Part shown: positions 1 to 64,000 of the stretch, piece by piece
How the letters are laid out: every line of letters starts with the position of its first letter
How positions within the stretch are numbered: the first letter of the stretch is position 1
NCBI GenBank assembly: GCA_016219275.1
Contig: JACRBM010000024.1
Coordinates: 1 to 64,000 of the forward strand
Direction: 5' to 3'
DNA from: Chloroflexota bacterium
GTDB taxonomy: Bacteria > Chloroflexota > Anaerolineae > UBA4142
Length of the DNA stretch: 64,000 nucleotides
The notes under the pieces: generated by a model
Databases searched by the model: none
Told to the model about the DNA's origin: nothing
What the model saw: the letters and a program-made list of their open reading frames with translations, nothing else
Position numbers and translations under genes: made by a program

Positions 1-148
1 GCATAGGATAAACCAAGCATAACGGAAAATTGTTAAAATGCAAGTAGCACTCCGACGCTTCCAAGCGGAACAAAAACGGTATGTTTCAAGAGTCAGAAAC
101 TGGCTGCTTTGAACCTTCGTTCATCAGCCCACCCTAACCCTACCGGAA

Positions 149-3100
149 TTACGCCGCCACTTCAGCGGATTCTTCCGAAATATCGTCCACCGTCACTGTC
201 GGCGTCGGTCCCAAGTCCACGAGCGTGGCATTCGGTCGAAAGCCACTGCCGACCGGAATCAGCTTGCCGAGAATGACGTTTTCCTTCAAGCCGCGCAACT
301 GGTCTACGCGACCACGCACCGCCGCGTCGGTCAACACGCGCGAGGTTTCCTGGAACGACGCCGCCGCGAGGAACGATTCGGTCGCGAGCGCGCAACGCGT
401 CAAACCGAGAATGATCGGTTGTGCTTTGGCGGGTGAACCGCCGGCTTCGATGATCTTGGCGTTGCGCTCCTCGAACGCACGGCGGTCGAGAATTTCGCCG
501 GGCAAGAGATCGGTGTCGCCGGAACCCAGGACGCGCACGCGGCGCAACATTTGCGAGACGATGATCTCGATGTGCTTGTCGTGAATGTTCACGCCTTGCG
601 AGCGGTACACGCGCTGAACTTCTTCGAGCAGATAAACCTGGGTCGCTTCCAAGCCCATGATCTCCAAAAGCTGGCGCGGGTTCTTGGAACCTTCGCTCAG
701 TTGGTCGCCCGCTTTGACAGGTTGACCATCTTCCACACGCACGCGCGAGTTCGCCGGCAAATCGTACGGCACTTCTTCGCGCACTTCGCGGCGCACAGTG
801 ATCTTGCCTTTTTCGACGAACGCCTTGCCTTCGTGCTTGGCAACGATTTCGTCGTCGTCGTTCAAGGCAAGCACTTGGTCTTTTTCGATCTCATCGCCGT
901 CGGCAACTTGCGCCTTGAACCCGCGTTCGAGTTCGTACTCGTCCGTTTCGGTGTGCGCGTTGACGACGCGTAGTTTGCGTTCTTCACCGTCGGTAAACAA
1001 CTCGACCACGCCGTCAATCTCGGCGAGCAACGCTTCACCTTTCGGGTCGCGCGCTTCGAACAATTCTTCGACGCGCGGCAAACCACTCGTGATGTCTTCG
1101 ACGCCTGCCACACCACCGGTGTGGAACGTACGGAGCGTCAACTGCGTCCCAGGTTCGCCGATGGACTGCGCGGCGATAATGCCGACCGCTTCGCCCATGC
1201 CAATCAAACCACCGCGCGCGAGATCGCGCCCATAGCACTTGGCGCACGCGCCATGTCGCGATTGGCAGGTCAGCGGTGAACGCGCAAACACCCTGTCCAC
1301 TTTGGCGGCTTCGACTTGCGCCCACGACACTTCCGAGATCATTTCGCCGGCGGCGATAATCACATCCCCGGTCTTGGGGTTGACGATGGGCGCGGCGGCG
1401 ATGCGTCCCATCACACGTTCGGCAAAACTTTCGCCAGTGCGTTCTTTCGAGGTCGCGTCAATCCAGATTGCGTTACTTGTTCCGCAGTCATCTTCGGTGA
1501 TGATGACCTCTTGCGCCACATCCACGAGACGACGCGTCAAGTAACCGGCGTCCGCCGTCCGCAGCGCCGTGTCCGCAAGACCTTTGCGCGCGCCGTGCGT
1601 CGAGATAAAGTATTCGAGTGCGGTCAGACCTTCGCGGAAATTCGATTTGATCGGCAATGCGATAATGCGACCAGCCGGGTCAGCCATCAAGCCCCGCATA
1701 CCGGCAAGCTGGCGAATTGGTTGGAAACCGCCTTTGGTCGCGCCACTGTTCGCCATCACACGAATCGGCGAGCGCGGGTTCATCCCTTTCGCCACAGCTT
1801 CGGTTACTTTTTCCGTTGCTTCGGTCCACAACTCGACCGTCTTGACATATTGCTCGTCTTCCGTAATCAGACCCCGACGATATTGCTGCTCGACTTCGGC
1901 AACCCGGGCGCTGACACGATCCAAAATTTCGCTCTTTTCGGCGGGTACGTTAATGTCGTCAATCGCAATCGTCAATCCGCTCCGTGTCGCAAAACGGAAA
2001 CCAATTTCCTTGATGCGGTCCACGATTTCTGCCGTACCTTCGGGACCCAGCTTGTCGTACACCGCGGCGACAAGTTCCTTGAGTTTCTTTTTGTCGAGCG
2101 CGTCATTCGCGCCGCGCACTTCGGGCGGCAGAATTTCGTTAAAGATGATGCGCCCAACCGTCGTCTCGGAAAGTCGGCGGCGCGTACCGCGCGCCTTGTT
2201 TTCCGCAAGCATCACTTTGATCTTTGCATGCAGGTCCACAAAACCCAGGTCGTACGCGAAGATCACTTCCTCGGGCGACGTGAATACCTTGCCTTCACCC
2301 TTAGCGCCGTCCTCTTGCATCGTCAAATAGTACACGCCGAGCACCATGTCTTTGGTCGGCTCGACGATCGGTTCGCCGGACGCGGGCTTGAGCAAGTTCG
2401 ACGACGAGAGCATCAGCGTGCGCGCCTCGTTCTTCGCCGCTTCGCCCAACGGCACGTGTACCGCCATTTGATCGCCGTCAAAGTCTGCGTTGAACGCCGC
2501 GCACACGAGCGGGTGAATTTGAATCGCGCTGCCTTCGACGAGCAACACTTCGAATGCCTGGATGCCGAGACGATGCAACGTCGGCGCGCGGTTCAACAAC
2601 ACCGGGTGATTCTTGATGATCTCTTCGAGCACATCCCAGACTTCGGACGAGCCGCGGTCCACCAGACGCTTGGCGGATTTGATGTTGTGAGCGTAATTGT
2701 ATTCGACGAGTTTCCGCATCACGAACGGCTTGAACAATTCGAGCGCCATACTTTTAGGCAGACCGCATTGATTCAGTTTCAAATGCGGACCGACCACGAT
2801 GACGGAACGTCCGGAATAATCTACGCGCTTGCCGAGCAGGTTGCGGCGGAAACGACCTTGCTTGCCCTTGAGCAAATCGGACAGCGATTTCAACTTGCGT
2901 TGTCCGCGTTGCGACACGGCTTTGCCGCGCTGCGAATTGTCAATCAACGAGTCCACCGCTTCTTGCAACATGCGTTTCTCGTTGTTGACAATGACTTCGG
3001 GCGCGCCGAGTTCGAGCAGACGCTTCAAACGATTGTTGCGATTGATGACGCGGCGATACAAATCGTTCAGGTCGCTCGTCGCGAAACGACCGCCATCGAG

Positions 3101-4363
3101 TTGCACCATCGGGCGCAAGTCTGGCGGAATGACCGGCAACACCGTGAGCACCATCCACTCGGGACGATTGCCCGACCCGCGCAACGATTCGATCACGCGC
3201 AAACGCTTGATTTCTTTTTTCTTGTTTTGCTTCGAGCGCGTCGTCTTGATCGTCTCGCGCACGTGCTCGCCCAGTTCGTCGAGGTTGACGCCGGTGAGAA
3301 TTTGATAGATCGCGTCCGCGCCCATGCCCGCTTCAAAGAGCGTGCCCCACTTGTCGCGCATCTCGTGATAGCGCGCTTCGTTGATGACTTCGCCGACACG
3401 AATCGCTTTGAGGTCGTCCATTCGTTCGTCGTGCGCGTCCTCCACCTTTTCGAGTTGCACATCCAGGTGTTGGCGCACCTTGGCGATTTCCTCGCTCGAG
3501 GCGTGTTGCTTTTGCTCGCGCTCCGCGTCGAGGAGCAGTCGCTTGTCGGCTTGCTTGGCGCGAATGTCTTTTTCGATTTCGGCGATGTGCGCCTGCACCA
3601 CTTCATTCAAACGCTTGCGATGTTTCGTCGCGACCGTCTCGCCTTCCTCCGCGATGATGTCGCCGGTTGGCTCGAAGACAATTGCCTTGCGGATTTCCGA
3701 ACCCTTGGCTTCTTCGATGCGGTTTTCCAGTTTTTTGGCGATGCTCATCACCTGGTCGGTCTTCTCGGCGAGTTGCTCGTCGAGTTTTTCGAGCGCGCCA
3801 TCGGTTTTGCGCGAGAGCGTATCGGTTTCTTTTTCGAATTGCTTGTTCAGCGTTTCGATTTCCGCTTCGGCTTTCTGCTCAAGTTCCTGCCGCTTAAGTT
3901 GCGCTTCTTTCGAGAGGCGTTGCATTGTGCGCTTGCGCGCGTCTTCGTCCACGCGCGTCACGATATACTGTGCGAAATACAAAACGCGTTCGAGCGCGCG
4001 CGGCGACAAATCGAGCAACAAACCGATGCGCGACGGCACGCCGCGCACGTACCACAAGTGCGAGACCGGCGACGCGAGTTCGATGTGTCCCATCCGTTCG
4101 CGGCGCACACGCGCCGGCGCGACTTGGACGCCGCATTTATCGCAGATGATGCCGCGATTGCGAATTTTTTTGTATTTGCCGCACGCGCATTCCCAATCGC
4201 GCGTCGGTCCAAAGATTCGCTCGTCGAACAGACCGTCGCGTTCGGGACGCAGCGTACGATAGTTGATCGTTTCGGGCTTGACGACTTCGCCGTACGACCA
4301 CGACCGAATTTGGTCGGGCGAGGCAAGACTGACGCGCATGGCGCTGAAATCACGTAACTCCAT
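149..4363 (-). CDS. rpoC: DNA-directed RNA polymerase subunit beta'
   Basis: This is the beta' subunit of RNA polymerase, which forms the catalytic cleft with beta. The reading frame gives about 1404 residues from the ATG at 4363, which has an AGGAG ribosome site inside the end of rpoB; an upstream extension of the frame overlaps rpoB and is rejected. The N-terminal zinc ribbon has cysteines near residues 59, 61, 74 and 77, the catalytic NADFDGDQM loop is intact, and the second zinc site ([11 protein letters not shown] plus an upstream Cys) is present. Between the zinc region and the next conserved block there is a charged coiled-coil insertion of about 190 residues (roughly 140-330). The gene starts 5 bp after the rpoB stop, so the two are co-transcribed. 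Confidence 0.97.
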
Positions 4364-4367
4364 CTGT

Positions 4368-8363
<3,996 letters not shown>

Positions 8364-8834
8364 TCAATACTCCTCAAAAAAACGAAATGGGCATGCAAGG
8401 CGGCGCGGGCAAGACGGGCGTCTCTGCCCGGCAGGCGAACTGAGGGCATAGTCAACCTGCTGGATACGCGTCGCGGGTTGTTCACGCGGGGAGCAACCAG
8501 TTGCATGCAAACGATTCAATTAGGCGCGAGAGATGGGGACAGGAGTTGGCGACACGCTTTCGGGCAACGCGTTTCAGCGAACTCCCTCTCAGACAGAACG
8601 CATCTGACAATTCGCGAGGCAATACGAGAGAAGAACACCGACCGAACGGTGGGAGAGTATACGCAAGACCGCCAGAGAAAAATGCAAATCGTCACACGTG
8701 GCAAAAAAGATGACTGGTGTGACAAAAAAGTTAGTCTAAGAAACGAAAAAAAGTTGGCAGTCCCGCGCAACAAAAAATACCGACCGCGACTCGCACTTGC
8801 CCCGCGCCCGAAAAATCTTGATGCTCTTGAGCGA
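8364..8834 (-). other. long 5' leader of rpoBC
   Basis: This 470-base stretch holds no convincing gene. If transcription starts about 7 bases after the TAAAAT element at 8841-8846, it is the untranslated leader of rpoB. It contains a GC-rich hairpin at about 8407-8429 (GGGCAAGACG against CGTCTCTGCCC) close to the rpoB start. The length suggests post-transcriptional control, for example attenuation or autoregulation, but that is inference. I could not match it to a known RNA family. Confidence 0.4.
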
Positions 8835-8840
8835 ATTCGG

Positions 8841-8869
8841 ATTTTACGCATAATGCGGTATTTTGTCAA
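8841..8869 (-). promoter_or_regulatory. sigma70-type promoter for rpoBC
   Basis: On the minus strand TTGACA (8869-8864) and TAAAAT (8846-8841) are separated by exactly 17 bases. It points toward rpoB and is the only strong match in the intergenic region on that strand. Confidence 0.7.
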
Positions 8870-8885
8870 ATTTGACAAATGGCTT

Positions 8886-9004
8886 GGGTGTGCGTCAAAA
8901 TTTTGGAACACTCAACCTTGCGAAGGTTTTGACGGCAAAACAAATATGATTGCCGTTCAACCTTCGCAAGGTTTTTTCACCACCCAAAAACTTGACGCAC
9001 ACCC
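8886..9004. repeat. MITE-like inverted repeat with AACCTTCGCAAGGTT palindromes
   Basis: Terminal arms GGGTGTGCGTCAA (8886-8898) and its complement (8992-9004) enclose two copies of a near-palindrome, AACCTTGCGAAGGTT at 8914-8928 and AACCTTCGCAAGGTT at 8959-8973, in mirrored orientation. The whole 119 bp could fold into one long hairpin. It sits between two divergent promoters, and relatives of the inner palindrome recur near 23320 and 49935. Confidence 0.7.
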
Positions 9005-9021
9005 AAATGGCTTCAAGCCGA

Positions 9022-9050
9022 TTGACGCCCGATGCTTTTTGGCATAAGAT
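9022..9050 (+). promoter_or_regulatory. sigma70-type promoter for the 9084 gene
   Basis: TTGACG (9022-9027) and TAAGAT (9045-9050) are 17 bases apart, about 34 bases before the ATG at 9084. Confidence 0.65.
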
Positions 9051-9083
9051 TCGTCAAGTGGATGGCTCACACAAGGAGCGATT

Positions 9084-9662
9084 ATGGCGGCAAAGATCAC
9101 ATCCCCCATACTGCAAGACGCGACTGCTCGCGTGGGACAACTCGCCATCAGCGCGGATTTGGTCGCGGAAGTTCATCGTCGCAAGACGCGTGTCGCGTTT
9201 TCGTCACTCGTCAGCGGCGGATTTACGCTCAACATCATCAACACAGTTTTCGTTGATCCCCACCTCGACAACCCAGCCAGTTTCGATTGGCTCGTCTGTA
9301 TTCTCGCGCATGAATTCTGCCACGTTCAGCAAAAATATTGGGTGGACTCGGTCGAACAAGAATTGAAATGCTATCAAGTCCAAGCGCGCGTATGCCAGGA
9401 AATCAAACTGGACGCCGCCAAGCCGTTGTACGATCGCTTTCTGCCGCTCGATCCGAAAAACGCGAATGATCTAGACACGGCGCTCCAGTACATCATCGAA
9501 CTTGCCGGGGGTTCCGTGCCTACCCAAACGATCTACAAGAGTCTACCCAAGTCGCAGCCAACCCGTCTGATCCAACGCATCGTCGCGGCGATCAAAGAGT
9601 TGAGCGCCGCCGCATTAGCCGGCATCCAATCCGTGCGCTTGACACGCGCGCGCCAAATGTAA
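9084..9662 (+). CDS. putative zinc metallopeptidase-like protein (HExxH)
   Basis: This is a 192-residue protein that I do not recognise by name. It has a hydrophobic stretch leading into the HEFCH zinc-binding motif (HExxH) near residue 80, followed about a dozen residues later by glutamates that could supply a third ligand, as in gluzincins. There is no signal peptide or clear membrane segment, so it is predicted to be cytoplasmic. An AAGGAG site lies 7 bases before the ATG and a good promoter precedes it, so it is probably its own transcription unit. Peptidase activity is inference from the motif alone. Confidence 0.75.
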   Translation: MAAKITSPILQDATARVGQLAISADLVAEVHRRKTRVAFSSLVSGGFTLNIINTVFVDPHLDNPASFDWLVCILAHEFCHVQQKYWVDSVEQELKCYQVQARVCQEIKLDAAKPLYDRFLPLDPKNANDLDTALQYIIELAGGSVPTQTIYKSLPKSQPTRLIQRIVAAIKELSAAALAGIQSVRLTRARQM

Positions 9663-9678
9663 TACATCCGCGATTCTG

Positions 9679-9687
9679 TGTTATAAT
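9679..9687 (+). promoter_or_regulatory. extended -10 promoter element for fni
   Basis: TGT followed by TATAAT (9682-9687) forms an extended -10 element 57 bases before the fni start. No good -35 hexamer is visible at the expected distance. Confidence 0.45.
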
Positions 9688-9743
9688 CCCGCGCGTGTCA
9701 TCGCATCAGCCATCGGCAATTCGCGCGCTGACCAAGGATTCGA

Positions 9744-10778
9744 ATGCCAGACGATACCACGCATCGCAATCGCAAACTTGAGCACCTCCGCATCAATCTG
9801 CAAGAAGATGTCCAGTTCCATCAAACGACGAACGGACTCGAACGTTATCGGTTCATTCACCAAGCCCTGCCCGATCTCGCGCTGAACGAAGTTGATTTTT
9901 CCACCACCCTCTTCGGCAAGCGTTTGCGCGCGCCGCTCCTGATTTCTTCGATGACCGGCGGCGCGGGCGAAGCCGAACGCATCAACCTTACACTCGCCGC
10001 CGCGGCGCAAGCGACCGGCGTCGCGATGGGGCTGGGATCGCAACGCGCGGCAATCGAAGAACCATCGCTCGCGTACACGTACCAGGTGCGCCGCGTCGCG
10101 CCGAACATTTTGCTGTTCGCGAATCTCGGCGCGGTGCAGTTGAACGACGCGTACGGCATCGAGCAATGTCGCCGCGCGGTCGAGATGATCCAAGCCGACG
10201 CGCTGATTCTCCATCTCAACGCGATTCAAGAAGCCGTGCAAGCCGGCGGCAACGTGAACTGGAAAGGACTGCTCGGCAAAATCGAGCAAGTGTGCCGCGC
10301 GCTCGACGTGCCGGTGATCGCGAAAGAAGTCGGCTTTGGAATTTCCGAGGATGCAGCGCGTCAACTGGCGAGCGCCGGCGTCGCCGCGATGGATATCGCG
10401 GGCGCGGGCGGCACGTCGTGGACGGCAGTCGAAGCGATGCGCGCGCCAACCGGTTTTCTGCGCCGGCTCGCGGAAGCATTTTGGGACTGGGGCATTCCCA
10501 CCGCCGACAGTCTCGTGCGCGCGAAACGCGGCGCACCCAATTTACCGATTATCGCGAGCGGCGGCATTCACGACGGCATCGAGGTCGCCAAGTGCCTCGC
10601 ACTCGGCGCGGCGCTCGTCGGTTTGGCGTCGCCGATGTTGCGCCTTGCCGAGCAAGGCGTGGAGATAACCATCGAAGGCATCAAACTGCTCGAAGAAGAA
10701 TTACGCACCGCGATGTTTGGCATCGGCGCAGGCGATTTACACGCATTGCAAAACACTTTGCATCTCGAACGAATTTAG
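9744..10778 (+). CDS. fni: type 2 isopentenyl-diphosphate delta-isomerase
   Basis: This is the FMN- and NADPH-dependent isomerase that interconverts isopentenyl and dimethylallyl diphosphate, supplying isoprenoid synthesis in the cytoplasm. The 344-residue length is normal. Family signatures include the N-terminal [25 protein letters not shown], the [10 protein letters not shown] substrate region and the C-terminal phosphate-binding ASGGIHDG and GLASPML segments. An AAGGA site precedes the ATG. It is followed 56 bases later by a prenyl diphosphate synthase, so the two probably act as one small isoprenoid operon. Confidence 0.95.
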
Positions 10779-10834
10779 CGCGCGCCAAATCGAAACTGGA
10801 TTCTTCCGTCAAGATTGATTCGGAGTCATCGCGC

Positions 10835-11845
10835 ATGAATAAATATCTCGCCGCGCTCGAAGCAGAATTGCGTCGCCTCGTCGTCGCCCCGGATTCCCCG
10901 TACTCCACGTACTATGGCATGTTTCGCTATCATCTCGGCTGGGTTGATACCCAGTTTCACGCGACCGTCACGCATCCGGGCAAACGTATTCGCCCATTGT
11001 TATGTTTGCTCAGTTGCGAAGCATTATGCGGCAATTGGCAACGCGCCTTGCCGGCGTCGGTCGCCATCGAGTTGGCGCATAATTTTTCGCTGATTCACGA
11101 CGACATCGAAGATCAAAGCGACGAACGCCGCGGGCGCGCCGCGGTGTGGAAAGTGTGGGGAATCGCGCAGGGCTTGAACGCGGGCGACGGAATGTTCGTC
11201 TTGGCGCGCCTCGCGTTGGATCGAATGCTCGAAGACGGCTATCCGCTCGCGAGTTGCGCGACAATCAGCCATGTGTTTGACAAAGCCACGCTCGCGCTCT
11301 GTCACGGTCAATTCCTCGACCTGGGTTTCGAAACGCGTCTCGATGTGACCGTGGACGAATACATGCAAATGATTCGCGGCAAGACCGCCGCGCTCATCTC
11401 CGCCGCGACGCGCATCGGCGCGATGCTGGCAACCGAGGACGCGACTCAACTGGATGCGTTCGCGCGGTTCGGCGAAAACATCGGCATCGCGTTTCAAATC
11501 ACCGACGACATTCTCGGCATCTGGGGCGACCCAGCCGTGATGGGCAAATCCGCCGCGACCGATATTTTGTCGAAAAAGAAATCGTTGCCCGCGCTCTACG
11601 GCTTGAACCATCCTACGCACGGCGAAGCGTTGCGCGCGCGGTACCACAAGTCGCAACTCGACGAACGCGATGTCGCGCAGGTGCTCGCGTTGCTCGACCA
11701 AGCCGGCGCACGCGCGTTCGCCGAACAGCGCGCCGACGAATATCGCGCGGCGGCGCACGCCGCGCTCGACGCAACCGGCATCGCCAATAACGCGATGACC
11801 TTGCTGCGCGAAACCGCCGAACTGATGACCAAACGCGTGCGCTGA
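10835..11845 (+). CDS. polyprenyl (geranylgeranyl-type) diphosphate synthase
   Basis: This is a trans-isoprenyl diphosphate synthase of 336 residues that condenses isopentenyl diphosphate onto allylic diphosphates. The first aspartate-rich motif is HDDIEDQSDERRG and the second is DDILGIWGD; the GKRIRPLL and GKTAALI regions are also present. The ATG at 10835 is chosen because upstream sequence belongs to fni in another frame. The frame reads through into fni, but that extension is not protein-like. Product chain length cannot be decided from sequence alone; the short-chain C15-C20 group is most likely. Confidence 0.92.
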   Translation: MNKYLAALEAELRRLVVAPDSPYSTYYGMFRYHLGWVDTQFHATVTHPGKRIRPLLCLLSCEALCGNWQRALPASVAIELAHNFSLIHDDIEDQSDERRGRAAVWKVWGIAQGLNAGDGMFVLARLALDRMLEDGYPLASCATISHVFDKATLALCHGQFLDLGFETRLDVTVDEYMQMIRGKTAALISAATRIGAMLATEDATQLDAFARFGENIGIAFQITDDILGIWGDPAVMGKSAATDILSKKKSLPALYGLNHPTHGEALRARYHKSQLDERDVAQVLALLDQAGARAFAEQRADEYRAAAHAALDATGIANNAMTLLRETAELMTKRVR

Positions 11846-11858
11846 CCAAGCCCATTCA

Positions 11859-12623
11859 TTACGCCATCGCCACAATAACTAAATCCCCCGACTGCGCGAG
11901 ATCGAACGGTTCGCCTTTGAGATTGCCGTAAAATCCAATCGCGCGAAAACCGGCGCGGCGCAACGCCGCTTCGAGTTCGCGTTGTTGGTACGGACGCTGC
12001 GGCGTACTCTGCACGTCCACCGACCAGCCCTCGCGGCGATGGCTAAATAACGCGATGTTAAACGTAATCAGCGATTCGCCATAATCCGCGAATCGCCACA
12101 CCAGCGTCTCGACATTGTTAAGCGCACCAGCATTCACCGCGAACCAACGCGGCTTTTCGCGCCAGCGTTTATCGTAGTTGAGATTGTGTAGAATCAGCAC
12201 CCCGCCCTCGCGCAGCGACGCGCGCATCCCCGCTAGACTCGCATCAAGTGCATCATCGTCCAGCACGTGGACGAGCGAATTACCGAGGCACAAAATCGCG
12301 TCGAATTGTTCGCCAAACGTCTTGGGTAACTCATCGAAGCGCGCCATCGCGAAAGGAATCGTGATGCCGGCTTGCGCCGCGTTCGTCCGCGCGCGCGCGA
12401 TCATCTGCGCGCTGGCATCGCTCGCGCTCACGTGATAACCGCGCCGCGCGAGTTCAATCGCGTGCCAGCCCGTGCCGCACGCGCAATCAAGCACGGAACG
12501 CGCGGCGTGCCGCGCGAGCGTCGCTTCGATGAACGGCATTTCGAGCGCGAGGCGCGCTTGCCAGTCCGTCATCACGTCGAAAAATTCCGCGAGCCGGTCG
12601 TAGAATTCGGTTTCGGTCAACAC
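11859..12623 (-). CDS. class I SAM-dependent methyltransferase
   Basis: This is about 254 residues with a standard Rossmann methyltransferase fold. Motif I is VLDCACGTGWHA, followed by the acidic residue at the end of strand 2 (SASDAS) and the motif II/III region (ILCLGNSLVHV). I favour the GTG at 12623, which has GGAG eight bases upstream and lies 13 bp after the stop of the NUDIX gene; a TTG at 12662 would overlap that gene. The substrate is unknown. It converges on the prenyl synthase gene with only 13 bp between stops. Confidence 0.85.
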   Translation of the reverse strand: MLTETEFYDRLAEFFDVMTDWQARLALEMPFIEATLARHAARSVLDCACGTGWHAIELARRGYHVSASDASAQMIARARTNAAQAGITIPFAMARFDELPKTFGEQFDAILCLGNSLVHVLDDDALDASLAGMRASLREGGVLILHNLNYDKRWREKPRWFAVNAGALNNVETLVWRFADYGESLITFNIALFSHRREGWSVDVQSTPQRPYQQRELEAALRRAGFRAIGFYGNLKGEPFDLAQSGDLVIVAMA

Positions 12624-12636
12624 ACTCCGTACTCCA

Positions 12637-13104
12637 TCACATGCCGCGTTGGATCGCGTCAAACACGCGCGGGGGCATGACTTGAAAATGCGCCAGTGTT
12701 AATCGCGCGATCTCAATCCAGCGTGGCTGGGACGATTCTTCGTCGTCCACGCGATCATCTGCCAACAGATCAAACGTCAACGGCGCACACCAGTAGAAAA
12801 ATTGATAACTCTGAAACGCGAGATCAGCCGGATCGTAGTAGAAAAACCGTTCCTGAAAATCAAGCAATCGCCCGACCGCGATTTCGATGCCGGTCTCTTC
12901 GCGCACCTCGCGCTGGAGCGCATCTGGCAAGGTTTCGCCAAGTTCAACGCCGCCGCCGGGCAAGAAATAGTACGCGTTCCGACGATTGCGGGTTAACAAT
13001 ACTCTGTCCTCATTGATAATCACACCATACACCGATGGGCGCATCGTCAACTTTTCGCGCGGCACCATCTTCGTTCCACCGAGAAATGCGTGACATTCAA
13101 CCAT
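12637..13104 (-). CDS. NUDIX hydrolase
   Basis: This small hydrolase has an intact NUDIX box starting [18 protein letters not shown] and continuing REETGIEI, which binds Mg2+ and cleaves a nucleoside diphosphate linked to X. The ATG at 13104 has GGAG six bases upstream. A GTG at 13131 in frame is possible but has no better site. The protein is about 155 residues. It is followed closely by a methyltransferase and is likely co-transcribed with it. The substrate is not predictable. Confidence 0.88.
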
Positions 13105-13149
13105 CATCTTCTCCAAGACAAAATTGGGCACGGATGGATGCGGCTGTAT

Positions 13150-13192
13150 GCAGATTTTTTATCCGCGTCTACCCGCGCTCGTCCGCGTCCAA
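13150..13192. repeat. TTTATCCGCGT..GTCCGCGTC dispersed repeat
   Basis: A short degenerate run of the unit ATCCGCGTC/TACCCGCG/GTCCGCGTCC lies between the NUDIX gene and the dihydroorotate-dehydrogenase-like gene and runs into the latter's 3' end. A closely similar run occurs at 37826-37860, and a weaker one near 51811. Confidence 0.5.
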
Positions 13193-13648
13193 AAGATTAT
13201 CTCCGATTTTCGCAACGACGCTCGGATCCACCCAGACCGCGCTATCAATCTCAATCGCAACCGCGCCCGCCGCGAGAAATTCAAGCGCATCTTCCGCCGA
13301 GTGAATGCCGCCGCACGCGACGAGCGGCGCATCCAATTTCAATTCGCGAATCTCGTCCAGCGCGTTGAGCGCGAGCGGCTTGACTGCTGGACTGTACAAA
13401 CGTCCGTGCCACTTGCGCCCTTCGCGCATCACCATCCCGCGCGGCGCGCGTCCGATCACGAGCGCGTTCGCGCCGGCGGCAACACACTCCGCCGCCGCGG
13501 CGCGCGCGTTCGCAAGATCGAGTTGCGCGAGACTCGGCAATTCCGTCGCCGCGCGCGTCGCGCCGATCACGTCTCTTGCGTTCATCGTCGGATTGAGATG
13601 GAGTTCAACTCCGCCCACACCGGTAATCCGTTCGAGGCGCGCCGCCAT
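13169..13648 (-). pseudogene. dihydroorotate dehydrogenase-like, C-terminal part
   Basis: This is the second half of a dihydroorotate-dehydrogenase-like FMN barrel: the phosphate-binding segments VACGGIHSAEDALEF and AGAVAIEIDSA and the preceding SPAVKPLALNAL are typical. It is in the same frame as the half at 13655-13963, separated by a single TGA and six bases before an ATG at 13648. The catalytic-loop region that normally reads N-x-S-C-P-N is replaced by HLNPTMN, so the usual base (Cys or Ser) is missing. It is either a decayed gene, a reinitiated split protein or an assembly error. Confidence 0.7.
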
Positions 13649-13654
13649 CGCGCC

Positions 13655-13963
13655 TCATTCGCGCGCAGATTGTGCGGCAAGCGCGACGATGATCGGCATG
13701 TCACTATGCACGCTCGCGCGTTCCAATTCGCGAAGCGCACGCGATAATCCTGGGTTCGCCGCACTCGTGTTGATCAGCGCGCCACCGGGAATTTCGACAA
13801 CGCGCGGCAGAGACGCACCCGCGCGCGGATGCAACGTCGTCGGCAAAGTGACGACTGCGCCGATGTTCGCCGCATCCAGAAATTCTGTATAGCCGCCTGC
13901 CGCGACGATCAACGGATGCGCGAGCGTGAGACTCCGTTTCCAATTCGGCGCGAGTTCAATCAT
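13655..13963 (-). pseudogene. dihydroorotate dehydrogenase-like, N-terminal part
   Basis: This is the N-terminal portion of the same protein: MIELAPNWKRSLTLAHPLIV, the GAVVT strand and the PRVVEIPGGALIN segment align with the start of class 1 dihydroorotate dehydrogenases. The ATG at 13963 overlaps the end of the YihY gene by 8 bp. The frame stops at TGA (13657-13655), and the rest continues in the same frame from 13648. A pyrK-like gene lies in the same operon, which fits a PyrD partner. Confidence 0.7.
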
Positions 13964-14840
13964 CCGGCAACCCCGCGCGAGAGCGCACTGCCGCGATCTC
14001 CGCGCCATAGAGCAAAATCGCCGCGGAGATATAACCCCACAACATCAGCGCGATGATCGCGCCGACTGATCCATACACGAGATTGAGCAACGCGAAATTG
14101 GTGATGTACCACGCAAAACCCAGTTTCGCAATTTCCCATAGGATCGCGGCGATCAATGCGCCGAACCAAACCGTGCGCCAACTGGCGCGACGACCGGGCA
14201 CAAAGCGATAGAGAACGACAAATACGAGGAAACCCAGGATGAGCGCGCCGAGGACGGGCAACACTTGCGGCAAAATATCGCGGCGTTGCAACACGCCATA
14301 GTGAACGCTCATTCGAATCGCGGCAGTCGTAACGAAACTGAGACCGAACAATCCGCCCGCGCCGATCACCATCGCGAGTGACTGCACGCGACGCCGCCAC
14401 GCCGGTTGCGTGTGCTCCATCTTGAAGGCGCGATGAATACCAAGTTGCATCAGGTCGAACACGCCGGCGGCGGACCACACAAATCCCGCGATGGCGGCAA
14501 CTGTCAACGCGCCGCGCAAGCGAATCACTTCTTGCAGGGTCGCACGAATCATCTGCGCGCCGGCGGGCACATAGCCGCTGATCAAACCGGTCACCGCGCG
14601 CATCGCTTGATCGGAATCGAGAAAAAGACTCGCCATCGTGAGGACGAACAACGCGAGCGGAAAAATCGAGAGGAGCGCATAGTACGCGAGCGCGGCGGCA
14701 AGCGTCGCGCATTGATCGGCGCGGTACGCGCGCCACGCCAGCGCGAGCGCGCCGATGAACGGCATCGCCTGCGCGCGCGTTTCAGTCGTTTTGACAAAAT
14801 ACGAAACGCGTTGCACCTGATTTTCAAACCACGGATTCAT
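13956..14840 (-). CDS. YihY/BrkB-family inner membrane protein
   Basis: This is a polytopic membrane protein of 294 residues in the YihY/BrkB family, once mislabelled ribonuclease BN. About six hydrophobic segments are visible, including YYALLSIFPLALFVLTMASL and the C-terminal GAIIALMLWGYISAAILLYG, and the family signature near the C terminus ends in YGAEIAAVRSR. The start ATG overlaps the pyrK stop (ATGA), and its end overlaps the next gene, so it is translated within a tight four- or five-gene operon. Its role is unknown; transport has been suggested for relatives. Confidence 0.9.
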   Translation of the reverse strand: MNPWFENQVQRVSYFVKTTETRAQAMPFIGALALAWRAYRADQCATLAAALAYYALLSIFPLALFVLTMASLFLDSDQAMRAVTGLISGYVPAGAQMIRATLQEVIRLRGALTVAAIAGFVWSAAGVFDLMQLGIHRAFKMEHTQPAWRRRVQSLAMVIGAGGLFGLSFVTTAAIRMSVHYGVLQRRDILPQVLPVLGALILGFLVFVVLYRFVPGRRASWRTVWFGALIAAILWEIAKLGFAWYITNFALLNLVYGSVGAIIALMLWGYISAAILLYGAEIAAVRSRAGLPDD

Positions 14841-15604
14841 CGCGCGCTCCGTTTATCGAACCACGTCAGATCGAAGGCGGGACCGTCCACACAAACGCGT
14901 TTCAAACCACTTGATGTTTCCATCGCGCACGCGTAACACACGCCTGTGCCGCACGGCATCGCGACGTCCATGAGTACACGCGCAAACCCTGGGTTGAGCC
15001 GATACCGCGTCAGACGAATCGTCTCGGCAAGCGATTGGCGCAACACGTCCGATCCGCTTGCAACGACCGCATCCGCCCACGCAATCACCTCAGCAAGCGC
15101 ATCCGCATCCGTCCGAAATTCGATTTCCGGCGAGAGCAAATGAACCGGAAATGCAACCCCCTCCCCATCCCCTCCCCCGCTTGCAGGGGCGGGAGTATTC
15201 GCGCGATGCGCCATCACGACTTCACACCCGCGCGCAATCGCATCGTGCGCGACGGGAACCAGGCGCGCGATGCGCGTGTCATCGCCAAACAACGCGATGC
15301 GCCGCGCGCTCGCGTCGAATTCGAGCGCGTGACCGAGCGGCGCGAGCAAATCGAGTACGTCGCCGACACGCGCACGCGCGACCAGCGCGTCGTCCGATTC
15401 CATCGCGAACGATATGCGCGATCCTTCACGCGCGTAGAACCACGCGACGCGGCGCAAGTACGGATCGTACGACCCAGGATCGCAGACGAGCGCGAACTGC
15501 GCCGGGCGAAACGCGTTCGCCAGGTCGGGCGCGCCGAACGTGAGCAAGTGCGTCTGCGACCACAGCGTGTGCGATTCGATGAGTGTGCAGAGGTGTTGTT
15601 TCAC
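14837..15604 (-). CDS. dihydroorotate dehydrogenase electron-transfer subunit-like (PyrK-like)
   Basis: This is 255 residues from a GTG at 15604 that overlaps the upstream stop (GTGA); a longer frame would run through the methyltransferase gene. The C terminus has the [2Fe-2S] cysteine cluster of PyrK, CGTGVCYAC with a fourth Cys in KRVCVDGPAFD. The front part resembles a ferredoxin-reductase FAD/NAD module with RPAQFALVCDPG. A proline/glycine-rich insert (APASGGGDGEG, near 15165-15190) looks derived from a GC-rich palindromic repeat. It is adjacent to a dihydroorotate-dehydrogenase-like gene, so it probably passes electrons between NAD and that flavoprotein. Involvement in pyrimidine synthesis is inferred. 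Confidence 0.8.
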   Translation of the reverse strand: MKQHLCTLIESHTLWSQTHLLTFGAPDLANAFRPAQFALVCDPGSYDPYLRRVAWFYAREGSRISFAMESDDALVARARVGDVLDLLAPLGHALEFDASARRIALFGDDTRIARLVPVAHDAIARGCEVVMAHRANTPAPASGGGDGEGVAFPVHLLSPEIEFRTDADALAEVIAWADAVVASGSDVLRQSLAETIRLTRYRLNPGFARVLMDVAMPCGTGVCYACAMETSSGLKRVCVDGPAFDLTWFDKRSAR

Positions 15605-16254
15605 GGGAAGGTTGCCGCGAGCAAAATCGTGCGACCGCGGGTCGCGAAATATGGCGCGCGGATGAATACGCGATGCACGATGACGCCGAGCGCGCGCAAC
15701 GCGCGCACGCGCGAGAAGTAAGGAAAAATCGTGATGCCAGTTTCGACGCGCCACCCTGCGCGCGTAAACGCGTCGCGCAATTCAGCGAGCGCATAGACGT
15801 GCGCGTGATCGGCGTCGGCAAAATGCGCGGGATCGGGATAGCGCGCGTTCGGCGTGGCGAGGGCGACGCGCCCGCCGGGTTTCAGCACGCGCGACCACTC
15901 GCGCAACGCGGCGGCGAGATCGTCAATGTGTTCGACGACGTGCTGACCGATCAGCGCGTCGAACACGTGATCGCGAAAAGGCAACACGCCATCGTCGCCG
16001 ATTTGGGTCACATCGAGATGTCCCGGCAAATCGTTACGACTGCGCGCCAGTTCGAGCGCGACATCCAGCGTATCCACTCCGAAAGGCAACGCGTTGCGTG
16101 CGCGCAGCATTCGCAACACGCCGCCGCCGCCGCAACCCATTTCGAGAACGCGCGCGCCGCGCGTCACGCGCGCGAGGTTCATCAAGTACTCCGCTTCGAT
16201 GCGCCAATCGCGCCAGGACTCGCGCGCGGTAAAGTACGCTTCGGAATAAGCCAT
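15601..16254 (-). CDS. class I SAM-dependent methyltransferase
   Basis: This is a methyltransferase-11-type protein of about 217 residues. Motif I is VLEMGCGGGGVLR, with DTLD at the end of strand 2, followed by the HVVEHIDD and LKPGGRVALATPN motifs. The ATG at 16254 begins MAYSEAYF. An ATG upstream adds only residues encoded by the AT-rich GATTTTCGATTTGC repeat and is rejected. Its stop overlaps the PyrK-like start. It belongs to the same transcription unit as the membrane and dehydrogenase-like genes. The substrate is unknown. Confidence 0.87.
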   Translation of the reverse strand: MAYSEAYFTARESWRDWRIEAEYLMNLARVTRGARVLEMGCGGGGVLRMLRARNALPFGVDTLDVALELARSRNDLPGHLDVTQIGDDGVLPFRDHVFDALIGQHVVEHIDDLAAALREWSRVLKPGGRVALATPNARYPDPAHFADADHAHVYALAELRDAFTRAGWRVETGITIFPYFSRVRALRALGVIVHRVFIRAPYFATRGRTILLAATFP

Positions 16255-16258
16255 GGAG

Positions 16259-16330
16259 AGATTTTCGATTTGCGATTTTGGATTTTCGATTTGCAATTCG
16301 CAATCCGCAATCCGCTATTCGCCATTCGCC
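16259..16330. repeat. GATTTTCGATTTGC intergenic filler repeat
   Basis: The spacer consists almost entirely of tandem degenerate units such as GATTTTCGATTTGC, followed by ATTCGCAATCCGC. The same AT-rich family fills spacers near 28905-28942, 35937-35995, 36790-36815, 38401-38425, 39210-39300 and 53468-53503. Confidence 0.7.
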
Positions 16331-16331
16331 A

Positions 16332-19300
16332 TCAACGCGTCGCGACCGGCACGTAATAATTCGTCACGTACTCTTTCAGCATCCGCTTGGTCGAGTAGCG
16401 CGGCGCAATCGTCTTGATCGCGTTTTTCATTTTGCGAACCCACTCGCGGGGAATGCCATACGCATCGCGCGAGTAATAGTACGGCGCGACCTCGCGTTCG
16501 AGCGTCGCGTAAAACGATTCGGCGTCCGCGGCGTCTTGCGCGTCGGCATTGTCCCACGCGCGGTCTTCGCCAATCGCCCACCCATTGACCGTGGCGATGT
16601 ACCCTTCACGCCACCACCCATCGAGCACGCTAAAATTCGGCGCGCCATTCACGGATGCTTTTTCGCCGCTCGTGCCGCTCGCTTCGAGCGGACGCCGCGG
16701 ATTGTTGAGCCACACATCCACGCCTTGCACCAAATGCCGCGCGACCTTGATGTCGTAATCTTCGATGAACGCGATGCGGCCGGCAAACCCAGGTTGGCGC
16801 GAGAATTGCACGATGGCACGAATGAACTCTTTGCCGGGATTGTCCGCCGGATGCGCTTTGCCGGAAAAGAGAATTTGCACTGGGCGCTCGGGATGATTCA
16901 GAATGCGCTTCAATCGCTCGGCGTCGCGAAACATCAACACCGCGCGTTTGTAGGTCGCAAACCGCCGCGCAAAGCCCAGCGTTAGCGCCTCCGGGTCCAT
17001 CGTCGCGCCGGCGCGTTCCTGCGCGAGACCGTACAAGCGTTGCTTGAGCATCCGATGCAATTCCCACAAACGTTCGTCCGGAATATGGTCCACCGCGTCC
17101 CACAATCCTGGGTCGTCCAAACGCTCGCGCCAATCGCGCGGCAAGAATTCGTCGAACAAGGTGTGGTACGCCGGCGCGAGCCAGGTCAAGGTGTGGACGC
17201 CGTTCGTGACCGCGCCAATCGGCACTTGGTCTTCCGATTTGCCGGGGTACAACCACTGCCACATTTTGCGCGAGACTTGACCATGCAGTTGACTGACGCC
17301 GTTCGCCGCGCCGGCAAAGCGCAACGCGAGCACGGTCATACTGAACGCGCCATTGTGATTCGCGAGATTGAAAAATTCCTCGCGCGACAAGCCGAGCTGT
17401 TTCACAAAACCGCCGAAATATTTTTGCATCAATTCGGGACTGAACGCGTCGTGCCCCGCCGCGACCGGCGTGTGCGTGGTAAACACCGTCGTCGCGCGCA
17501 CGCGTTCGCGCGCCTGCGCGAATGGCACACCCGCGTGCGCCAATTCGCGCAAGCGTTCGATGATCGAAAAGGATGAGTGCCCTTCGTTGAGATGCCACAC
17601 ACCGGGGTTGTAACCGAGCGCGCGCAGCACGCGCACGCCGCCGATGCCAAGCACGAATTCTTGGACGAGGCGCGTCTCATTGTCCCCGCCGTACAAACGC
17701 GCCGCCAGTTCGCGATCCGCCGGCGCATTGACATCCACGTTCGTATCCATCAAGAACAACGGCGCGCGTCCGACCTGGATGCGCCACACTTTGACATAGA
17801 CCGAACGACCGGGTAACTCCACTTCGATCATCACATCGCGCCCGTCGGGTGTTTTCGCGGGCAACGCCGGCACGAGTGCGAAATTGAGTTTCTCGTAAAT
17901 CGCCTCTTGCCAACCGTCGGGGTTGAGTTTCTGTGTGAAATATCCTTGCGGATACAAAAAGCCGACGCCGACGAACGGCAAACCCAGGTCGCTCGCTTCC
18001 TTGATGTGATCGCCGGAGAGAATGCCCAAGCCGCCGGAATAAATCGGCAAGCATTGATGCAAACCGAACTCGGCGGAAAAATACGCAATCGTCGTATCTT
18101 TGATGTACGGGTACGTTCCGCCGAACCAGGTCGTCGGCGGTTGGATGTAGGCGTCGAACTGCGCGAGCGCGGCGTCGAATTTTTCCAGGTATGCCGGGTC
18201 TTGACTTGCCGCGCGCAAACGTTCTTCACCCAATTCGCGCAAGAGCCGGACCGGGTTGCGATAGACTTGCTCCCACAACACCGGATCAAGGTCTTCGAAC
18301 ACGTATCGCCCCGCCGGATTCCAACCCCACCACAAGTTGTACGCCAACTCGCCCAGACGCACGAGACGCGGCGGCAACGCGGCAAGCATCTGCGCGGTGT
18401 GGTCCATATCTTCAGCGAGCGCGTGCGCGGTTTGCGCGGCGCGTTCGTGAATGATCAGCGCCTCGCGATACAACGCGTCGTACTTTTTCCCTGCCGTGTC
18501 CCAGGAAAAATCGTGCGCCATGGCGCGGGTCTGCAAACCGCGCCACACGTCCGACGCGGCGTACACCTGGGTCGCGCGCACGATTGCGGCGAACATCGCC
18601 CAGCGGTCGAACGGGCGAAACACGAAACCGGCGCCGGTGTTTTGCGCGAGATCGAAATCCTGCACCGTGTCCGCCAACCCACCGGTCGCGCGCACGATCG
18701 GGATGCAACCATACCGCATCGCGATCATTTGATCGGTGCCGCACGGCTCGGTGCGGGAGGGCATCAACAACATGTCTGCGCCGCCGTGAATTCGGCGCGC
18801 GAGCGCGGGATTGTAATTCGGCGTCACTGACACGCGGTCGGGATAACGCTCGCGCAAGCGCGCGAAAAAATCGTGATAGTTTTGATCGCCCGCGCCCATC
18901 ACGACAAATTGCAGGGGCAATGTATCAAGCACGTGATCAATCGCGTCGGTGACCAGCGCGAGACCTTTTTGATTCGTCAAGCGACTGACCATCGCGAGCA
19001 ACGGCGCGGCGATCTGCGGCAGACCCAGTTCGCGTTGCAACGCGGTTTTGTTCGCCGCGCGTGCGTCGAGCGTGCGCGCGTCGAAGGTTTGCGCCAGGTG
19101 CGTGTCCGTCGCCGGATCGTACTCGACCGTGTCGAGTCCGTTTAGAATTCCGACAAGATGTTCGCGACGGTCGCGCAAAAAGGGATCGAGCTTTTCGCCA
19201 AACTCGGGCGTTTGAATTTCGCGCGCGTACGTTTCGCTCACGGTCGTGATCTTGTCGGCGAACGAAATGCCGCGCGCCATGAAATCAATCAATTGATGCA

Positions 19301-19901
19301 AGTCCGGCGCGACGCTGGGATGCGCGATAAAACCATACGGCATCAGCCCGGCGATTTCGAGAATCCGCAAACCGAAAATGCCTTGATACGCGATGTTGTG
19401 AATCGTGTAGACGGTTGCGGTGTCGGCAAAAAAACGATCGGTCGCGTAAATCGTACGGAGCCAGTTGGGGATGAGCGCGGTGTGCCAATCGTGACAGTGG
19501 ATAACGTCCGGCTGCCAATTCAGGCGGCGCAACATTTCGAGCGACGCGCGCGCAAAGAAAATAAATCGCTCCGCGTCATCCTGATACATGTAGATGCCGT
19601 CGCGATCGAACAGGCGTTTGTTCTCGATGAAATACACCGGAATGTTTCCGTCGAGTTTGCCTTCGAGGATTGCCGCGTTGTCGCTCGCGCCGTCGAGCGG
19701 CACGGGAAAGGGGTTGAGCACCTTTTGCAAATTGAATTGCGCCGGATCAATCCGTCCATAGCGCGGCATCGCGACACGTACATCGTGACCGAGCACGCGC
19801 AACGCTCTGGGCAACGCGCCCGCCACATCGGCAAGCCCGCCCACTTTGGCGAACGGCACCATTTCCGCCGAGAGCATCAAGATTTTCAGTTTGTCCGTCA
19901 C
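16332..19901 (-). CDS. fused glycogen synthase / alpha-glucan phosphorylase
   Basis: This single 1189-residue protein joins two glycogen enzymes. Residues about 1-480 are a GT5 glycogen synthase: KVGGLADVAGALPRAL near the start, TIHNIAYQG, RLTNQKGLAL and the MPSRTEPCGTDQMIAMRYG donor site. The rest is a GT35 alpha-glucan phosphorylase of the short bacterial/archaeal type, with NLWWGWNP, AEFGLHQ, YSGGLGILSGDH and the pyridoxal-phosphate lysine in SGTSGEKASVNG. The GTG at 19901 has AGGTGA five bases upstream; the frame beyond it overlaps the HAD gene and is not homologous. It combines an elongating and a phosphorolytic activity on one chain. Confidence 0.93.
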   Translation of the reverse strand: MTDKLKILMLSAEMVPFAKVGGLADVAGALPRALRVLGHDVRVAMPRYGRIDPAQFNLQKVLNPFPVPLDGASDNAAILEGKLDGNIPVYFIENKRLFDRDGIYMYQDDAERFIFFARASLEMLRRLNWQPDVIHCHDWHTALIPNWLRTIYATDRFFADTATVYTIHNIAYQGIFGLRILEIAGLMPYGFIAHPSVAPDLHQLIDFMARGISFADKITTVSETYAREIQTPEFGEKLDPFLRDRREHLVGILNGLDTVEYDPATDTHLAQTFDARTLDARAANKTALQRELGLPQIAAPLLAMVSRLTNQKGLALVTDAIDHVLDTLPLQFVVMGAGDQNYHDFFARLRERYPDRVSVTPNYNPALARRIHGGADMLLMPSRTEPCGTDQMIAMRYGCIPIVRATGGLADTVQDFDLAQNTGAGFVFRPFDRWAMFAAIVRATQVYAASDVWRGLQTRAMAHDFSWDTAGKKYDALYREALIIHERAAQTAHALAEDMDHTAQMLAALPPRLVRLGELAYNLWWGWNPAGRYVFEDLDPVLWEQVYRNPVRLLRELGEERLRAASQDPAYLEKFDAALAQFDAYIQPPTTWFGGTYPYIKDTTIAYFSAEFGLHQCLPIYSGGLGILSGDHIKEASDLGLPFVGVGFLYPQGYFTQKLNPDGWQEAIYEKLNFALVPALPAKTPDGRDVMIEVELPGRSVYVKVWRIQVGRAPLFLMDTNVDVNAPADRELAARLYGGDNETRLVQEFVLGIGGVRVLRALGYNPGVWHLNEGHSSFSIIERLRELAHAGVPFAQARERVRATTVFTTHTPVAAGHDAFSPELMQKYFGGFVKQLGLSREEFFNLANHNGAFSMTVLALRFAGAANGVSQLHGQVSRKMWQWLYPGKSEDQVPIGAVTNGVHTLTWLAPAYHTLFDEFLPRDWRERLDDPGLWDAVDHIPDERLWELHRMLKQRLYGLAQERAGATMDPEALTLGFARRFATYKRAVLMFRDAERLKRILNHPERPVQILFSGKAHPADNPGKEFIRAIVQFSRQPGFAGRIAFIEDYDIKVARHLVQGVDVWLNNPRRPLEASGTSGEKASVNGAPNFSVLDGWWREGYIATVNGWAIGEDRAWDNADAQDAADAESFYATLEREVAPYYYSRDAYGIPREWVRKMKNAIKTIAPRYSTKRMLKEYVTNYYVPVATR

Positions 19902-19944
19902 TGGATCACCTGCCGTGGAAAAGTGGATTGGAAAGATGCGCCGA

Positions 19945-20700
19945 TCACTGGACGCGCCAACGATCCAAGACGTTTGGAATTTCCGCCAATGCGCCGACGA
20001 CCGCGTCCGCCTGCCATTCGGGATCGTTCGCCAATTCGTCCGGAATTTTTTGCCACGGCATATTGGTGCCGCGTTCGGTGAGAATCGCGCGCATACCTGC
20101 GCGATGCCCACCGATGATGTCGTACCGCGGCGAATCGCCGACCATCACGATTTCGTGCGGCGCGATGCCCCACGCATCTGAAATCAGGTGAAAGATGCGC
20201 GGATCCGGTTTGCGCCAACGCGGATCGGACGCGCTACATACCACTGGATCGAGATATTTTTCCAGATCAAGTCGCTGGACTTGGCGAAACACCAAGCCCT
20301 CGTCATCCGCGTTCGAAATCAAACCGATTCGCAAACCACGCGCGCGCAAAATATCCAGGGTCGCGTGTGTGTCGGGGAACAAGAACCAATGCGATTCATT
20401 CGGCGCAAAGTACGCCTCGACTGCGCGCGGCAACCAGCCGTCCAGTGACGCATGTCCCAGTTCGACGAGTGTGTCGCGCAACGCATCCTCGACGCGCGCC
20501 TCGAACCCGGTTTGCTCCGCGCGATTCCAATGCCATTTACGATGTTCGAGAAAACGCGCGCGAAAATCCTCCGGCACAGTTACGCCGTTCGCGCCCAGGA
20601 ATGCAACGAGGTTGGCGGTCGAGACTTTATCAATCTCTTCCCACGTGCCATCGAAGTGCATCAACGTACCGCCGAGATCGAAAATGATTCCACGAATCAT
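19945..20700 (-). CDS. HAD-superfamily hydrolase
   Basis: This is about 251 residues with the four HAD motifs: I is FDLGGTLMHFDG, II is ISNADDEG, III is the lysine in RKPDPRIFH, and IV is VGDSPRYDIIGG. Motif I reads D-x-G rather than D-x-D, so the usual general acid/base aspartate is missing, a variant seen in other family members. The helical cap lies between motifs I and II. The ATG at 20700 directly precedes IRGIIFDL; an in-frame TTG further out lacks support. It lies between the hydroxyacid dehydrogenase and the glycogen fusion gene. The substrate is unknown. Confidence 0.88.
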   Translation of the reverse strand: MIRGIIFDLGGTLMHFDGTWEEIDKVSTANLVAFLGANGVTVPEDFRARFLEHRKWHWNRAEQTGFEARVEDALRDTLVELGHASLDGWLPRAVEAYFAPNESHWFLFPDTHATLDILRARGLRIGLISNADDEGLVFRQVQRLDLEKYLDPVVCSASDPRWRKPDPRIFHLISDAWGIAPHEIVMVGDSPRYDIIGGHRAGMRAILTERGTNMPWQKIPDELANDPEWQADAVVGALAEIPNVLDRWRVQ

Positions 20701-20737
20701 AGCCAATTCACATTTGACGATTATCAATAGATAATCG

Positions 20738-21760
20738 TCAATATCCTTTCTCTTTGTTAATAAGATTCAACAACTCTGCGCCATTCAAATAGCGCCGCAA
20801 ATTCTCCGCGAACAACGCGACCGCGCGGTCGTCATAGTGCGGCGTCGCCGCCGACACGTGCGGCGAGAGCAACACGTTCGGCGCGCGCCACAACGCGTGG
20901 TCTGCCGGGAGTGGCTCTTTCTCGAACACATCCAGCCCCGCGCCGGCAATGCGATTTTCGTTCAGCGCGCGGAGCAACGCGGCTTCGTCCACCACGCCGC
21001 CGCGCGCGATGTTCAGAATGAACGCGGACGATTTCATCGCGCCCAGTTCCGCGTCGCCGATCAGGTCGCGCGTGTCTGGCGTCAACGGCGTCGCGATCAA
21101 AACGAAATCGGATTGCGCGAGCAAATCGCGCAACTGCGCGAGTGTGAACCACGCATCAGGAAACGAACCGTCGGGGTCGCCCGTGCCTGGCTCGACATAG
21201 CCGCGATCTACGCGCGTACCACTGCGCGAGAGCGCGAGCACGCGCATTCCAAAACCCAGTTTGGCGATCCGCGCGACGTGCCGACCGATACTGCCATAGC
21301 CGACCACGCCGAGCGTTTTGCCGTGCAGTTCCGTGCCGAGATACAAACGCCATTTGTGCGGCGACCATTCCGCTTGGTCTTGCTTGCGCACCATCGTCGG
21401 CAGTTTGCGCGCGAGCGCGAGCATCATCGCGATCGTCATTTCGCCAATTGGAACCGCATGCACGCCGCTCGACGTCGTGAGGCGAACATCGCTCTGCAAG
21501 ATCGGATGCGCGGCAAGATGATTGATGCCGGCGGTGTGCAGTTGCGCCCACCGCAATCGCGGCGCGCGAGCCAGATCGCGCGGGGGGACCGTGCCATAAA
21601 AAATTTCCTCATCGCCGTCGAACAAAGAAGTGGTATCCTTGGTGTCCGCGCCTTCGGGCAAGGATCGTTGGACGAGCTCCAAATTCGGCGAGACCGCGCG
21701 CAGACGATTGATTTGCGTTTCATTGAAACGCAGAGTCATCAACACTTTGATACGTTCCAT
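20738..21760 (-). CDS. D-2-hydroxyacid dehydrogenase family protein
   Basis: This is a 340-residue NAD(P)-dependent dehydrogenase of the D-isomer-specific family. The Rossmann motif is VGYGSIGRHVA; the substrate-binding arginine is in NIARGGVVDE, the glutamate lies in DVFEKEPLP, and the catalytic histidine in LSPHVSA. AAGGA lies nine bases before the ATG at 21760. Candidate substrates include glyoxylate, phosphoglycerate or hydroxypyruvate, which the sequence does not decide. Confidence 0.92.
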   Translation of the reverse strand: MERIKVLMTLRFNETQINRLRAVSPNLELVQRSLPEGADTKDTTSLFDGDEEIFYGTVPPRDLARAPRLRWAQLHTAGINHLAAHPILQSDVRLTTSSGVHAVPIGEMTIAMMLALARKLPTMVRKQDQAEWSPHKWRLYLGTELHGKTLGVVGYGSIGRHVARIAKLGFGMRVLALSRSGTRVDRGYVEPGTGDPDGSFPDAWFTLAQLRDLLAQSDFVLIATPLTPDTRDLIGDAELGAMKSSAFILNIARGGVVDEAALLRALNENRIAGAGLDVFEKEPLPADHALWRAPNVLLSPHVSAATPHYDDRAVALFAENLRRYLNGAELLNLINKEKGY

Positions 21761-21835
21761 CTCTATCGTCCTTTACAAGATCAGGGCGAGATGACCTCGC
21801 CCCGTACCGTCGCCATTATACCGAAAAGAAAACGA

Positions 21836-23029
21836 TTAAGCAAAGGCATCGAAAACGACTTGACCCGCGACCATCGTCAGCGCGACGCGTCCCGTCTCAT
21901 CCATCACGATCACGTCCGCGTCCATCCCCGGCGCGAGCGCGCCTTGCGCCGTCAAGCCGAGCGCGCGCGCTGGATTCGTCGTCACCAGGGCGAGCGCGTC
22001 ATTCAACGCGAGATTCGCGTACGCGCGCGCGTTCATCACGGCGCGATTCAACGTCAGGATGCTCCCGGCAATCGTGCCATCTTCCAAGCGCGCGACCCCA
22101 TCCACAATCCGCGCGGTTTGATTGAGCATCGTGAACGTGCCTTCGGTCATGCCGCCGCCAGGAATCGCATCCGTAACCAGAATCACGCGATCCACGCCGA
22201 GCGCGCGCACGAGAATTTTCACGGCGGCGGGATGCGCGTGGATGCCGTCGCAAATCAACATGCCCATCACCGCGTCCGAACTGAGCACCGCGCCGAGCAC
22301 ACCCGGTTTGCGATGATGCAAACCGCTCATCGCATTGTACACGTGCGTGACGAGCGGGAACGCGCCGGACGCGAGCAAATCGCGCGCGTGGTCGTACGTC
22401 GTGTTCGAGTGACCGAAACTAACGCGCACACCTTGCTCGCCGAAAAAGCGCGCGACCGCGGGCGCGTTTGGCAAGTTGCCGGCAAGTGTGACGAGGCGCA
22501 AACCGCCGCGTGCGGCGTCCCAGTATTCGCGCGCTTCGTCGAGTGTCGGCGCGTGCAAGACGCTCGGCGGAAACGCGCCGCGCTGTTCCGGATCGAGCCA
22601 GGGTCCTTCGAGGTGAATGCCCAGGGGTCGCGCGCCGCCGCGCGTGCGCGGAATCGCGTCCGCTAGCGCGGCGAGCAGGCGCGCGATAAACGCGCAGTTG
22701 CCCATCGTCGGCGAAATCAGAAAACGCGTGACGCCGAACCGCGCGACGTGGCGCGCGAACGCGTCGAGTTCCGCCGCCGCCGTTGCGGGCGATGTGATCG
22801 AAACGCCCAGACAGCCGTAGGTGTGAATATCCACCAAGCCCGGCGCGATGAGTTTACCTTGCGCGTCAATGAGCTTGGCATCACTGGGAAGGCGCACCTG
22901 CTCGCGTGTGCCCAGGGCGTGAACCTGGTCACCCTGAACCAGGAGCACGCCGTCTGGGATAACCTGGCTGGGAGTCATAAGCGTGCCGTTGACGAATGCT
23001 TGAATAGTCATACGCAAATTTAACACCAT
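21836..23029 (-). CDS. nagA: N-acetylglucosamine-6-phosphate deacetylase
   Basis: This is an amidohydrolase of 397 residues that removes acetate from N-acetylglucosamine 6-phosphate in amino-sugar recycling. Recognisable blocks are LIAPGLVDIHTYG, the metal-ligand glutamate in HLEGPWLDPEQRGAF, FGHSNTTYDHA, THVYNAMSGLHH, ICDGIHAHP and the catalytic aspartate in VTDAIPGG. The N-terminal H-x-H is DIHTYG, so the second His is Tyr, a position that also varies in known NagA enzymes. Two in-frame starts exist (ATG 23029 and ATG 23011); neither has a well-placed ribosome site, so the first residues are uncertain. Confidence 0.9.
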   Translation of the reverse strand: MVLNLRMTIQAFVNGTLMTPSQVIPDGVLLVQGDQVHALGTREQVRLPSDAKLIDAQGKLIAPGLVDIHTYGCLGVSITSPATAAAELDAFARHVARFGVTRFLISPTMGNCAFIARLLAALADAIPRTRGGARPLGIHLEGPWLDPEQRGAFPPSVLHAPTLDEAREYWDAARGGLRLVTLAGNLPNAPAVARFFGEQGVRVSFGHSNTTYDHARDLLASGAFPLVTHVYNAMSGLHHRKPGVLGAVLSSDAVMGMLICDGIHAHPAAVKILVRALGVDRVILVTDAIPGGGMTEGTFTMLNQTARIVDGVARLEDGTIAGSILTLNRAVMNARAYANLALNDALALVTTNPARALGLTAQGALAPGMDADVIVMDETGRVALTMVAGQVVFDAFA

Positions 23030-23086
23030 TCCTGGGAGAATTCGGGTATACTGGGATTACGAGTTTGAATTCCAGGGAGGTAAAGA

Positions 23087-23269
23087 ATGGCAAGTACAAC
23101 CAAACACAACAAAGCGTGGACCAAGGACGACATCACGGTTCTGCGCGAGATGTACCGCAAGCGCGTCGTGCATCGCGAAATTGCGGCGAAACTCAAACGC
23201 ACACTGGTCGCCGTCGAATCGAAAGCGACGGAACTGGGTCTGGCGAAAAAACGCAGCAAAAAAAAGTAA
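23087..23269 (+). CDS. small basic DNA-binding-like protein (Myb/SANT-like helix-turn-helix)
   Basis: This is a 60-residue, highly basic protein with an excellent GGGAGG ribosome site six bases before the ATG and a strong terminator directly after it, so it is a genuine monocistronic gene despite its size. Residues 8-52 read as a three-helix unit: WTKDDITVLREMYRKRV, then REIAAKLKR, then VAVESKATELGL. This resembles Myb/SANT-like or GcrA-like DNA-binding segments. The C terminus is a lysine tail. The function is unknown; a nucleoid or regulatory role is inference. Confidence 0.8.
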   Translation: MASTTKHNKAWTKDDITVLREMYRKRVVHREIAAKLKRTLVAVESKATELGLAKKRSKKK

Positions 23270-23273
23270 GGCG

Positions 23274-23310
23274 AGTCTGACAGGTTCGGTGAACCTGTCA
23301 GACTTTTTTT
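23274..23310 (+). terminator. rho-independent terminator
   Basis: The perfect 14-base arms AGTCTGACAGGTTC and GAACCTGTCAGACT have a 3-base loop and run into seven Ts. It ends the 60-residue gene. The stem is of the same CTGTCAGGTT palindrome family as at 46841 and 56652. Confidence 0.85.
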
Positions 23311-23317
23311 GTGACCG

Positions 23318-23353
23318 CGCAACCTTGCGGAGGTTGGTAACCTTCGCAAGGAT
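23318..23353. repeat. AACCTT(C/G)CGAAGGTT-type palindromes
   Basis: Two imperfect copies, GCAACCTTGCGGAGGTT and GGTAACCTTCGCAAGG, stand back to back. They match the inner palindromes of the element at 8886-9004. Confidence 0.6.
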
Positions 23354-23373
23354 AGGCTTGTAGATACGATTTT

Positions 23374-25083
23374 TTATCGGTGCGGGACAAAATCAATCAC
23401 CAGCGAGCCACCGAGGAATTCGCGCAGGATCGAATCTTCCGGCACGAATCGCGCGTCGCACGGATGAAACCATTGTAAGAACGTCAGCAGCCGTCGCGCT
23501 TCGACGTACTCGGGCGTGCCCGGCTCGACCTGGCGCAACAACGGTTCGGCGAGCGGCTTGAGCGCGGCGAGTTCGTACACCAGCGCCGAATTGAACATCA
23601 CATCGGCTTGTTCCTGGAACGGAAAAATGTTGCGTTGCTCGCCGCGCCGCACGCTTTCCCAACGTGCGATCGTTTCCTGCGCGGTGTACCCGCGCGTCTG
23701 CGCGTCGCGCACGATGCGGCGAATGAGCCGCGTGTCCGTCGTCGGCACGCGATTCAAGCGATCCAACTTGAGTTGCGTCAACGCGGAAACGTAAATACGA
23801 AACACGCGCTCGGGCGGAATGCGCGGCAAGAGATTCGGATTCAAGCCGTGAATACCCTCGATGAGCAACACGTGATCCGAACTCAGTTGCACCGTGTGCC
23901 CACGTTCGCGCTCGCCGGTTTCAAAATTATAGCGCGGCAATTCGACTGGCTCGCCATTCATCAACGCGAGCAAATGCTCGTTGAACAACGCGAGATCGAG
24001 CGCGTTCAGATGCTCGTAATCGTAATCGCCGTTTTCATCGCGCGGCGTTTCTTCGCGCCATACGAAATAATCGTCGAGTGAAAGCGGGAACGGGCGCAAT
24101 CCGTTCGCCAACAATTGAATCGTCAAGCGGCGCGCGAAGGTCGTTTTACCGGACGACGACGGTCCCGCAATCGCGATGAGGCGCACGCGGTCGCGCAACG
24201 CGTGAATCTCGGACGCGATTTCGGCGATGCGTTGCGCGTGCAACGCCTCGGCGACAAAGACGATTTCGCGCGAGCGCGATTGCGCGAGCGCCTGATTGAG
24301 CAGACTCGTATCGGTGACGCCGAGGAGCGCAAGCCACTGGCGATATTCGAGAAACACCGAGATCAATTTCGGCGATTGGTGAGGCGGCTCGAGCGATGTG
24401 GGGCGATTGCGCTGCGGAAATTGCAAAACGAAACCGGGCGGATATGCGCGCAAAGCGAATTGTTTCAAATAACCGGTCGAAGGCACGAGCATCCCGCCGA
24501 GGAAATAACGTTTCAGCTCGCGTAGACTGTGCACGCGAATGTCAATGCGTTCGTGCTGCGAAAGTAACCGGACTTGTTCTTCGTCGCCTTGCGCCTTGAA
24601 CAACTCGATGGCATCCGCGACGCGCAGTGTTTCGCGCGCAATCGCCACGTCTTCGGCGACGAGGGCGCGCATCCGTTGCTCGAGTTGCGCGATCTCGGCG
24701 TCCGTGAACGGCTCGCGACCCAGGACGCGGCAAAACACGCCGCCGTAGGTCAGCGAATAATCCACCGTGATGCGCGCCTGAAACAGATCGCGCGCGACGA
24801 CCTGGAGCAAAAACACAATCGAGCGTTGATAGATGCGAATGCCGTCTTCGGACGCGAGCGAGATCGGCTCGACATCTACATCCGCGATCAAGTGTTCGCT
24901 TAACTCGGCGAGTCGTCCGTTGACGACCGCCGCAACAATCGGGACACCATTCGGGAATGCCTTACGGACAAACGCTTCGAGACGCGCACCCGCCGGACCG
25001 CTAAAGACCCGTCCATCATGAAAGCGTACCTGAACATCCTGGCGGTGTTCACATTCCTGGATTTGTGAGAGTTCGTCGAGCAT
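23374..25083 (-). CDS. TGS-domain uridine kinase family protein
   Basis: This 569-residue protein begins with a TGS-like segment (RFHDGRVFSGPAGARLEAFV) and a region like the threonyl-tRNA synthetase second additional domain (residues about 70-200, including TVDYSLTYGG). From about residue 275 it has a uridine-kinase/phosphoribulokinase-type P-loop domain: IAGPSSSGKTTFARRL, the SLDDYFV aspartate and LLIEGIHGLNP. The same three-part arrangement is known in other bacterial nucleoside-kinase-like proteins. AAGGCGG precedes the ATG at 25083; an upstream extension has no support. The substrate may be uridine, but this is not certain. Confidence 0.87.
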   Translation of the reverse strand: MLDELSQIQECEHRQDVQVRFHDGRVFSGPAGARLEAFVRKAFPNGVPIVAAVVNGRLAELSEHLIADVDVEPISLASEDGIRIYQRSIVFLLQVVARDLFQARITVDYSLTYGGVFCRVLGREPFTDAEIAQLEQRMRALVAEDVAIARETLRVADAIELFKAQGDEEQVRLLSQHERIDIRVHSLRELKRYFLGGMLVPSTGYLKQFALRAYPPGFVLQFPQRNRPTSLEPPHQSPKLISVFLEYRQWLALLGVTDTSLLNQALAQSRSREIVFVAEALHAQRIAEIASEIHALRDRVRLIAIAGPSSSGKTTFARRLTIQLLANGLRPFPLSLDDYFVWREETPRDENGDYDYEHLNALDLALFNEHLLALMNGEPVELPRYNFETGERERGHTVQLSSDHVLLIEGIHGLNPNLLPRIPPERVFRIYVSALTQLKLDRLNRVPTTDTRLIRRIVRDAQTRGYTAQETIARWESVRRGEQRNIFPFQEQADVMFNSALVYELAALKPLAEPLLRQVEPGTPEYVEARRLLTFLQWFHPCDARFVPEDSILREFLGGSLVIDFVPHR

Positions 25084-25193
25084 CGTAGCCGCCTTGCGTG
25101 GCGCGTGAGGTTCGTCACAGAAATACACGGAAGCACAATGAAAATTATTCTTCTTCAATGGATTTCAGTGTGGTTCTGTGGCAGATGCAGAAT

Positions 25194-25946
25194 TCACCAC
25201 GTCAATTCACGTTCAAAATCTTGGATCACCTGCTCCAGCGACGGACGCGCCGGAATTTCGCGGAGCGCCTTTTCCCACACGCGCCCCAACCCGGACAAAT
25301 TGTGTGCGCCCGCGGTTGGGAACGCGATCTGTTTTTCTTTAGCGATCTGACGCGCGAGCGCGAGCATCCGCGCGTGATCCATCGGCGCATGCGTCACTGC
25401 GAACCACGCATCGAACACATCGCGCGCGCGCGGCGCTGTCGCAAAGAGCGCGACGCGCTCCGCCATCCATTCCTCCAACGCGATGACAGACACGGTTGCG
25501 CTCGGTTTGTCGCTGAACGGCGACAACAAGGGCACGCGCGCGGGCGACAAACGCATCTGTCCTGCGATGAGCGACAACGTGATGCGCGGTTGCGCGGCAG
25601 ACCGTCGCCCCAACGGTCCGACAAATTCAACGCGCGCCGCGCCGCGCTCGAACATCGTCAACTTGAAGGCGACGCCGCCGGCGGATGCCGCGCGCACCGC
25701 TTCGTCGAGCCACGCGGAAACCTCGCCCGTTTCGATCAACGTACATTCGGGTTCGACGATGGACGGATAATCCGCGCAGTACGCGTACCGCAGAGCCGCG
25801 CTCCCGCGCAAGACGAGCACACGCGCCAAGTCCGCGTGATCGAACAGCCCCTTGAGCAGACACGTGATCGCGTACACGCGTTCGACCGCCGCGAGATCGG
25901 TATGCCAGTGCGTGGCGAGTCGCCTGAGTTCGCCAAAGCCAATCAT
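25194..25946 (-). CDS. orphan AbiEii/AbiGii-type nucleotidyltransferase
   Basis: This is a 250-residue protein of the AbiEii/AbiGii (COG2253-like) nucleotidyltransferase family, whose members act as toxins in type IV toxin-antitoxin systems. The start MIGFGELRRLATHWH, the LLKGLF helix and the VLRGSAALRYAY core follow the family pattern; the later DVFDAWFA helix is also typical. The core has GSA, and the acidic pair of the canonical site is not obvious, so activity is uncertain. The ATG at 25946 is chosen because a promoter at 25959-25987 overlaps any longer start. No AbiEi antitoxin gene is adjacent. Confidence 0.75.
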   Translation of the reverse strand: MIGFGELRRLATHWHTDLAAVERVYAITCLLKGLFDHADLARVLVLRGSAALRYAYCADYPSIVEPECTLIETGEVSAWLDEAVRAASAGGVAFKLTMFERGAARVEFVGPLGRRSAAQPRITLSLIAGQMRLSPARVPLLSPFSDKPSATVSVIALEEWMAERVALFATAPRARDVFDAWFAVTHAPMDHARMLALARQIAKEKQIAFPTAGAHNLSGLGRVWEKALREIPARPSLEQVIQDFERELTW

Positions 25947-25958
25947 CGGTGGGGCTAA

Positions 25959-25987
25959 ATCATAGGACACAATGCGCGGGTTGTCAA
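25959..25987 (-). promoter_or_regulatory. promoter giving a nearly leaderless mRNA
   Basis: On the minus strand TTGACA (25987-25982) and TATGAT (25964-25959) are 17 bases apart, and the ATG of the AbiEii-like gene begins 13 bases beyond the -10 box. The expected transcript has only a few bases of leader, in line with the absence of a ribosome site. Confidence 0.65.
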
Positions 25988-26104
25988 GCACACGATTGTT
26001 CCCATGACAAAAGTACCCCGTTTTATTTTCCATGTCCAAAAGCAGAGGGCGAGCCGATGGCTCGCCCCATACGCACTGGTCCCCACATCGAAATGGAAAT
26101 GGCT

Positions 26105-27262
26105 CTAGCGCGCGGCGGCAGGGTCAAGCCACGATTCCATCTCGCGCTCGATGTCTACGCGACGAATGCTCCAGGGTCGGTCGGACGCGGCGAGCAGTTG
26201 GATGTTGACGAACTGCGTCGGCGTCGCGCCAAAACTCACATTCACCGGCGCATCGTTGCGCGATTTCTCGTACGCGATCTGCCAACGACTCGCGCTCGCG
26301 TTCCAGGTTGTGATGCGATAGCCCGCCGGGAGGTGCGCGGCGGGCGAAGCGAGCGCGATCCCGCTCACCGTCTCGATGCGACCCAGGTCAATCTGAAACC
26401 ACATCGCGGGCGATTGCGGCGCGTCGCTCGTCCACAACGAATCATCGCGATTATCTATCGCGCACGCGGCGGCGGCGAAGTTGTGACTCGCGCTTGCCGT
26501 CCACATCGTCGCCGAGTGAATCAGTACATCCGAAATCTGCCAACTTGCTTCCGCGTTTGCCAGCAGATCAATTTGCAAGTACTGAATCCGTTGCGGCGCA
26601 AACACCGCGACGACATCGTGCGCGTTGTCGCGTGCGACGCGCGCGAGTGAATTCCATGCTCTGCCGTCGGGCGACGCGTTTAGCACATAACCGCACGGAA
26701 ATCCCTTCCCAGGACTGAGGAACTGGACGCCATCCACGACGCGCGGCATTCCCAGGTTCACGCGAAACCACTGCCCCGGCGCTTGCGGCGCACCGCTATC
26801 CCAGGTCGTAAACATTTCGCCGTCAAGCGCGTGCGCCACGTGCGCGGGATTCAGATTCGATTCCGCACGCCAGCCGGTCACATCGCACGGCGCGGCGGTC
26901 ACCGCGACTGGTACGATCAACGGCGCGTCAAATTCCGTACTCGCCTCCGCGATCAAATCCCACGCGAGTTTGTACTTGCCCGGCATTTTCGGCGTCGCGA
27001 GCAACGCGCCGAGCGCGAGGGAATGTTGCGGCGCGAGATCCGCCGGCAACGCGGTGCGCCGGTCGTGGACCTCGATTTGGCGATCCATTTCGTCAAACCA
27101 CTTGAAGCCGACATGCACCGCGTTGCGACCACTCTGCTGCCACGCGCGCGCGCCGGTGTTTCGCACACGCAAATTCACCGTGAGCGTTTGACCGATCACG
27201 ACGCTGACCGGCGTGTCGTGCGACAGAAATTCGACCGACCATTCTTGATTCGACGCGGGCAT
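26105..27262 (-). CDS. protein with an N-terminal Ig-like domain and two discoidin (F5/8 type C) domains
   Basis: This is a 385-residue protein without a signal peptide. Residues 1-125 look like a beta-sandwich of the NPCBM-associated/CARDB type (LTVNLRVRNTGARAW, PGKYKLAWDLI). Two discoidin-like domains follow, at about 130-255 and 255-375, each with the pattern of a WDSGAPQAPGQWFRVNLG or WTSDAPQSPAMWFQIDLG strand, which bind carbohydrate in many relatives. AGAGGACAGG precedes the ATG. It may be cytoplasmic, or exported by a route not visible here. The ligand is unknown. Confidence 0.78.
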   Translation of the reverse strand: MPASNQEWSVEFLSHDTPVSVVIGQTLTVNLRVRNTGARAWQQSGRNAVHVGFKWFDEMDRQIEVHDRRTALPADLAPQHSLALGALLATPKMPGKYKLAWDLIAEASTEFDAPLIVPVAVTAAPCDVTGWRAESNLNPAHVAHALDGEMFTTWDSGAPQAPGQWFRVNLGMPRVVDGVQFLSPGKGFPCGYVLNASPDGRAWNSLARVARDNAHDVVAVFAPQRIQYLQIDLLANAEASWQISDVLIHSATMWTASASHNFAAAACAIDNRDDSLWTSDAPQSPAMWFQIDLGRIETVSGIALASPAAHLPAGYRITTWNASASRWQIAYEKSRNDAPVNVSFGATPTQFVNIQLLAASDRPWSIRRVDIEREMESWLDPAAAR

Positions 27263-27299
27263 CCTGTCCTCTTTGTTGGCGATTACCCATATTTCAATT

Positions 27300-27368
27300 C
27301 CACCGCAGACGCGGAGAACGCGGAGAAAAATACTAAAAAACTCTGCGCCCTCTGCGTCTCGGCGGTGA
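27300..27368. repeat. CCACCGCAGACGCGGAG inverted repeat
   Basis: The arms CCACCGCAGACGCGGAGAA... and ...CTCTGCGTCTCGGCGGTG face each other across about 30 bases. It is a near relative of the 39711-39790 element, with the same ACCGCAGAGACGCGGAG core. Confidence 0.65.
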
Positions 27369-27410
27369 AGAAAATCTAGTCACTCTGACCTGAACACAAA
27401 CACCAGCTCT

Positions 27411-27439
27411 TTGACGCTGAACATGACGCGGGTTATAAT
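27411..27439 (+). promoter_or_regulatory. sigma70-type promoter for the malic enzyme gene
   Basis: TTGACG (27411-27416) and TATAAT (27434-27439) are 17 bases apart. The leader to the ATG at 27522 is about 76 nt. Confidence 0.75.
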
Positions 27440-27521
27440 CGCGACTGAAGATAGCACAACGCGGGATGAGTGTCAAAATACGATCGCGCGGGTGCATGGC
27501 AATCATTTCAAGGAGGATGCA

Positions 27522-28871
27522 ATGTCCTGGGAACGTAAATTGATGCGCACGGTGCAATGCCAAAACGATGCGGTGCTCGGTACGCTCGCGCGCTTGTTCG
27601 ATGTGATCGCGGCGGCGGGTGGCAACGTCGGACAAGTGCAACTCATCAAAGAGGATCACAATCGCGTCGTGCGCGATATAACGATCTTTGCGGACGACGA
27701 AGCGCAACTCGAACATGTGCTCGACGCGATGCGGACGAATCCGGGCACGCGCGTGCTCGAAGTGCGCGACGAGGTGCTCGAACTGCATCGCCAAGGCAAG
27801 ATCGCGATTCGTAGTCGGTTCGCGATTGATTCGGTCGAGACCTTGCGTCGCGTTTACACGCCCGGCGTCGCCGAAGTGTGCATGAAGATCGCGCGCGATC
27901 CATCGCTCGCGCGACGATTTACCGCGACGTACCATTTCGTCGCGATTGTGACGGACGGTACGGCAGTGCTGGGTCTGGGCGACATCGGTCCGCTCGCGGG
28001 AATGCCGGTGATGGAAGGCAAGGCAATGTTGATGGAAACGCTCGTCGGTTTATCCGGCGTGCCGATCCTGCTCAACACCAAGGACCCGGACAAGATCGTG
28101 GAAACCGTCGCAATGATCGCGCCGACGTTCGGCGCGATTCAACTCGAAGATATTTCCGCGCCGCGCTGTTTTGAGATCGAAGAGAAACTCCAGGCGCGGC
28201 TCGACATCCCTGTGATGCACGACGATCAGCGCGGCACGGCAGTCGTGACAATTGCCGCGTTGATGTCCGCGTGCAAGTATGCGCGAATGGATTTGGGCAA
28301 GGCGGTGATCGGACAAATTGGGCTTGGCGCGGCGGGCATGTCCATCGCGAAAATGCTGATGCGGCTCACCGGCAACCCGGTGCTCGGTGCGGATTTGTCA
28401 CAAGCCGCGTTGGACATGCTGGGTCGCGAGGGCGGCACGCCATCGTCGCTCGGAGAGATCATGGCGAACGCCGACATTGTCATCGCGACGACCGGCGCAA
28501 AAGGTCTGATCAAACCGAACATGATTCGCAAAGGACAAATCATTCTCGCGTTGTCGAACCCGAATCCAGAGATCGAGCCGGATGACGCGCTCGCCGCCGG
28601 CGCGGCATTCGCGGCGGACGGCAAGTCGGTGAATAACGTGATGGGGTTCCCAGGAATTTTGCGCGGCGCGATTGACGCATACGTGCCGCGCATCACGCAG
28701 GAGATGTACCTCGCGGCGGCGGAAACGATTGCCGCGCTGACGCCGCAAGGTGAGCTGATGCCGAATCCGCTCGACAAGCGCGTGCATCGCGCGGTCGCGC
28801 AAGCGGTCGCGAAAAAAGCGATGGAGCAAGGGTTGGCGCGCGCGCCGTACGTGCCGTATGTGGAGGAGTGA
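27522..28871 (+). CDS. malic enzyme with N-terminal ACT domain
   Basis: This is a 449-residue NAD(P)-dependent malic enzyme that oxidatively decarboxylates malate to pyruvate. The N-terminal 85 residues form an ACT-type regulatory domain ([29 protein letters not shown]). The catalytic tyrosine is in [12 protein letters not shown], the lysine in MEGKAMLME, acidic metal ligands in [10 protein letters not shown], and the dinucleotide motif is [24 protein letters not shown] precedes the ATG at 27522; an in-frame ATG upstream lies before the ribosome site and is rejected. ACT fusion suggests amino-acid control. Confidence 0.93.
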
Positions 28872-28945
28872 GTAGAGAGAAAAACAGAGGACAAATTTCG
28901 AATTACGAAGGACAATCGAAAATCCAAAATCGAAAATTTCACGGC

Positions 28946-28980
28946 GCGGACATGCGAGCGTTTATACCGTACATGTCCGC
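28946..28980. repeat. GCGGACATG inverted repeat
   Basis: The arms GCGGACATG (28946-28954) and CATGTCCGC (28972-28980) flank 17 bases and touch the stop of the DUF2283 gene. No T-run follows, so this is only a possible processing or termination hairpin. Confidence 0.4.
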
Positions 28981-29207
28981 TATCGCTTGCTTGCGTGCAG
29001 AATCGTATAGCCGATGACCTGGTTATCCTCGTAACGCACAACAACATCATCCTCGGTCAATTCGCTATCGGTTGCAAAGCTGGGTTTCTTGAAATTAATG
29101 TATAACGTATCCGCCTCAACGTCGTAGGACAACCACATCGTTCGTTCAGGTGATTGTTTGACCTTGGGCAGCAAGTTGAGATAAGTTTGATATTCCATTA
29201 CGGCCAT
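28980..29207 (-). CDS. DUF2283-family small protein (antitoxin-like partner)
   Basis: This is a 75-residue DUF2283 protein with the family pattern of a YDVEADTLYINF strand and a VVVRYEDNQVIGYTIL strand. The ATG at 29207 has AGGAG upstream, and the gene overlaps the end of the nuclease-like gene by 10 bp, so the pair is translationally coupled. A second copy of this gene order is at 36860-37392. An antitoxin role is inferred from the pairing, not demonstrated for the family here. Confidence 0.8.
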   Translation of the reverse strand: MAVMEYQTYLNLLPKVKQSPERTMWLSYDVEADTLYINFKKPSFATDSELTEDDVVVRYEDNQVIGYTILHASKR

Positions 29208-29500
29208 AGTTGTCTCCTTTTGTCGAGTGAACGAATCCGCCGTGTCAAAAACGCCGTGATGACAAATCCATCCGCTTCCTCTTCCCGATACACAACCACA
29301 AGCCACTTGCCGTTTTCCACATCGCGCACCGCTAGCAATTCGCCTTCGCCACCGGATAGAATTCGCGCAGGTCGCGCGATGGCTTCGAGAACATTGGACT
29401 GCCAGCCAGTCAACTCGGCGTGTTCTTTTGAGATGTGTGCCCAACGTTCATCGGTGAGACGGATTGGTTTTCCATTAATCGAGAGAGCAATGTCGGGCAT
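29198..29500 (-). CDS. nuclease-like toxin candidate (PBECR/DUF4258-type fold)
   Basis: This is a 100-residue protein with an ERWAHISKEH segment, an LVVVYREE strand and a C-terminal GFVITAFLTRRI segment. This layout matches small BECR/PBECR/DUF4258-type proteins, some of which are ribonuclease toxins. The paralogue at 36860 shares the HISKEH-like helix and the GF-[VL]-IT-[AT]-[FY]-x-T strand. AAAAAGGCGACGAT precedes the ATG at 29500. It overlaps the downstream DUF2283 gene. Toxicity and RNA cleavage are inference. Confidence 0.72.
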   Translation of the reverse strand: MPDIALSINGKPIRLTDERWAHISKEHAELTGWQSNVLEAIARPARILSGGEGELLAVRDVENGKWLVVVYREEEADGFVITAFLTRRIRSLDKRRQLWP

Positions 29501-29565
29501 ATCGTCGCCTTTTTCAAAAGTCGTACCGAACCTGCTTCGTGCAAACTAGCGTACCTCTACCCCAA

Positions 29566-29593
29566 GTATACGCTACTTTTCTCCGATAAACAA
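29566..29593 (-). promoter_or_regulatory. candidate promoter for the 29500 pair
   Basis: TTGTTT (29593-29588) and TATACT (29571-29566) are 16 bases apart on the minus strand, about 70 bases before the ATG. Confidence 0.45.
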
Positions 29594-29628
29594 TATCAGC
29601 CCGATCATCTCGGGCTGATACTTTTTTT
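29592..29628. terminator. hairpin terminator near the end of the chagasin-like gene
   Basis: A stem ATCAGCCCGA with TCGGGCTGAT is flanked by seven Ts on the plus side. In the minus direction, that of the chagasin-like gene ending at 29632, the following sequence is only moderately T-rich, so its orientation is uncertain. Confidence 0.5.
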
Positions 29629-29631
29629 ACG

Positions 29632-30045
29632 TTAGCGCACCGCGACCTGGACGGTGAACGTTTTGAGCGGCGGCACGTCGTTCTCCCAAACGCGATGGTA
29701 AACCATCTTGAGCGTCGTCATACCCGCGCCCAGCGTCTCGAAGCGAAACGTTTCGGTGCCGCCCATCCCAAGCAACGGCGGATTGCTAATCGAAAACGAT
29801 TTGAAAACCGATTCGCTCGATTGACGCAAGACTGCGCCGTCAATCTCGACCACATCCCAGCGGTACCCGGTGCTTGGATTCGACTCCAACGTGACGAACA
29901 ACGTTTGCCCGCGCGCGACTTGTTTTTGCCCGCCGTTGGCGTTCGCGTCTACGTTCACTTCGGACGGGCTACAGCCGCCGGCAAGAAACACAAGCACGAC
30001 CGTGATGACCAAGGCGTTCCGTACGTCACTCAGTATGCCCCACAT
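29632..30045 (-). CDS. chagasin-like cysteine-protease inhibitor lipoprotein
   Basis: This is a 137-residue protein with a hydrophobic N terminus ending in the lipobox LAGGC, so it is probably anchored to the membrane. The rest matches the chagasin (inhibitor I42) fold: NPSTGYRW (the usual NPTTGYxW loop), GMGGTETFRF (the GxGG loop) and YHRVWE in place of the RPW loop. AGGAGG precedes the ATG. Its target may be extracellular papain-like peptidases. This is inferred from loop conservation. Confidence 0.85.
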   Translation of the reverse strand: MWGILSDVRNALVITVVLVFLAGGCSPSEVNVDANANGGQKQVARGQTLFVTLESNPSTGYRWDVVEIDGAVLRQSSESVFKSFSISNPPLLGMGGTETFRFETLGAGMTTLKMVYHRVWENDVPPLKTFTVQVAVR

Positions 30046-30112
30046 GTGTCCCTCCTCGTGAGCATTCCGCTCTCACTTGAAGGACGTTGCATTCCAAAAA
30101 AAGGTTCCCGCG

Positions 30113-31153
30113 CTAGCGCAAATTCGCGACGTCGAAACTCATTTTCTCCAAAACCTCGATCAACTCGTCGGGCAAGGGCGCGGTGAACCTGACCGCGCGC
30201 TGATCGCGCGGCAACGTAAACTCGAGCTTCCACGCATGCAAAAATTGTCGCGTCGCGCCAAGCATATTTTTCGCGCGACCATAGACTGCATCGGCGACGA
30301 CCGGAAATCCGAGAAACGCCAGATGCACGCGAATCTGGTGCGTGCGCCCGGTCTGCGGCTCGACTTGGAGAAACGTGTGCGCGCCGAGATTCGCCAGTGT
30401 GTGGTACACCGTCACCGACGCGCGCGTTTTACCTTGTGTTACCACCGCCATTCTTTGGCGATGCTTCAGATCGCGTCCAATGGGCGCATCAATTTTTCCG
30501 CTTGGCGGTTGCACGATGCCTTCGACGAGAGCGAGGTACGTTTTCTTGACACGGCGCGCTTTGAACTGCGCCTGCAAACCGCGCATCGCCGCGTCATTTT
30601 TCGCTACGACGATGATGCCGCTCGTCTCACTATCGAGACGATGGACGATGCCTGGTCGTTCCTCGCCACCGACCCCACCCCAGCCCTCCCCTTGTAAAGG
30701 GGAGGGAGCATCTCCACCGCGTCCCTCTCCTTTACAAGGGGAGGGCGCATCTCCACCGCGTCCCTCTCCTTGCAAAGGGGAGGGAGAGGGAGGGGTTTGC
30801 ATGTAACCAAGAATCGCGTTGACGAGCGTACCTTCGCTATGCCCTGCCGCCGGATGAACAACCATGCCCGCCGGTTTGTTGATGACAATGAGATCGTCGT
30901 CCTCGTACAAAATATCGAGCGGGATATTTTCCGCGCGCGGCGTCGCCGGTTCGGGCGGCGGGACGCGTACAGTGATCGTCTCGCCGACTTGTACTTTGTA
31001 ACTCGCCTTGCGCGCGAGATTGTTGACAAGAATAAATCCGTCCTCAATCAATCGCTGTGCTGCCGCACGCGAAAGTTCGGGCAGTTGCTCCGCGATGTAG
31101 CGGTCGAGGCGCGTGTCATTCGAGATGACGGTTAGAACAGTTGTTGTATCCAT
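30113..31153 (-). CDS. rluD: RluD-family 23S rRNA pseudouridine synthase with a repeat-derived insert
   Basis: This is a 346-residue RluA/RluD-type pseudouridine synthase with an N-terminal S4 domain (RLDRYIAEQLPELSRAAAQR) and the catalytic aspartate in IVHRLDSETSGIIVVAK. The normal fold is interrupted between NAILGY and RPGIVHRLD by about 47 residues (119-165) of three tandem copies of a SPLQGEGRGGDAP-like unit, encoded by a palindromic repeat at 30659-30799. The remaining protein has the usual length. The ATG at 31153 lacks a strong ribosome site. Confidence 0.92.
   Translation of the reverse strand: MDTTTVLTVISNDTRLDRYIAEQLPELSRAAAQRLIEDGFILVNNLARKASYKVQVGETITVRVPPPEPATPRAENIPLDILYEDDDLIVINKPAGMVVHPAAGHSEGTLVNAILGYMQTPPSPSPLQGEGRGGDAPSPCKGEGRGGDAPSPLQGEGWGGVGGEERPGIVHRLDSETSGIIVVAKNDAAMRGLQAQFKARRVKKTYLALVEGIVQPPSGKIDAPIGRDLKHRQRMAVVTQGKTRASVTVYHTLANLGAHTFLQVEPQTGRTHQIRVHLAFLGFPVVADAVYGRAKNMLGATRQFLHAWKLEFTLPRDQRAVRFTAPLPDELIEVLEKMSFDVANLR
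30659..30799. repeat. in-frame GC-rich palindromic repeat inside rluD
   Basis: Three copies of a unit containing CCCTCCCCTTGTAAAGGGGAG (its halves are inverted repeats), separated by CATCTCCACCGCGTCCCTCTC-like spacers, are inserted in the coding sequence and translate as tandem SPLQGEGRGGDAP. Similar GC-rich palindromes occur in the pyrK-like gene (about 15165-15190) and intergenically at 32364-32410. Confidence 0.85.
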
Positions 31154-31163
31154 CTTGGTCCAG

Positions 31164-31192
31164 ACCCTTTGGGTTTTAGAAACCCAAAGGGT
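31164..31192. repeat. ACCCTTTGGGTTT inverted repeat
   Basis: Perfect 13-base arms ACCCTTTGGGTTT and AAACCCAAAGGGT surround three bases, 11 bases upstream of the rluD ATG. No run of Ts follows on either side. Confidence 0.55.
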
Positions 31193-31200
31193 CGCGTAAT

Positions 31201-31227
31201 AAAAAACCCCAACACGCGGCTGGGGCT
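31201..31227 (-). terminator. candidate terminator after lspA
   Basis: On the minus strand CCCCA and TGGGG arms with a 9-base loop are followed by six Ts, just after the lspA stop at 31231. Confidence 0.6.
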
Positions 31228-31230
31228 ATC

Positions 31231-31788
31231 CTAGACACCATCGCTTCGCGTTCCAACTTGATCCGGCGAATCGGGTGGCGGGGTGACAACGGGCTTGGGT
31301 GTTTGCATCAAATGCCACATTAACAAGATCACGCCAGTCACAATCGCACTGTCAGCGATGTTGAACACCGGGAAATAACGCACGTAGAGCATGTCAATCA
31401 CGGAACCATAGCGGAGACGATCTATCAAGTTGCCGATTGCGCCGCCGAGCTGGAGACCCAAACTTAACCGCACGAGCCATTGATGCGACGGAATCGAACG
31501 TTGATAGAACACGATCACGAGCGACACACCGAACGCGATAAACGTGAAGACGATGCTGAGTTGCGGAAACAAGCCGAACGCCGCGCCAGAGTTGGTGATA
31601 TGGGTGAGAACGAAAATACTACTCAGCGGTGGAAACAATGGAAACGTGGTGTTAAGCGGAATATTTTCAACCACCCACGCCTTGCTTGCTTGATCGGCGA
31701 CCAGCACCACGAATGCAATCGCCAGCAGCGCGAGATCCAACCACGCTCGCCGCGCTGCCGAATGAACTTGTTCAGGACGATCCGTCAT
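31231..31788 (-). CDS. lspA: lipoprotein signal peptidase II
   Basis: This is a 185-residue membrane peptidase that cleaves prolipoprotein signal peptides. The family blocks VLVADQASKAWV, TNSGAAFGLF, the catalytic aspartate in GNLIDRL and the second aspartate in VFNIADSAI are present. Four hydrophobic segments are visible. The ATG at 31788 overlaps the stop of the zinc-finger gene (TAATG). It fits with the lipoproteins encoded nearby (29632 and 59835), although these are separate units. Confidence 0.93.
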   Translation of the reverse strand: MTDRPEQVHSAARRAWLDLALLAIAFVVLVADQASKAWVVENIPLNTTFPLFPPLSSIFVLTHITNSGAAFGLFPQLSIVFTFIAFGVSLVIVFYQRSIPSHQWLVRLSLGLQLGGAIGNLIDRLRYGSVIDMLYVRYFPVFNIADSAIVTGVILLMWHLMQTPKPVVTPPPDSPDQVGTRSDGV

Positions 31789-32291
31789 TATGCGGCTGCC
31801 TTCATGAGATGATGATTCGTCTGCAATTTGGCGCAGGTAATGCACAACGTCGCCGAAGGCATCACTTTCAAACGCTCATCCGAAATCGGCTGCTTGCAGC
31901 GTTCGCAAATTCCGTATGTCCCTTTTTCCGCGCGCGCAATCGCGCGTTCGATCTCTTGCAACATTCCCTCCAAATGGCGGCGCAAGGCGAGCGCCTTGGT
32001 TTGCGCTTCGACTTCGCTGGCATCGTCCGCCATGTGATTACCAGTCGCGGGGCGGTCTTGCGCGAGCAAGGTTTGGTGTTTGAGATCGTGCAACAACCGC
32101 GCGCGTTCGCGTTTGAGCGCGCGCACCATTGGACTTTCGAGCGGGCGCGGTTCGATCTCGACTGGCGGGGGCAATGGCGTCTCGGATACCAGGACGGTCT
32201 TCGCCGATTTCTTTGCTTTGCGCGCCACAACTGCCACGTGACCGGCAATCGTGCGGCGCACTGATTTGTACGATTCCTCTTTCTTCGGCAT
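31788..32291 (-). CDS. TraR/DksA-type zinc-finger protein
   Basis: This is a 167-residue protein with a charged alpha-helical centre and a C-terminal zinc finger with two C-x2-C pairs (CERC, then CITC about 17 residues later), as in DksA/TraR proteins that bind RNA polymerase through the secondary channel. An acidic EIERAIARAEKGTYGICERC segment precedes it. The ATG at 32291 has GGGGAGG five bases upstream; an upstream ATG is rejected. It overlaps lspA by one base. The role in transcription is inferred; the N-terminal 60 residues are basic and unusual. Confidence 0.87.
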   Translation of the reverse strand: MPKKEESYKSVRRTIAGHVAVVARKAKKSAKTVLVSETPLPPPVEIEPRPLESPMVRALKRERARLLHDLKHQTLLAQDRPATGNHMADDASEVEAQTKALALRRHLEGMLQEIERAIARAEKGTYGICERCKQPISDERLKVMPSATLCITCAKLQTNHHLMKAAA

Positions 32292-32363
32292 CGCAACCTC
32301 CCCAGCGGCAGAGTGATTCACCGCTTGCCGTTATTCTAAACGCGTTTAGTGTTCTGCGCAAAT

Positions 32364-32410
32364 CCACTCCCTCCCGCGTTCGCTCTTGGAGCGAACGGGG
32401 GAGGGAGTGG
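32364..32410. repeat. CCACTCCCTCC hairpin repeat
   Basis: The arms CCACTCCCTCC and GGAGGGAGTGG, with an inner CGTTCGCTC/GAGCGAACG pair, form a strong hairpin just beyond the ileS stop at 32433. It resembles the GC-rich palindromes in rluD and pyrK and could also act in transcription termination. Confidence 0.65.
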
Positions 32411-32432
32411 AGTGGGGGTTTACTCTCAGCGA

Positions 32433-35400
32433 CTATTTTTTCAAAATCCCGATGCTCACCTTCTCGCCATCAAACGCATCGTCAACGACCGTCGCGCCGG
32501 AGGGCGCTTCACCGGCGCGCAGTTCATCCGCGAGCGTTTCGCCGGCAATGTACGCGCGCCACGTTTCAATCGCGTGCGCGAGTGGCGGGGTGGCGGTGTA
32601 GAAAACGCGAATGTGATCCGCGATATCGAATTCCGCGCTCTTGCGCAGGTCTTGCACGCGCCGCACAAACTCGCGCGCGAGCCCTTCGGCGCGCAGTTCG
32701 GGTGTGATGTGCGTGTCGAGCGCAACGACGAGCGTGTCTTCGGATTGCACCGCGAACCCAGGTTTCGGTTGCGGCGTCACGAGAACATCCGCTGGCGCGA
32801 TTTCGAAGGCGAGTCCGTTGACATTGAGCGCGAATGATTTGCCGGCACGTACTATCGTCGCGACCTGACTCGCATCTTGCGCGGCAAGCGCGGTTTGTAA
32901 ACCACCCATCAATGCTTTGCGTTTTTCGCGCGCGTCTTTTTTGATTTGCTTGTCATCCGTTTCCGGTTCGGGCAGTAATTGTTTCACTTTTTCTTGAAGC
33001 GTCGCAAAATTCGGACGCAGTTGATACGTGACGAGTTCTTCTTCACGCGCGGCAAACTCGACCGCGTGCACATTTAGTTCGTCCGCCGCGAGTTCGCGCA
33101 GATGCGTTAGCCCTTCGCGTTGCGCCGCGTCGGCGACGACAATCGCGCGCGCGAGCGGCTGGCGAATCTTGATGCTCTTGCTCGCGCGAATCGAGTGACC
33201 CAGGTTCACCACTTGACGCGCGATTGCCATATCACTCAACAATTGCTTGTCGAGTTTCGTATCGTTTACTTGCGGCCAGCTCGTGTGATGCACCGATTCC
33301 GGTACGTCCGCGTTCGCAGAGCGCACAAGATTTTGGTACATGGATTCGGCGACGAACGGCACAAACGGCGCGAGCAATTTCGTCAGCGTGACAAGCACTT
33401 CGTACAATGTCGCATACGCCGCGCGCTTGTCGCCATCATCTTCCGATTTCCAAAAACGACGGCGTGAGCGGCGCAAGTACCAATTGCTCAAATCGTCAAT
33501 GAACGGCTCGACCGCACGCGCGGCAGTCGGCGAATCGTACTCGTCGAGTGCGGAAGTCATTTCGGCGATCAACGCTTGTAGCCGAGCAAGAATCCACCTG
33601 TCTAGGGAACTAGGGGAAATGAGGGAATTTCCTTCATTTCCCTCTCTTCCCGCTATTCCCTTCGGTTCCCATTTATCCAAATTCGCGTACGTCACAAAGA
33701 ACGAATACACATTCCACAATGGTAGCAAAAACATGCGCCGCGTTTCGTCCGCGACGTGATAACCGAACAGCATGTTCGATTCATAACGCGTGCGCGAGAA
33801 CATCCAGCGCATCACGTCCGCGCCGATCTCATCCGCCGCGTCGTTGAACTCGATCATGTTCCCAGCCGACTTGTGCATCGGACGACCGTCTTCGGCAAAG
33901 AGCGTGCCGTATCCCATCAATGCTTTGAATGGTGGCTGCCCGGTCATCGCGGTGCCCATCGCGAGAACGGAATAGAACCAGTTGCGGAACTGACCTGGGA
34001 ATGATTCGGTGATGAAATCGGCGGGGTACCATTTCTCCCAGTACGCGCGATCGGTGCGATAGCCCATCGTGGACATCGTGACGATGCCGGCATCAAGCCA
34101 GGGATTGCCGACATCTTTGATGCGCGATGTTTTGCCGCCGCACTTGTCGCATTTGATTTTCACTTCGTCAATGAAGGGACGATGCGGCGTGTGTCCATCG
34201 AACTTGTCCCAGCCCTCGACCGCGCGTTCCTGCAACTCATCGCGACTGCCGAGCACGTTCGCATGTCCGCACTCTGTACATTCCCAGATCGGCAGCGCGA
34301 GACCCCAGTAACGTTTCTTCGAGATCATCCAATCGTGCATCAAGCGCAACCAGTCCATCTCGCGGTCGTGACCGAATTGCGGGACCCACTTGATTTGATC
34401 CACGACATCCATGATTTGATAACGTAGTGAGCGGGCTTTTTCTGCGGGCGTGATTTGATCGCGCGGCTTGTTATAAGTTTCGCCCATGCTGATGAACCAC
34501 TCATCCACGAGGCGGAACAGCAATTCAGTTTTGCAGCGCCAGCACGTCGGATAGCGGTGCGTGTAATCGTCGGCGCGATAGAGCAAACCTTTTTGCGTCA
34601 ACGATTCGACGACACGCGGCGCGACATCGAACGCGCTCATCCCGCTGAACGCGCCAAAGTTTTCGATGAACGTACCATTCTCGTCAATCGGCGCGACGAC
34701 CGGCAAACCGAATTCCTTGCCAAGTCGAAAGTCTTCTGCGCCACAACCTGGGGCGATGTGAACGAGCCCCGTGCCTTCCGCATCGCCGACATCTTTCCAC
34801 AAAATAACACGATGCGCTTGCGCGGCATTCATCGCCGGGCGCGTGATGTGATTCTTTAATTCGATTGGGACAAATCCGCCCTTTTGCTGTTGCGCGGGCA
34901 GTTCGTCGAATGGACCATCGTACGTCCATCCTTCGAGTTCGGTACCTTTCAACTTGCCGAGCACCTGGTATTGCCCTGTCAACATCTTGACCGTGCCTTC
35001 GGACAAATAGTACACCGCATCACCTTGCTTCACTTTCAAGTACGTGAGTTCGGGTCCGACCGCGACCGCGACGTTGGACGTGAGCGTCCACGGCGTCGTC
35101 GTCCACACGAGCAGATATTCGTTCGCACGTCCGCGTAGTGGCAAGCGCGCGGTAATGCTGGGATGCGTGAGGTCGGGATAATCTTCGGTGCTGATTTCGT
35201 GCTCGCTGACGCCGGTGCCGCAACGCGCGCACCAGGGCATCACGTCCGTGCCTTTGTAAAGCCAGCCGTTGTCCGCGCACCTTTTGATGAATCCCCAAAT
35301 CTGATAATTGTTCTCGTCGCTGAACGTGAAATACGATCCGCCAAGTTGCGGCAGACCGAGTTGTCCAACGAGTTGTTCGACTGTGCCGGTGACTGGACCA

Positions 35401-35915
35401 TTCGGACCTTGCACGGTGAGTGTTTGATTCGGGTTCTCGCCGAGTTTCTCGCTCAACATTCGCAACGTGTCGGTATCGTTCCAATCCATCCAGTAACCAA
35501 GGCGGATGGATTGTTCGGTTTGCACCGCCGAATAGTTGAGCACACGTTGCTTGCAAATAATTACGAACGGCGCGAGTCCGTACGCTTCGATGTCGCGTTT
35601 CGATTTGAATCCCAGGTCTTTTTCGACATTGACCTCAACCCAGAGTCCCTGGCAATCGAAACCATTCTGCCAGCGTTCGTCGAATCCTTGCATCGCTTTG
35701 TAGCGCTGGAAAATATCTTTGTACGTGCGACCCCACGCGTGGTGAACGCCCATCGGGTTGTTCGCGGTGATGGGACCATCCACGAACGACCAGGTTTTAC
35801 TGCCCGCGCGCAACTGGCGCAATTTGTTGAACGCGTCGGTCTCCTTCCACCAGCGCAAGATGTCGCGCTCGAGTTCGGGAAAGTTGGTTTTAGATGATAC
35901 AGGTTTGAATGGCAT
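32433..35915 (-). CDS. ileS: isoleucyl-tRNA synthetase (class I, atypical signature motifs)
   Basis: This is a 1160-residue class I synthetase most like IleRS: Rossmann halves separated by an editing (CP1) domain, a KKRYWGLALPIWEC zinc-region block, FPGQFRNWFYSVLAMG, a C-terminal anticodon-binding domain (SSLDRWILARL) and a C-terminal extension. The signature HIGH site is GVHHAWG, and the KMSKS site is RPMHKSAGN, both non-canonical. GGAGG precedes the ATG. It is co-directional with the genes for the zinc-finger protein and LspA. The amino-acid specificity is inferred from overall similarity. Confidence 0.88.
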   Translation of the reverse strand: MPFKPVSSKTNFPELERDILRWWKETDAFNKLRQLRAGSKTWSFVDGPITANNPMGVHHAWGRTYKDIFQRYKAMQGFDERWQNGFDCQGLWVEVNVEKDLGFKSKRDIEAYGLAPFVIICKQRVLNYSAVQTEQSIRLGYWMDWNDTDTLRMLSEKLGENPNQTLTVQGPNGPVTGTVEQLVGQLGLPQLGGSYFTFSDENNYQIWGFIKRCADNGWLYKGTDVMPWCARCGTGVSEHEISTEDYPDLTHPSITARLPLRGRANEYLLVWTTTPWTLTSNVAVAVGPELTYLKVKQGDAVYYLSEGTVKMLTGQYQVLGKLKGTELEGWTYDGPFDELPAQQQKGGFVPIELKNHITRPAMNAAQAHRVILWKDVGDAEGTGLVHIAPGCGAEDFRLGKEFGLPVVAPIDENGTFIENFGAFSGMSAFDVAPRVVESLTQKGLLYRADDYTHRYPTCWRCKTELLFRLVDEWFISMGETYNKPRDQITPAEKARSLRYQIMDVVDQIKWVPQFGHDREMDWLRLMHDWMISKKRYWGLALPIWECTECGHANVLGSRDELQERAVEGWDKFDGHTPHRPFIDEVKIKCDKCGGKTSRIKDVGNPWLDAGIVTMSTMGYRTDRAYWEKWYPADFITESFPGQFRNWFYSVLAMGTAMTGQPPFKALMGYGTLFAEDGRPMHKSAGNMIEFNDAADEIGADVMRWMFSRTRYESNMLFGYHVADETRRMFLLPLWNVYSFFVTYANLDKWEPKGIAGREGNEGNSLISPSSLDRWILARLQALIAEMTSALDEYDSPTAARAVEPFIDDLSNWYLRRSRRRFWKSEDDGDKRAAYATLYEVLVTLTKLLAPFVPFVAESMYQNLVRSANADVPESVHHTSWPQVNDTKLDKQLLSDMAIARQVVNLGHSIRASKSIKIRQPLARAIVVADAAQREGLTHLRELAADELNVHAVEFAAREEELVTYQLRPNFATLQEKVKQLLPEPETDDKQIKKDAREKRKALMGGLQTALAAQDASQVATIVRAGKSFALNVNGLAFEIAPADVLVTPQPKPGFAVQSEDTLVVALDTHITPELRAEGLAREFVRRVQDLRKSAEFDIADHIRVFYTATPPLAHAIETWRAYIAGETLADELRAGEAPSGATVVDDAFDGEKVSIGILKK

Positions 35916-35936
35916 AGTGCCTCCGATATGAATTAT

Positions 35937-35995
35937 ATGATTGCGGATTGCAGATTTAGGATTTGCGATTTGCGAATTAGGAATTGCTATTCCCT
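35937..35995. repeat. AT-rich GATTTGCGATT filler repeat
   Basis: Degenerate repeats of GATTGCGGATTGCAG/GATTTGCGATTTGCG fill the gap between the IleRS gene and the AT-rich islet. Confidence 0.55.
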
Positions 35996-35996
35996 A

Positions 35997-36776
35997 TCAT
36001 TCTTGTTGCGAGGATATTAAATCTTTATAACCCGCTGCCTTAAAAATATTGTCAAATAGCGTCAGCACGTTTTGAATTGATCGCCTACAGTATTCCGGAG
36101 AAAGGTCGAGTATATTTTTCTCAAGACCTGAGAAGACGGTGTCCCCGATTCTGAGTCCCTGGTTTCTTCGAACCAGTTCACGCAAATGATTTCTATCATT
36201 CGATAATTCAATATCTCCCATCGCATGAACAATGCAATTCCTCACCTTAGAAAGGTCAACAATGTGATCCCACAATGATTGCTCCAACGACAGATTTGCA
36301 ACATCCTCAAGATACCTTTTACACTGATTCAGTGTATCACCTTTCAGATCCTTCGATCGCATTGATAATCCACGATCAAGTTTGATTTTGTCACACAATC
36401 TTATCATCTGTGTCTCCAAAATCATAACAATTGTCACAATCAGAGAATAGCGAAGAAAATGAGGAAAATAGTTCTCATAAATCTCCTTCACTGAGTCGAT
36501 TTCCTCTACCATCTCGGGATTGGCATTTTCTTTCTCCGATCGAATACGAGCGATCACAGAGCGGATTTCCTCCTGGCCAGTCTCGAAGGCAGGTCCTTTC
36601 TCCAATCGAATTTGATCAATCGCCGCGTCAATTTCCTTCTCCATCTCATCGAAGTGATCAGATCGAATTTGATCAATCGCTGACTCTTCCTGAACTTGTA
36701 TCAAATATTCCATGTTGACCAGGAAGCTTTCAAGGGTTCCAAACAGTTGCAGTATTTCAAATTGCATCGAAACCAT
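35997..36776 (-). CDS. HEPN-like hypothetical protein in an AT-rich islet
   Basis: This is a 259-residue protein that I do not recognise by name. An N-terminal charged region (about residues 30-105) has three degenerate repeats of an IDQIRSD/EKEID unit. It is followed by YSLIVTIVMILETQMIRLCDK and a helical segment with DLSKVRNCIVHAMG. The RNCIVH motif fits the R-x4-H signature of HEPN ribonucleases. Base composition is clearly AT-richer than the surrounding genes, which suggests acquisition. It is divergent from the second nuclease-like/DUF2283 pair. HEPN assignment and RNase activity are inference. Confidence 0.7.
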   Translation of the reverse strand: MVSMQFEILQLFGTLESFLVNMEYLIQVQEESAIDQIRSDHFDEMEKEIDAAIDQIRLEKGPAFETGQEEIRSVIARIRSEKENANPEMVEEIDSVKEIYENYFPHFLRYSLIVTIVMILETQMIRLCDKIKLDRGLSMRSKDLKGDTLNQCKRYLEDVANLSLEQSLWDHIVDLSKVRNCIVHAMGDIELSNDRNHLRELVRRNQGLRIGDTVFSGLEKNILDLSPEYCRRSIQNVLTLFDNIFKAAGYKDLISSQQE

Positions 36777-36844
36777 ATTCTACCAATTCCTCTCAATCGG
36801 CAATCGAAAATCAAAAATTCCGTTTCCCGCATCGCGCCAAACTG

Positions 36845-36853
36845 TGCTATAAT
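36845..36853 (+). promoter_or_regulatory. extended -10 element 6 bases before an ATG
   Basis: TGC followed by TATAAT (36848-36853) is an extended -10 box. Only six bases separate it from the ATG at 36860, so the transcript is predicted to be leaderless; no ribosome site is seen. Confidence 0.6.
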
Positions 36854-36859
36854 CTTGCT

Positions 36860-37192
36860 ATGAATGAAGACACACCCGCAAGCGAATTGCTCTTTGAAGT
36901 TATGACCCCGCTTGGCTTTCGTGTCCGCGTTACGCGCGAATACTGGGAACTGATTGTTACCATCAAGCACCCAGCAATGAAAGGGCGCGAGAGCGATGTG
37001 CAAGAGACACTACGAAACCCAAGTGAGATTCGATTGAGCAAGAATGATCCAACCGTGCATTTATTCTACAAACCTGAACGTATCGGACGTTGGGTCTGCG
37101 CCGTCGCCAAACGTCTCGACGGTGATGGATTCTTGATTACGACTTATCCGACCGATGCAATCAAGGAAGGCAGGCAAATATGGCACAAGTAA
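36860..37192 (+). CDS. nuclease-like toxin candidate (PBECR/DUF4258-type fold)
   Basis: This is a 110-residue protein with LGFRVRVTREYWELIV, HPAMKGRESDVQETLRNP, LFYKPE, RWVCAVAKRL and GDGFLITTYPTDAIKEG, followed by an aromatic C terminus. It aligns with the protein at 29198-29500 over its whole length (HISKEH/TIKHP helix, GFVITAF/GFLITTY strand, RxxxW end). The short leader and extended -10 element imply a leaderless mRNA. It overlaps the DUF2283 gene by 13 bp. Toxin or RNase activity is inference. Confidence 0.75.
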   Translation: MNEDTPASELLFEVMTPLGFRVRVTREYWELIVTIKHPAMKGRESDVQETLRNPSEIRLSKNDPTVHLFYKPERIGRWVCAVAKRLDGDGFLITTYPTDAIKEGRQIWHK

Positions 37193-37392
37193 AAGTTTAC
37201 TACGATCAAGTTGGTAATACACTCACCGTTTGGTTTGGCGATCCTCAAGCCGAATACATTTGCGAAGAAACCGGCGACGAAGTAATTCTGATGAAAGACA
37301 TCTCCGGTCAGGTCATCGGATTTGAAAAATTGAATTACCTTCTTCCCAAGCCCGCGCATTTCCAAGTCGCGTTTGAAACGGTTGCGGCGTGA
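37180..37392 (+). CDS. DUF2283-family small protein (antitoxin-like partner)
   Basis: This is a 70-residue DUF2283 protein with a YDQVGNTLTVWFGDP strand and a SGQVIGFEKLNYL end. The ATG lies inside the end of the preceding gene, with AGGCAGG upstream, so synthesis is coupled to the toxin candidate. It is the counterpart of the 28980-29207 gene. An antitoxin role is inferred. Confidence 0.8.
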   Translation: MAQVKVYYDQVGNTLTVWFGDPQAEYICEETGDEVILMKDISGQVIGFEKLNYLLPKPAHFQVAFETVAA

Positions 37393-37393
37393 T

Positions 37394-37573
37394 ATGGAAA
37401 ACCAGAATATCAAAGCCGTCGAAATGACGCGCCAAATTCGCGATAAAATTTACGAACAGATAAAAGATATGTCGCCCGCCGAACAATTGGCGTTCTTTCG
37501 CGAACACGCGCGCTTGGTGAATGAGAAAGCGGAGAAACTCATCAAGGCAAAGCGTACTCCCACTCATGCCTAA
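37394..37573 (+). CDS. small charged helical protein
   Basis: This is a 59-residue, mostly alpha-helical protein with basic and acidic stretches (MTRQIRDKIYEQIKDMS, FFREHARLVNEKAEKL). The ATG lies one base after the DUF2283 stop (TGATATGG), and its own stop overlaps the next start. I recognise no domain. Its tight coupling to two DUF-type genes makes it a credible part of the cluster. Confidence 0.62.
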   Translation: MENQNIKAVEMTRQIRDKIYEQIKDMSPAEQLAFFREHARLVNEKAEKLIKAKRTPTHA

Positions 37574-37820
37574 CTTGAATCAGAAAATCCTCAGCCCAAC
37601 GACAACCCTGGCTCTCAACGTTCACTGCACCGACGATACGCTAACCGTGAATCTCTCCGACGGTCGCCAAGTATCCGTGCCGCTCGAATGGTTTCCGCGT
37701 TTGCGCGATGCCACGCCCAAGCAACGCAAGAATTGGCGTTTGATTGCCAAAGGCATCGGCATTCACTGGGAAAATGTTGATGAAGACATTGCCGTTTCGA
37801 CGTTGTTGCGCGCGTGGTAG
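37566..37820 (+). CDS. DUF2442-family small protein
   Basis: This is an 84-residue DUF2442 protein with the pattern CTDDTLTVNLSDGRQVSVPL followed by WFPRLRDATPKQRKNW and a GIHWENVDEDI end. DUF2442 genes are often found beside small toxin-like genes. The ATG (37566) overlaps the preceding stop. Its function is unknown; a regulatory or antitoxin role is only inferred from the neighbourhood. Confidence 0.78.
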   Translation: MPNLNQKILSPTTTLALNVHCTDDTLTVNLSDGRQVSVPLEWFPRLRDATPKQRKNWRLIAKGIGIHWENVDEDIAVSTLLRAW

Positions 37821-37825
37821 TTGCT

Positions 37826-37862
37826 TTTTATCCGCGTTTATCCGCGTTCGTCCGCGTCGCAT
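37826..37862. repeat. TTTATCCGCGT dispersed repeat
   Basis: A run of TTTATCCGCGT, TTATCCGCGT, TCGTCCGCGTC units matches the run at 13150-13192. Confidence 0.6.
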
Positions 37863-37887
37863 CAAATCGCAAATCGGCATTCGAAAA

Positions 37888-38400
37888 TCAGAAACCCCGC
37901 TTCATCCTCTCCTGCAAATCGCGCAACACCACGGGCGCGTGTTCAAACGCAATCGCGTCCGGCAACGCATCGAGTGCAAACCACGCGAACGCGTTCACAT
38001 CATCTGCCGCACGCAACGCGCCGCCAATCGGCTCGACGATGTAATAGTGGTTCAGCGTGAAAATCTCGTCGCCATTGTTGTCATAGCGATCCACGTAGAC
38101 GCCAAGCAATTCGCGCACGCGCACTTCTAACCCAGTTTCCTCGCGCACCTCGCGGAACATTCCATCGCGCGGATGCTCGCCCGCTTCGAGAAATCCGCCG
38201 GGCAAATCCCAGTAATCCTTGAACGGCTCGACCGCGCGCTTCACCAACAACACACAACCATCGCGCACGATCAACCCGCCCGCGCACGGTTTCGAGTTGT
38301 GATACTGGGTGCGTCCACATTCGGTACAGGTTTGCGGCGCGAAAGGGTAATTGGTAAATGGTAAGTGGTTTCCGCAGTTGGAACAGAATTTGTATGCCAT
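37888..38400 (-). CDS. NUDIX hydrolase with an N-terminal zinc ribbon
   Basis: This is a 170-residue protein with a zinc ribbon (FCSNCG and TCTECGRTQYH; four cysteines) and a NUDIX box starting GGFLEAGEHPRDGMFREV and continuing REETGLEV. The combination resembles NudC-type NAD/ADP-ribose pyrophosphatases, although the protein is shorter than NudC and its substrate is open. The ATG at 38400 lies in AT-rich filler sequence without a clear ribosome site. Confidence 0.88.
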   Translation of the reverse strand: MAYKFCSNCGNHLPFTNYPFAPQTCTECGRTQYHNSKPCAGGLIVRDGCVLLVKRAVEPFKDYWDLPGGFLEAGEHPRDGMFREVREETGLEVRVRELLGVYVDRYDNNGDEIFTLNHYYIVEPIGGALRAADDVNAFAWFALDALPDAIAFEHAPVVLRDLQERMKRGF

Positions 38401-38470
38401 TTTCGATTTTTGATTTGCGATTTTCGATTTGGGATTTACGCATCACGCATTACGCATCACGTTCCAATCT
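38401..38470. repeat. AT-rich filler repeat
   Basis: TTTCGATTTTTGATTTGCGATTTTCG units and an ACGCATCACGCATTACGCATCACG run occupy the gap between the NUDIX and AlaX genes. Confidence 0.5.
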
Positions 38471-39205
38471 CTATTTACCAATTACCACTTCCCCTCCCTC
38501 CACCGCAATTCTCAGCCGCTTGTTGATCTTGCCCTTGCTCTCGTGTCCCACCACCTTGACGCGCCCGACCTCGCGCGTGTTCGCAACGTGCGTGCCGCCG
38601 TCCGCTTGCAAATCGAGTCCGACGATTTCGACGGTGCGAACCTCTTGAATATCCGGCGGAAGCAAGTTGATTTTCGTGCGAATCAAATCCGGAATTTGAA
38701 ACGCTACCTCGCGCGGCAAAATCTTGACACGAATGTCGCGCGCCGCCGTGACTTCCGCGTTCACTTTTGCTTCGACATCGTGCGCGAAGTCCGCGCTCAT
38801 TCGCTCCAGCTCGAAATCCATTCGCGCCGCGAGCGGCTCCATATCGCCGCCCGTCACACTGACGCCGTAATCGCGCCACATCATTCCGCACAAAATATGC
38901 AACGCCGTGTGCGTCCGCATCAACTTGTAGCGACGATCCCAGTCAATCGCGCCGTGCGCGCTCGCGCCGACCGTGAACGTCGCCGCGCGATCCACCTTGT
39001 GCCACACTTCGCCGGCTTGCTTTTTCACTTCGAGCACGCGGTATGTTTCGCCCGCGACAACTAGTTCGCCTTGATCGCTCGGCTGACCGCCGCCGCGCGG
39101 ATAAAACGCAGTGCGATCAAGCGTGACCTGGTCGCCATTGATAGCGGTTACAGTCGCTTCAAACTCTTTCAAGTACGCATCGGATTGGCAAAGCAAATCG
39201 GTCAT
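38471..39205 (-). CDS. AlaX-type alanyl-tRNA editing protein
   Basis: This is a 244-residue freestanding editing domain that hydrolyses mischarged Ser- or Gly-tRNA(Ala). An AlaRS-like beta-barrel lies at the front (AFYPRGGGQPSDQG). The zinc site includes HTALHIL and DGGTHVAN; the cysteine usual in the C-GGTHV motif is an aspartate here (QADGGTHV), as in some archaeal AlaX proteins. GAGGTTGAG precedes the ATG. A T-box leader lies 94 bp upstream, so its expression probably follows tRNA charging. Confidence 0.88.
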   Translation of the reverse strand: MTDLLCQSDAYLKEFEATVTAINGDQVTLDRTAFYPRGGGQPSDQGELVVAGETYRVLEVKKQAGEVWHKVDRAATFTVGASAHGAIDWDRRYKLMRTHTALHILCGMMWRDYGVSVTGGDMEPLAARMDFELERMSADFAHDVEAKVNAEVTAARDIRVKILPREVAFQIPDLIRTKINLLPPDIQEVRTVEIVGLDLQADGGTHVANTREVGRVKVVGHESKGKINKRLRIAVEGGEVVIGK

Positions 39206-39298
39206 CTCAACCTCATTTTGGATTTTCGATTTTTGATTTTCGATTTGCGATTCTCGCGTTAACCAAATCGAAAATCAGAAATCGGCAATCGAAAATCA

Positions 39299-39623
39299 AA
39301 AAACGTCCCGCCCCCCCAAGGGACGAGACGCTTGCGTTTCGCGGTACCACCCTTTTTAGTTCGATAGTGCGATAGTCCAATCGTGCGTTAGTTGGCGTCC
39401 AACTAATCAATCATCAAACTATGCAACTAACAAACTCACTTTATCGAAGACCACCATCTTCGCGTCTTGTGTAACGGATGACGACTCCGTCACTGTCTAC
39501 TCGCTCGCGCTTTGGCAGTGCCGCTCCGGAAGGATTTTCGGCGAGGTTCACGCGCTCGGCTTGCACTATCCCGAACTCGCTAGGCGATTCACTCACGTAC
39601 TCGTTTCCATCATCGCGTTTGTT
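39299..39623 (-). ncRNA. T-box leader (tRNA-sensing riboswitch) upstream of alaX
   Basis: On the minus strand the leader carries the classic T-box AAGGGTGGTACCGCG (39353-39341 plus flank), preceded by a stem I region with GAGTACG and GTGCAAGCCGAGC blocks and a CGG...CCGTTA block. It ends in a terminator: GTCCC and GGGAC arms followed by TTTTTT (39306-39301). A GCC triplet, an alanine codon, sits in the candidate specifier loop at 39516-39514, which fits the downstream AlaX gene, but I have not folded it, and an offset of one base (CCA) cannot be excluded. Confidence 0.85.
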
Positions 39624-39629
39624 GGCGCA

Positions 39630-39658
39630 AGTATAGCGGATTCGAGTACGGGTGTCAA
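39630..39658 (-). promoter_or_regulatory. sigma70-type promoter of the T-box leader
   Basis: On the minus strand TTGACA (39658-39653) and TATACT (39635-39630) are 17 bases apart, with transcription predicted to begin near 39623, just before the T-box stem I. Confidence 0.8.
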
Positions 39659-39710
39659 GCCGCTAATAGTTCGGCAGTGTAGTATCGCGACCGACTACCC
39701 GTGAAATTTT

Positions 39711-39790
39711 TACCGCAGAGACGCGGAGCACGCTGAGAACGCCGAGTTTTTCAAAATGAATTTCTCCGCGCTCTCCGCGTCTCTGCGGTA
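39711..39790. repeat. ACCGCAGAGACGCGGAG inverted repeat
   Basis: Arms of 18 bases (TACCGCAGAGACGCGGAG and CTCCGCGTCTCTGCGGTA) flank about 44 bases. It lies beyond the end of the glutamine synthetase gene. A weaker copy is at 27300-27368. Confidence 0.75.
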
Positions 39791-39822
39791 AATTCCAAAA
39801 TCGCGGGAGCAATGCTCCAGTC

Positions 39823-41151
39823 TCAATAGTTCGGCAAGTACTTTTCTAATTCCCACGCGCTCACTTCGAGACGATAGTCTTGCCATTCTAGCCGCTTGGC
39901 GCTGACAAAACGATCACAGAGGTGCGCGCCGAGCGCATTGCACACAACGGCGTCTTCTTCCAACGCATCGAGCGCACGATTCAACGATTCCGGCAAAATG
40001 CTCAATTTGGAACGACGATCAGTATCGAGGTGATACAGATTTTCTTCCGTCGCTTCGGGCACGGTCAGTTGGCGGCGAATGCCATCAAGTCCGGCGGCGA
40101 GCATGACCGCGAACGCGAGGTACGGATTGCAACTTGGATCGGGGCAACGCAATTCGAGCCGCGTGGATTCGGTTGTCGAGGCGCGCGGCACGCGAATGAG
40201 CGCGGAACGATTGATGCGCGCCCAACTGATGAACACCGGCGCTTCGTACCCCGCGACCAATCGCTTGTACGAATTGACGAGCGGCGCGAGCACCGCGCAC
40301 ATCCCGCGCGCATGCGCGAGTTGCCCCGCGATAAATTGCTTGGCGATTTTCGATAGACCGTGCGGATCGCCCTCATCCGCGAACGCGTTTCTGCCGTTCG
40401 CGGCATACGTCAAACTTTGATGGACATGCATTCCATTGCCGGCTGACCCGCGCAACAACTTGGGCATGAACGTGCCGTACAATCCATTCAACTGCGCGAT
40501 GATCTTGAGCACCAAGCGAAACGTCACCGCGTTATCCGCCGTCGTCAACGCGTCCGAGTAACGAAAATCAATTTCGTGTTGACCGATGGCGACTTCGTGG
40601 TGCATCGCTTCGACCTGGATGCCAAACGCCGCCAGGTTCGCGGTCATCTGCCGACGCAAACCCGCCGCCATATCCGACGGCGCATCGAAATAGCTCGCGC
40701 TGTCGTGTGGAATCGGCGGAATCAAACTGCCGTCGGGATGCGGCTTGAGCAAAAAGAATTCGAGTTCGGGTCCGGTGTGATAAATGAAACCCATCTGCTC
40801 GGCTTGGACGATGGCGCGCTTGAGCACCGCGCGCGGATCGCCGGCGAACGGTTGTCCATCCGGCGTGAACACATCACAGATCAAACGCGCGGTCGCTTCG
40901 TCGCCGCTCAACCAAGGGAGAATCGCGAACGTGGACACATCGGGGCGCAGGTGCATATCGCTTTCGGCGACGCGCGCAAATCCTTCAATCGAAGAACCGT
41001 CGAACCAAATTCCGTTCGTCAGCGCATCGGATAATTCTTGCGCGGGAATCGTCACATTCTTGACGACGCCGACCACATCGGTGAATTGCAAATCAATGTA
41101 CTTGATGTGATTCTCTTCCACGCGCGCAAAGATGTCGGATGAATCAGGCAT
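39823..41151 (-). CDS. glnA: glutamine synthetase (type I)
   Basis: This is a 442-residue type I glutamine synthetase that assimilates ammonium into glutamate with ATP. Key blocks are FDGSSIEGFARV, the metal-binding EVAIGQHEIDF, GNGMHVHQSL and the VAGYEAPVFISWA/INRSALIRVP loop. The adenylylation-site segment (ENLYHLDTDRRSKL) has a Tyr but lacks the usual DLPPEE context. The ATG lies inside the end of the GNAT gene (8 bp overlap). A second synthetase is encoded at 51960-53456, and the two differ in length. Confidence 0.94.
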   Translation of the reverse strand: MPDSSDIFARVEENHIKYIDLQFTDVVGVVKNVTIPAQELSDALTNGIWFDGSSIEGFARVAESDMHLRPDVSTFAILPWLSGDEATARLICDVFTPDGQPFAGDPRAVLKRAIVQAEQMGFIYHTGPELEFFLLKPHPDGSLIPPIPHDSASYFDAPSDMAAGLRRQMTANLAAFGIQVEAMHHEVAIGQHEIDFRYSDALTTADNAVTFRLVLKIIAQLNGLYGTFMPKLLRGSAGNGMHVHQSLTYAANGRNAFADEGDPHGLSKIAKQFIAGQLAHARGMCAVLAPLVNSYKRLVAGYEAPVFISWARINRSALIRVPRASTTESTRLELRCPDPSCNPYLAFAVMLAAGLDGIRRQLTVPEATEENLYHLDTDRRSKLSILPESLNRALDALEEDAVVCNALGAHLCDRFVSAKRLEWQDYRLEVSAWELEKYLPNY

Positions 41152-41629
41152 GGTATTGTCCGAGGTCTTTCTCTAGATTCGCAAAAGTCGGTTGACTATA
41201 TCCTGGGTGATTGGCATGATCGAGGACACGATAACCCAGATATTGAAAATAGGTGAGGTTGTCTTGCAAGGCGAGTCGCACCGCGAGACGCACTCGCGCA
41301 TATCCCAGATCACGCGCGTGCGCCTCGACCCAGGCAATCAGCATTTGTCCGATTCCGTACCGCCGATGCGACGGCAACACCGCGAGACGACCCAGGTAAA
41401 GGTGATCCGCTCTCGGTTCACAAATCACACAGCCAACGATTTGCTGATTGACCAGCGCCACACCTGCACGCGCGCTCATCAACTTGCGCTGAACCGTCTC
41501 AATCGTCTCGTCGTGCGCGCCGGATGGCGGATCCAAGAATCCGCGATATTCCTCGAACGCCGCGTGAATGACGGTCACTAGACCTGGGATATCTTCCTCT
41601 GTTGCTTCGCGTATATAAATGTCTTGCAC
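41144..41629 (-). CDS. GNAT-family N-acetyltransferase
   Basis: This is a 161-residue acetyltransferase. The acetyl-CoA motif is LAVLPSHRRYGIGQMLIAW, followed by LQDNLTYFQYLGYRV. The start is a GTG at 41629 with AAGGA nine bases upstream. Its stop overlaps the glutamine synthetase ATG, so the two are coupled. The substrate is unknown; the link with nitrogen metabolism is only positional. Confidence 0.87.
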   Translation of the reverse strand: MQDIYIREATEEDIPGLVTVIHAAFEEYRGFLDPPSGAHDETIETVQRKLMSARAGVALVNQQIVGCVICEPRADHLYLGRLAVLPSHRRYGIGQMLIAWVEAHARDLGYARVRLAVRLALQDNLTYFQYLGYRVLDHANHPGYSQPTFANLEKDLGQYHA

Positions 41630-41649
41630 CCGGCAATTCCTTTTCGAGA

Positions 41650-41676
41650 ATCCAGGTTTCTTTGAGAAGCCTGGAT
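41650..41676. repeat. ATCCAGGTTTCTT hairpin repeat
   Basis: Nearly perfect arms ATCCAGGTTTCT and AGAAGCCTGGAT, eight bases from the end of the kinase gene; it may also terminate it. A related hairpin is at 44816-44846. Confidence 0.6.
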
Positions 41677-41683
41677 CCTATTT

Positions 41684-42649
41684 TTAGCGGAGAGCCTGAA
41701 GCGCAAACGCGAGCATAACTATCGCGACCATCACGAGAATACTAATGCCGATGGCTTGAACCGCTTGCGAACGCCAGAGCGCACTTTTCTGCGGGGCGCC
41801 GGCTTTATCAAGCAAAGACAAATCCGCCGTTTCCGGATGATCAAGCGCGTCCATGAACGCGCGCATATCCGCGTACCGCTCGTCGGGATTGTGTTGCAAT
41901 GCGCGCGCGACCACGGAGGCGATTTGAGGAGAAATGTCCGCGCGTTCGCGATCCAAACGCGGCGCGATGCCGTTGAGGTGCAGCGCCATTACGGCTAGGT
42001 TGTTGTCGCCGGTGAAAGGCGTTTTACCAGCGAGCATCTCGTACAAGATTGTGCCTAGCGCATACACGTCGGTGCGCGCGTCGCCGCGCTTGCCTTCGAC
42101 TTGTTCGGGCGCCATGTAATCGGGCGTGCCCATCGTCGCGCTCAAGTTCGAGTACGTGACGCGATGCGCGCCCCTGGTCAACGCCAGACCGAAATCCATA
42201 ATCACCGGTTGATCTTCGGCGGCGATCAAAATATTTTCCGGTTTGAGATCGCGATGGATGACGCCGTTCGCGTGGCAATGCGCCATGCCATCCGCGATCT
42301 TGCGCGCGATAGGGATCGCTTGAGCGGGCGACATCGGCGCGGAAGTTTCGATCAATTCGCGCAATGATTGCCCTTGCACAAATTCGGTGACGAGGTACGG
42401 AATCCGGTGGTGTTTGCCGGAACCCAGCCCGCGCAAAATCGCCGGGTGATGCAACGTCTGCATCACTTCCAGCTCGCGTTGGAATCGTTCGAACTGCGCG
42501 GGATCGCCCATGATGCTCGCATCTGGGACCTTAAGCGCGACCTCGCAACGATTCACCACATCGAACGCGCGATAAATGTCGCTCATCCCGCCCTGGGCAA
42601 GGTGGGCTTGGATTTGATAGTTGTCGAACTGGTCGCCAATCTGTAGCAT
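41684..42649 (-). CDS. Ser/Thr protein kinase with C-terminal membrane anchor
   Basis: This is a PknB-type kinase of about 321 residues. Domains in order: the P-loop AQGGMSDIYRA, lysine in EVALKVPD, catalytic HRDLKPENILI, DFGLAL, APEQVEG and an alpha-G region, then a linker and one transmembrane helix (VQAIGISILVMVAIVMLAFA) at the C terminus with almost nothing outside. The start at 42649 is chosen because an extended -10 element overlaps the longer start at 42679. PP2C phosphatase, GNAT and YnfA genes lie upstream on the same strand. Confidence 0.92.
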   Translation of the reverse strand: MLQIGDQFDNYQIQAHLAQGGMSDIYRAFDVVNRCEVALKVPDASIMGDPAQFERFQRELEVMQTLHHPAILRGLGSGKHHRIPYLVTEFVQGQSLRELIETSAPMSPAQAIPIARKIADGMAHCHANGVIHRDLKPENILIAAEDQPVIMDFGLALTRGAHRVTYSNLSATMGTPDYMAPEQVEGKRGDARTDVYALGTILYEMLAGKTPFTGDNNLAVMALHLNGIAPRLDRERADISPQIASVVARALQHNPDERYADMRAFMDALDHPETADLSLLDKAGAPQKSALWRSQAVQAIGISILVMVAIVMLAFALQALR

Positions 42650-42659
42650 GTCGGCGGGC

Positions 42660-42668
42660 ATTATAGCA
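42660..42668 (-). promoter_or_regulatory. extended -10 element giving a near-leaderless kinase mRNA
   Basis: On the minus strand TGC plus TATAAT (42668-42660) lies ten bases before the ATG at 42649. The resulting leader would be only a few bases. Confidence 0.55.
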
Positions 42669-42721
42669 TAGCTATTCATGGATGGCTAACCGCTGATTGA
42701 ATCGGGCGCATTTTACATTGA

Positions 42722-42825
42722 GTAGAGGCGAAGCATTTGCATCAAACTCCCGGCTTGGACGGTCGCTTTTCAAATGGAAACCAACTTGCCAAAGAATCAT
42801 ATCGTGGCAAATGCTTCGCCCCTAC
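42722..42825. repeat. GTAGAGGCGAAGCATTTGC inverted-repeat element
   Basis: Arms GTAGAGGCGAAGCATTTGC (42722-42740) and GCAAATGCTTCGCCCCTAC (42807-42825) differ at one position and enclose 66 bases. The structure and size are those of a miniature inverted-repeat element. It is the main content of the 218 bp between the kinase and GNAT genes. Confidence 0.7.
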
Positions 42826-42867
42826 CTGGGATGCGCCCATTGAATTTGATCAAAACGCTTGATGAAT

Positions 42868-43452
42868 CTAGGGCAAACCGCTCGCCAGGATGCTAGTCCA
42901 TTCTGGGAGTTGGATTACTTGCTCAAGCGACACGGGCAACGCCGGCTCAACCGCTCGTGAACACAGATCACATTGCCACCATCCTACATCATGCCACGCG
43001 CCCAGTTTATAACCGACCGCGCGAAAGACGCCAATCGGCGCAAATCCTAACGCTTCGTGCAAGCCAACGCTGGCAGGGTTGGGCAGAGCGATTCCCGCGT
43101 ACGCGATATAAAATCCTTGCAATCGAATAATCTGCATTAAAACTGTGTAGAGCGCCTTGCCGATTCCAGCGCGCTGGGAGGACGGAGCAACGTACGCCGA
43201 GACATCCACCGCCCATTGGTACGCGGCGCGCGTGCGATGTGAACTGGCGTACGCGTAACCCAGGATTTTTCGCTCAGAGACACAGACCAGCCACGGAAAT
43301 TGCACAAGCGTTTTCGAGATGCGCGCGCGCATCTCATCCACTGTAGGTGGTTCGAGTTCAAACGAAATGGCGGTCTGCTGAACGAACGGCGCGTAAATCG
43401 CTTGAATTTGTTCCGCATCTGCTTCAGTAGCAAGACGAATCATCGGCTTCAT
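42868..43452 (-). CDS. GNAT N-acetyltransferase (phosphinothricin-acetyltransferase-like)
   Basis: This is a 194-residue acetyltransferase of the Pat/MnaT kind. MIRLATEADAEQIQAIYAPF is followed by ISFELEPPT, the VDVSAYVAPSSQRAGIGKAL acetyl-CoA loop and GLHEALGFAPIGVFRAVGYK. The ATG at 43452 with GAGGG upstream is preferred to the long frame that runs back over YnfA. Substrates of relatives include phosphinothricin and methionine derivatives. Confidence 0.9.
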   Translation of the reverse strand: MKPMIRLATEADAEQIQAIYAPFVQQTAISFELEPPTVDEMRARISKTLVQFPWLVCVSERKILGYAYASSHRTRAAYQWAVDVSAYVAPSSQRAGIGKALYTVLMQIIRLQGFYIAYAGIALPNPASVGLHEALGFAPIGVFRAVGYKLGAWHDVGWWQCDLCSRAVEPALPVSLEQVIQLPEWTSILASGLP

Positions 43453-43592
43453 TACAAGCCCTCGCGTATTTTGGATTTTGGGGTGAAGGTTCAACCATGC
43501 GGAGGTTTGCCGGCGCAATTCTCGGGGAATCGAATCCGACATGGTCGCGCGATGTCTTGGCAACATCGTTGATGACCGTCGCAAGGATAGAA

Positions 43593-43922
43593 TCAACTGC
43601 GCGGCGTGTACATGATAATGATAACGCCAATCAACGCGACCAGCCCGCCGATCAAGTCGAAGCGGTCGGGCAGATTCTTGTCCACGACCCAGCCCCACAC
43701 AATCGAGAGCGCGACAAAGACACCGCCATAGGCGGCATAGACGCGCCCAAAGTTCGCGGGTTGAAAAGTCGGGATGACGCCGTACACGAACAACACACCG
43801 CCGCCCAAAAGACCCAGCCACATACTTTTCCCTTCGCGCAACCAGAGCCACACCAAATAACCGCCGCCAATTTCGCACAAACCGGCAATGGCAAAATAAA
43901 TCAATGACTGAATTATCTGCAT
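43593..43922 (-). CDS. YnfA/UPF0060 membrane protein
   Basis: This is a 109-residue, four-helix membrane protein of the UPF0060 (YnfA) family, with [35 protein letters not shown] and [15 protein letters not shown]. It starts two bases after the PP2C stop, which makes coupled translation likely. The family is linked to small multidrug exporters, but its role here is unknown. Confidence 0.93.
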
Positions 43923-43924
43923 CG

Positions 43925-44785
43925 TCAAACTTCTAGGGTCAATCGGGAGTGAAAGAACATCGCGACGTGCCGCGAAATCCACTCGCGCAACGACAATCCT
44001 TTGCGCGATGAACTGTTGCCGGCAGGCGAGGGAGACAAGCGTTGAATGTGAATGGTGATCGCCGAACAATTGTCGTCGGTCTGCCGTTCGAGCGCGAGAT
44101 TGATCAAACGTAGACTCAACTCTTGCGCGCGATTCGTCTGTGCAGTGAGTTCCGCAAACTCGTCATCTTGAATCACCGACCACACGCCATCGCTGCACAA
44201 CACGACCCGGTCGCCTTCGCGCAAGGTGTGTTGCGTAATGTCCGGTTGGACGAACAAGGTCAAGCCAATCCCCTTCGTCAGAATCGAACGTTGCGCGTGC
44301 GTGCGAACCTTGTCCGCCGACAACACTTTCATCCGCACGAGTTCGCCGACCGTCGTATGATCCTCCGTCAAGCACGTCGCGCGACCATCGCGAATCAGGT
44401 ACGCGCGGCTATCGCCCACGTGCGCGAGATAAAGTTGATTGCCGACGACTCCCGCGGCGGTCAACGTCGTGCCCATGCGCCCCGCGCCCAGGCGTTGCGC
44501 TTGCTTGTAGACTCCCAGGTTTGCCGATTCGATGCCGCGTCGCAACGCGCGTTCCACGGGCAACGCGCGTTCGCCATAAAACGCCTCGAATAGTTTTTCG
44601 AGCGCGAGCGTACTCGCCATGTCACCGTGCGCGTATCCGCCCATGCCATCCGCCACGCCGAACAACCATCCCCGCTCCGCAGTCAGATGCCCGTTGGGCA
44701 ATTGAATCGCGTCTTGATTATCCTCGCGCACGGGACCGATATGGCTTAGTCCGCTGGAATCGAACTCGGGTAAAATCGGTTTCAA
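43925..44785 (-). CDS. PP2C-type protein phosphatase
   Basis: This is a 286-residue PP2C/Stp1-type phosphatase. Metal-binding blocks are [42 protein letters not shown] and DDNCSAI. The translation start is a TTG at 44785 with AGGTGATCCGA before it. The Ser/Thr kinase gene is about 1.3 kb downstream on the same strand, so the pair may act on the same targets. Confidence 0.94.
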
Positions 44786-44815
44786 ATCGGATCACCTCAA
44801 ACGATGCCTTTGTCT

Positions 44816-44846
44816 GAATCCAGGTTTTTTGGAGAAACCTGGATTC
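44816..44846. repeat. GAATCCAGGTTT hairpin repeat
   Basis: The arms GAATCCAGGTTT and AAACCTGGATTC have a 7-base loop, 30 bases before the PP2C TTG. It is related to the 41650-41676 hairpin. The 130 bases to the APC gene hold no other recognised feature. Confidence 0.65.
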
Positions 44847-44978
44847 TCTTCCGTTCATCAAACGAAATTGACAAAGGAATTACTCGAAACAAGATTACCC
44901 CTGTTGCGTTCTGCTCTTCTCCCCCTCTAAAGATTCACAGAACGCCAACAGGGGGACGAACCGAGAAATAAGGGCGTC

Positions 44979-46520
44979 CTATTTCTCGGTTGTGATGTGA
45001 TGTGTCGGCGAAACGAGCGTGCGTTCGCGACGCATTTTCATCACGACTACATAGACCACACCTAACGCCAACCACGCCGCCGCAATTCCCAGGGCGAGGT
45101 ACGTGGCTTGCGCGGTTACTCCACTCGATGTTGTTCCAACAATACAAATCACCAGCACCATGCCTAGATTGGCGATCAATCCGAATATAGGCAAGATAAC
45201 ATGTCGCAACCAATTGAATTCATGATTGCCCACAAACGCGACCACTGCCAGTCCGCAGATAAGCGCGTACAGGACGAACGTTCCCAGGTTCGAAGCGAGC
45301 GTGATGCCGGTCAGCGCGACGACGCCGCCGACCACACCCAGCGAACCAATAAGCGCCGAAGTGATCGTAAGGAGAACCACGGCGACATAGGGCGTCGCAT
45401 ACTGCGCGTGCAACAAACCCATAATGTCCGGCATCTCCTCATCTTGCGACATGGCGAAACTGATTCGCACGCCGGTGTTCATCGCCGTCAATGTCGCGGC
45501 GAGCAGCGCGAGCGCAACCGTTGCGGCAATCGTCAGCATGACGACGAATCCATTGCCGCCCAAAAGCGGATCGCCGATTTGGATTGCCAGGTCGCCCATC
45601 GGCGCGCGCGACGCCGCAGACGCGGCGATGCCGGTGAGCGCGCCCACTTTCAATCGGTCATTTTGGATGACGCTTACCGCAAAGTATTCCACCAGGTAAA
45701 CGAGCAGACCTTGGATGAGCAACGCGAGAATCGCGCCGCGCGGGACATCGCGTTTGGGATTCGTGGCGACCGCGCCCAATACTGTGGTGGATTCAAAACC
45801 GACGAGAATCAGAATCGCGATGGATGCCTGAAACAGCATCCCGCTCCATTCGTGCGGCAGAACGATCGAGGCAACCGAGGGGTGATACCACTCACTCGGC
45901 GCGAGATTCGACGGATTGTAAAGACGAAAGAGAATGGCAAGCACGGCAAAAACGACGAGCATCGTAATTTGAATCGCGTTGAGCACGATGGACGATGTGG
46001 TCGAACCGGTGATGCCGCGCAACGCGAGAAATCCGACGAACGCGGCAAAGGCGCACGCCAGCAACACTTGACCCCAAATGGTGGGATGATAGCCGAATTG
46101 CTCGGCGATATAATTCGCCAAATTCGCCATGAACGCGACCATCACGCCGGGATAGACCCAGTAAAACAGGTGCGCCGCCCAGCCGGTAATGAATTTCACC
46201 GGGCGCGCCCAGCGATGATGTTTCGAATCGGCGCGATCCATAAACACGCGTTGGGCAAAGTGGTACGCACTGCGACTCCCGGCATCCGGGTAACGATACG
46301 CCAATTCGGAAAAAGCGAGCGCGGTCAAAAACGCAACCAGCAATGCCATCACCACGCCCGCCCACATATCCCGCGCTGTGCTAATGCCGTTCGCGTCCGT
46401 GCTCGCGGCTTGCAATTGCAAGGTTAACCACAAGAACGCGCCCGGCGCCATCAACGCCATCGCGTTCACTGTGACGCCGGTCAGTCCCAGGGTTTTCTTA
46501 ACGCTTGGCTGAGTACCCAT
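44979..46520 (-). CDS. APC-superfamily amino acid permease
   Basis: This is a 513-residue transporter with about 12 membrane segments and a first helix beginning LGLTGVTVNAMALMAPGAFL. The GGYAGG-like motifs are modified, and the fold is inferred from the pattern of helices plus EESTTVLGAVATNPKRDVPRG-like loops (FESTTVLGAVATNPKRDVP). The ATG at 46520 has GGAG five bases upstream and is preferred to one at 46544. The substrate is unknown. A 64-residue membrane protein gene precedes it. Confidence 0.9.
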   Translation of the reverse strand: MGTQPSVKKTLGLTGVTVNAMALMAPGAFLWLTLQLQAASTDANGISTARDMWAGVVMALLVAFLTALAFSELAYRYPDAGSRSAYHFAQRVFMDRADSKHHRWARPVKFITGWAAHLFYWVYPGVMVAFMANLANYIAEQFGYHPTIWGQVLLACAFAAFVGFLALRGITGSTTSSIVLNAIQITMLVVFAVLAILFRLYNPSNLAPSEWYHPSVASIVLPHEWSGMLFQASIAILILVGFESTTVLGAVATNPKRDVPRGAILALLIQGLLVYLVEYFAVSVIQNDRLKVGALTGIAASAASRAPMGDLAIQIGDPLLGGNGFVVMLTIAATVALALLAATLTAMNTGVRISFAMSQDEEMPDIMGLLHAQYATPYVAVVLLTITSALIGSLGVVGGVVALTGITLASNLGTFVLYALICGLAVVAFVGNHEFNWLRHVILPIFGLIANLGMVLVICIVGTTSSGVTAQATYLALGIAAAWLALGVVYVVVMKMRRERTLVSPTHHITTEK

Positions 46521-46550
46521 GTCCGCTCCGGGAATCGGCAGCATCCGTTT

Positions 46551-46745
46551 TCATTGAGGAGGCTTGAGCCATTTTTCTAACTTTTCGATGAACAAGACGA
46601 GGGGCCACAGGAGAACGATTCGCAACGCATTGACCAGGAATTGCAACCATTCCAACCAATTTAATCGTTTGGTATTGGTCCCTTCCAAATGAATGTACGC
46701 GATCAAAACTCCCATCGCCAGATAGATCAGCGCAGGTGGTGACAT
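46551..46745 (-). CDS. small membrane protein
   Basis: This is a 64-residue protein with two hydrophobic stretches (LIYLAMGVLIAYI and LVNALRIVLLWPLVLFI) and a basic end. It ends 30 bp before the APC permease start and could be co-transcribed. No domain is recognised, and the ribosome site is weak, so the gene is plausible rather than certain. Confidence 0.55.
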   Translation of the reverse strand: MSPPALIYLAMGVLIAYIHLEGTNTKRLNWLEWLQFLVNALRIVLLWPLVLFIEKLEKWLKPPQ

Positions 46746-46840
46746 CCTTGTTCCATCACAATCCCAGTTTCATAGAAATTTCGTAACTGTTCAGTTTCAA
46801 AACATCCCATTGTTATAAGGAAGAGGCGGAGTTGCGCGCA

Positions 46841-46879
46841 AGACCTGTCAGGTTCGCGTCGCGAATACCTGACAGGTCT
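46841..46879. repeat. AGACCTGTCAGGT inverted repeat
   Basis: Arms AGACCTGTCAGGT and ACCTGACAGGTCT enclose 13 bases. It lies just beyond the Amt1 stop and has no T-run on the minus strand. Relatives are at 23274 and 56652. Confidence 0.7.
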
Positions 46880-46900
46880 TACATCGCAATGTCGCTTGAA

Positions 46901-48475
46901 CTACTCGGTGGCGCTCGCGGTTGCGCCGGAGGGCACGCGCGCGGGAGATCCGGACTTGATGACTTCGGGCACCGGCTCCCAATCCTTGGGATAACCGAGC
47001 ACGCCCATTTCCGGCAAGTCCAATCCTGCCAACTCGACCTCGCGCGATACGCGCAACAGTTTGAACGCGGACAAGACCTGGAAGAACACGTAGGATCCGC
47101 CGATCACGGTCACGGCAATCGCTACGACTTCCGCGCCTTGCGCGAGAATCTGGGACGAGCCACCGTACAGCAACCCAGTCACCGGCGTCGCGACGCCGTT
47201 CCACGCCGCCGAATCCGGATTGCCATTCGCAAAGATGCCGACCGCCAACACGCCCCACACACCATTCGCAAAGTGCACCGGGATCGCGCCAACGGGATCG
47301 TCAATCTTGGCTTTCTCTAGCACGGTCGCGGCGACACACACCCACACGCCGGCGACGAGTCCGATGATGACCGCACCCGTACTATCCACGAACGCGCACG
47401 GCGCGGTGATCGCCACCAAACCGGCAAGGATGCCGTTGACCGACATGGACGGATCCGGTTTTTTGGTTGGACCAACGACCCACATGTAGAGCATCGCCGC
47501 GCAACCACCCGCCGCGCCAGCCATCAACGTATTGATCGCGGCGTTGACCGCCAAGTTGCGGAATCCGCCGACAAAGCCCAGCGCCGACCCAGGATTGAAA
47601 CCGAACCATCCAAAGAACAGGATGATGGTACCCAAGATGCCCAACGAAATGCTGTGACCGGGGATGGCATTGGCAGAACCGTCCTTGTTGAATTTACCGA
47701 TACGCGGACCGATGACGATTGCGCCCGCCAACGCGACCGAGCCGCCGATCATGTGCACAACACCGGAACCGGCAAAGTCCACCGCGCCATTACCCCAGCC
47801 CATCGTGCGACCCAGGTTCGCGAGCCAACCGCCGCCCCACACCCAGTTGCCGACCAACGGGTAGATGATCATGCTGACCCACAAGCCCATCAACGCAAAG
47901 CCGACGAACTTGAATCGTTCCGCCAGCGAACCGGTGGGAATCGTCGCGGCAGTATCCATGAACACCATCTGGAACAGAAAGAACGCCAACACGCCGAAAT
48001 TCGCGCCCAGCCCACCCAGCATAAAGCCAGAAAGACCCAGGACGCCCGAACCGCCGATGAGCAATGGTTGATCGAGCACACCCGTCCAATCGCCCAGAGT
48101 GACCGGCGAGAAAGCCCAGGCATCGAGACCATTGATCGTGGGGTAAGTAAAGTTCACGCCGCCGAACTGAAAGGCAAAGCCAGTCAACCAGTACCCGACC
48201 GCGCCGATGCAAAACACCATCATGTTCATCATCATCGTGTGTGCGACGTTCTTGTTGCGGGTAAAGCCAGTCTCGACGAGCGCAAACCCGGCTTGCATAA
48301 AGAATACGAGAAAACCGGCGACGAGCACCCACAACACATTCACACTGACAATGGCGTCGTCGAGCTTTGGGTTTGCCGGTTCGGGACCCTGAGCCGAAGC
48401 GACACCCGCCGTGCCGAGCAACAGCGCGGCGAATAATACGATTATGGCAACGCGCACCAAATTCATGGATTTCAT
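46901..48475 (-). CDS. amt: ammonium transporter 1 (Amt/Rh family)
   Basis: This is a 524-residue ammonium channel with an N-terminal signal peptide (LFAALLLGTAGVASAQ), 11 predicted membrane helices and the Amt signature DFAGSGVVHMIGGSVAL, along with GWFGFNPGSAL and PVHFANGVWG (the twin-His pore sits in the helices with H-x-x-G and HFANG). An unusual C-terminal tail of about 40 residues follows the cytoplasmic region. AAGGAG lies nine bases before the ATG. The second transporter gene is near 51 kb. Confidence 0.94.
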   Translation of the reverse strand: MKSMNLVRVAIIVLFAALLLGTAGVASAQGPEPANPKLDDAIVSVNVLWVLVAGFLVFFMQAGFALVETGFTRNKNVAHTMMMNMMVFCIGAVGYWLTGFAFQFGGVNFTYPTINGLDAWAFSPVTLGDWTGVLDQPLLIGGSGVLGLSGFMLGGLGANFGVLAFFLFQMVFMDTAATIPTGSLAERFKFVGFALMGLWVSMIIYPLVGNWVWGGGWLANLGRTMGWGNGAVDFAGSGVVHMIGGSVALAGAIVIGPRIGKFNKDGSANAIPGHSISLGILGTIILFFGWFGFNPGSALGFVGGFRNLAVNAAINTLMAGAAGGCAAMLYMWVVGPTKKPDPSMSVNGILAGLVAITAPCAFVDSTGAVIIGLVAGVWVCVAATVLEKAKIDDPVGAIPVHFANGVWGVLAVGIFANGNPDSAAWNGVATPVTGLLYGGSSQILAQGAEVVAIAVTVIGGSYVFFQVLSAFKLLRVSREVELAGLDLPEMGVLGYPKDWEPVPEVIKSGSPARVPSGATASATE

Positions 48476-48599
48476 TTCTTCTTCTCCTTATAGATTTTTT
48501 TCTGAACTCGATCCGCCTCGCGGTTCACCCAGGACTGCGGCCGCTATGCCCAGCGCGCGCTGCGACGAAGATCAAGATGTCATTCGATTGGTTGAACGA

Positions 48600-49904
48600 T
48601 CAATACCACCCCACATGCCCTTTCAGCATCACCAATGCCGATGCGAGAATCATCGCGATCAAGGTAGGCGGCACGGCAATCCAGATCCAACGTTTCCAAC
48701 CGATGGGTCCGTGATTCCGCTCCATGAACGAATACGCCACGACATTCGCCGACGCGCCGATGGGAGTCAGGTTTCCGCCCATGTCAATCCCCAGCGCCAA
48801 CGACCAGACCATCAATGCCAGGGCAGGCATCCCAGGTGTTTGCGACAGGTCTCGAAGCACATAACTCATCGCCAGGGCGAGCGGCACATTGTCCACGATT
48901 CCACTCACCAATCCGGGTCCCCAATGCAACGCCATGATAAAAGCGGAAGGATTCGATAAAGCCACCGACGACAACGAATCTGCTAATCGCTCAAACAACT
49001 GGACTTTTTCCAATCCGCCGATCAGCACAAATAACCCGGCAAAGAACAAGATGCTTTCGCCATCCACTTTGAGAATTACGGTCTTGCGATGCCCTGGTCG
49101 CAAAGCGATCAGCGCCAACCCGGCTGGGACCAGCGCGGCAACCGCCGACGTAATCGGCAATCCCGTCACCGCCGACAAAGGCAAATGGAAGATCAACATT
49201 CCCACCGCCATCAGAAAACTCACGATCCCGACACGCGTTAGATGCGCGTGGACGGGTTCACTGTGCAGTTCTTCGATCTCACGCACCGTCTCTTCCGTCA
49301 GTGCGACATGCGCGTCTTTAAGCGTCCTGCGATTGATCAGATAGAAAATCACCAACAGTACGAACGCGGCGGCAGCGGAGATAGGACCGGTATGCGCCGC
49401 GAAATCGCCAAAGTTAAAACCCAGTTCTGTTCCCAGGATCACATTCGGCGGATCGCCGACCAGGGTTGCCGCGCCGCCCGTGTTCGCCGCGCATACTTCG
49501 GCGATGATTAGCGGCACCGGGTCAAGCTTGAGCAAGCGACAAAGTTGCAGAGTGAGCGCCGAGAGAAACAGCATCACAGTGATACTATCCATGAACATCG
49601 CCAAGAATGCCGCGAGAACAATCAGCACGATAAAGAGCGACGCTGGCTTGTAATTTACTCGGCGCACCGCCGTCATCGCCAACCAAGAAAAAAAACCGGC
49701 TTCGTGCAAAATAGACACGAGCACAAACATACCCGACAGCAAACCCAGGGTCTCCCAGTTCATGTACGATAATGCCTCGACGGGACTAAGCACGCCGGAC
49801 ACAACCAGAACGCCGCCCCCGGTCAAGGCAACCCAGTGCCGTGGAAATTTCTCACTGGCAATCGCGATATAGGCAAGCACAAATATGGGTAAAGCGATGA
49901 ACAT
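48600..49904 (-). CDS. SLC13/ArsB-like ion permease
   Basis: This is a 434-residue permease of the ArsB/NhaD/SLC13 group with about 11 helices and two pore segments, VCAANTGGAATLVGDPPN and IDMGGNLTPIGASANVVA. The substrate (sodium, arsenite or an organic anion) cannot be read from sequence. It lies between P-II and Amt1 and is preceded by a structured leader with a terminator hairpin at 49996-50044, so expression may be attenuated. Confidence 0.88.
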   Translation of the reverse strand: MFIALPIFVLAYIAIASEKFPRHWVALTGGGVLVVSGVLSPVEALSYMNWETLGLLSGMFVLVSILHEAGFFSWLAMTAVRRVNYKPASLFIVLIVLAAFLAMFMDSITVMLFLSALTLQLCRLLKLDPVPLIIAEVCAANTGGAATLVGDPPNVILGTELGFNFGDFAAHTGPISAAAAFVLLVIFYLINRRTLKDAHVALTEETVREIEELHSEPVHAHLTRVGIVSFLMAVGMLIFHLPLSAVTGLPITSAVAALVPAGLALIALRPGHRKTVILKVDGESILFFAGLFVLIGGLEKVQLFERLADSLSSVALSNPSAFIMALHWGPGLVSGIVDNVPLALAMSYVLRDLSQTPGMPALALMVWSLALGIDMGGNLTPIGASANVVAYSFMERNHGPIGWKRWIWIAVPPTLIAMILASALVMLKGHVGWY

Positions 49905-49995
49905 GATTTCATCTCAACTATTTTTGATGCCTGCTCAACCTTGCGAAAGTTAGCAACCATCCTTCGCAAGGATGGGCTGAGTAGATCTGTTTTTT

Positions 49996-50044
49996 GAAAA
50001 CAACAAGCCCTCGGGACAAGACCGCGGTCTTGCTCCGAGAGCTT
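49996..50044 (-). terminator. terminator hairpin in the permease leader
   Basis: On the minus strand a long stem of AAGCTCTCGGAGCAAGACC and its near complement, with a tight GC loop, is followed by TTGTTGTTTTC. A smaller hairpin CAGGTG/CACCTG (50057-50074) precedes it in the transcript. The two together resemble an attenuator. No known riboswitch consensus fits. Confidence 0.6.
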
Positions 50045-50083
50045 CATGGCTCCACTCAGGTGTTCACGCACCTGGGGTATTTG

Positions 50084-50107
50084 ATTATACGGTCGTGAGT
50101 GGCTCAC
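50084..50107 (-). promoter_or_regulatory. -10 element with adjacent GTGAG-CTCAC palindrome
   Basis: TATAAT on the minus strand (50089-50084) is preceded by the perfect palindrome GTGAGTGGCTCAC (50095-50107), which covers the -35 area. It may be an operator for a regulator that controls the permease, since no canonical -35 box is present. Confidence 0.45.
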
Positions 50108-50137
50108 GCGGTTACAATCTTGGTAACCGGCGAGCGA

Positions 50138-50533
50138 TTATGATTGGTGTTGCGTCGTCGCCTCGCGTCGCGCGTCAATGTCATCGGGATACGTGAGCGC
50201 ATCGTGCCCGCGTTCGCCGGTGCGAATGCGAATCACATCTTCCACCGGATAGATAAAGATCAACCCATCGCCGGGTCTGCCCGACCCAGCCGCTTTGCAA
50301 ATGGTCTCGACGGTTTTCTCGACATTGTGATCGCTGAGGACGATGTTGAATTGGATGCGCGGCAACATATCAATCTGATACGTGCCGGCGCGCCCTTCTA
50401 ACACAATGCCGCCTTGTCGTCCATGCCCGCGCACTTCGGAAATGTTCATCCCGACGATGCCGATCTCGCGCAGCGCATTCTTGATGTCGTTCAATTTTTC
50501 TTCGCGTACGATCGCTTCGATTTTCTTGGTCAT
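50138..50533 (-). CDS. glnK: P-II family nitrogen regulator
   Basis: This is a 131-residue P-II signalling protein that reads 2-oxoglutarate and ATP/ADP and controls Amt channels. The KKIEAIVREEKL start, SEVRGHGRQGG and C-terminal GDGLIFIYPVEDVIRIRTGE are typical. The T-loop Tyr equivalent lies in GRAGTYQID. It is 12 bp after the amt2 stop, so this is an amt-glnK operon. The last 15 residues are an extra tail. Confidence 0.93.
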   Translation of the reverse strand: MTKKIEAIVREEKLNDIKNALREIGIVGMNISEVRGHGRQGGIVLEGRAGTYQIDMLPRIQFNIVLSDHNVEKTVETICKAAGSGRPGDGLIFIYPVEDVIRIRTGERGHDALTYPDDIDARREATTQHQS

Positions 50534-50545
50534 GTCGTCCTCGCT

Positions 50546-51778
50546 TTACGCGTACGCGCGTTCGCCGTGCTCGCTAATGTCCAGACCGACTTCTTCTTCG
50601 TTTTCCGTTACGCGTAAGCCGACGACGACATCCAATACTTTGGCGATTACAAACGTCATGATCACCGCAAACGCGATCGCCGCGACGACCGCAATCGCTT
50701 GGATGACGAACTGACCGGGATTGCCGTAGAACAAACCATCCGCGCCGGCTTCGTTCACCATTTTCGTCGCGAACAATCCGGTTGCCAGCGCGCCCCACGC
50801 GCCGCCCATGCCGTGACACGCCCACACGTCGAGCGATTCATCCAAGTTGTGCGATTGGCGGAACCGAATCGCGTAATAACTGATTACGGCGGCGATTGCG
50901 CCGATCACGAGCGCGGCGAGCGGCGTCACATAACCCGACGCCGGCGTAATCGCGACCAAACCCACGACCGCGCCGGTGACGATGCCGAGAATGCTCGGCT
51001 TGTTGTCGCGCCAGGTCAGCAACATCCACACGAGACCTGCCGCTGCCGCGGCGGTATTCGTCGTGACCACCGCGTTGACAGCGAGACCATTCGCGCCGAG
51101 TGCGCTGCCGCCATTAAAGCCGAACCAACCGACCCACAACAATCCCGCGCCGAGAATGCTGTACGGAATGTTGTGCGGCTCCATCGGCACCGCGCCAAAA
51201 CCGCGGCGCGAGCCGATGACCTTGGCAAACGCGAGTGCGGAAAAGCCCGCCGTGACATGCACCACCGTGCCGCCCGCAAAATCGAGCGCACCGAGTTGGC
51301 GCAAGATACCACCCACGCCCCAGACCCAGTGCGCGACCGGATCGTACACCAAGGTCGCCCACAACAACGCGAACAACAGAAACGCTTTGAAACGGACGCG
51401 TTCGACAAACGCGCCGGTGATGAGCGCCGGGGTAATGACCGCGAACATCATTTGGTAAGCCGAGAAGGCGAGATGCGGAATCGTGGGAGCATAATCGCCG
51501 TTCGGCGCTGAACCGACGCCATTCAATCCAAAATAATTCAACGCACCGATAATTCCGCCAAGACTAGGACCGAACGCGAGCGTATAACCCACCACCACCC
51601 ATTGCACGCTGATGAGTGCCATGATAATGAAACTCAAGTTCAACGTCGAGAGCACATTTTTCTTTCGCACCATCCCGCCGTAAAAGAACGCGAGCGCGGG
51701 AGTCATCATCATCACGAGTGCGGTCGCGACCAGCACCCAGGCAGTATCGCCCGTGTTGATTGCAGTTGCGGCATTCAT
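50546..51778 (-). CDS. amt: ammonium transporter 2 (Amt/Rh family)
   Basis: This is a 410-residue Amt protein, shorter than Amt1 and without a clear signal peptide. The LDFAGGTVVHVTAGFSAL, GWFGFNGGSALGAN, DVWACHGMGGAWGALATGLF and GLDISEHGERAYA blocks are classic. The ATG at 51778 has GAGGGAAAGC upstream; the longer frame is not supported. P-II follows, as in most amtB-glnK operons. Confidence 0.95.
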   Translation of the reverse strand: MNAATAINTGDTAWVLVATALVMMMTPALAFFYGGMVRKKNVLSTLNLSFIIMALISVQWVVVGYTLAFGPSLGGIIGALNYFGLNGVGSAPNGDYAPTIPHLAFSAYQMMFAVITPALITGAFVERVRFKAFLLFALLWATLVYDPVAHWVWGVGGILRQLGALDFAGGTVVHVTAGFSALAFAKVIGSRRGFGAVPMEPHNIPYSILGAGLLWVGWFGFNGGSALGANGLAVNAVVTTNTAAAAAGLVWMLLTWRDNKPSILGIVTGAVVGLVAITPASGYVTPLAALVIGAIAAVISYYAIRFRQSHNLDESLDVWACHGMGGAWGALATGLFATKMVNEAGADGLFYGNPGQFVIQAIAVVAAIAFAVIMTFVIAKVLDVVVGLRVTENEEEVGLDISEHGERAYA

Positions 51779-51859
51779 GCTTTCCCTCGTTGGAAGTAGG
51801 ATCCGGACCAACCTCTGCGTCAATCCGCGTCCAACCGGCAAATTGCCAGTTGACTGATT

Positions 51860-51911
51860 CTGAAAAAAGAACACGCCCTTGGGGTGAAAACTGGCTCTCA
51901 CCCCAAGGGCG
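51860..51911 (-). terminator. rho-independent terminator of glutamine synthetase 2
   Basis: A perfect 13-base stem CGCCCTTGGGGTG/CACCCCAAGGGCG (51874-51911) is followed on the minus strand by TGTTCTTTTTTC. It sits 48 bases past the glnA stop and upstream of amt2. Confidence 0.85.
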
Positions 51912-51959
51912 TCATTGCCCTTTCACAAGACAAACGGTCGTGGAACTATCCGAACGTTT

Positions 51960-53456
51960 TTACGCGTCGTAGTACAGGAAAAATTCGTACGGGTGCGGGC
52001 GCAAGCGAATCGCATCCACGTCCTTGACGCGCTTCATCGCGACCCAGGTTTCGATCACGTCTTTCGTGAACACATCGCCCTTGAGCAGGAACTCGTAATC
52101 GTTTTCCAACGCGTCGAGCGTTTCGGAGAGCGACCCAGGAACCTGCTTGACCTTCTTCGCTTCTTCTGCCGACAGTTCGTACAGATCGTAATCGGCGGGT
52201 TCGCCCGGATCCATTTTCTTTTCGACGCCGTCCAACCCTGCCATCAACAACGCGGCAAAGACGAGGTACGGATTCGACGACGGATCGGGCGGGCGGAACT
52301 CGATGCGTTTCGCTTTCGGATTGTTCGAGTACATCGGCACGCGCACGGCTGCCGAGCGATTCCGTTTCGAGTACACGAGATTGACGGGCGCTTCGTAACC
52401 GGGCACGAGGCGGCGGTACGAGTTCGTCGTCGGCGCGGCAAGCGCGAGGAGCGCGGGCGCGTGATAGAGCAAACCGGCGATGTAATGCTTGGCGAGCTGG
52501 CTCAACCCGGCATAACCGCTTGGATCGGCGAACAAGTTCGCGCTATCCTTCCACAAACTCTGGTGAACGTGCATTCCGGAACCATTGTCCTGGAACAACG
52601 GCTTGGGCATAAACGTCGCCGTCTTGCCATGTGCGCGCGCGACATTCTTGACGACATATTTGTACATCATCAAACTGTCCGCCATCGTCGTGAGCGAGTT
52701 GTAGCGCATATCAATTTCGCACTGTCCCGCCGTCGCGACTTCGTGGTGATGCACTTCGATCGGCACGCCGGCTTGAATCAAGCGCAAGATAATTTCGGAG
52801 CGAATGTCCTGCAACGCGTCCGCCGGCGCGACCGGGAAGTACCCTTCCTTGTAGCGCGGGCGATGACCCAGGTTTTGCGTGCCGCTATCGCGACCGCTGT
52901 TCCAAATGCCTTCGTCCGAATCAATGAAATAGTACCCGCTGTACGTGTTCTGATCGAAACGAATATTGTCGAAGATGAAAAACTCGGCTTCGGGTCCCCA
53001 GTAGCTCGTCGTCGCGATGCCGGTTTTGGCGAGATACTTTTCCGCTTTCTTGGCAATGTTGCGCGGATCGCGCGAGTACGCCAATTTGGTAACCGGATCG
53101 TACACATCGCACGTGAGCGTTAGCGTTGGCACGGCGCATACGGGATCGGTAATCGCGCTCGTCGGGTCTGGCATCAGGAGCATATCGCTTTCGTGAATGT
53201 GCTGAAAACCGCGAATGCTCGATCCATCGAACCCGAGTCCTTCGATGAACAAATCCTCGCTCAATTCCGTGATCGGAATCGAAAAGTGTTGCCAGGTGCC
53301 GGGCAAATCCACAAACTTAAAATCCACAATCTGCAAGCCCTGCGACTTGGCGTACTCGACCACCTCTTTCGGCGAGACGAGTCGCTTGGGCGCGTGCGTC
53401 GCGCTCACCGGTTCGAGCGCGGGCAACGCGACGGACAATTCTTTCGTGTCTAACAT
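51960..53456 (-). CDS. glnA: glutamine synthetase (type I, longer isoform)
   Basis: This is a 498-residue type I synthetase with the usual FDGSSIRGFQHI, CEIDMRYNSL, GSGMHVHQSLWKD and VPGYEAPVNLVYSKRNRSAAVRVP blocks. The adenylylation-site tyrosine lies in YDLYELSAEEAKKVKQVPGSL. Residues 1-25 are an extra leader. GGAGG precedes the ATG. It is 180 bp from amt2, so ammonium uptake and assimilation genes are neighbours, but a strong terminator separates the transcripts. Confidence 0.96.
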   Translation of the reverse strand: MLDTKELSVALPALEPVSATHAPKRLVSPKEVVEYAKSQGLQIVDFKFVDLPGTWQHFSIPITELSEDLFIEGLGFDGSSIRGFQHIHESDMLLMPDPTSAITDPVCAVPTLTLTCDVYDPVTKLAYSRDPRNIAKKAEKYLAKTGIATTSYWGPEAEFFIFDNIRFDQNTYSGYYFIDSDEGIWNSGRDSGTQNLGHRPRYKEGYFPVAPADALQDIRSEIILRLIQAGVPIEVHHHEVATAGQCEIDMRYNSLTTMADSLMMYKYVVKNVARAHGKTATFMPKPLFQDNGSGMHVHQSLWKDSANLFADPSGYAGLSQLAKHYIAGLLYHAPALLALAAPTTNSYRRLVPGYEAPVNLVYSKRNRSAAVRVPMYSNNPKAKRIEFRPPDPSSNPYLVFAALLMAGLDGVEKKMDPGEPADYDLYELSAEEAKKVKQVPGSLSETLDALENDYEFLLKGDVFTKDVIETWVAMKRVKDVDAIRLRPHPYEFFLYYDA

Positions 53457-53504
53457 AGTGCCTCCTATCTGAATTTTCGATTGATGATTTTCGATTGATG
53501 ATTC

Positions 53505-54146
53505 TCACGCGCCAATCAGCGACTCGATGACGCGGAATCCAGCAGTGATCGCAAACGCGCCAAGTGCGATGCCGCACGCGATAGACAGCCCGCGAAAAAC
53601 GACGGGCTTGAGCCAGCGCCGCGCCCGCGCAATCGCGAAGGCAAGCGCCACCGCCCACAACGCCGAGCCGAGCATGAAACTCGCAAAAAATATGCCAACC
53701 TGTTCCGCCGATGCGCCGACGATACCCCACGATGCGAGCACGCCGCCGAGCGACAACCAAAACGCGATTGCCCAGGGATTCGTCAGCGAGAGCATCATGC
53801 CGCTCAGAAACGCGCCGCGCGTTTCGACGCGCGTATCGCCGCTCGCCGAGAGCGCGACCGGCGTGAGCGCAGTTTGAAATGACGACCAAGCCAGATACAT
53901 CAGAAACATCGCGCCGAACGCGCCCAGCCCAATTTGCAACGCGGGTATTTGCGCGAACGCGGCAAGTCCACCGAGCGCAAGCAAAGCATACGTCGCGTCG
54001 CCAATCAGCGAACCGAGTTGTACGCCGAACGCGAGCGCAAAGCCGCCGCGTGCGCCGCGCCGCAAGGTTTCCGCCGTTACCGCGCCGGGCGGCGCGGCGA
54101 ACGCAAGACCCATGAACACTCCGATGGCAACGATCTCTGGATGCAC
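53505..54146 (-). CDS. LysE/RhtB-family exporter
   Basis: This is a 213-residue membrane protein of the LysE/RhtB family, with AAPPGAVTAETLRRGARGG near the N terminus, MYLAWSSFQTAL and LTNPWAIAFWLSLGG. It starts at a GTG at 54146. It probably exports an amino acid or related metabolite. It is not overlapped with the neighbouring genes. Confidence 0.9.
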   Translation of the reverse strand: MHPEIVAIGVFMGLAFAAPPGAVTAETLRRGARGGFALAFGVQLGSLIGDATYALLALGGLAAFAQIPALQIGLGAFGAMFLMYLAWSSFQTALTPVALSASGDTRVETRGAFLSGMMLSLTNPWAIAFWLSLGGVLASWGIVGASAEQVGIFFASFMLGSALWAVALAFAIARARRWLKPVVFRGLSIACGIALGAFAITAGFRVIESLIGA

Positions 54147-54158
54147 GGTGATCTATTC

Positions 54159-54539
54159 CTACGGTGAAACCAACGTCGCGTCTTGGCGCAACGCGCCTAA
54201 CTTGGAAAACAAGGTGTGCCGCACAAAATCCTTTTTACCAACCCAGGTCGGAGTCGCGACGCGTCGCGTCGTGTCAAGTTCGAGATGCGCTTCATCGCAA
54301 CGCACCCAGCCGGTAATGCTCTTGCCGTCTTCCAACTCAATGCTCAAACAAACATGGTTATTTAGCCAATCGCTCTCACCCACTGCATCGTCGGGCAGAG
54401 TTGCCGGGACGATGATACTCACCGTGCCGCTCTTAATTTTCATTTCGACGACATCGTTCCCTTCACTCTCGACCAAACTGCCATCCATGCAACCACACGA
54501 ATCTGCGCCGCGCGCCTGAATCAAACTGTAGCGTTTCAA
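54159..54539 (-). CDS. hypothetical protein behind a structured leader
   Basis: This is a 126-residue protein, probably cytoplasmic, with a start TTG at 54539 that has GGAGG six bases upstream. It contains DSCGCMDGSLVESEGNDV, and a beta-rich MKIKSGTVSIIVPATLPDD segment; cysteines cluster as C-x-C. I recognise no family. The next gene (LysE) starts 12 bases after its stop, so they may be co-transcribed. A strong promoter and terminator-like leader lie upstream. Confidence 0.6.
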   Translation of the reverse strand: MKRYSLIQARGADSCGCMDGSLVESEGNDVVEMKIKSGTVSIIVPATLPDDAVGESDWLNNHVCLSIELEDGKSITGWVRCDEAHLELDTTRRVATPTWVGKKDFVRHTLFSKLGALRQDATLVSP

Positions 54540-54565
54540 GTTTTTCCTCCATGAGATGATCCGAG

Positions 54566-54618
54566 GAAAAAACAAAAAGCCCTTGGACGGGCGCAACTAG
54601 GCGCAGGTTCAAGGGCTT
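54566..54618 (-). terminator. terminator hairpin in the leader of the 54539 gene
   Basis: The arms AAGCCCTTG and CAAGGGCTT are followed on the minus strand by TTTTTGTTTTTT. A second hairpin GAGTGC/GCACTC (54635-54652) lies before it in the transcript. With the promoter at 54677-54704 this forms a candidate attenuator about 130 nt long. Confidence 0.65.
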
Positions 54619-54676
54619 CAAGGACCTCGGAAAAGAGTGCGTCTCGGCACTCGATAGTATTCTGTTGACGAGCGAG

Positions 54677-54704
54677 ATTATAGCCACATTGCCATATTTG
54701 TCAA
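54677..54704 (-). promoter_or_regulatory. sigma70-type promoter
   Basis: On the minus strand TTGACA (54704-54699) and TATAAT (54682-54677), 16 bases apart, lie upstream of the attenuator-like leader. Confidence 0.75.
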
Positions 54705-54792
54705 ACAAATGCAGTATACGCCTTTAGCGCGCAGGCGTCCATAGATTTTTCGCCACATTTCAACCGGAAGCGGGTTGTGTACTTTGCACAAA

Positions 54793-55905
54793 TTACTTCG
54801 CCGGAATCGGCAAACTGAACCGCATCGTCGTGCCCGCGCCGATTTCGCTCTGCGCGATCAAGTCGCCGCCGTGCGCGACGACCAAGTTGCGCGCGATGGC
54901 AAGCCCTAATCCCATCCCGCGCGATTCGCGCGATTTGTAGAATCGCTCGAAGACGTGCGGCAAATCCTCCGGCGCGATCCCCGCGCCGGTATCGCTCGTG
55001 CTGACCACAACGCGCGACAGAACGCTGTCCACCGAACACTGAACACTGATCTTGCCCCCGCGCGGCGTGTAACGCAACGCGTTCGCGATCAGGTTCTCCA
55101 ACACCTGGCGGATCCGCGCCGGATCCAGTTGGAGCAGAGGAACCTGGGACGTAGTCGCGATCAATTCGACTCCTGCCACACTCGCTTGCGCTTTGAACGA
55201 CGCCGCTGTCTCGCCGACGAGCAGAGCGAGATCAACCGGTTCTTTTTGCAATTGGAGCGCGCCGCTCTCGGTCAATGCAAGCATCCGTAAATCGTCCACC
55301 AATCGCGCGAGCACGCGCGTCTCTTCGAGAATCGGCGCGAGGTGCGCGTCATCGCGCGGGTACACGCCGTCGAGCAGTCCTTCGAGATTGCCTTGAATCA
55401 CCGTCAACGGCGTCCGCAGTTCGTGCGTCACATCCGCGAGCATCGCGCGGCGTTGTTCGTCCTGGGTCTGCAACCGCTCCGCCATCGAGTTGAACGCGCG
55501 CGCGAGCACGCGAATCTCGCGCGGTCCGCGTTCGAGCATCCGCGCCGAATAATCGCCCTCCGCCACGCGTCCCGCCATCTCGACCAAATCGCCGATCGGC
55601 GTCGCCATACGTCCGAATGCGCGTCCCACGAACACCAGACCGGCAACAATCAACACGACCGCGATGATGTTGGACGGCGTGGTATTTGTCGGAACGCCCA
55701 GCACACCCAGCAAATTTCCGGTGAGCCACGCCATCGCGGTGAGACTCGCGCAGCCGAACATGAAGACGAGCAGAAAGAAAAATCCAAACCGCAAAAAGAA
55801 ACGACGCCGCGTGCGCTGCGACGCGTGCGTGTTCGACGCGGGAGGGAACGGTTCGTTGGGGGGCCACCAGGGGGGACGATGGCGCGGGAAATGTTTCGGG
55901 CGCAT
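54793..55905 (-). CDS. sensor histidine kinase
   Basis: This is a 370-residue histidine kinase. A Pro-rich cytoplasmic N terminus is followed by two membrane helices (about residues 38-62 and 80-98) separated by only a short loop, then a HAMP domain, the H-box DVTHELRTPLTVIQGN, and the HATPase N (NLIANALRYTP), G1 (DTGAGI) and G2 (GMGLGLAIA) boxes. It starts directly after the response regulator stop. The short loop suggests sensing within the membrane or through a partner protein. Confidence 0.94.
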   Translation of the reverse strand: MRPKHFPRHRPPWWPPNEPFPPASNTHASQRTRRRFFLRFGFFFLLVFMFGCASLTAMAWLTGNLLGVLGVPTNTTPSNIIAVVLIVAGLVFVGRAFGRMATPIGDLVEMAGRVAEGDYSARMLERGPREIRVLARAFNSMAERLQTQDEQRRAMLADVTHELRTPLTVIQGNLEGLLDGVYPRDDAHLAPILEETRVLARLVDDLRMLALTESGALQLQKEPVDLALLVGETAASFKAQASVAGVELIATTSQVPLLQLDPARIRQVLENLIANALRYTPRGGKISVQCSVDSVLSRVVVSTSDTGAGIAPEDLPHVFERFYKSRESRGMGLGLAIARNLVVAHGGDLIAQSEIGAGTTMRFSLPIPAK

Positions 55906-56586
55906 TTATCTATCTGCGAATTTGTAGCCGACGCCGTACACCGACACGATGTAACGCGGCTCGCGCGGCTGGGCTTCGATTTTGTGACGAATGTTTTTGA
56001 CGTGCGCGTCAATCGCGCGCTCGTACGAATCGAACGCGACGCCGCGCACCGCGTCGAGCAATTGCGCGCGCGTGAAAATGCGTCCGGGTTGACGCGCCAG
56101 AGCCGCGAGTAGTTGAAACTCGGTCGGCGTCAATTCAACCGCGCGACCGGCGACAGTCGCCTGCATGCGCGGCACATCGAGCACGACATCGGCGACGCGA
56201 ATCATCTCCGCGCCAATGGCGACGCTTTCGACGCGACGCAGAACGGTACGCACGCGCGCGACGAGTTCCTTCGGGCTGAACGGCTTGACGACGTAATCAT
56301 CCGCGCCAATTTCGAGTCCGACCAGTTTGTCCGTTTCCTCGCCGCGCGCGGTCAGCATGATGATCGGCACGGATGATTCCTTGCGAAGCGCGCGCGTCAC
56401 GTCGAGTCCGTCCAACTCCGGCAGACCCAGGTCGAGTACGATCAAGTCGGGTTTCTCGCGCCGCGCAGCGGACAGCGCGGCTTTTCCATCGTACGCGGTG
56501 AGCGCCGCAAAGCCCGCGCGTTCGAGATAATCGCGCGCCAGTTGCACAATTTGCGGTTCGTCGTCAACGATCAAAATGGTTTTCAT
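55906..56586 (-). CDS. OmpR-family response regulator
   Basis: This is a 226-residue regulator with a receiver domain (phospho-acceptor Asp in IVLDLGLPELDG, Lys in VVKPFSPKEL) and a C-terminal winged helix (VELTPTEFQLLAALARQPG, SYERAIDAHVKNIRHKIE). It is adjacent to its histidine kinase, with no spacing, and follows a small membrane protein gene. The targets are unknown. Confidence 0.95.
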   Translation of the reverse strand: MKTILIVDDEPQIVQLARDYLERAGFAALTAYDGKAALSAARREKPDLIVLDLGLPELDGLDVTRALRKESSVPIIMLTARGEETDKLVGLEIGADDYVVKPFSPKELVARVRTVLRRVESVAIGAEMIRVADVVLDVPRMQATVAGRAVELTPTEFQLLAALARQPGRIFTRAQLLDAVRGVAFDSYERAIDAHVKNIRHKIEAQPREPRYIVSVYGVGYKFADR

Positions 56587-56651
56587 TTTTGATTGTGGAT
56601 CGTTCCGAAATGTCCGATTCAGATTGGAGCAGATTCCTGACGCGTTTACGT

Positions 56652-56692
56652 CAGACCTGTCAGGTTCGCTTCGCGGAAACCTGACAGGTCTG
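56652..56692. repeat. CAGACCTGTCAGGTT inverted repeat
   Basis: The arms CAGACCTGTCAGGTT and AACCTGACAGGTCTG lie between the small membrane protein and response regulator genes. Same family as at 23274 and 46841. Confidence 0.7.
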
Positions 56693-56739
56693 GGATATAA
56701 CGATGACCGTAAAGTACATTGTTCAAATCAAGCGTCGCG

Positions 56740-57114
56740 TTACTTGGTCGTACCCTGTGGCTCGTGCATCTTGCGATGCCATTCCTCGAACATCGGCGGT
56801 ACGCCGCCTTCCCATTTGCGACCGTGATGCATTCCCCAGTGTCCGCGCCAGAAGAACGCGCGCATCAAGCCGAAAAACAGGAAGAAGAACAACAGCGGGA
56901 AGAAGCAACTCAGCAAGCCAAACCCGCCATAGTGCCAACCCCAGGGGCGATACCAGTACGGCAGCGGCGCGACACCGGTACTCGGCACATCGAGTTTGCC
57001 TGGCGTCGTCATTCCTTGAGCGACGCCCATGCTGTACGCGTACCCGCCCACCGCGACCACGCCCGCAACCAGCAACAGCGCGATCAAAATTCCCAGACCA
57101 ATTCGCCAGTACAT
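56740..57114 (-). CDS. small membrane protein of the two-component operon
   Basis: This is a 124-residue protein with an N-terminal helix (ILIALLLVAGVVAVGGYAY), a tryptophan- and tyrosine-rich loop (PYWYRPWGWHYGG) and a second helix (FFPLLFFFLFFGLMRAFFW). The C terminus is His-rich (GHWGMHHGRKW and EEWHRKMHE). AGGAGG precedes the ATG. It is the first gene of the operon with the response regulator and kinase. It might be a sensing partner or target; this is inferred from position and the histidines. Confidence 0.8.
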   Translation of the reverse strand: MYWRIGLGILIALLLVAGVVAVGGYAYSMGVAQGMTTPGKLDVPSTGVAPLPYWYRPWGWHYGGFGLLSCFFPLLFFFLFFGLMRAFFWRGHWGMHHGRKWEGGVPPMFEEWHRKMHEPQGTTK

Positions 57115-57326
57115 TTTTCCTCCTCGGTGAAATTTGATTCTGGGGAGATTATGGCGCGCAATTGTGAATCAAATGTGAATTCATCGGGGAGGAATTACAG
57201 ATATTGTGATTATAGATGAAAACCAGGTTTCGCTCAAATGGGCGCGGCAATAGGAACGGAGTACTACTCCACGCGATTGTATTTTTGCCTTGCCTTTTGT
57301 CTCTATCTAGGTGAAAGGGGGACCAA

Positions 57327-57866
57327 ATGAAATTGCTCAGAGTTTTCGCAATCGTGATGACGATCGCGTTTGCGCTCAGTGTGAGTGGTCTCGCGTTGGC
57401 GAACACGGGTTCGACAAGCGATGGGGTTAATGCAACCGGCACACCCGAACCAACCGAGACACCCGAACCGACTGAAAACGATCAGCGAGTCGCGCAAGCA
57501 ATTGCAGACGAGTTCGAGGTAGACGTCGAAGAAATTCTCGCCTTACACAAAGATGGTCTTGGCTACGGCGAGATCGTCAAAGCATACGCGCTCGCCAAGG
57601 AGACCGGCAAAACCGTCGAAGAAATTCTCGCGATGAAAAAAGAAGGGATGGGTTGGGGCGAGATCGCGAAATCGCTCGACGTTGACCCGGGCAAGTGGGA
57701 ACCGAACCTGGGTGAGTTGATGCGCGACTCGAAAGGAAAAGACAAGGAGAATCCTCACGAAAGCGCGCCCGGCAACCGCGGTAAAGAGTCTCAGGAAAAA
57801 GACCGCGGCAACAACGACAACGACAAGGGGAACGGTCAAGACAAGGGAAAAGGGAAAAACAAATAA
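57327..57866 (+). CDS. secreted protein with VEEIL-GWGEIAK repeats
   Basis: This is a 179-residue protein with a signal peptide (FAIVMTIAFALSVSGLALA), then a Thr/Pro-Glu linker (TPEPTETPEPTE). The central repeats read EEILALHKDGLGYGEIVKA and EEILAMKKEGMGWGEIAKS. The C terminus is highly charged with many Lys, Asp, Asn and Gly (GNNDNDKGNGQDKGKGK). AAAGGGGGACC precedes the ATG. It is divergent from the two-component operon and may be regulated by it. The function is unknown. Confidence 0.75.
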   Translation: MKLLRVFAIVMTIAFALSVSGLALANTGSTSDGVNATGTPEPTETPEPTENDQRVAQAIADEFEVDVEEILALHKDGLGYGEIVKAYALAKETGKTVEEILAMKKEGMGWGEIAKSLDVDPGKWEPNLGELMRDSKGKDKENPHESAPGNRGKESQEKDRGNNDNDKGNGQDKGKGKNK

Positions 57867-57872
57867 GCAGAC

Positions 57873-57902
57873 GACAAGCCACTCGCAATCGAGTGGCTTG
57901 TC
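57873..57902 (+). terminator. hairpin after the secreted repeat protein
   Basis: A perfect 13-base stem GACAAGCCACTCG/CGAGTGGCTTGTC with a 4-base loop begins six bases after the stop. The following ATTTAAGC is only weakly T-rich. Confidence 0.6.
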
Positions 57903-57954
57903 ATTTAAGCCGGTTTCTCACATGACAATATCTTCGCCAAAATGAGTTTGCCCA

Positions 57955-57996
57955 TTTAGACTTTCCGAAGTTTTCAGAAACTTCGGAAAGTCTAAA
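57955..57996. repeat. 19-base perfect inverted repeat
   Basis: The arms TTTAGACTTTCCGAAGTTT and AAACTTCGGAAAGTCTAAA enclose four bases and are flanked by AAAATGAGTTTGC on both sides as a direct repeat. The hairpin may terminate the convergent gene ending at 58010. The flanking repeats look like a duplicated target site. Confidence 0.65.
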
Positions 57997-58009
57997 AATG
58001 AGTTTGCAA

Positions 58010-59581
58010 TCACGGAGCCGTAAACACGTACTCGACCACTGGTGTTTTAACGCCATCCGCGCGCGTCGCTTGAATGTACAATTTGTGTTCGCCCGGTTTG
58101 AGACTTTTGATCGTGATCGAGGCGGCGCTCATACCATCTTCGGTTTGGTTTAACGCGGGCGAATCCACACTATACTTGAAACGATAACGATCGGTTGGTT
58201 TTGCGCCGACGACGCCGATGGCAAACCACATCGTTTGGGTGTTTGTCGAAAAATCCCGGTCGCCCAGACGCGGATCAATCGCGATGGGATCTACCCAGAA
58301 TTTTTTGTTCTGCACCGCGCTCGCCACGCTGTTCGCATCCACGTACTGAAAATAAAACGTGTGCTCGCCTACCGGCACCGGGACGCCGGTAATCGTCAGG
58401 TTCACCACATTCGTGCCGGGAATCATCCCGGTCTCCGTCTTGGGTTGCGGATCGTCAATGCTGAACATGAGTTTACGCAGACCCTGCTCCGCAAGATCGA
58501 ACGTGAAGATAACCTGATCGCGTAGAAAAGTGAATCGCACATTCGCCGTGCCCGCACCGCGCGCCCAATTTTCCGCGTCCTGCAATGCTTGGCGCGCGCT
58601 AACCAGGTCCTTGTCCGCGAGCGTTTTGTCAATGTAATAGCGCGTGAATCCTTGTTCGCGTTCTTCGAGCGTTAGGAGCGATTTGAACGCGGCGATTTGC
58701 TTGTCCGTCATATCCTTGGTGCGCTTGTCGCCCACTGCGCGCGTGTACTCTTGCCCCAGTTCCTGCCATCCCGGTCCGAATTGCGGCGCGCGCGTCGTCA
58801 GCGCGACGAGTCGCGTGAGACGTTCTGTCGGCGAATCGAGCAAACGCGTCGCGACGAGATCGAGCGTCGCACTGTCGCGGCGCGCGCTCGCCATCGTGCC
58901 GACGATTTGTCGCGTCCGCGCGATACCCTCGGTCGCTTTGAGCATCGCGACATATTCGCCGTACGGACCAACGAATTCAAGATTGAACTTGAAATATCCC
59001 TCGTATGCCTTGAGCGCGTTCGCGGTGTCGCCGCGCAATTGATAGAGTCGCGCGTTGCTGTACCACTCTTGCGGTGTTTGCGGACTGGTGACGAGGTTGC
59101 CTTGCCCCGATTGCAGCGCCGCGAACGAGCGTTGCATCTCTGCGAATCCTTGCGCCTGCGTCGTCGCGATCGCGACCACTTGTTGTTGTGTGGACTGCGT
59201 CGTCGTTTTAATCGCGGACACATCGCTACGAATACCGAGCACATCGGTTTGCAATTTGGCAATCGCGTCCACGTTGCTTGCGAGATAACCGCGTTCGGGT
59301 CCTGCCGCAAAAAAGACCGCCAGCACGGAAAAGATGATCGTGCCGGCGACAAAGAAGATGAACAACCCACCGGCAAGCGAATCCCAGGCATCGTTGCCTT
59401 TTTGCCGACGCAAGTAGACGAACCAGCCGAGCGCGAGCAACGCGCCGACAAACGAAATCACCGCGACGATGGGCGCGAGATCAATCAGTGGTTGCAGCAC
59501 ATCGCCGATGAATCCAAAAACGGTTCCTACGATTGCCGTGGGAACCGCCGCGCGCGAAATTGCCTTGCGAATTTGCTCCAT
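58010..59581 (-). CDS. membrane-anchored protein with helical-repeat and beta domains
   Basis: This is a 523-residue protein that I do not recognise. Two or three N-terminal membrane helices (LIDLAPIVAVISFVGALLAL, GGLFIFFVAGTIIFSVLAV) are followed by a coiled segment, a TPR-like region (about residues 160-330: EWYSNARLYQLRGDTANAL, YEGYFKFNL) and a C-terminal immunoglobulin-like beta-domain. AAGGAG precedes the ATG at 59581. The bulk is likely outside the cytoplasm. The function is unknown. Confidence 0.75.
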   Translation of the reverse strand: MEQIRKAISRAAVPTAIVGTVFGFIGDVLQPLIDLAPIVAVISFVGALLALGWFVYLRRQKGNDAWDSLAGGLFIFFVAGTIIFSVLAVFFAAGPERGYLASNVDAIAKLQTDVLGIRSDVSAIKTTTQSTQQQVVAIATTQAQGFAEMQRSFAALQSGQGNLVTSPQTPQEWYSNARLYQLRGDTANALKAYEGYFKFNLEFVGPYGEYVAMLKATEGIARTRQIVGTMASARRDSATLDLVATRLLDSPTERLTRLVALTTRAPQFGPGWQELGQEYTRAVGDKRTKDMTDKQIAAFKSLLTLEEREQGFTRYYIDKTLADKDLVSARQALQDAENWARGAGTANVRFTFLRDQVIFTFDLAEQGLRKLMFSIDDPQPKTETGMIPGTNVVNLTITGVPVPVGEHTFYFQYVDANSVASAVQNKKFWVDPIAIDPRLGDRDFSTNTQTMWFAIGVVGAKPTDRYRFKYSVDSPALNQTEDGMSAASITIKSLKPGEHKLYIQATRADGVKTPVVEYVFTAP

Positions 59582-59635
59582 CACAAAACTCCTTCATCAG
59601 AGTTGAGTTCACATTCCCAGACCGATTGGGGCAGG

Positions 59636-59664
59636 ATTCTAGCATACCCATTGGCGCACGTCAA
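59636..59664 (-). promoter_or_regulatory. sigma70-type promoter
   Basis: On the minus strand TTGACG (59664-59659) and TAGAAT (59641-59636), 17 bases apart, with TGC before the -10 box. It points to the 58010-59581 gene. Confidence 0.65.
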
Positions 59665-59700
59665 CGGGTATCCGGCTGGTGATTGCCGCATCTTGCCATC

Positions 59701-59748
59701 GAGGTCATAGAGAGCATAGAGGAAAAACTCGATGCTCTCCATGACCTC
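59701..59748. repeat. GAGGTCAT-GAGAGCAT inverted repeat
   Basis: Arms GAGGTCATAGAGAGCAT (59701-59717) and ATGCTCTCCATGACCTC (59732-59748) match at 16 of 17 positions. No T-run follows. It lies between a promoter and the cytochrome-like gene. Confidence 0.6.
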
Positions 59749-59834
59749 GGTGGCAGAATAAAAATGTGTGCAATCAGGTATCCACACAAAACAAAATGCG
59801 CCTGCGTTTCCGCAAAGCGCATCAACCATTCACG

Positions 59835-60239
59835 TCATTTCACTTTTGCTTCGAGCGTGTGGCACAGCGGACACGCGGGATCCATTCGACCGACATGGGT
59901 TGCGGGGTACACTGGCTTGGTGATTTTGACATGACACTCGACACACGTCTTGTACTCCTTGTGATCCGCCGGTTGCGGCGCTGCACCGTTCGCAAATTCT
60001 TCGTTCGGATCCGGAATGTGGCAACCCGCCATGCAATCGCCATCGTCTTCCGGCGCGGTCGGCGTCGCGCTTGCCGATTGCGCGACCGTCGGCGCGGCAT
60101 TCGCGGCGATGGGTGCCACGTTCACCGTTGCTGGTGTGCGCGTCGGTTCGGCGCGACGTTTGGGCGCGGATTCGCACGCGACGACGAACACAAGAACGAC
60201 CAACAAAATGAACAGACCGAACTGAAATCTCATTCTCAT
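59835..60239 (-). CDS. small multihaem c-type cytochrome-like lipoprotein
   Basis: This is a 134-residue protein with a hydrophobic N terminus and lipobox (VFVVAC), an Ala/Pro/Thr-rich linker, and three haem-binding candidates: DCMAGCH (C-x3-C-H, non-standard), CVECH and CPLCH. It may carry two or three covalent haems. AGGATCAAGTG precedes the ATG at 60239. It is likely anchored at the outer face of the membrane. The redox partner is unknown. Confidence 0.83.
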   Translation of the reverse strand: MRMRFQFGLFILLVVLVFVVACESAPKRRAEPTRTPATVNVAPIAANAAPTVAQSASATPTAPEDDGDCMAGCHIPDPNEEFANGAAPQPADHKEYKTCVECHVKITKPVYPATHVGRMDPACPLCHTLEAKVK

Positions 60240-60296
60240 CACTTGATCCTGCGTTGAAAGATAGCGGCGCGTCGTTTCAACTACGCGACTCTATAA

Positions 60297-60325
60297 ATTA
60301 TATCGTGGTCATCGCTGCAATGCAA
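60297..60325 (-). promoter_or_regulatory. candidate promoter for the cytochrome-like gene
   Basis: TTGCAT (60325-60320) and TATAAT (60302-60297), 17 bases apart, lie 58 bases before the ATG and overlap the T-run of the leuS terminator. Confidence 0.6.
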
Positions 60326-60369
60326 AAAAAGACCTGGAAGGTTTTCGCTCAAGGCGAACCTTCCAGGTC
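60324..60369 (-). terminator. rho-independent terminator of leuS
   Basis: On the minus strand the arms GACCTGGAAGGTT and AACCTTCCAGGTC are followed by seven Ts, five bases after the leuS stop codon. Confidence 0.88.
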
Positions 60370-60373
60370 TCGA

Positions 60374-63328
60374 TTACTTGACGACGATGTTCACCAATCG
60401 CCCCGGCACATAGATCACTTGTGTCGGAGTTTTGCCGTCGAGATGTCTTTGCACGCTCGGCGAGTTCAGCGCGGCGGACTTGGCTTCCGCTTCATTCACG
60501 CCGACCGGCAGTTCGATGCGGTCGCGCACCTTGCCGTTCACCTGTGCGATCAATGTGAACATTTCATCCGCCGCGATTTTCGGATCCCACTGCAGCCACG
60601 CTTGCTGATGGATGCTGTACGGTTTACCGATGCGCTCCCACAGTTCCTCCGTGATGTGCGGCGCGGCAGGCGCTAACATCAGCAACAACGCTTCGATGGA
60701 CTCGCGCCACGCGGGCGAATTGATGACACTGGTCTCGCGCGCCTTTTGCAGATGGTTCGTAAACTCCATCAACGCGGCGACGGTCGTGTTGAATTTGAAC
60801 GCGGTCAACTCCTGGGTCACACGCTTGATGATTTGATGCGTCGTGCGGCGCAGCTCTTTCTCTGCCTCCGCACTAGGATTTTGCTCTTGGGGATTGGGCG
60901 CTTCGACAACCAAATTCCACACGCGTTGCAACCAACGATGCACGCCGTCCATTCCCGTACCGTCCCAGGGTCCGCCCTGATCCCAGGGACCGATGAACAT
61001 CAAGTACACGCGCACTGTGTCCGCGCTGTAACTCGCAACCAGGTCGTCCGGGCTGATGACATTCCCTTTCGACTTGGACATCTTCGCCAGCTTCTGACCT
61101 TCTACGCGCGGTGCGAGAATCGTGCCTTGATTGAACAACCGCGTCATCGGCTCGCCGAAATCAATCACACCGATGTCGCGCATCACTTTGATCCAGAAGC
61201 GCGTGTACAACAGATGCATCGTCGCGTGCTCGACGCCGCCCGTGTATTGATCCACCGGCATCCATGCTTTCGTCAGGTCAGGATTGATCGGTCGTTCGAT
61301 GTTGTACGGGTCCAAGTACGCGAACGGATACCACGACGAATCAATGAACGTGTCCATCGTGTCCGTCTCGCGGCGCGCGTCTTTGCCGCACACCGGGCAT
61401 TTCGCCTTCAGAAATTCCTTGTGCTTCAACAACGGCGATTCGCCGGTCGGCATAAACTCGACGCCTTCGATGGGCAGGACGACCGGCAGTTGATCGTCCG
61501 GCACCGGCTGCGCGCCGTGATCGGGACAATACACGACCGGGATCGGCGTGCCCCAGTAGCGTTGCCGCGAGATCAGCCAATCGCGGATGCGATAGTTGAT
61601 TGCGCGCCTGCCGATGCCGCGCGCTTCCATCACTTGCGCGACGCGCGAGCGCGCCACATCAGCGGTCGCGCCGGAGAACTCGCCGGAAAAGATCATCGTG
61701 CCGTACTCGTCGTGATACAACACATCGCGATAGAACTCGACCGCCGACAGCATTTCCATCACGGTACGTTTGCCGCGCACGTCCGGTTCCAATTCGTGAC
61801 AGCGCGCCAGGATACGCCGCTCGCTTTCCAACGAGTCCAGCGACCACACGGCATCGTGAAAGATGAATTGCCAGCGCGTGCCGACGACTTCGTTCCACGC
61901 ATTCGCGCGCACGAATTGTTTCGCCAGCGCGACATAGCGATCAATTTTCTCCGGCGGGATCGTGGCGTACAACGAACCTTGTTTTTCCTCGAACGGAATT
62001 TGTTCCGCGCGCAGAGCGTCGGCGAATCCGTCGTTCATCGTCCCGCCCAGCACGAACGATTTGGTGCGTTGATCGGGACGATCAATCACCGGCAGAATCG
62101 GCAGACCATAGTTCAGCGCGAAATCGAAATCGCGTTCATCGTGCGCGGGCACGCCCATGATCGCGCCGGTGCCGTACGTCGTCAGCACGTAATCCGCGAT
62201 CCAGATCGGCACGCGGTCATTGTTCATCGGATTGATCGCGTACGCGCCGGTGAAAACGCCATCGCGCACTTTTTCGGTGGACAAGCGATCAATCTCCGTC
62301 TCGCGTCGCGTCTTGACGACGTAGGTGTTCACCGCATCGCGTTGCGCGGGCGTCGTGATTTTTTCGACCAAGGCGTGTTCGGGCGCGAGCACCGCGAACG
62401 TCATGCCGAACACCGTGTCCTGGCGCGTCGTGAACACGTCGAATTTCGCGTCGCTGTCCGCGACGCGCATCGTGAATTGCGCACCCTCGCTCCGCCCGAT
62501 CCAATTCGTTTGCAAGGTCTTGACGCGTTCGGGCCATTCGATCTTGGAAAAATCCAACAGCTCGTCCGCGTACGCAGTGATCTTTAGGAACCACTGCTCC
62601 AAATCTTTTTTGATAACGGGCGTGTCGCATCGCTCGCACCGGCGATCTTCGCCGATGACTTGTTCGCGCGCCAAAACGGTTTTGCAGTTGGGACACCAAT
62701 CCACCGCCGCCATTTTTTTGTACGCCAAGCCGCGCTTGAACATTTGCGTAAAGAACCATTGGTTCCATTTGTAGTAGCGCGGGTCGCACGTCACGACTTC
62801 GCGCTCCCAGTCGAACGACGCGCCCATCGAGCGCAACTGTCGCCGCATGTTCGCGATGTTGTTCATCGTCCAGGTATGCGGATGAATCTTGCGTTTGATC
62901 GCCGCGTTCTCCGCCGGCAAACCGAACGCGTCAAAGCCGATGGGGAAGAAAACGTTGTACCCGTTCATCCGTAAAAAGCGCGCCTTGACATCGCTCGGAC
63001 CCATCGCGTACCAGTGACCGATGTGCAGATCGCCGCTGGGGTACGGATACATCGTCAAGAAAAAATATTTCTTGCGCGTATCGCCTAGATCCGTGTGCCA
63101 CAGTTTTTCATTCTCCCAGCGCGCTTGCCATTTCGATTCGATTTGTTTGGGAATATATTTGTTTAGTTCGATGGTTGGTTGGTGCGTTAGTTGTTTAGTT
63201 GATTTCGCGCGCGTGGTTGCCTTGCGCGTCGCCATCGTCTTTTTGCGCGGTGTGGCTTGCGTCTTTTTCGCGGCTTTCGTTTCTTTCGCGATTTTCGTGT
63301 TCGTTTTCGTGTTCTTTTTGGTAGCCAT
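60374..63328 (-). CDS. leuS: leucyl-tRNA synthetase
   Basis: This is a 984-residue class I synthetase that charges tRNA(Leu). The HIGH site is PYPSGDLHIGHW, the KMSKS site is AKMSKSKGN, the editing domain lies between, and the C terminus has a normal anticodon-binding region with IAQVNGKVRDRIELPV. Residues 1-50 form an extra Lys/Thr/Ala-rich extension before the first conserved block. GGAGGTCAAC lies before the ATG at 63328, so the extension is really translated. A partial hydrolase gene lies upstream. Confidence 0.95.
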   Translation of the reverse strand: MATKKNTKTNTKIAKETKAAKKTQATPRKKTMATRKATTRAKSTKQLTHQPTIELNKYIPKQIESKWQARWENEKLWHTDLGDTRKKYFFLTMYPYPSGDLHIGHWYAMGPSDVKARFLRMNGYNVFFPIGFDAFGLPAENAAIKRKIHPHTWTMNNIANMRRQLRSMGASFDWEREVVTCDPRYYKWNQWFFTQMFKRGLAYKKMAAVDWCPNCKTVLAREQVIGEDRRCERCDTPVIKKDLEQWFLKITAYADELLDFSKIEWPERVKTLQTNWIGRSEGAQFTMRVADSDAKFDVFTTRQDTVFGMTFAVLAPEHALVEKITTPAQRDAVNTYVVKTRRETEIDRLSTEKVRDGVFTGAYAINPMNNDRVPIWIADYVLTTYGTGAIMGVPAHDERDFDFALNYGLPILPVIDRPDQRTKSFVLGGTMNDGFADALRAEQIPFEEKQGSLYATIPPEKIDRYVALAKQFVRANAWNEVVGTRWQFIFHDAVWSLDSLESERRILARCHELEPDVRGKRTVMEMLSAVEFYRDVLYHDEYGTMIFSGEFSGATADVARSRVAQVMEARGIGRRAINYRIRDWLISRQRYWGTPIPVVYCPDHGAQPVPDDQLPVVLPIEGVEFMPTGESPLLKHKEFLKAKCPVCGKDARRETDTMDTFIDSSWYPFAYLDPYNIERPINPDLTKAWMPVDQYTGGVEHATMHLLYTRFWIKVMRDIGVIDFGEPMTRLFNQGTILAPRVEGQKLAKMSKSKGNVISPDDLVASYSADTVRVYLMFIGPWDQGGPWDGTGMDGVHRWLQRVWNLVVEAPNPQEQNPSAEAEKELRRTTHQIIKRVTQELTAFKFNTTVAALMEFTNHLQKARETSVINSPAWRESIEALLLMLAPAAPHITEELWERIGKPYSIHQQAWLQWDPKIAADEMFTLIAQVNGKVRDRIELPVGVNEAEAKSAALNSPSVQRHLDGKTPTQVIYVPGRLVNIVVK

Positions 63329-63385
63329 GTTGACCTCCGTATTATTCCGATTCTTGTTTACGCTTTGCTCAGACCCGAAAGGACA

Positions 63386-64000
63386 TCAAAGCCCTTTCGG
63401 GTCGCGGAGAAAGTCGGCGACCAGCCGATTCCACTCGCGCGAATGCGACACTTGCGACCAGTGCCGATTGTTCGGGTCGGCATCGGGATCGCGTTCCTCG
63501 CGTTTGAAAATGCGGACGCGTGCATTGGGAATCGCATCGCCGAGCACCTGCGCGCCCGCGACGGGAATTCGCGCATCGTCTTCGTCCCACACGATCAAGG
63601 TCGGGCACGCGAGTGTTTTCAAACGCGCGAGATTTTCCGGTTTGGCGCTGTACGTGCTATCAACGAGCACGAGTTTGCTCACGCGCGTCGGCGCGGTCGT
63701 CGCGATCATTTGCGCGATGCCACCGCCCCAGGACAAACCAACGATAGCCGCGCGTTCCAGGTTTTCCGCGTCGAGCAATTCGATGATCGCGTTCGCTTGT
63801 CGAGGCGCATCGAGCGCGGGTTCCGGTGTGTCCGATTCGCCATAGCCAAGCAGGTCGAGCGCGTACACGCGCGCCACCTCGGCGAGCGCCGCGATATTCT
63901 CGACCCAGGTTCGCCACGAGTTGCGGACACTGTAACCGTGAATCAAAATGACGGGCGCGCCTTCACCCGCGACAATCGCGTGAAATTTACCGGAGGGTGT
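63386..64000 (-). CDS. alpha/beta hydrolase (partial, runs off the right edge)
   Basis: This gene is truncated by the end of the window; the reading frame continues past 64000. The visible portion has the oxyanion HGY loop, LDLLGYGESD, the nucleophile elbow GLSWGGG, the catalytic acid in VWDEDDARIP and a candidate catalytic histidine near the C terminus (RHWSQVSHSREW). It follows the alpha/beta hydrolase fold with a typical cap region. The substrate is unknown. Confidence 0.88.
   Translation of the reverse strand, partial: TPSGKFHAIVAGEGAPVILIHGYSVRNSWRTWVENIAALAEVARVYALDLLGYGESDTPEPALDAPRQANAIIELLDAENLERAAIVGLSWGGGIAQMIATTAPTRVSKLVLVDSTYSAKPENLARLKTLACPTLIVWDEDDARIPVAGAQVLGDAIPNARVRIFKREERDPDADPNNRHWSQVSHSREWNRLVADFLRDPKGL

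Follow-up and report, generated by a model that had tools for sequence, protein, structure and literature searches.

Palindromic repeats read in frame within protein-coding genes have been described in several unrelated settings. Intragenic REPs that keep the reading frame are known from several phyla, and tRNA pseudouridine synthase genes are among their hosts; counts are highest in Opitutus terrae and Rickettsia conorii (PMC3733652). The inserts of Rickettsia palindromic elements (RPEs; reviewed in PMC10969869) have a similar protein length to the inserts that we describe here. RU-1, RU-2 and ERIC, MITE-like repeats of 100-170 bp from Enterobacteriaceae, are also found within genes (Delihas 2007, PMC2759123).

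Here, we describe a GC-rich element that lies in frame in an rluD-type gene within the window (the whole 64,000-nucleotide stretch of Chloroflexota DNA that was analysed). As a short imperfect palindrome with many dispersed copies, it is REP-like. It resembles the GTAG/CGTC REPs (BMC Genomics 2013, PMC3733652) in being a high-copy palindrome that is mostly intergenic but sometimes in frame in unrelated genes, in occurring as single, dimer and clustered insertions, and in its uneven distribution among species. Unlike those REPs, it is built as a nested palindrome whose outer stem carries a conserved mismatch, its aligned copies have no fixed GTAG, CGTC, TGTC or CCTC tag at either end, and no RAYT (Y1_Tnp) gene of the kind that accompanies the GTAG type is linked to it. 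As do RU-1, RU-2 and ERIC, in the part of their description considered here, it gives in-frame peptides to genes as a small, non-autonomous repeat, whereas tandem triplication of a short core is absent from that part of the description. An earlier note on this DNA had called the repeat the same phenomenon as the Rickettsia elements. The likeness holds for dispersed palindromes placed in frame in many unrelated genes (here 13 in 26% of the genome, plus a pyrK-like gene). It does not extend to the unit itself, which, compared by description, is ~48 bp, uses three frames and has no conserved peptide, whereas an RPE spans about 150 bp and encodes a conserved peptide; nor is the parallel a rare one, given the several phyla already known (PMC3733652).

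Architecture of the rluD insert

The insert is a nested GC-rich palindrome in which a 21-bp core occurs three times with a 39-bp period, equal to 13 codons each, and a single pair of outer arms encloses all three cores (Table 1). The rluD frame stays open across it, and the core pattern has three exact matches in the window but none in shuffles (n=100). The in-frame palindromic repeat first noticed in the sequence alone is real; the interval originally given for it (30659-30799) extends a little beyond the element. At 32364-32410, the reported intergenic palindrome exists in the form of a related variant, and the shorter insert reported in a pyrK-like gene is likewise a related palindrome in a genuine gene. 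The insert peptide, TPPSPSPLQGEGRGGDAPSPCKGEGRGGDAPSPLQGEGWGG, falls between 'TLVNAIL' and 'RPGIVHRLD' of RluD. It is Gly/Arg-rich, comprises three similar peptide units, and adds about 38 residues net relative to the RluD of relatives. The RNA of the 125-bp insert folds at -82.7 kcal/mol (z -6.2 versus shuffles), and no Rfam match to the insert was found.

Table 1. Positions of the rluD insert and related features in the window.
Feature	Position	Strand	Remarks
rluD-type 23S rRNA pseudouridine synthase gene	30113..31153	minus	346 aa; carries the insert
In-frame palindromic insert, outer arms and three cores	30672..30796	minus	125 bp
Left outer arm, ACCCCACCC	30672..30680		
Core palindrome 1, CCCTCCCCTTGTAAAGGGGAGGG	30684..30706		
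Core palindrome 2, CCCTCTCCTTTACAAGGGGAGGG	30723..30745		
Core palindrome 3, CCCTCTCCTTGCAAAGGGGAGGG	30762..30784		
Right outer arm, GGGAGGGGT	30788..30796		conserved A/A mismatch to left arm
GC-rich palindrome related to the element	32365..32409		different inner stem; between ileS and dksA-like gene
pyrK-like gene	14837..15754	minus	DHODB_Fe-S_bind
Short related palindromic insert in pyrK-like gene, RANTPAPASGGGDGEG	15155..15193 (approximate ends)	minus	

A dispersed element amplified in this lineage

In the source genome (6.16 Mb, 107 contigs, 97.9% complete), the rluD insert has 52 BLAST matches and the core pattern 147, versus 8 for a reversed control. The full element of ~48 bp reads ACCCC(A)CCC-YARC-CCTCCCCTTNNNAAGGGGAGG-GNNN-GGG(A)GGGGT, and the consensus of aligned copies is about ACCCCACCCYARCCCTCCCCTTNNNAAGGGGAGGGNNNGGGAGGGGT. 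Variants have longer inner stems with paired changes on both sides (e.g., CGTTCG..CGAACG and CGTC..GACG). The outer-stem mismatch, A/A or, from the other strand, T/T, occurs in 22 of 23 full elements. Because this shared feature is not palindromic, the copies look like derivatives of one oriented sequence rather than products of repeated chance hairpin formation. Judging by pattern counts, the amplification is lineage-specific: the arm-plus-core pattern has 32+43 matches in the source genome, whereas 13 same-family genomes have 0-2 each. For the simpler core pattern, counts per genome across the family span 0 to 147. Arm-plus-core matches number in the tens again in G089 and G114, both distant genomes. 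A composite copy gave only two partial matches to plasmids. In the literature searched, we found no published paper on the element or its repeat peptides, and nothing relevant on the TCATTGCGAG repeat.

We consider it very probable that the rluD insert is a REP- or MITE-like non-autonomous repeat that was amplified in this lineage, had its core triplicated by slippage, and was kept in a permissive loop. A short, non-autonomous palindromic DNA element would have multiplied, presumably by copying, and one copy would have entered the rluD loop between the post-HPAAGHSEGTLVNAIL helix and the catalytic 'RPGIVHRLD', replacing a few native residues. Two further copies of the core would then have arisen as 39-bp units, for which replication slippage on the hairpin is the simplest route, and as 39 is a multiple of three the frame would be kept. 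Persistence would follow from a disordered, tolerant loop in which the insert may be neutral, and from the element being, by chance, open in that frame.

In a variant of this account, differing only in how copies move, the copies spread without a transposase, through template switching driven by the palindromes or through gene conversion, with one palindrome replacing another at existing loops. It gains from the lack of a matching transposase: no transposase or RAYT linked to the element, and no related autonomous element, was found in the genome, where the sole Y1_Tnp/RAYT-like gene (C40:90174-90618, L167) is flanked by GGACGCT..AGCGTCC palindromes unlike the rluD repeat. It gains also from unrelated palindromes in the same loop across genera, and from the eight element copies that lie between two head-to-head TGTCATTGCGAG...GAAGCAATC repeats, which resemble the CGTC/TGTC REP class of PMC3733652 in their tag, in the first bases of the stem and in the type of dimer. 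However, tolerance of the same loops would give this pattern with no special mechanism, and most copies have flanks that bear no relation to one another; we regard this variant as somewhat unlikely. Copying of the element without a transposase is possible. Against the favoured account, no transposase could be assigned, and a non-systematic look revealed no clean target-site duplication; inverted arms are present.

Copies inside genes

We inventoried 50 element loci in a 1.58-Mb sample (26% of the genome), with genes called by a home-made codon-usage model; the contigs were picked for carrying copies, a choice that bears on density but not on the proportion found in genes. A search for the unit in other genes, as had been suggested, found it: 13 of the 50 loci fall within genes, against a coding share of 87.5% in the sample (p 2.5e-23). 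In-gene copies are thus strongly depleted, and those that remain are tolerated. In CysS the element occupies the linker between the catalytic and DALR domains. Further hosts are a HisC-like aminotransferase, 6-phosphogluconolactonase (pgl), a PPDK_N/PEP-utilizer (PEP-synthase-like) protein, a GH2 enzyme, an FGE-sulfatase domain, and mannosyltransferase-like membrane proteins. Where checked, each copy occupies a loop or linker of a housekeeping protein.

The intergenic majority (74% of sampled loci, mostly between tandem genes) and the strength of the hairpins might suggest that the palindromes are functional DNA or RNA signals, such as terminators or mRNA stabilisers, with the in-gene copies an incidental spill-over. 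Yet placement in tandem, convergent and divergent gaps (30, 3 and 4) is about what gap length predicts, and a copy number running from 0 to 147 within one family is unlike that of a general signal. We find a signal role improbable.

Among gene-borne copies, each of the three frames is in use (5, 6 and 2 genes), and no peptide is conserved. The number of open frames out of six averages 4.39 for random genomic 47-mers, 4.13 for intergenic copies and 4.87 for gene-borne copies. The earlier note had concluded that the repeat has a protein-compatible reading frame; as a special property of the element this is rejected, since random 47-mers are comparably open. Frame openness is thus ordinary, with some filtering by selection (p = 0.016, with the three tandem rluD units counted separately).

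The RluD loop in relatives

The relatives compared comprise same-family and more distant genomes, none of the same genus. Where the source genome has its insert, the RluD of most same-family relatives has only a short native loop, AHCPNLNVGGVERPG, and in two genomes (G006 and G007) other palindromic elements occupy this site. In a tree built without the insert columns, three changes are needed for the three insert carriers and a single clade is rejected (p-AU 0.0156), with the carrier group chosen after the alignment was seen and family branches mostly poorly resolved. Given the short loop of most relatives and the rejection of a single origin, the insert is, on this alignment and tree, not an ancient RluD domain. 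An insert shared by all relatives, which the earlier note had named as the sign of such a domain, is not what we see. No exact empty site was found among the relatives, which are too diverged for one (about 75-80% in RluD).

The insert might nevertheless be a functional extension native to the RluD of this lineage, perhaps a Gly/Arg/Pro-rich loop for RNA binding, and be GC-rich by chance. Its Gly/Arg-rich composition, its frame, its three similar peptides, and the extra residues at the same site in G006 and G007 would fit. Against this, the same DNA occurs in dozens of intergenic sites and in other genes in three frames, most same-family relatives have the plain short loop, and the insert is disordered in the predicted structure. 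We judge a native extension very improbable.

In the rluD genes of G006, G007, G012 and G004 (L061, L072, L077 and L078) we also noted a 110-bp element of four consecutive hairpins, in frame. It occupies two further RluD sites, apart from that of the GC-rich insert. The rluD copies match the query at 93-96%, versus ≤ 86% for copies elsewhere in the same four genomes, which suggests that the element recently moved, or was exchanged, between rluD genes.

Integrity of RluD

The rluD product has recognisable S4 and PseudoU_synth_2 domains (Pfam), an HRLD motif with its catalytic Asp intact, and a predicted RluD fold, which together place it among RluD proteins by sequence and model. Its nearest named relatives are from Anaerolineae/Chloroflexi MAGs, and the nearest solved structures are those of RluD. 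H171, R172 and D174 are invariant throughout the alignment. The AlphaFold2 model (38 sequences) has a mean pLDDT of 85.9, with values < 50 only at residues 124-157, which are the insert. No second RluD-like gene was matched in the 97.9% complete genome, the other own-genome matches being repeat copies. From the invariant HRLD residues, the high fold confidence and the lack of another such gene, we infer that the enzyme is probably active with its insert.

That rluD is a decaying pseudogene whose frame the palindrome spares by chance is the least probable reading, for although so strong a hairpin in a coding region could hinder translation, the gene has neither a stop nor a frameshift, residues with catalytic or structural roles are invariant in a confidently predicted fold, the genome has no second RluD, and CysS, normally an essential protein, carries the element too.

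The same loops in other genes

The freshest point concerns the loops themselves. In all five genes compared (rluD, the HisC-like aminotransferase, cysS, pgl and the pyrK-like gene), the loop differs in at least one other genus, where it holds another repeat or low-complexity sequence. The aminotransferase loop contains the GC-rich element in the source genome. In G001 it has a head-to-head repeat of the TGTC type instead, and in G002 and G005-G008 AT-rich inverted repeats or related sequence. Unrelated extra sequence is found at the element position in CysS of G006 and G016 and in the 6-phosphogluconolactonase of G001. The pyrK-like gene of G012 has its own insert, and most relatives are without the palindromic insert of the window's pyrK-like gene.

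We tentatively propose, as a hypothesis somewhat less likely than not, that a few protein loops are standing landing pads in this Anaerolineae family, at which unrelated palindromic families repeatedly insert and replace one another; the comparison behind this covers five carrier genes. If so, the loop sequence of housekeeping enzymes would turn over by repeat colonisation rather than by point mutation.

Other palindromes in the window and in relatives

The repeat in the G001 aminotransferase (L312) is a head-to-head TGTCATTGCGAG...CTCGCAATGACA, CGTC/TGTC REP-like, and is translated in frame as VIASEAKQS...LLAMT. The window has AT-rich GATTTTCGATTTGCG direct and inverted repeats at 16260, 35932, 38398, 39214 and 53465, and similar sequence is translated in the aminotransferase loop of several relatives (L307-L311). 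A hairpin with 9-bp arms in ileS (33614-33642, GGGAAATGAGGGAATTTCCTTCATTTCCC) encodes REGNEGNSL in frame and is possibly another small palindromic insert. Three palindromes with common ACCTGTCAG/CTGACAGGT arms (23274-23304, 46841-46882 and 56650-56692) form another REP-like family, and the palindrome GAATCCAGGTTT...AAACCTGGATTC has two copies (41636-41682 and 44804-44850). In five relatives (L321, L322, L323, L326 and L327), the sequence matched to the pyrK-like protein contains an in-frame TGA, which may precede the true start. A T-box leader is encoded on the minus strand at 39316-39622 (RF00230, 102 bits).

Implications

In-frame palindromic insertion is known as a kind of event, but this element family and its extent in the clade appear to be new. 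The findings extend such insertion to Chloroflexota genomes of normal size, so it is no quirk of the reduced genomes of Rickettsia, and many housekeeping genes are affected in the source genome. For annotation they carry a warning: a Gly/Arg/Pro-rich stretch such as SPLQGEGRGG is not a domain but the translation of repeat DNA. Across genera, the loops of rluD, the HisC-like aminotransferase, cysS, pgl and the pyrK-like gene lack an insert or hold a different one, and thus provide a natural experiment. Because related genera with no or different inserts exist, both the cost of an insert and the route by which new peptide sequence arises are directly testable.
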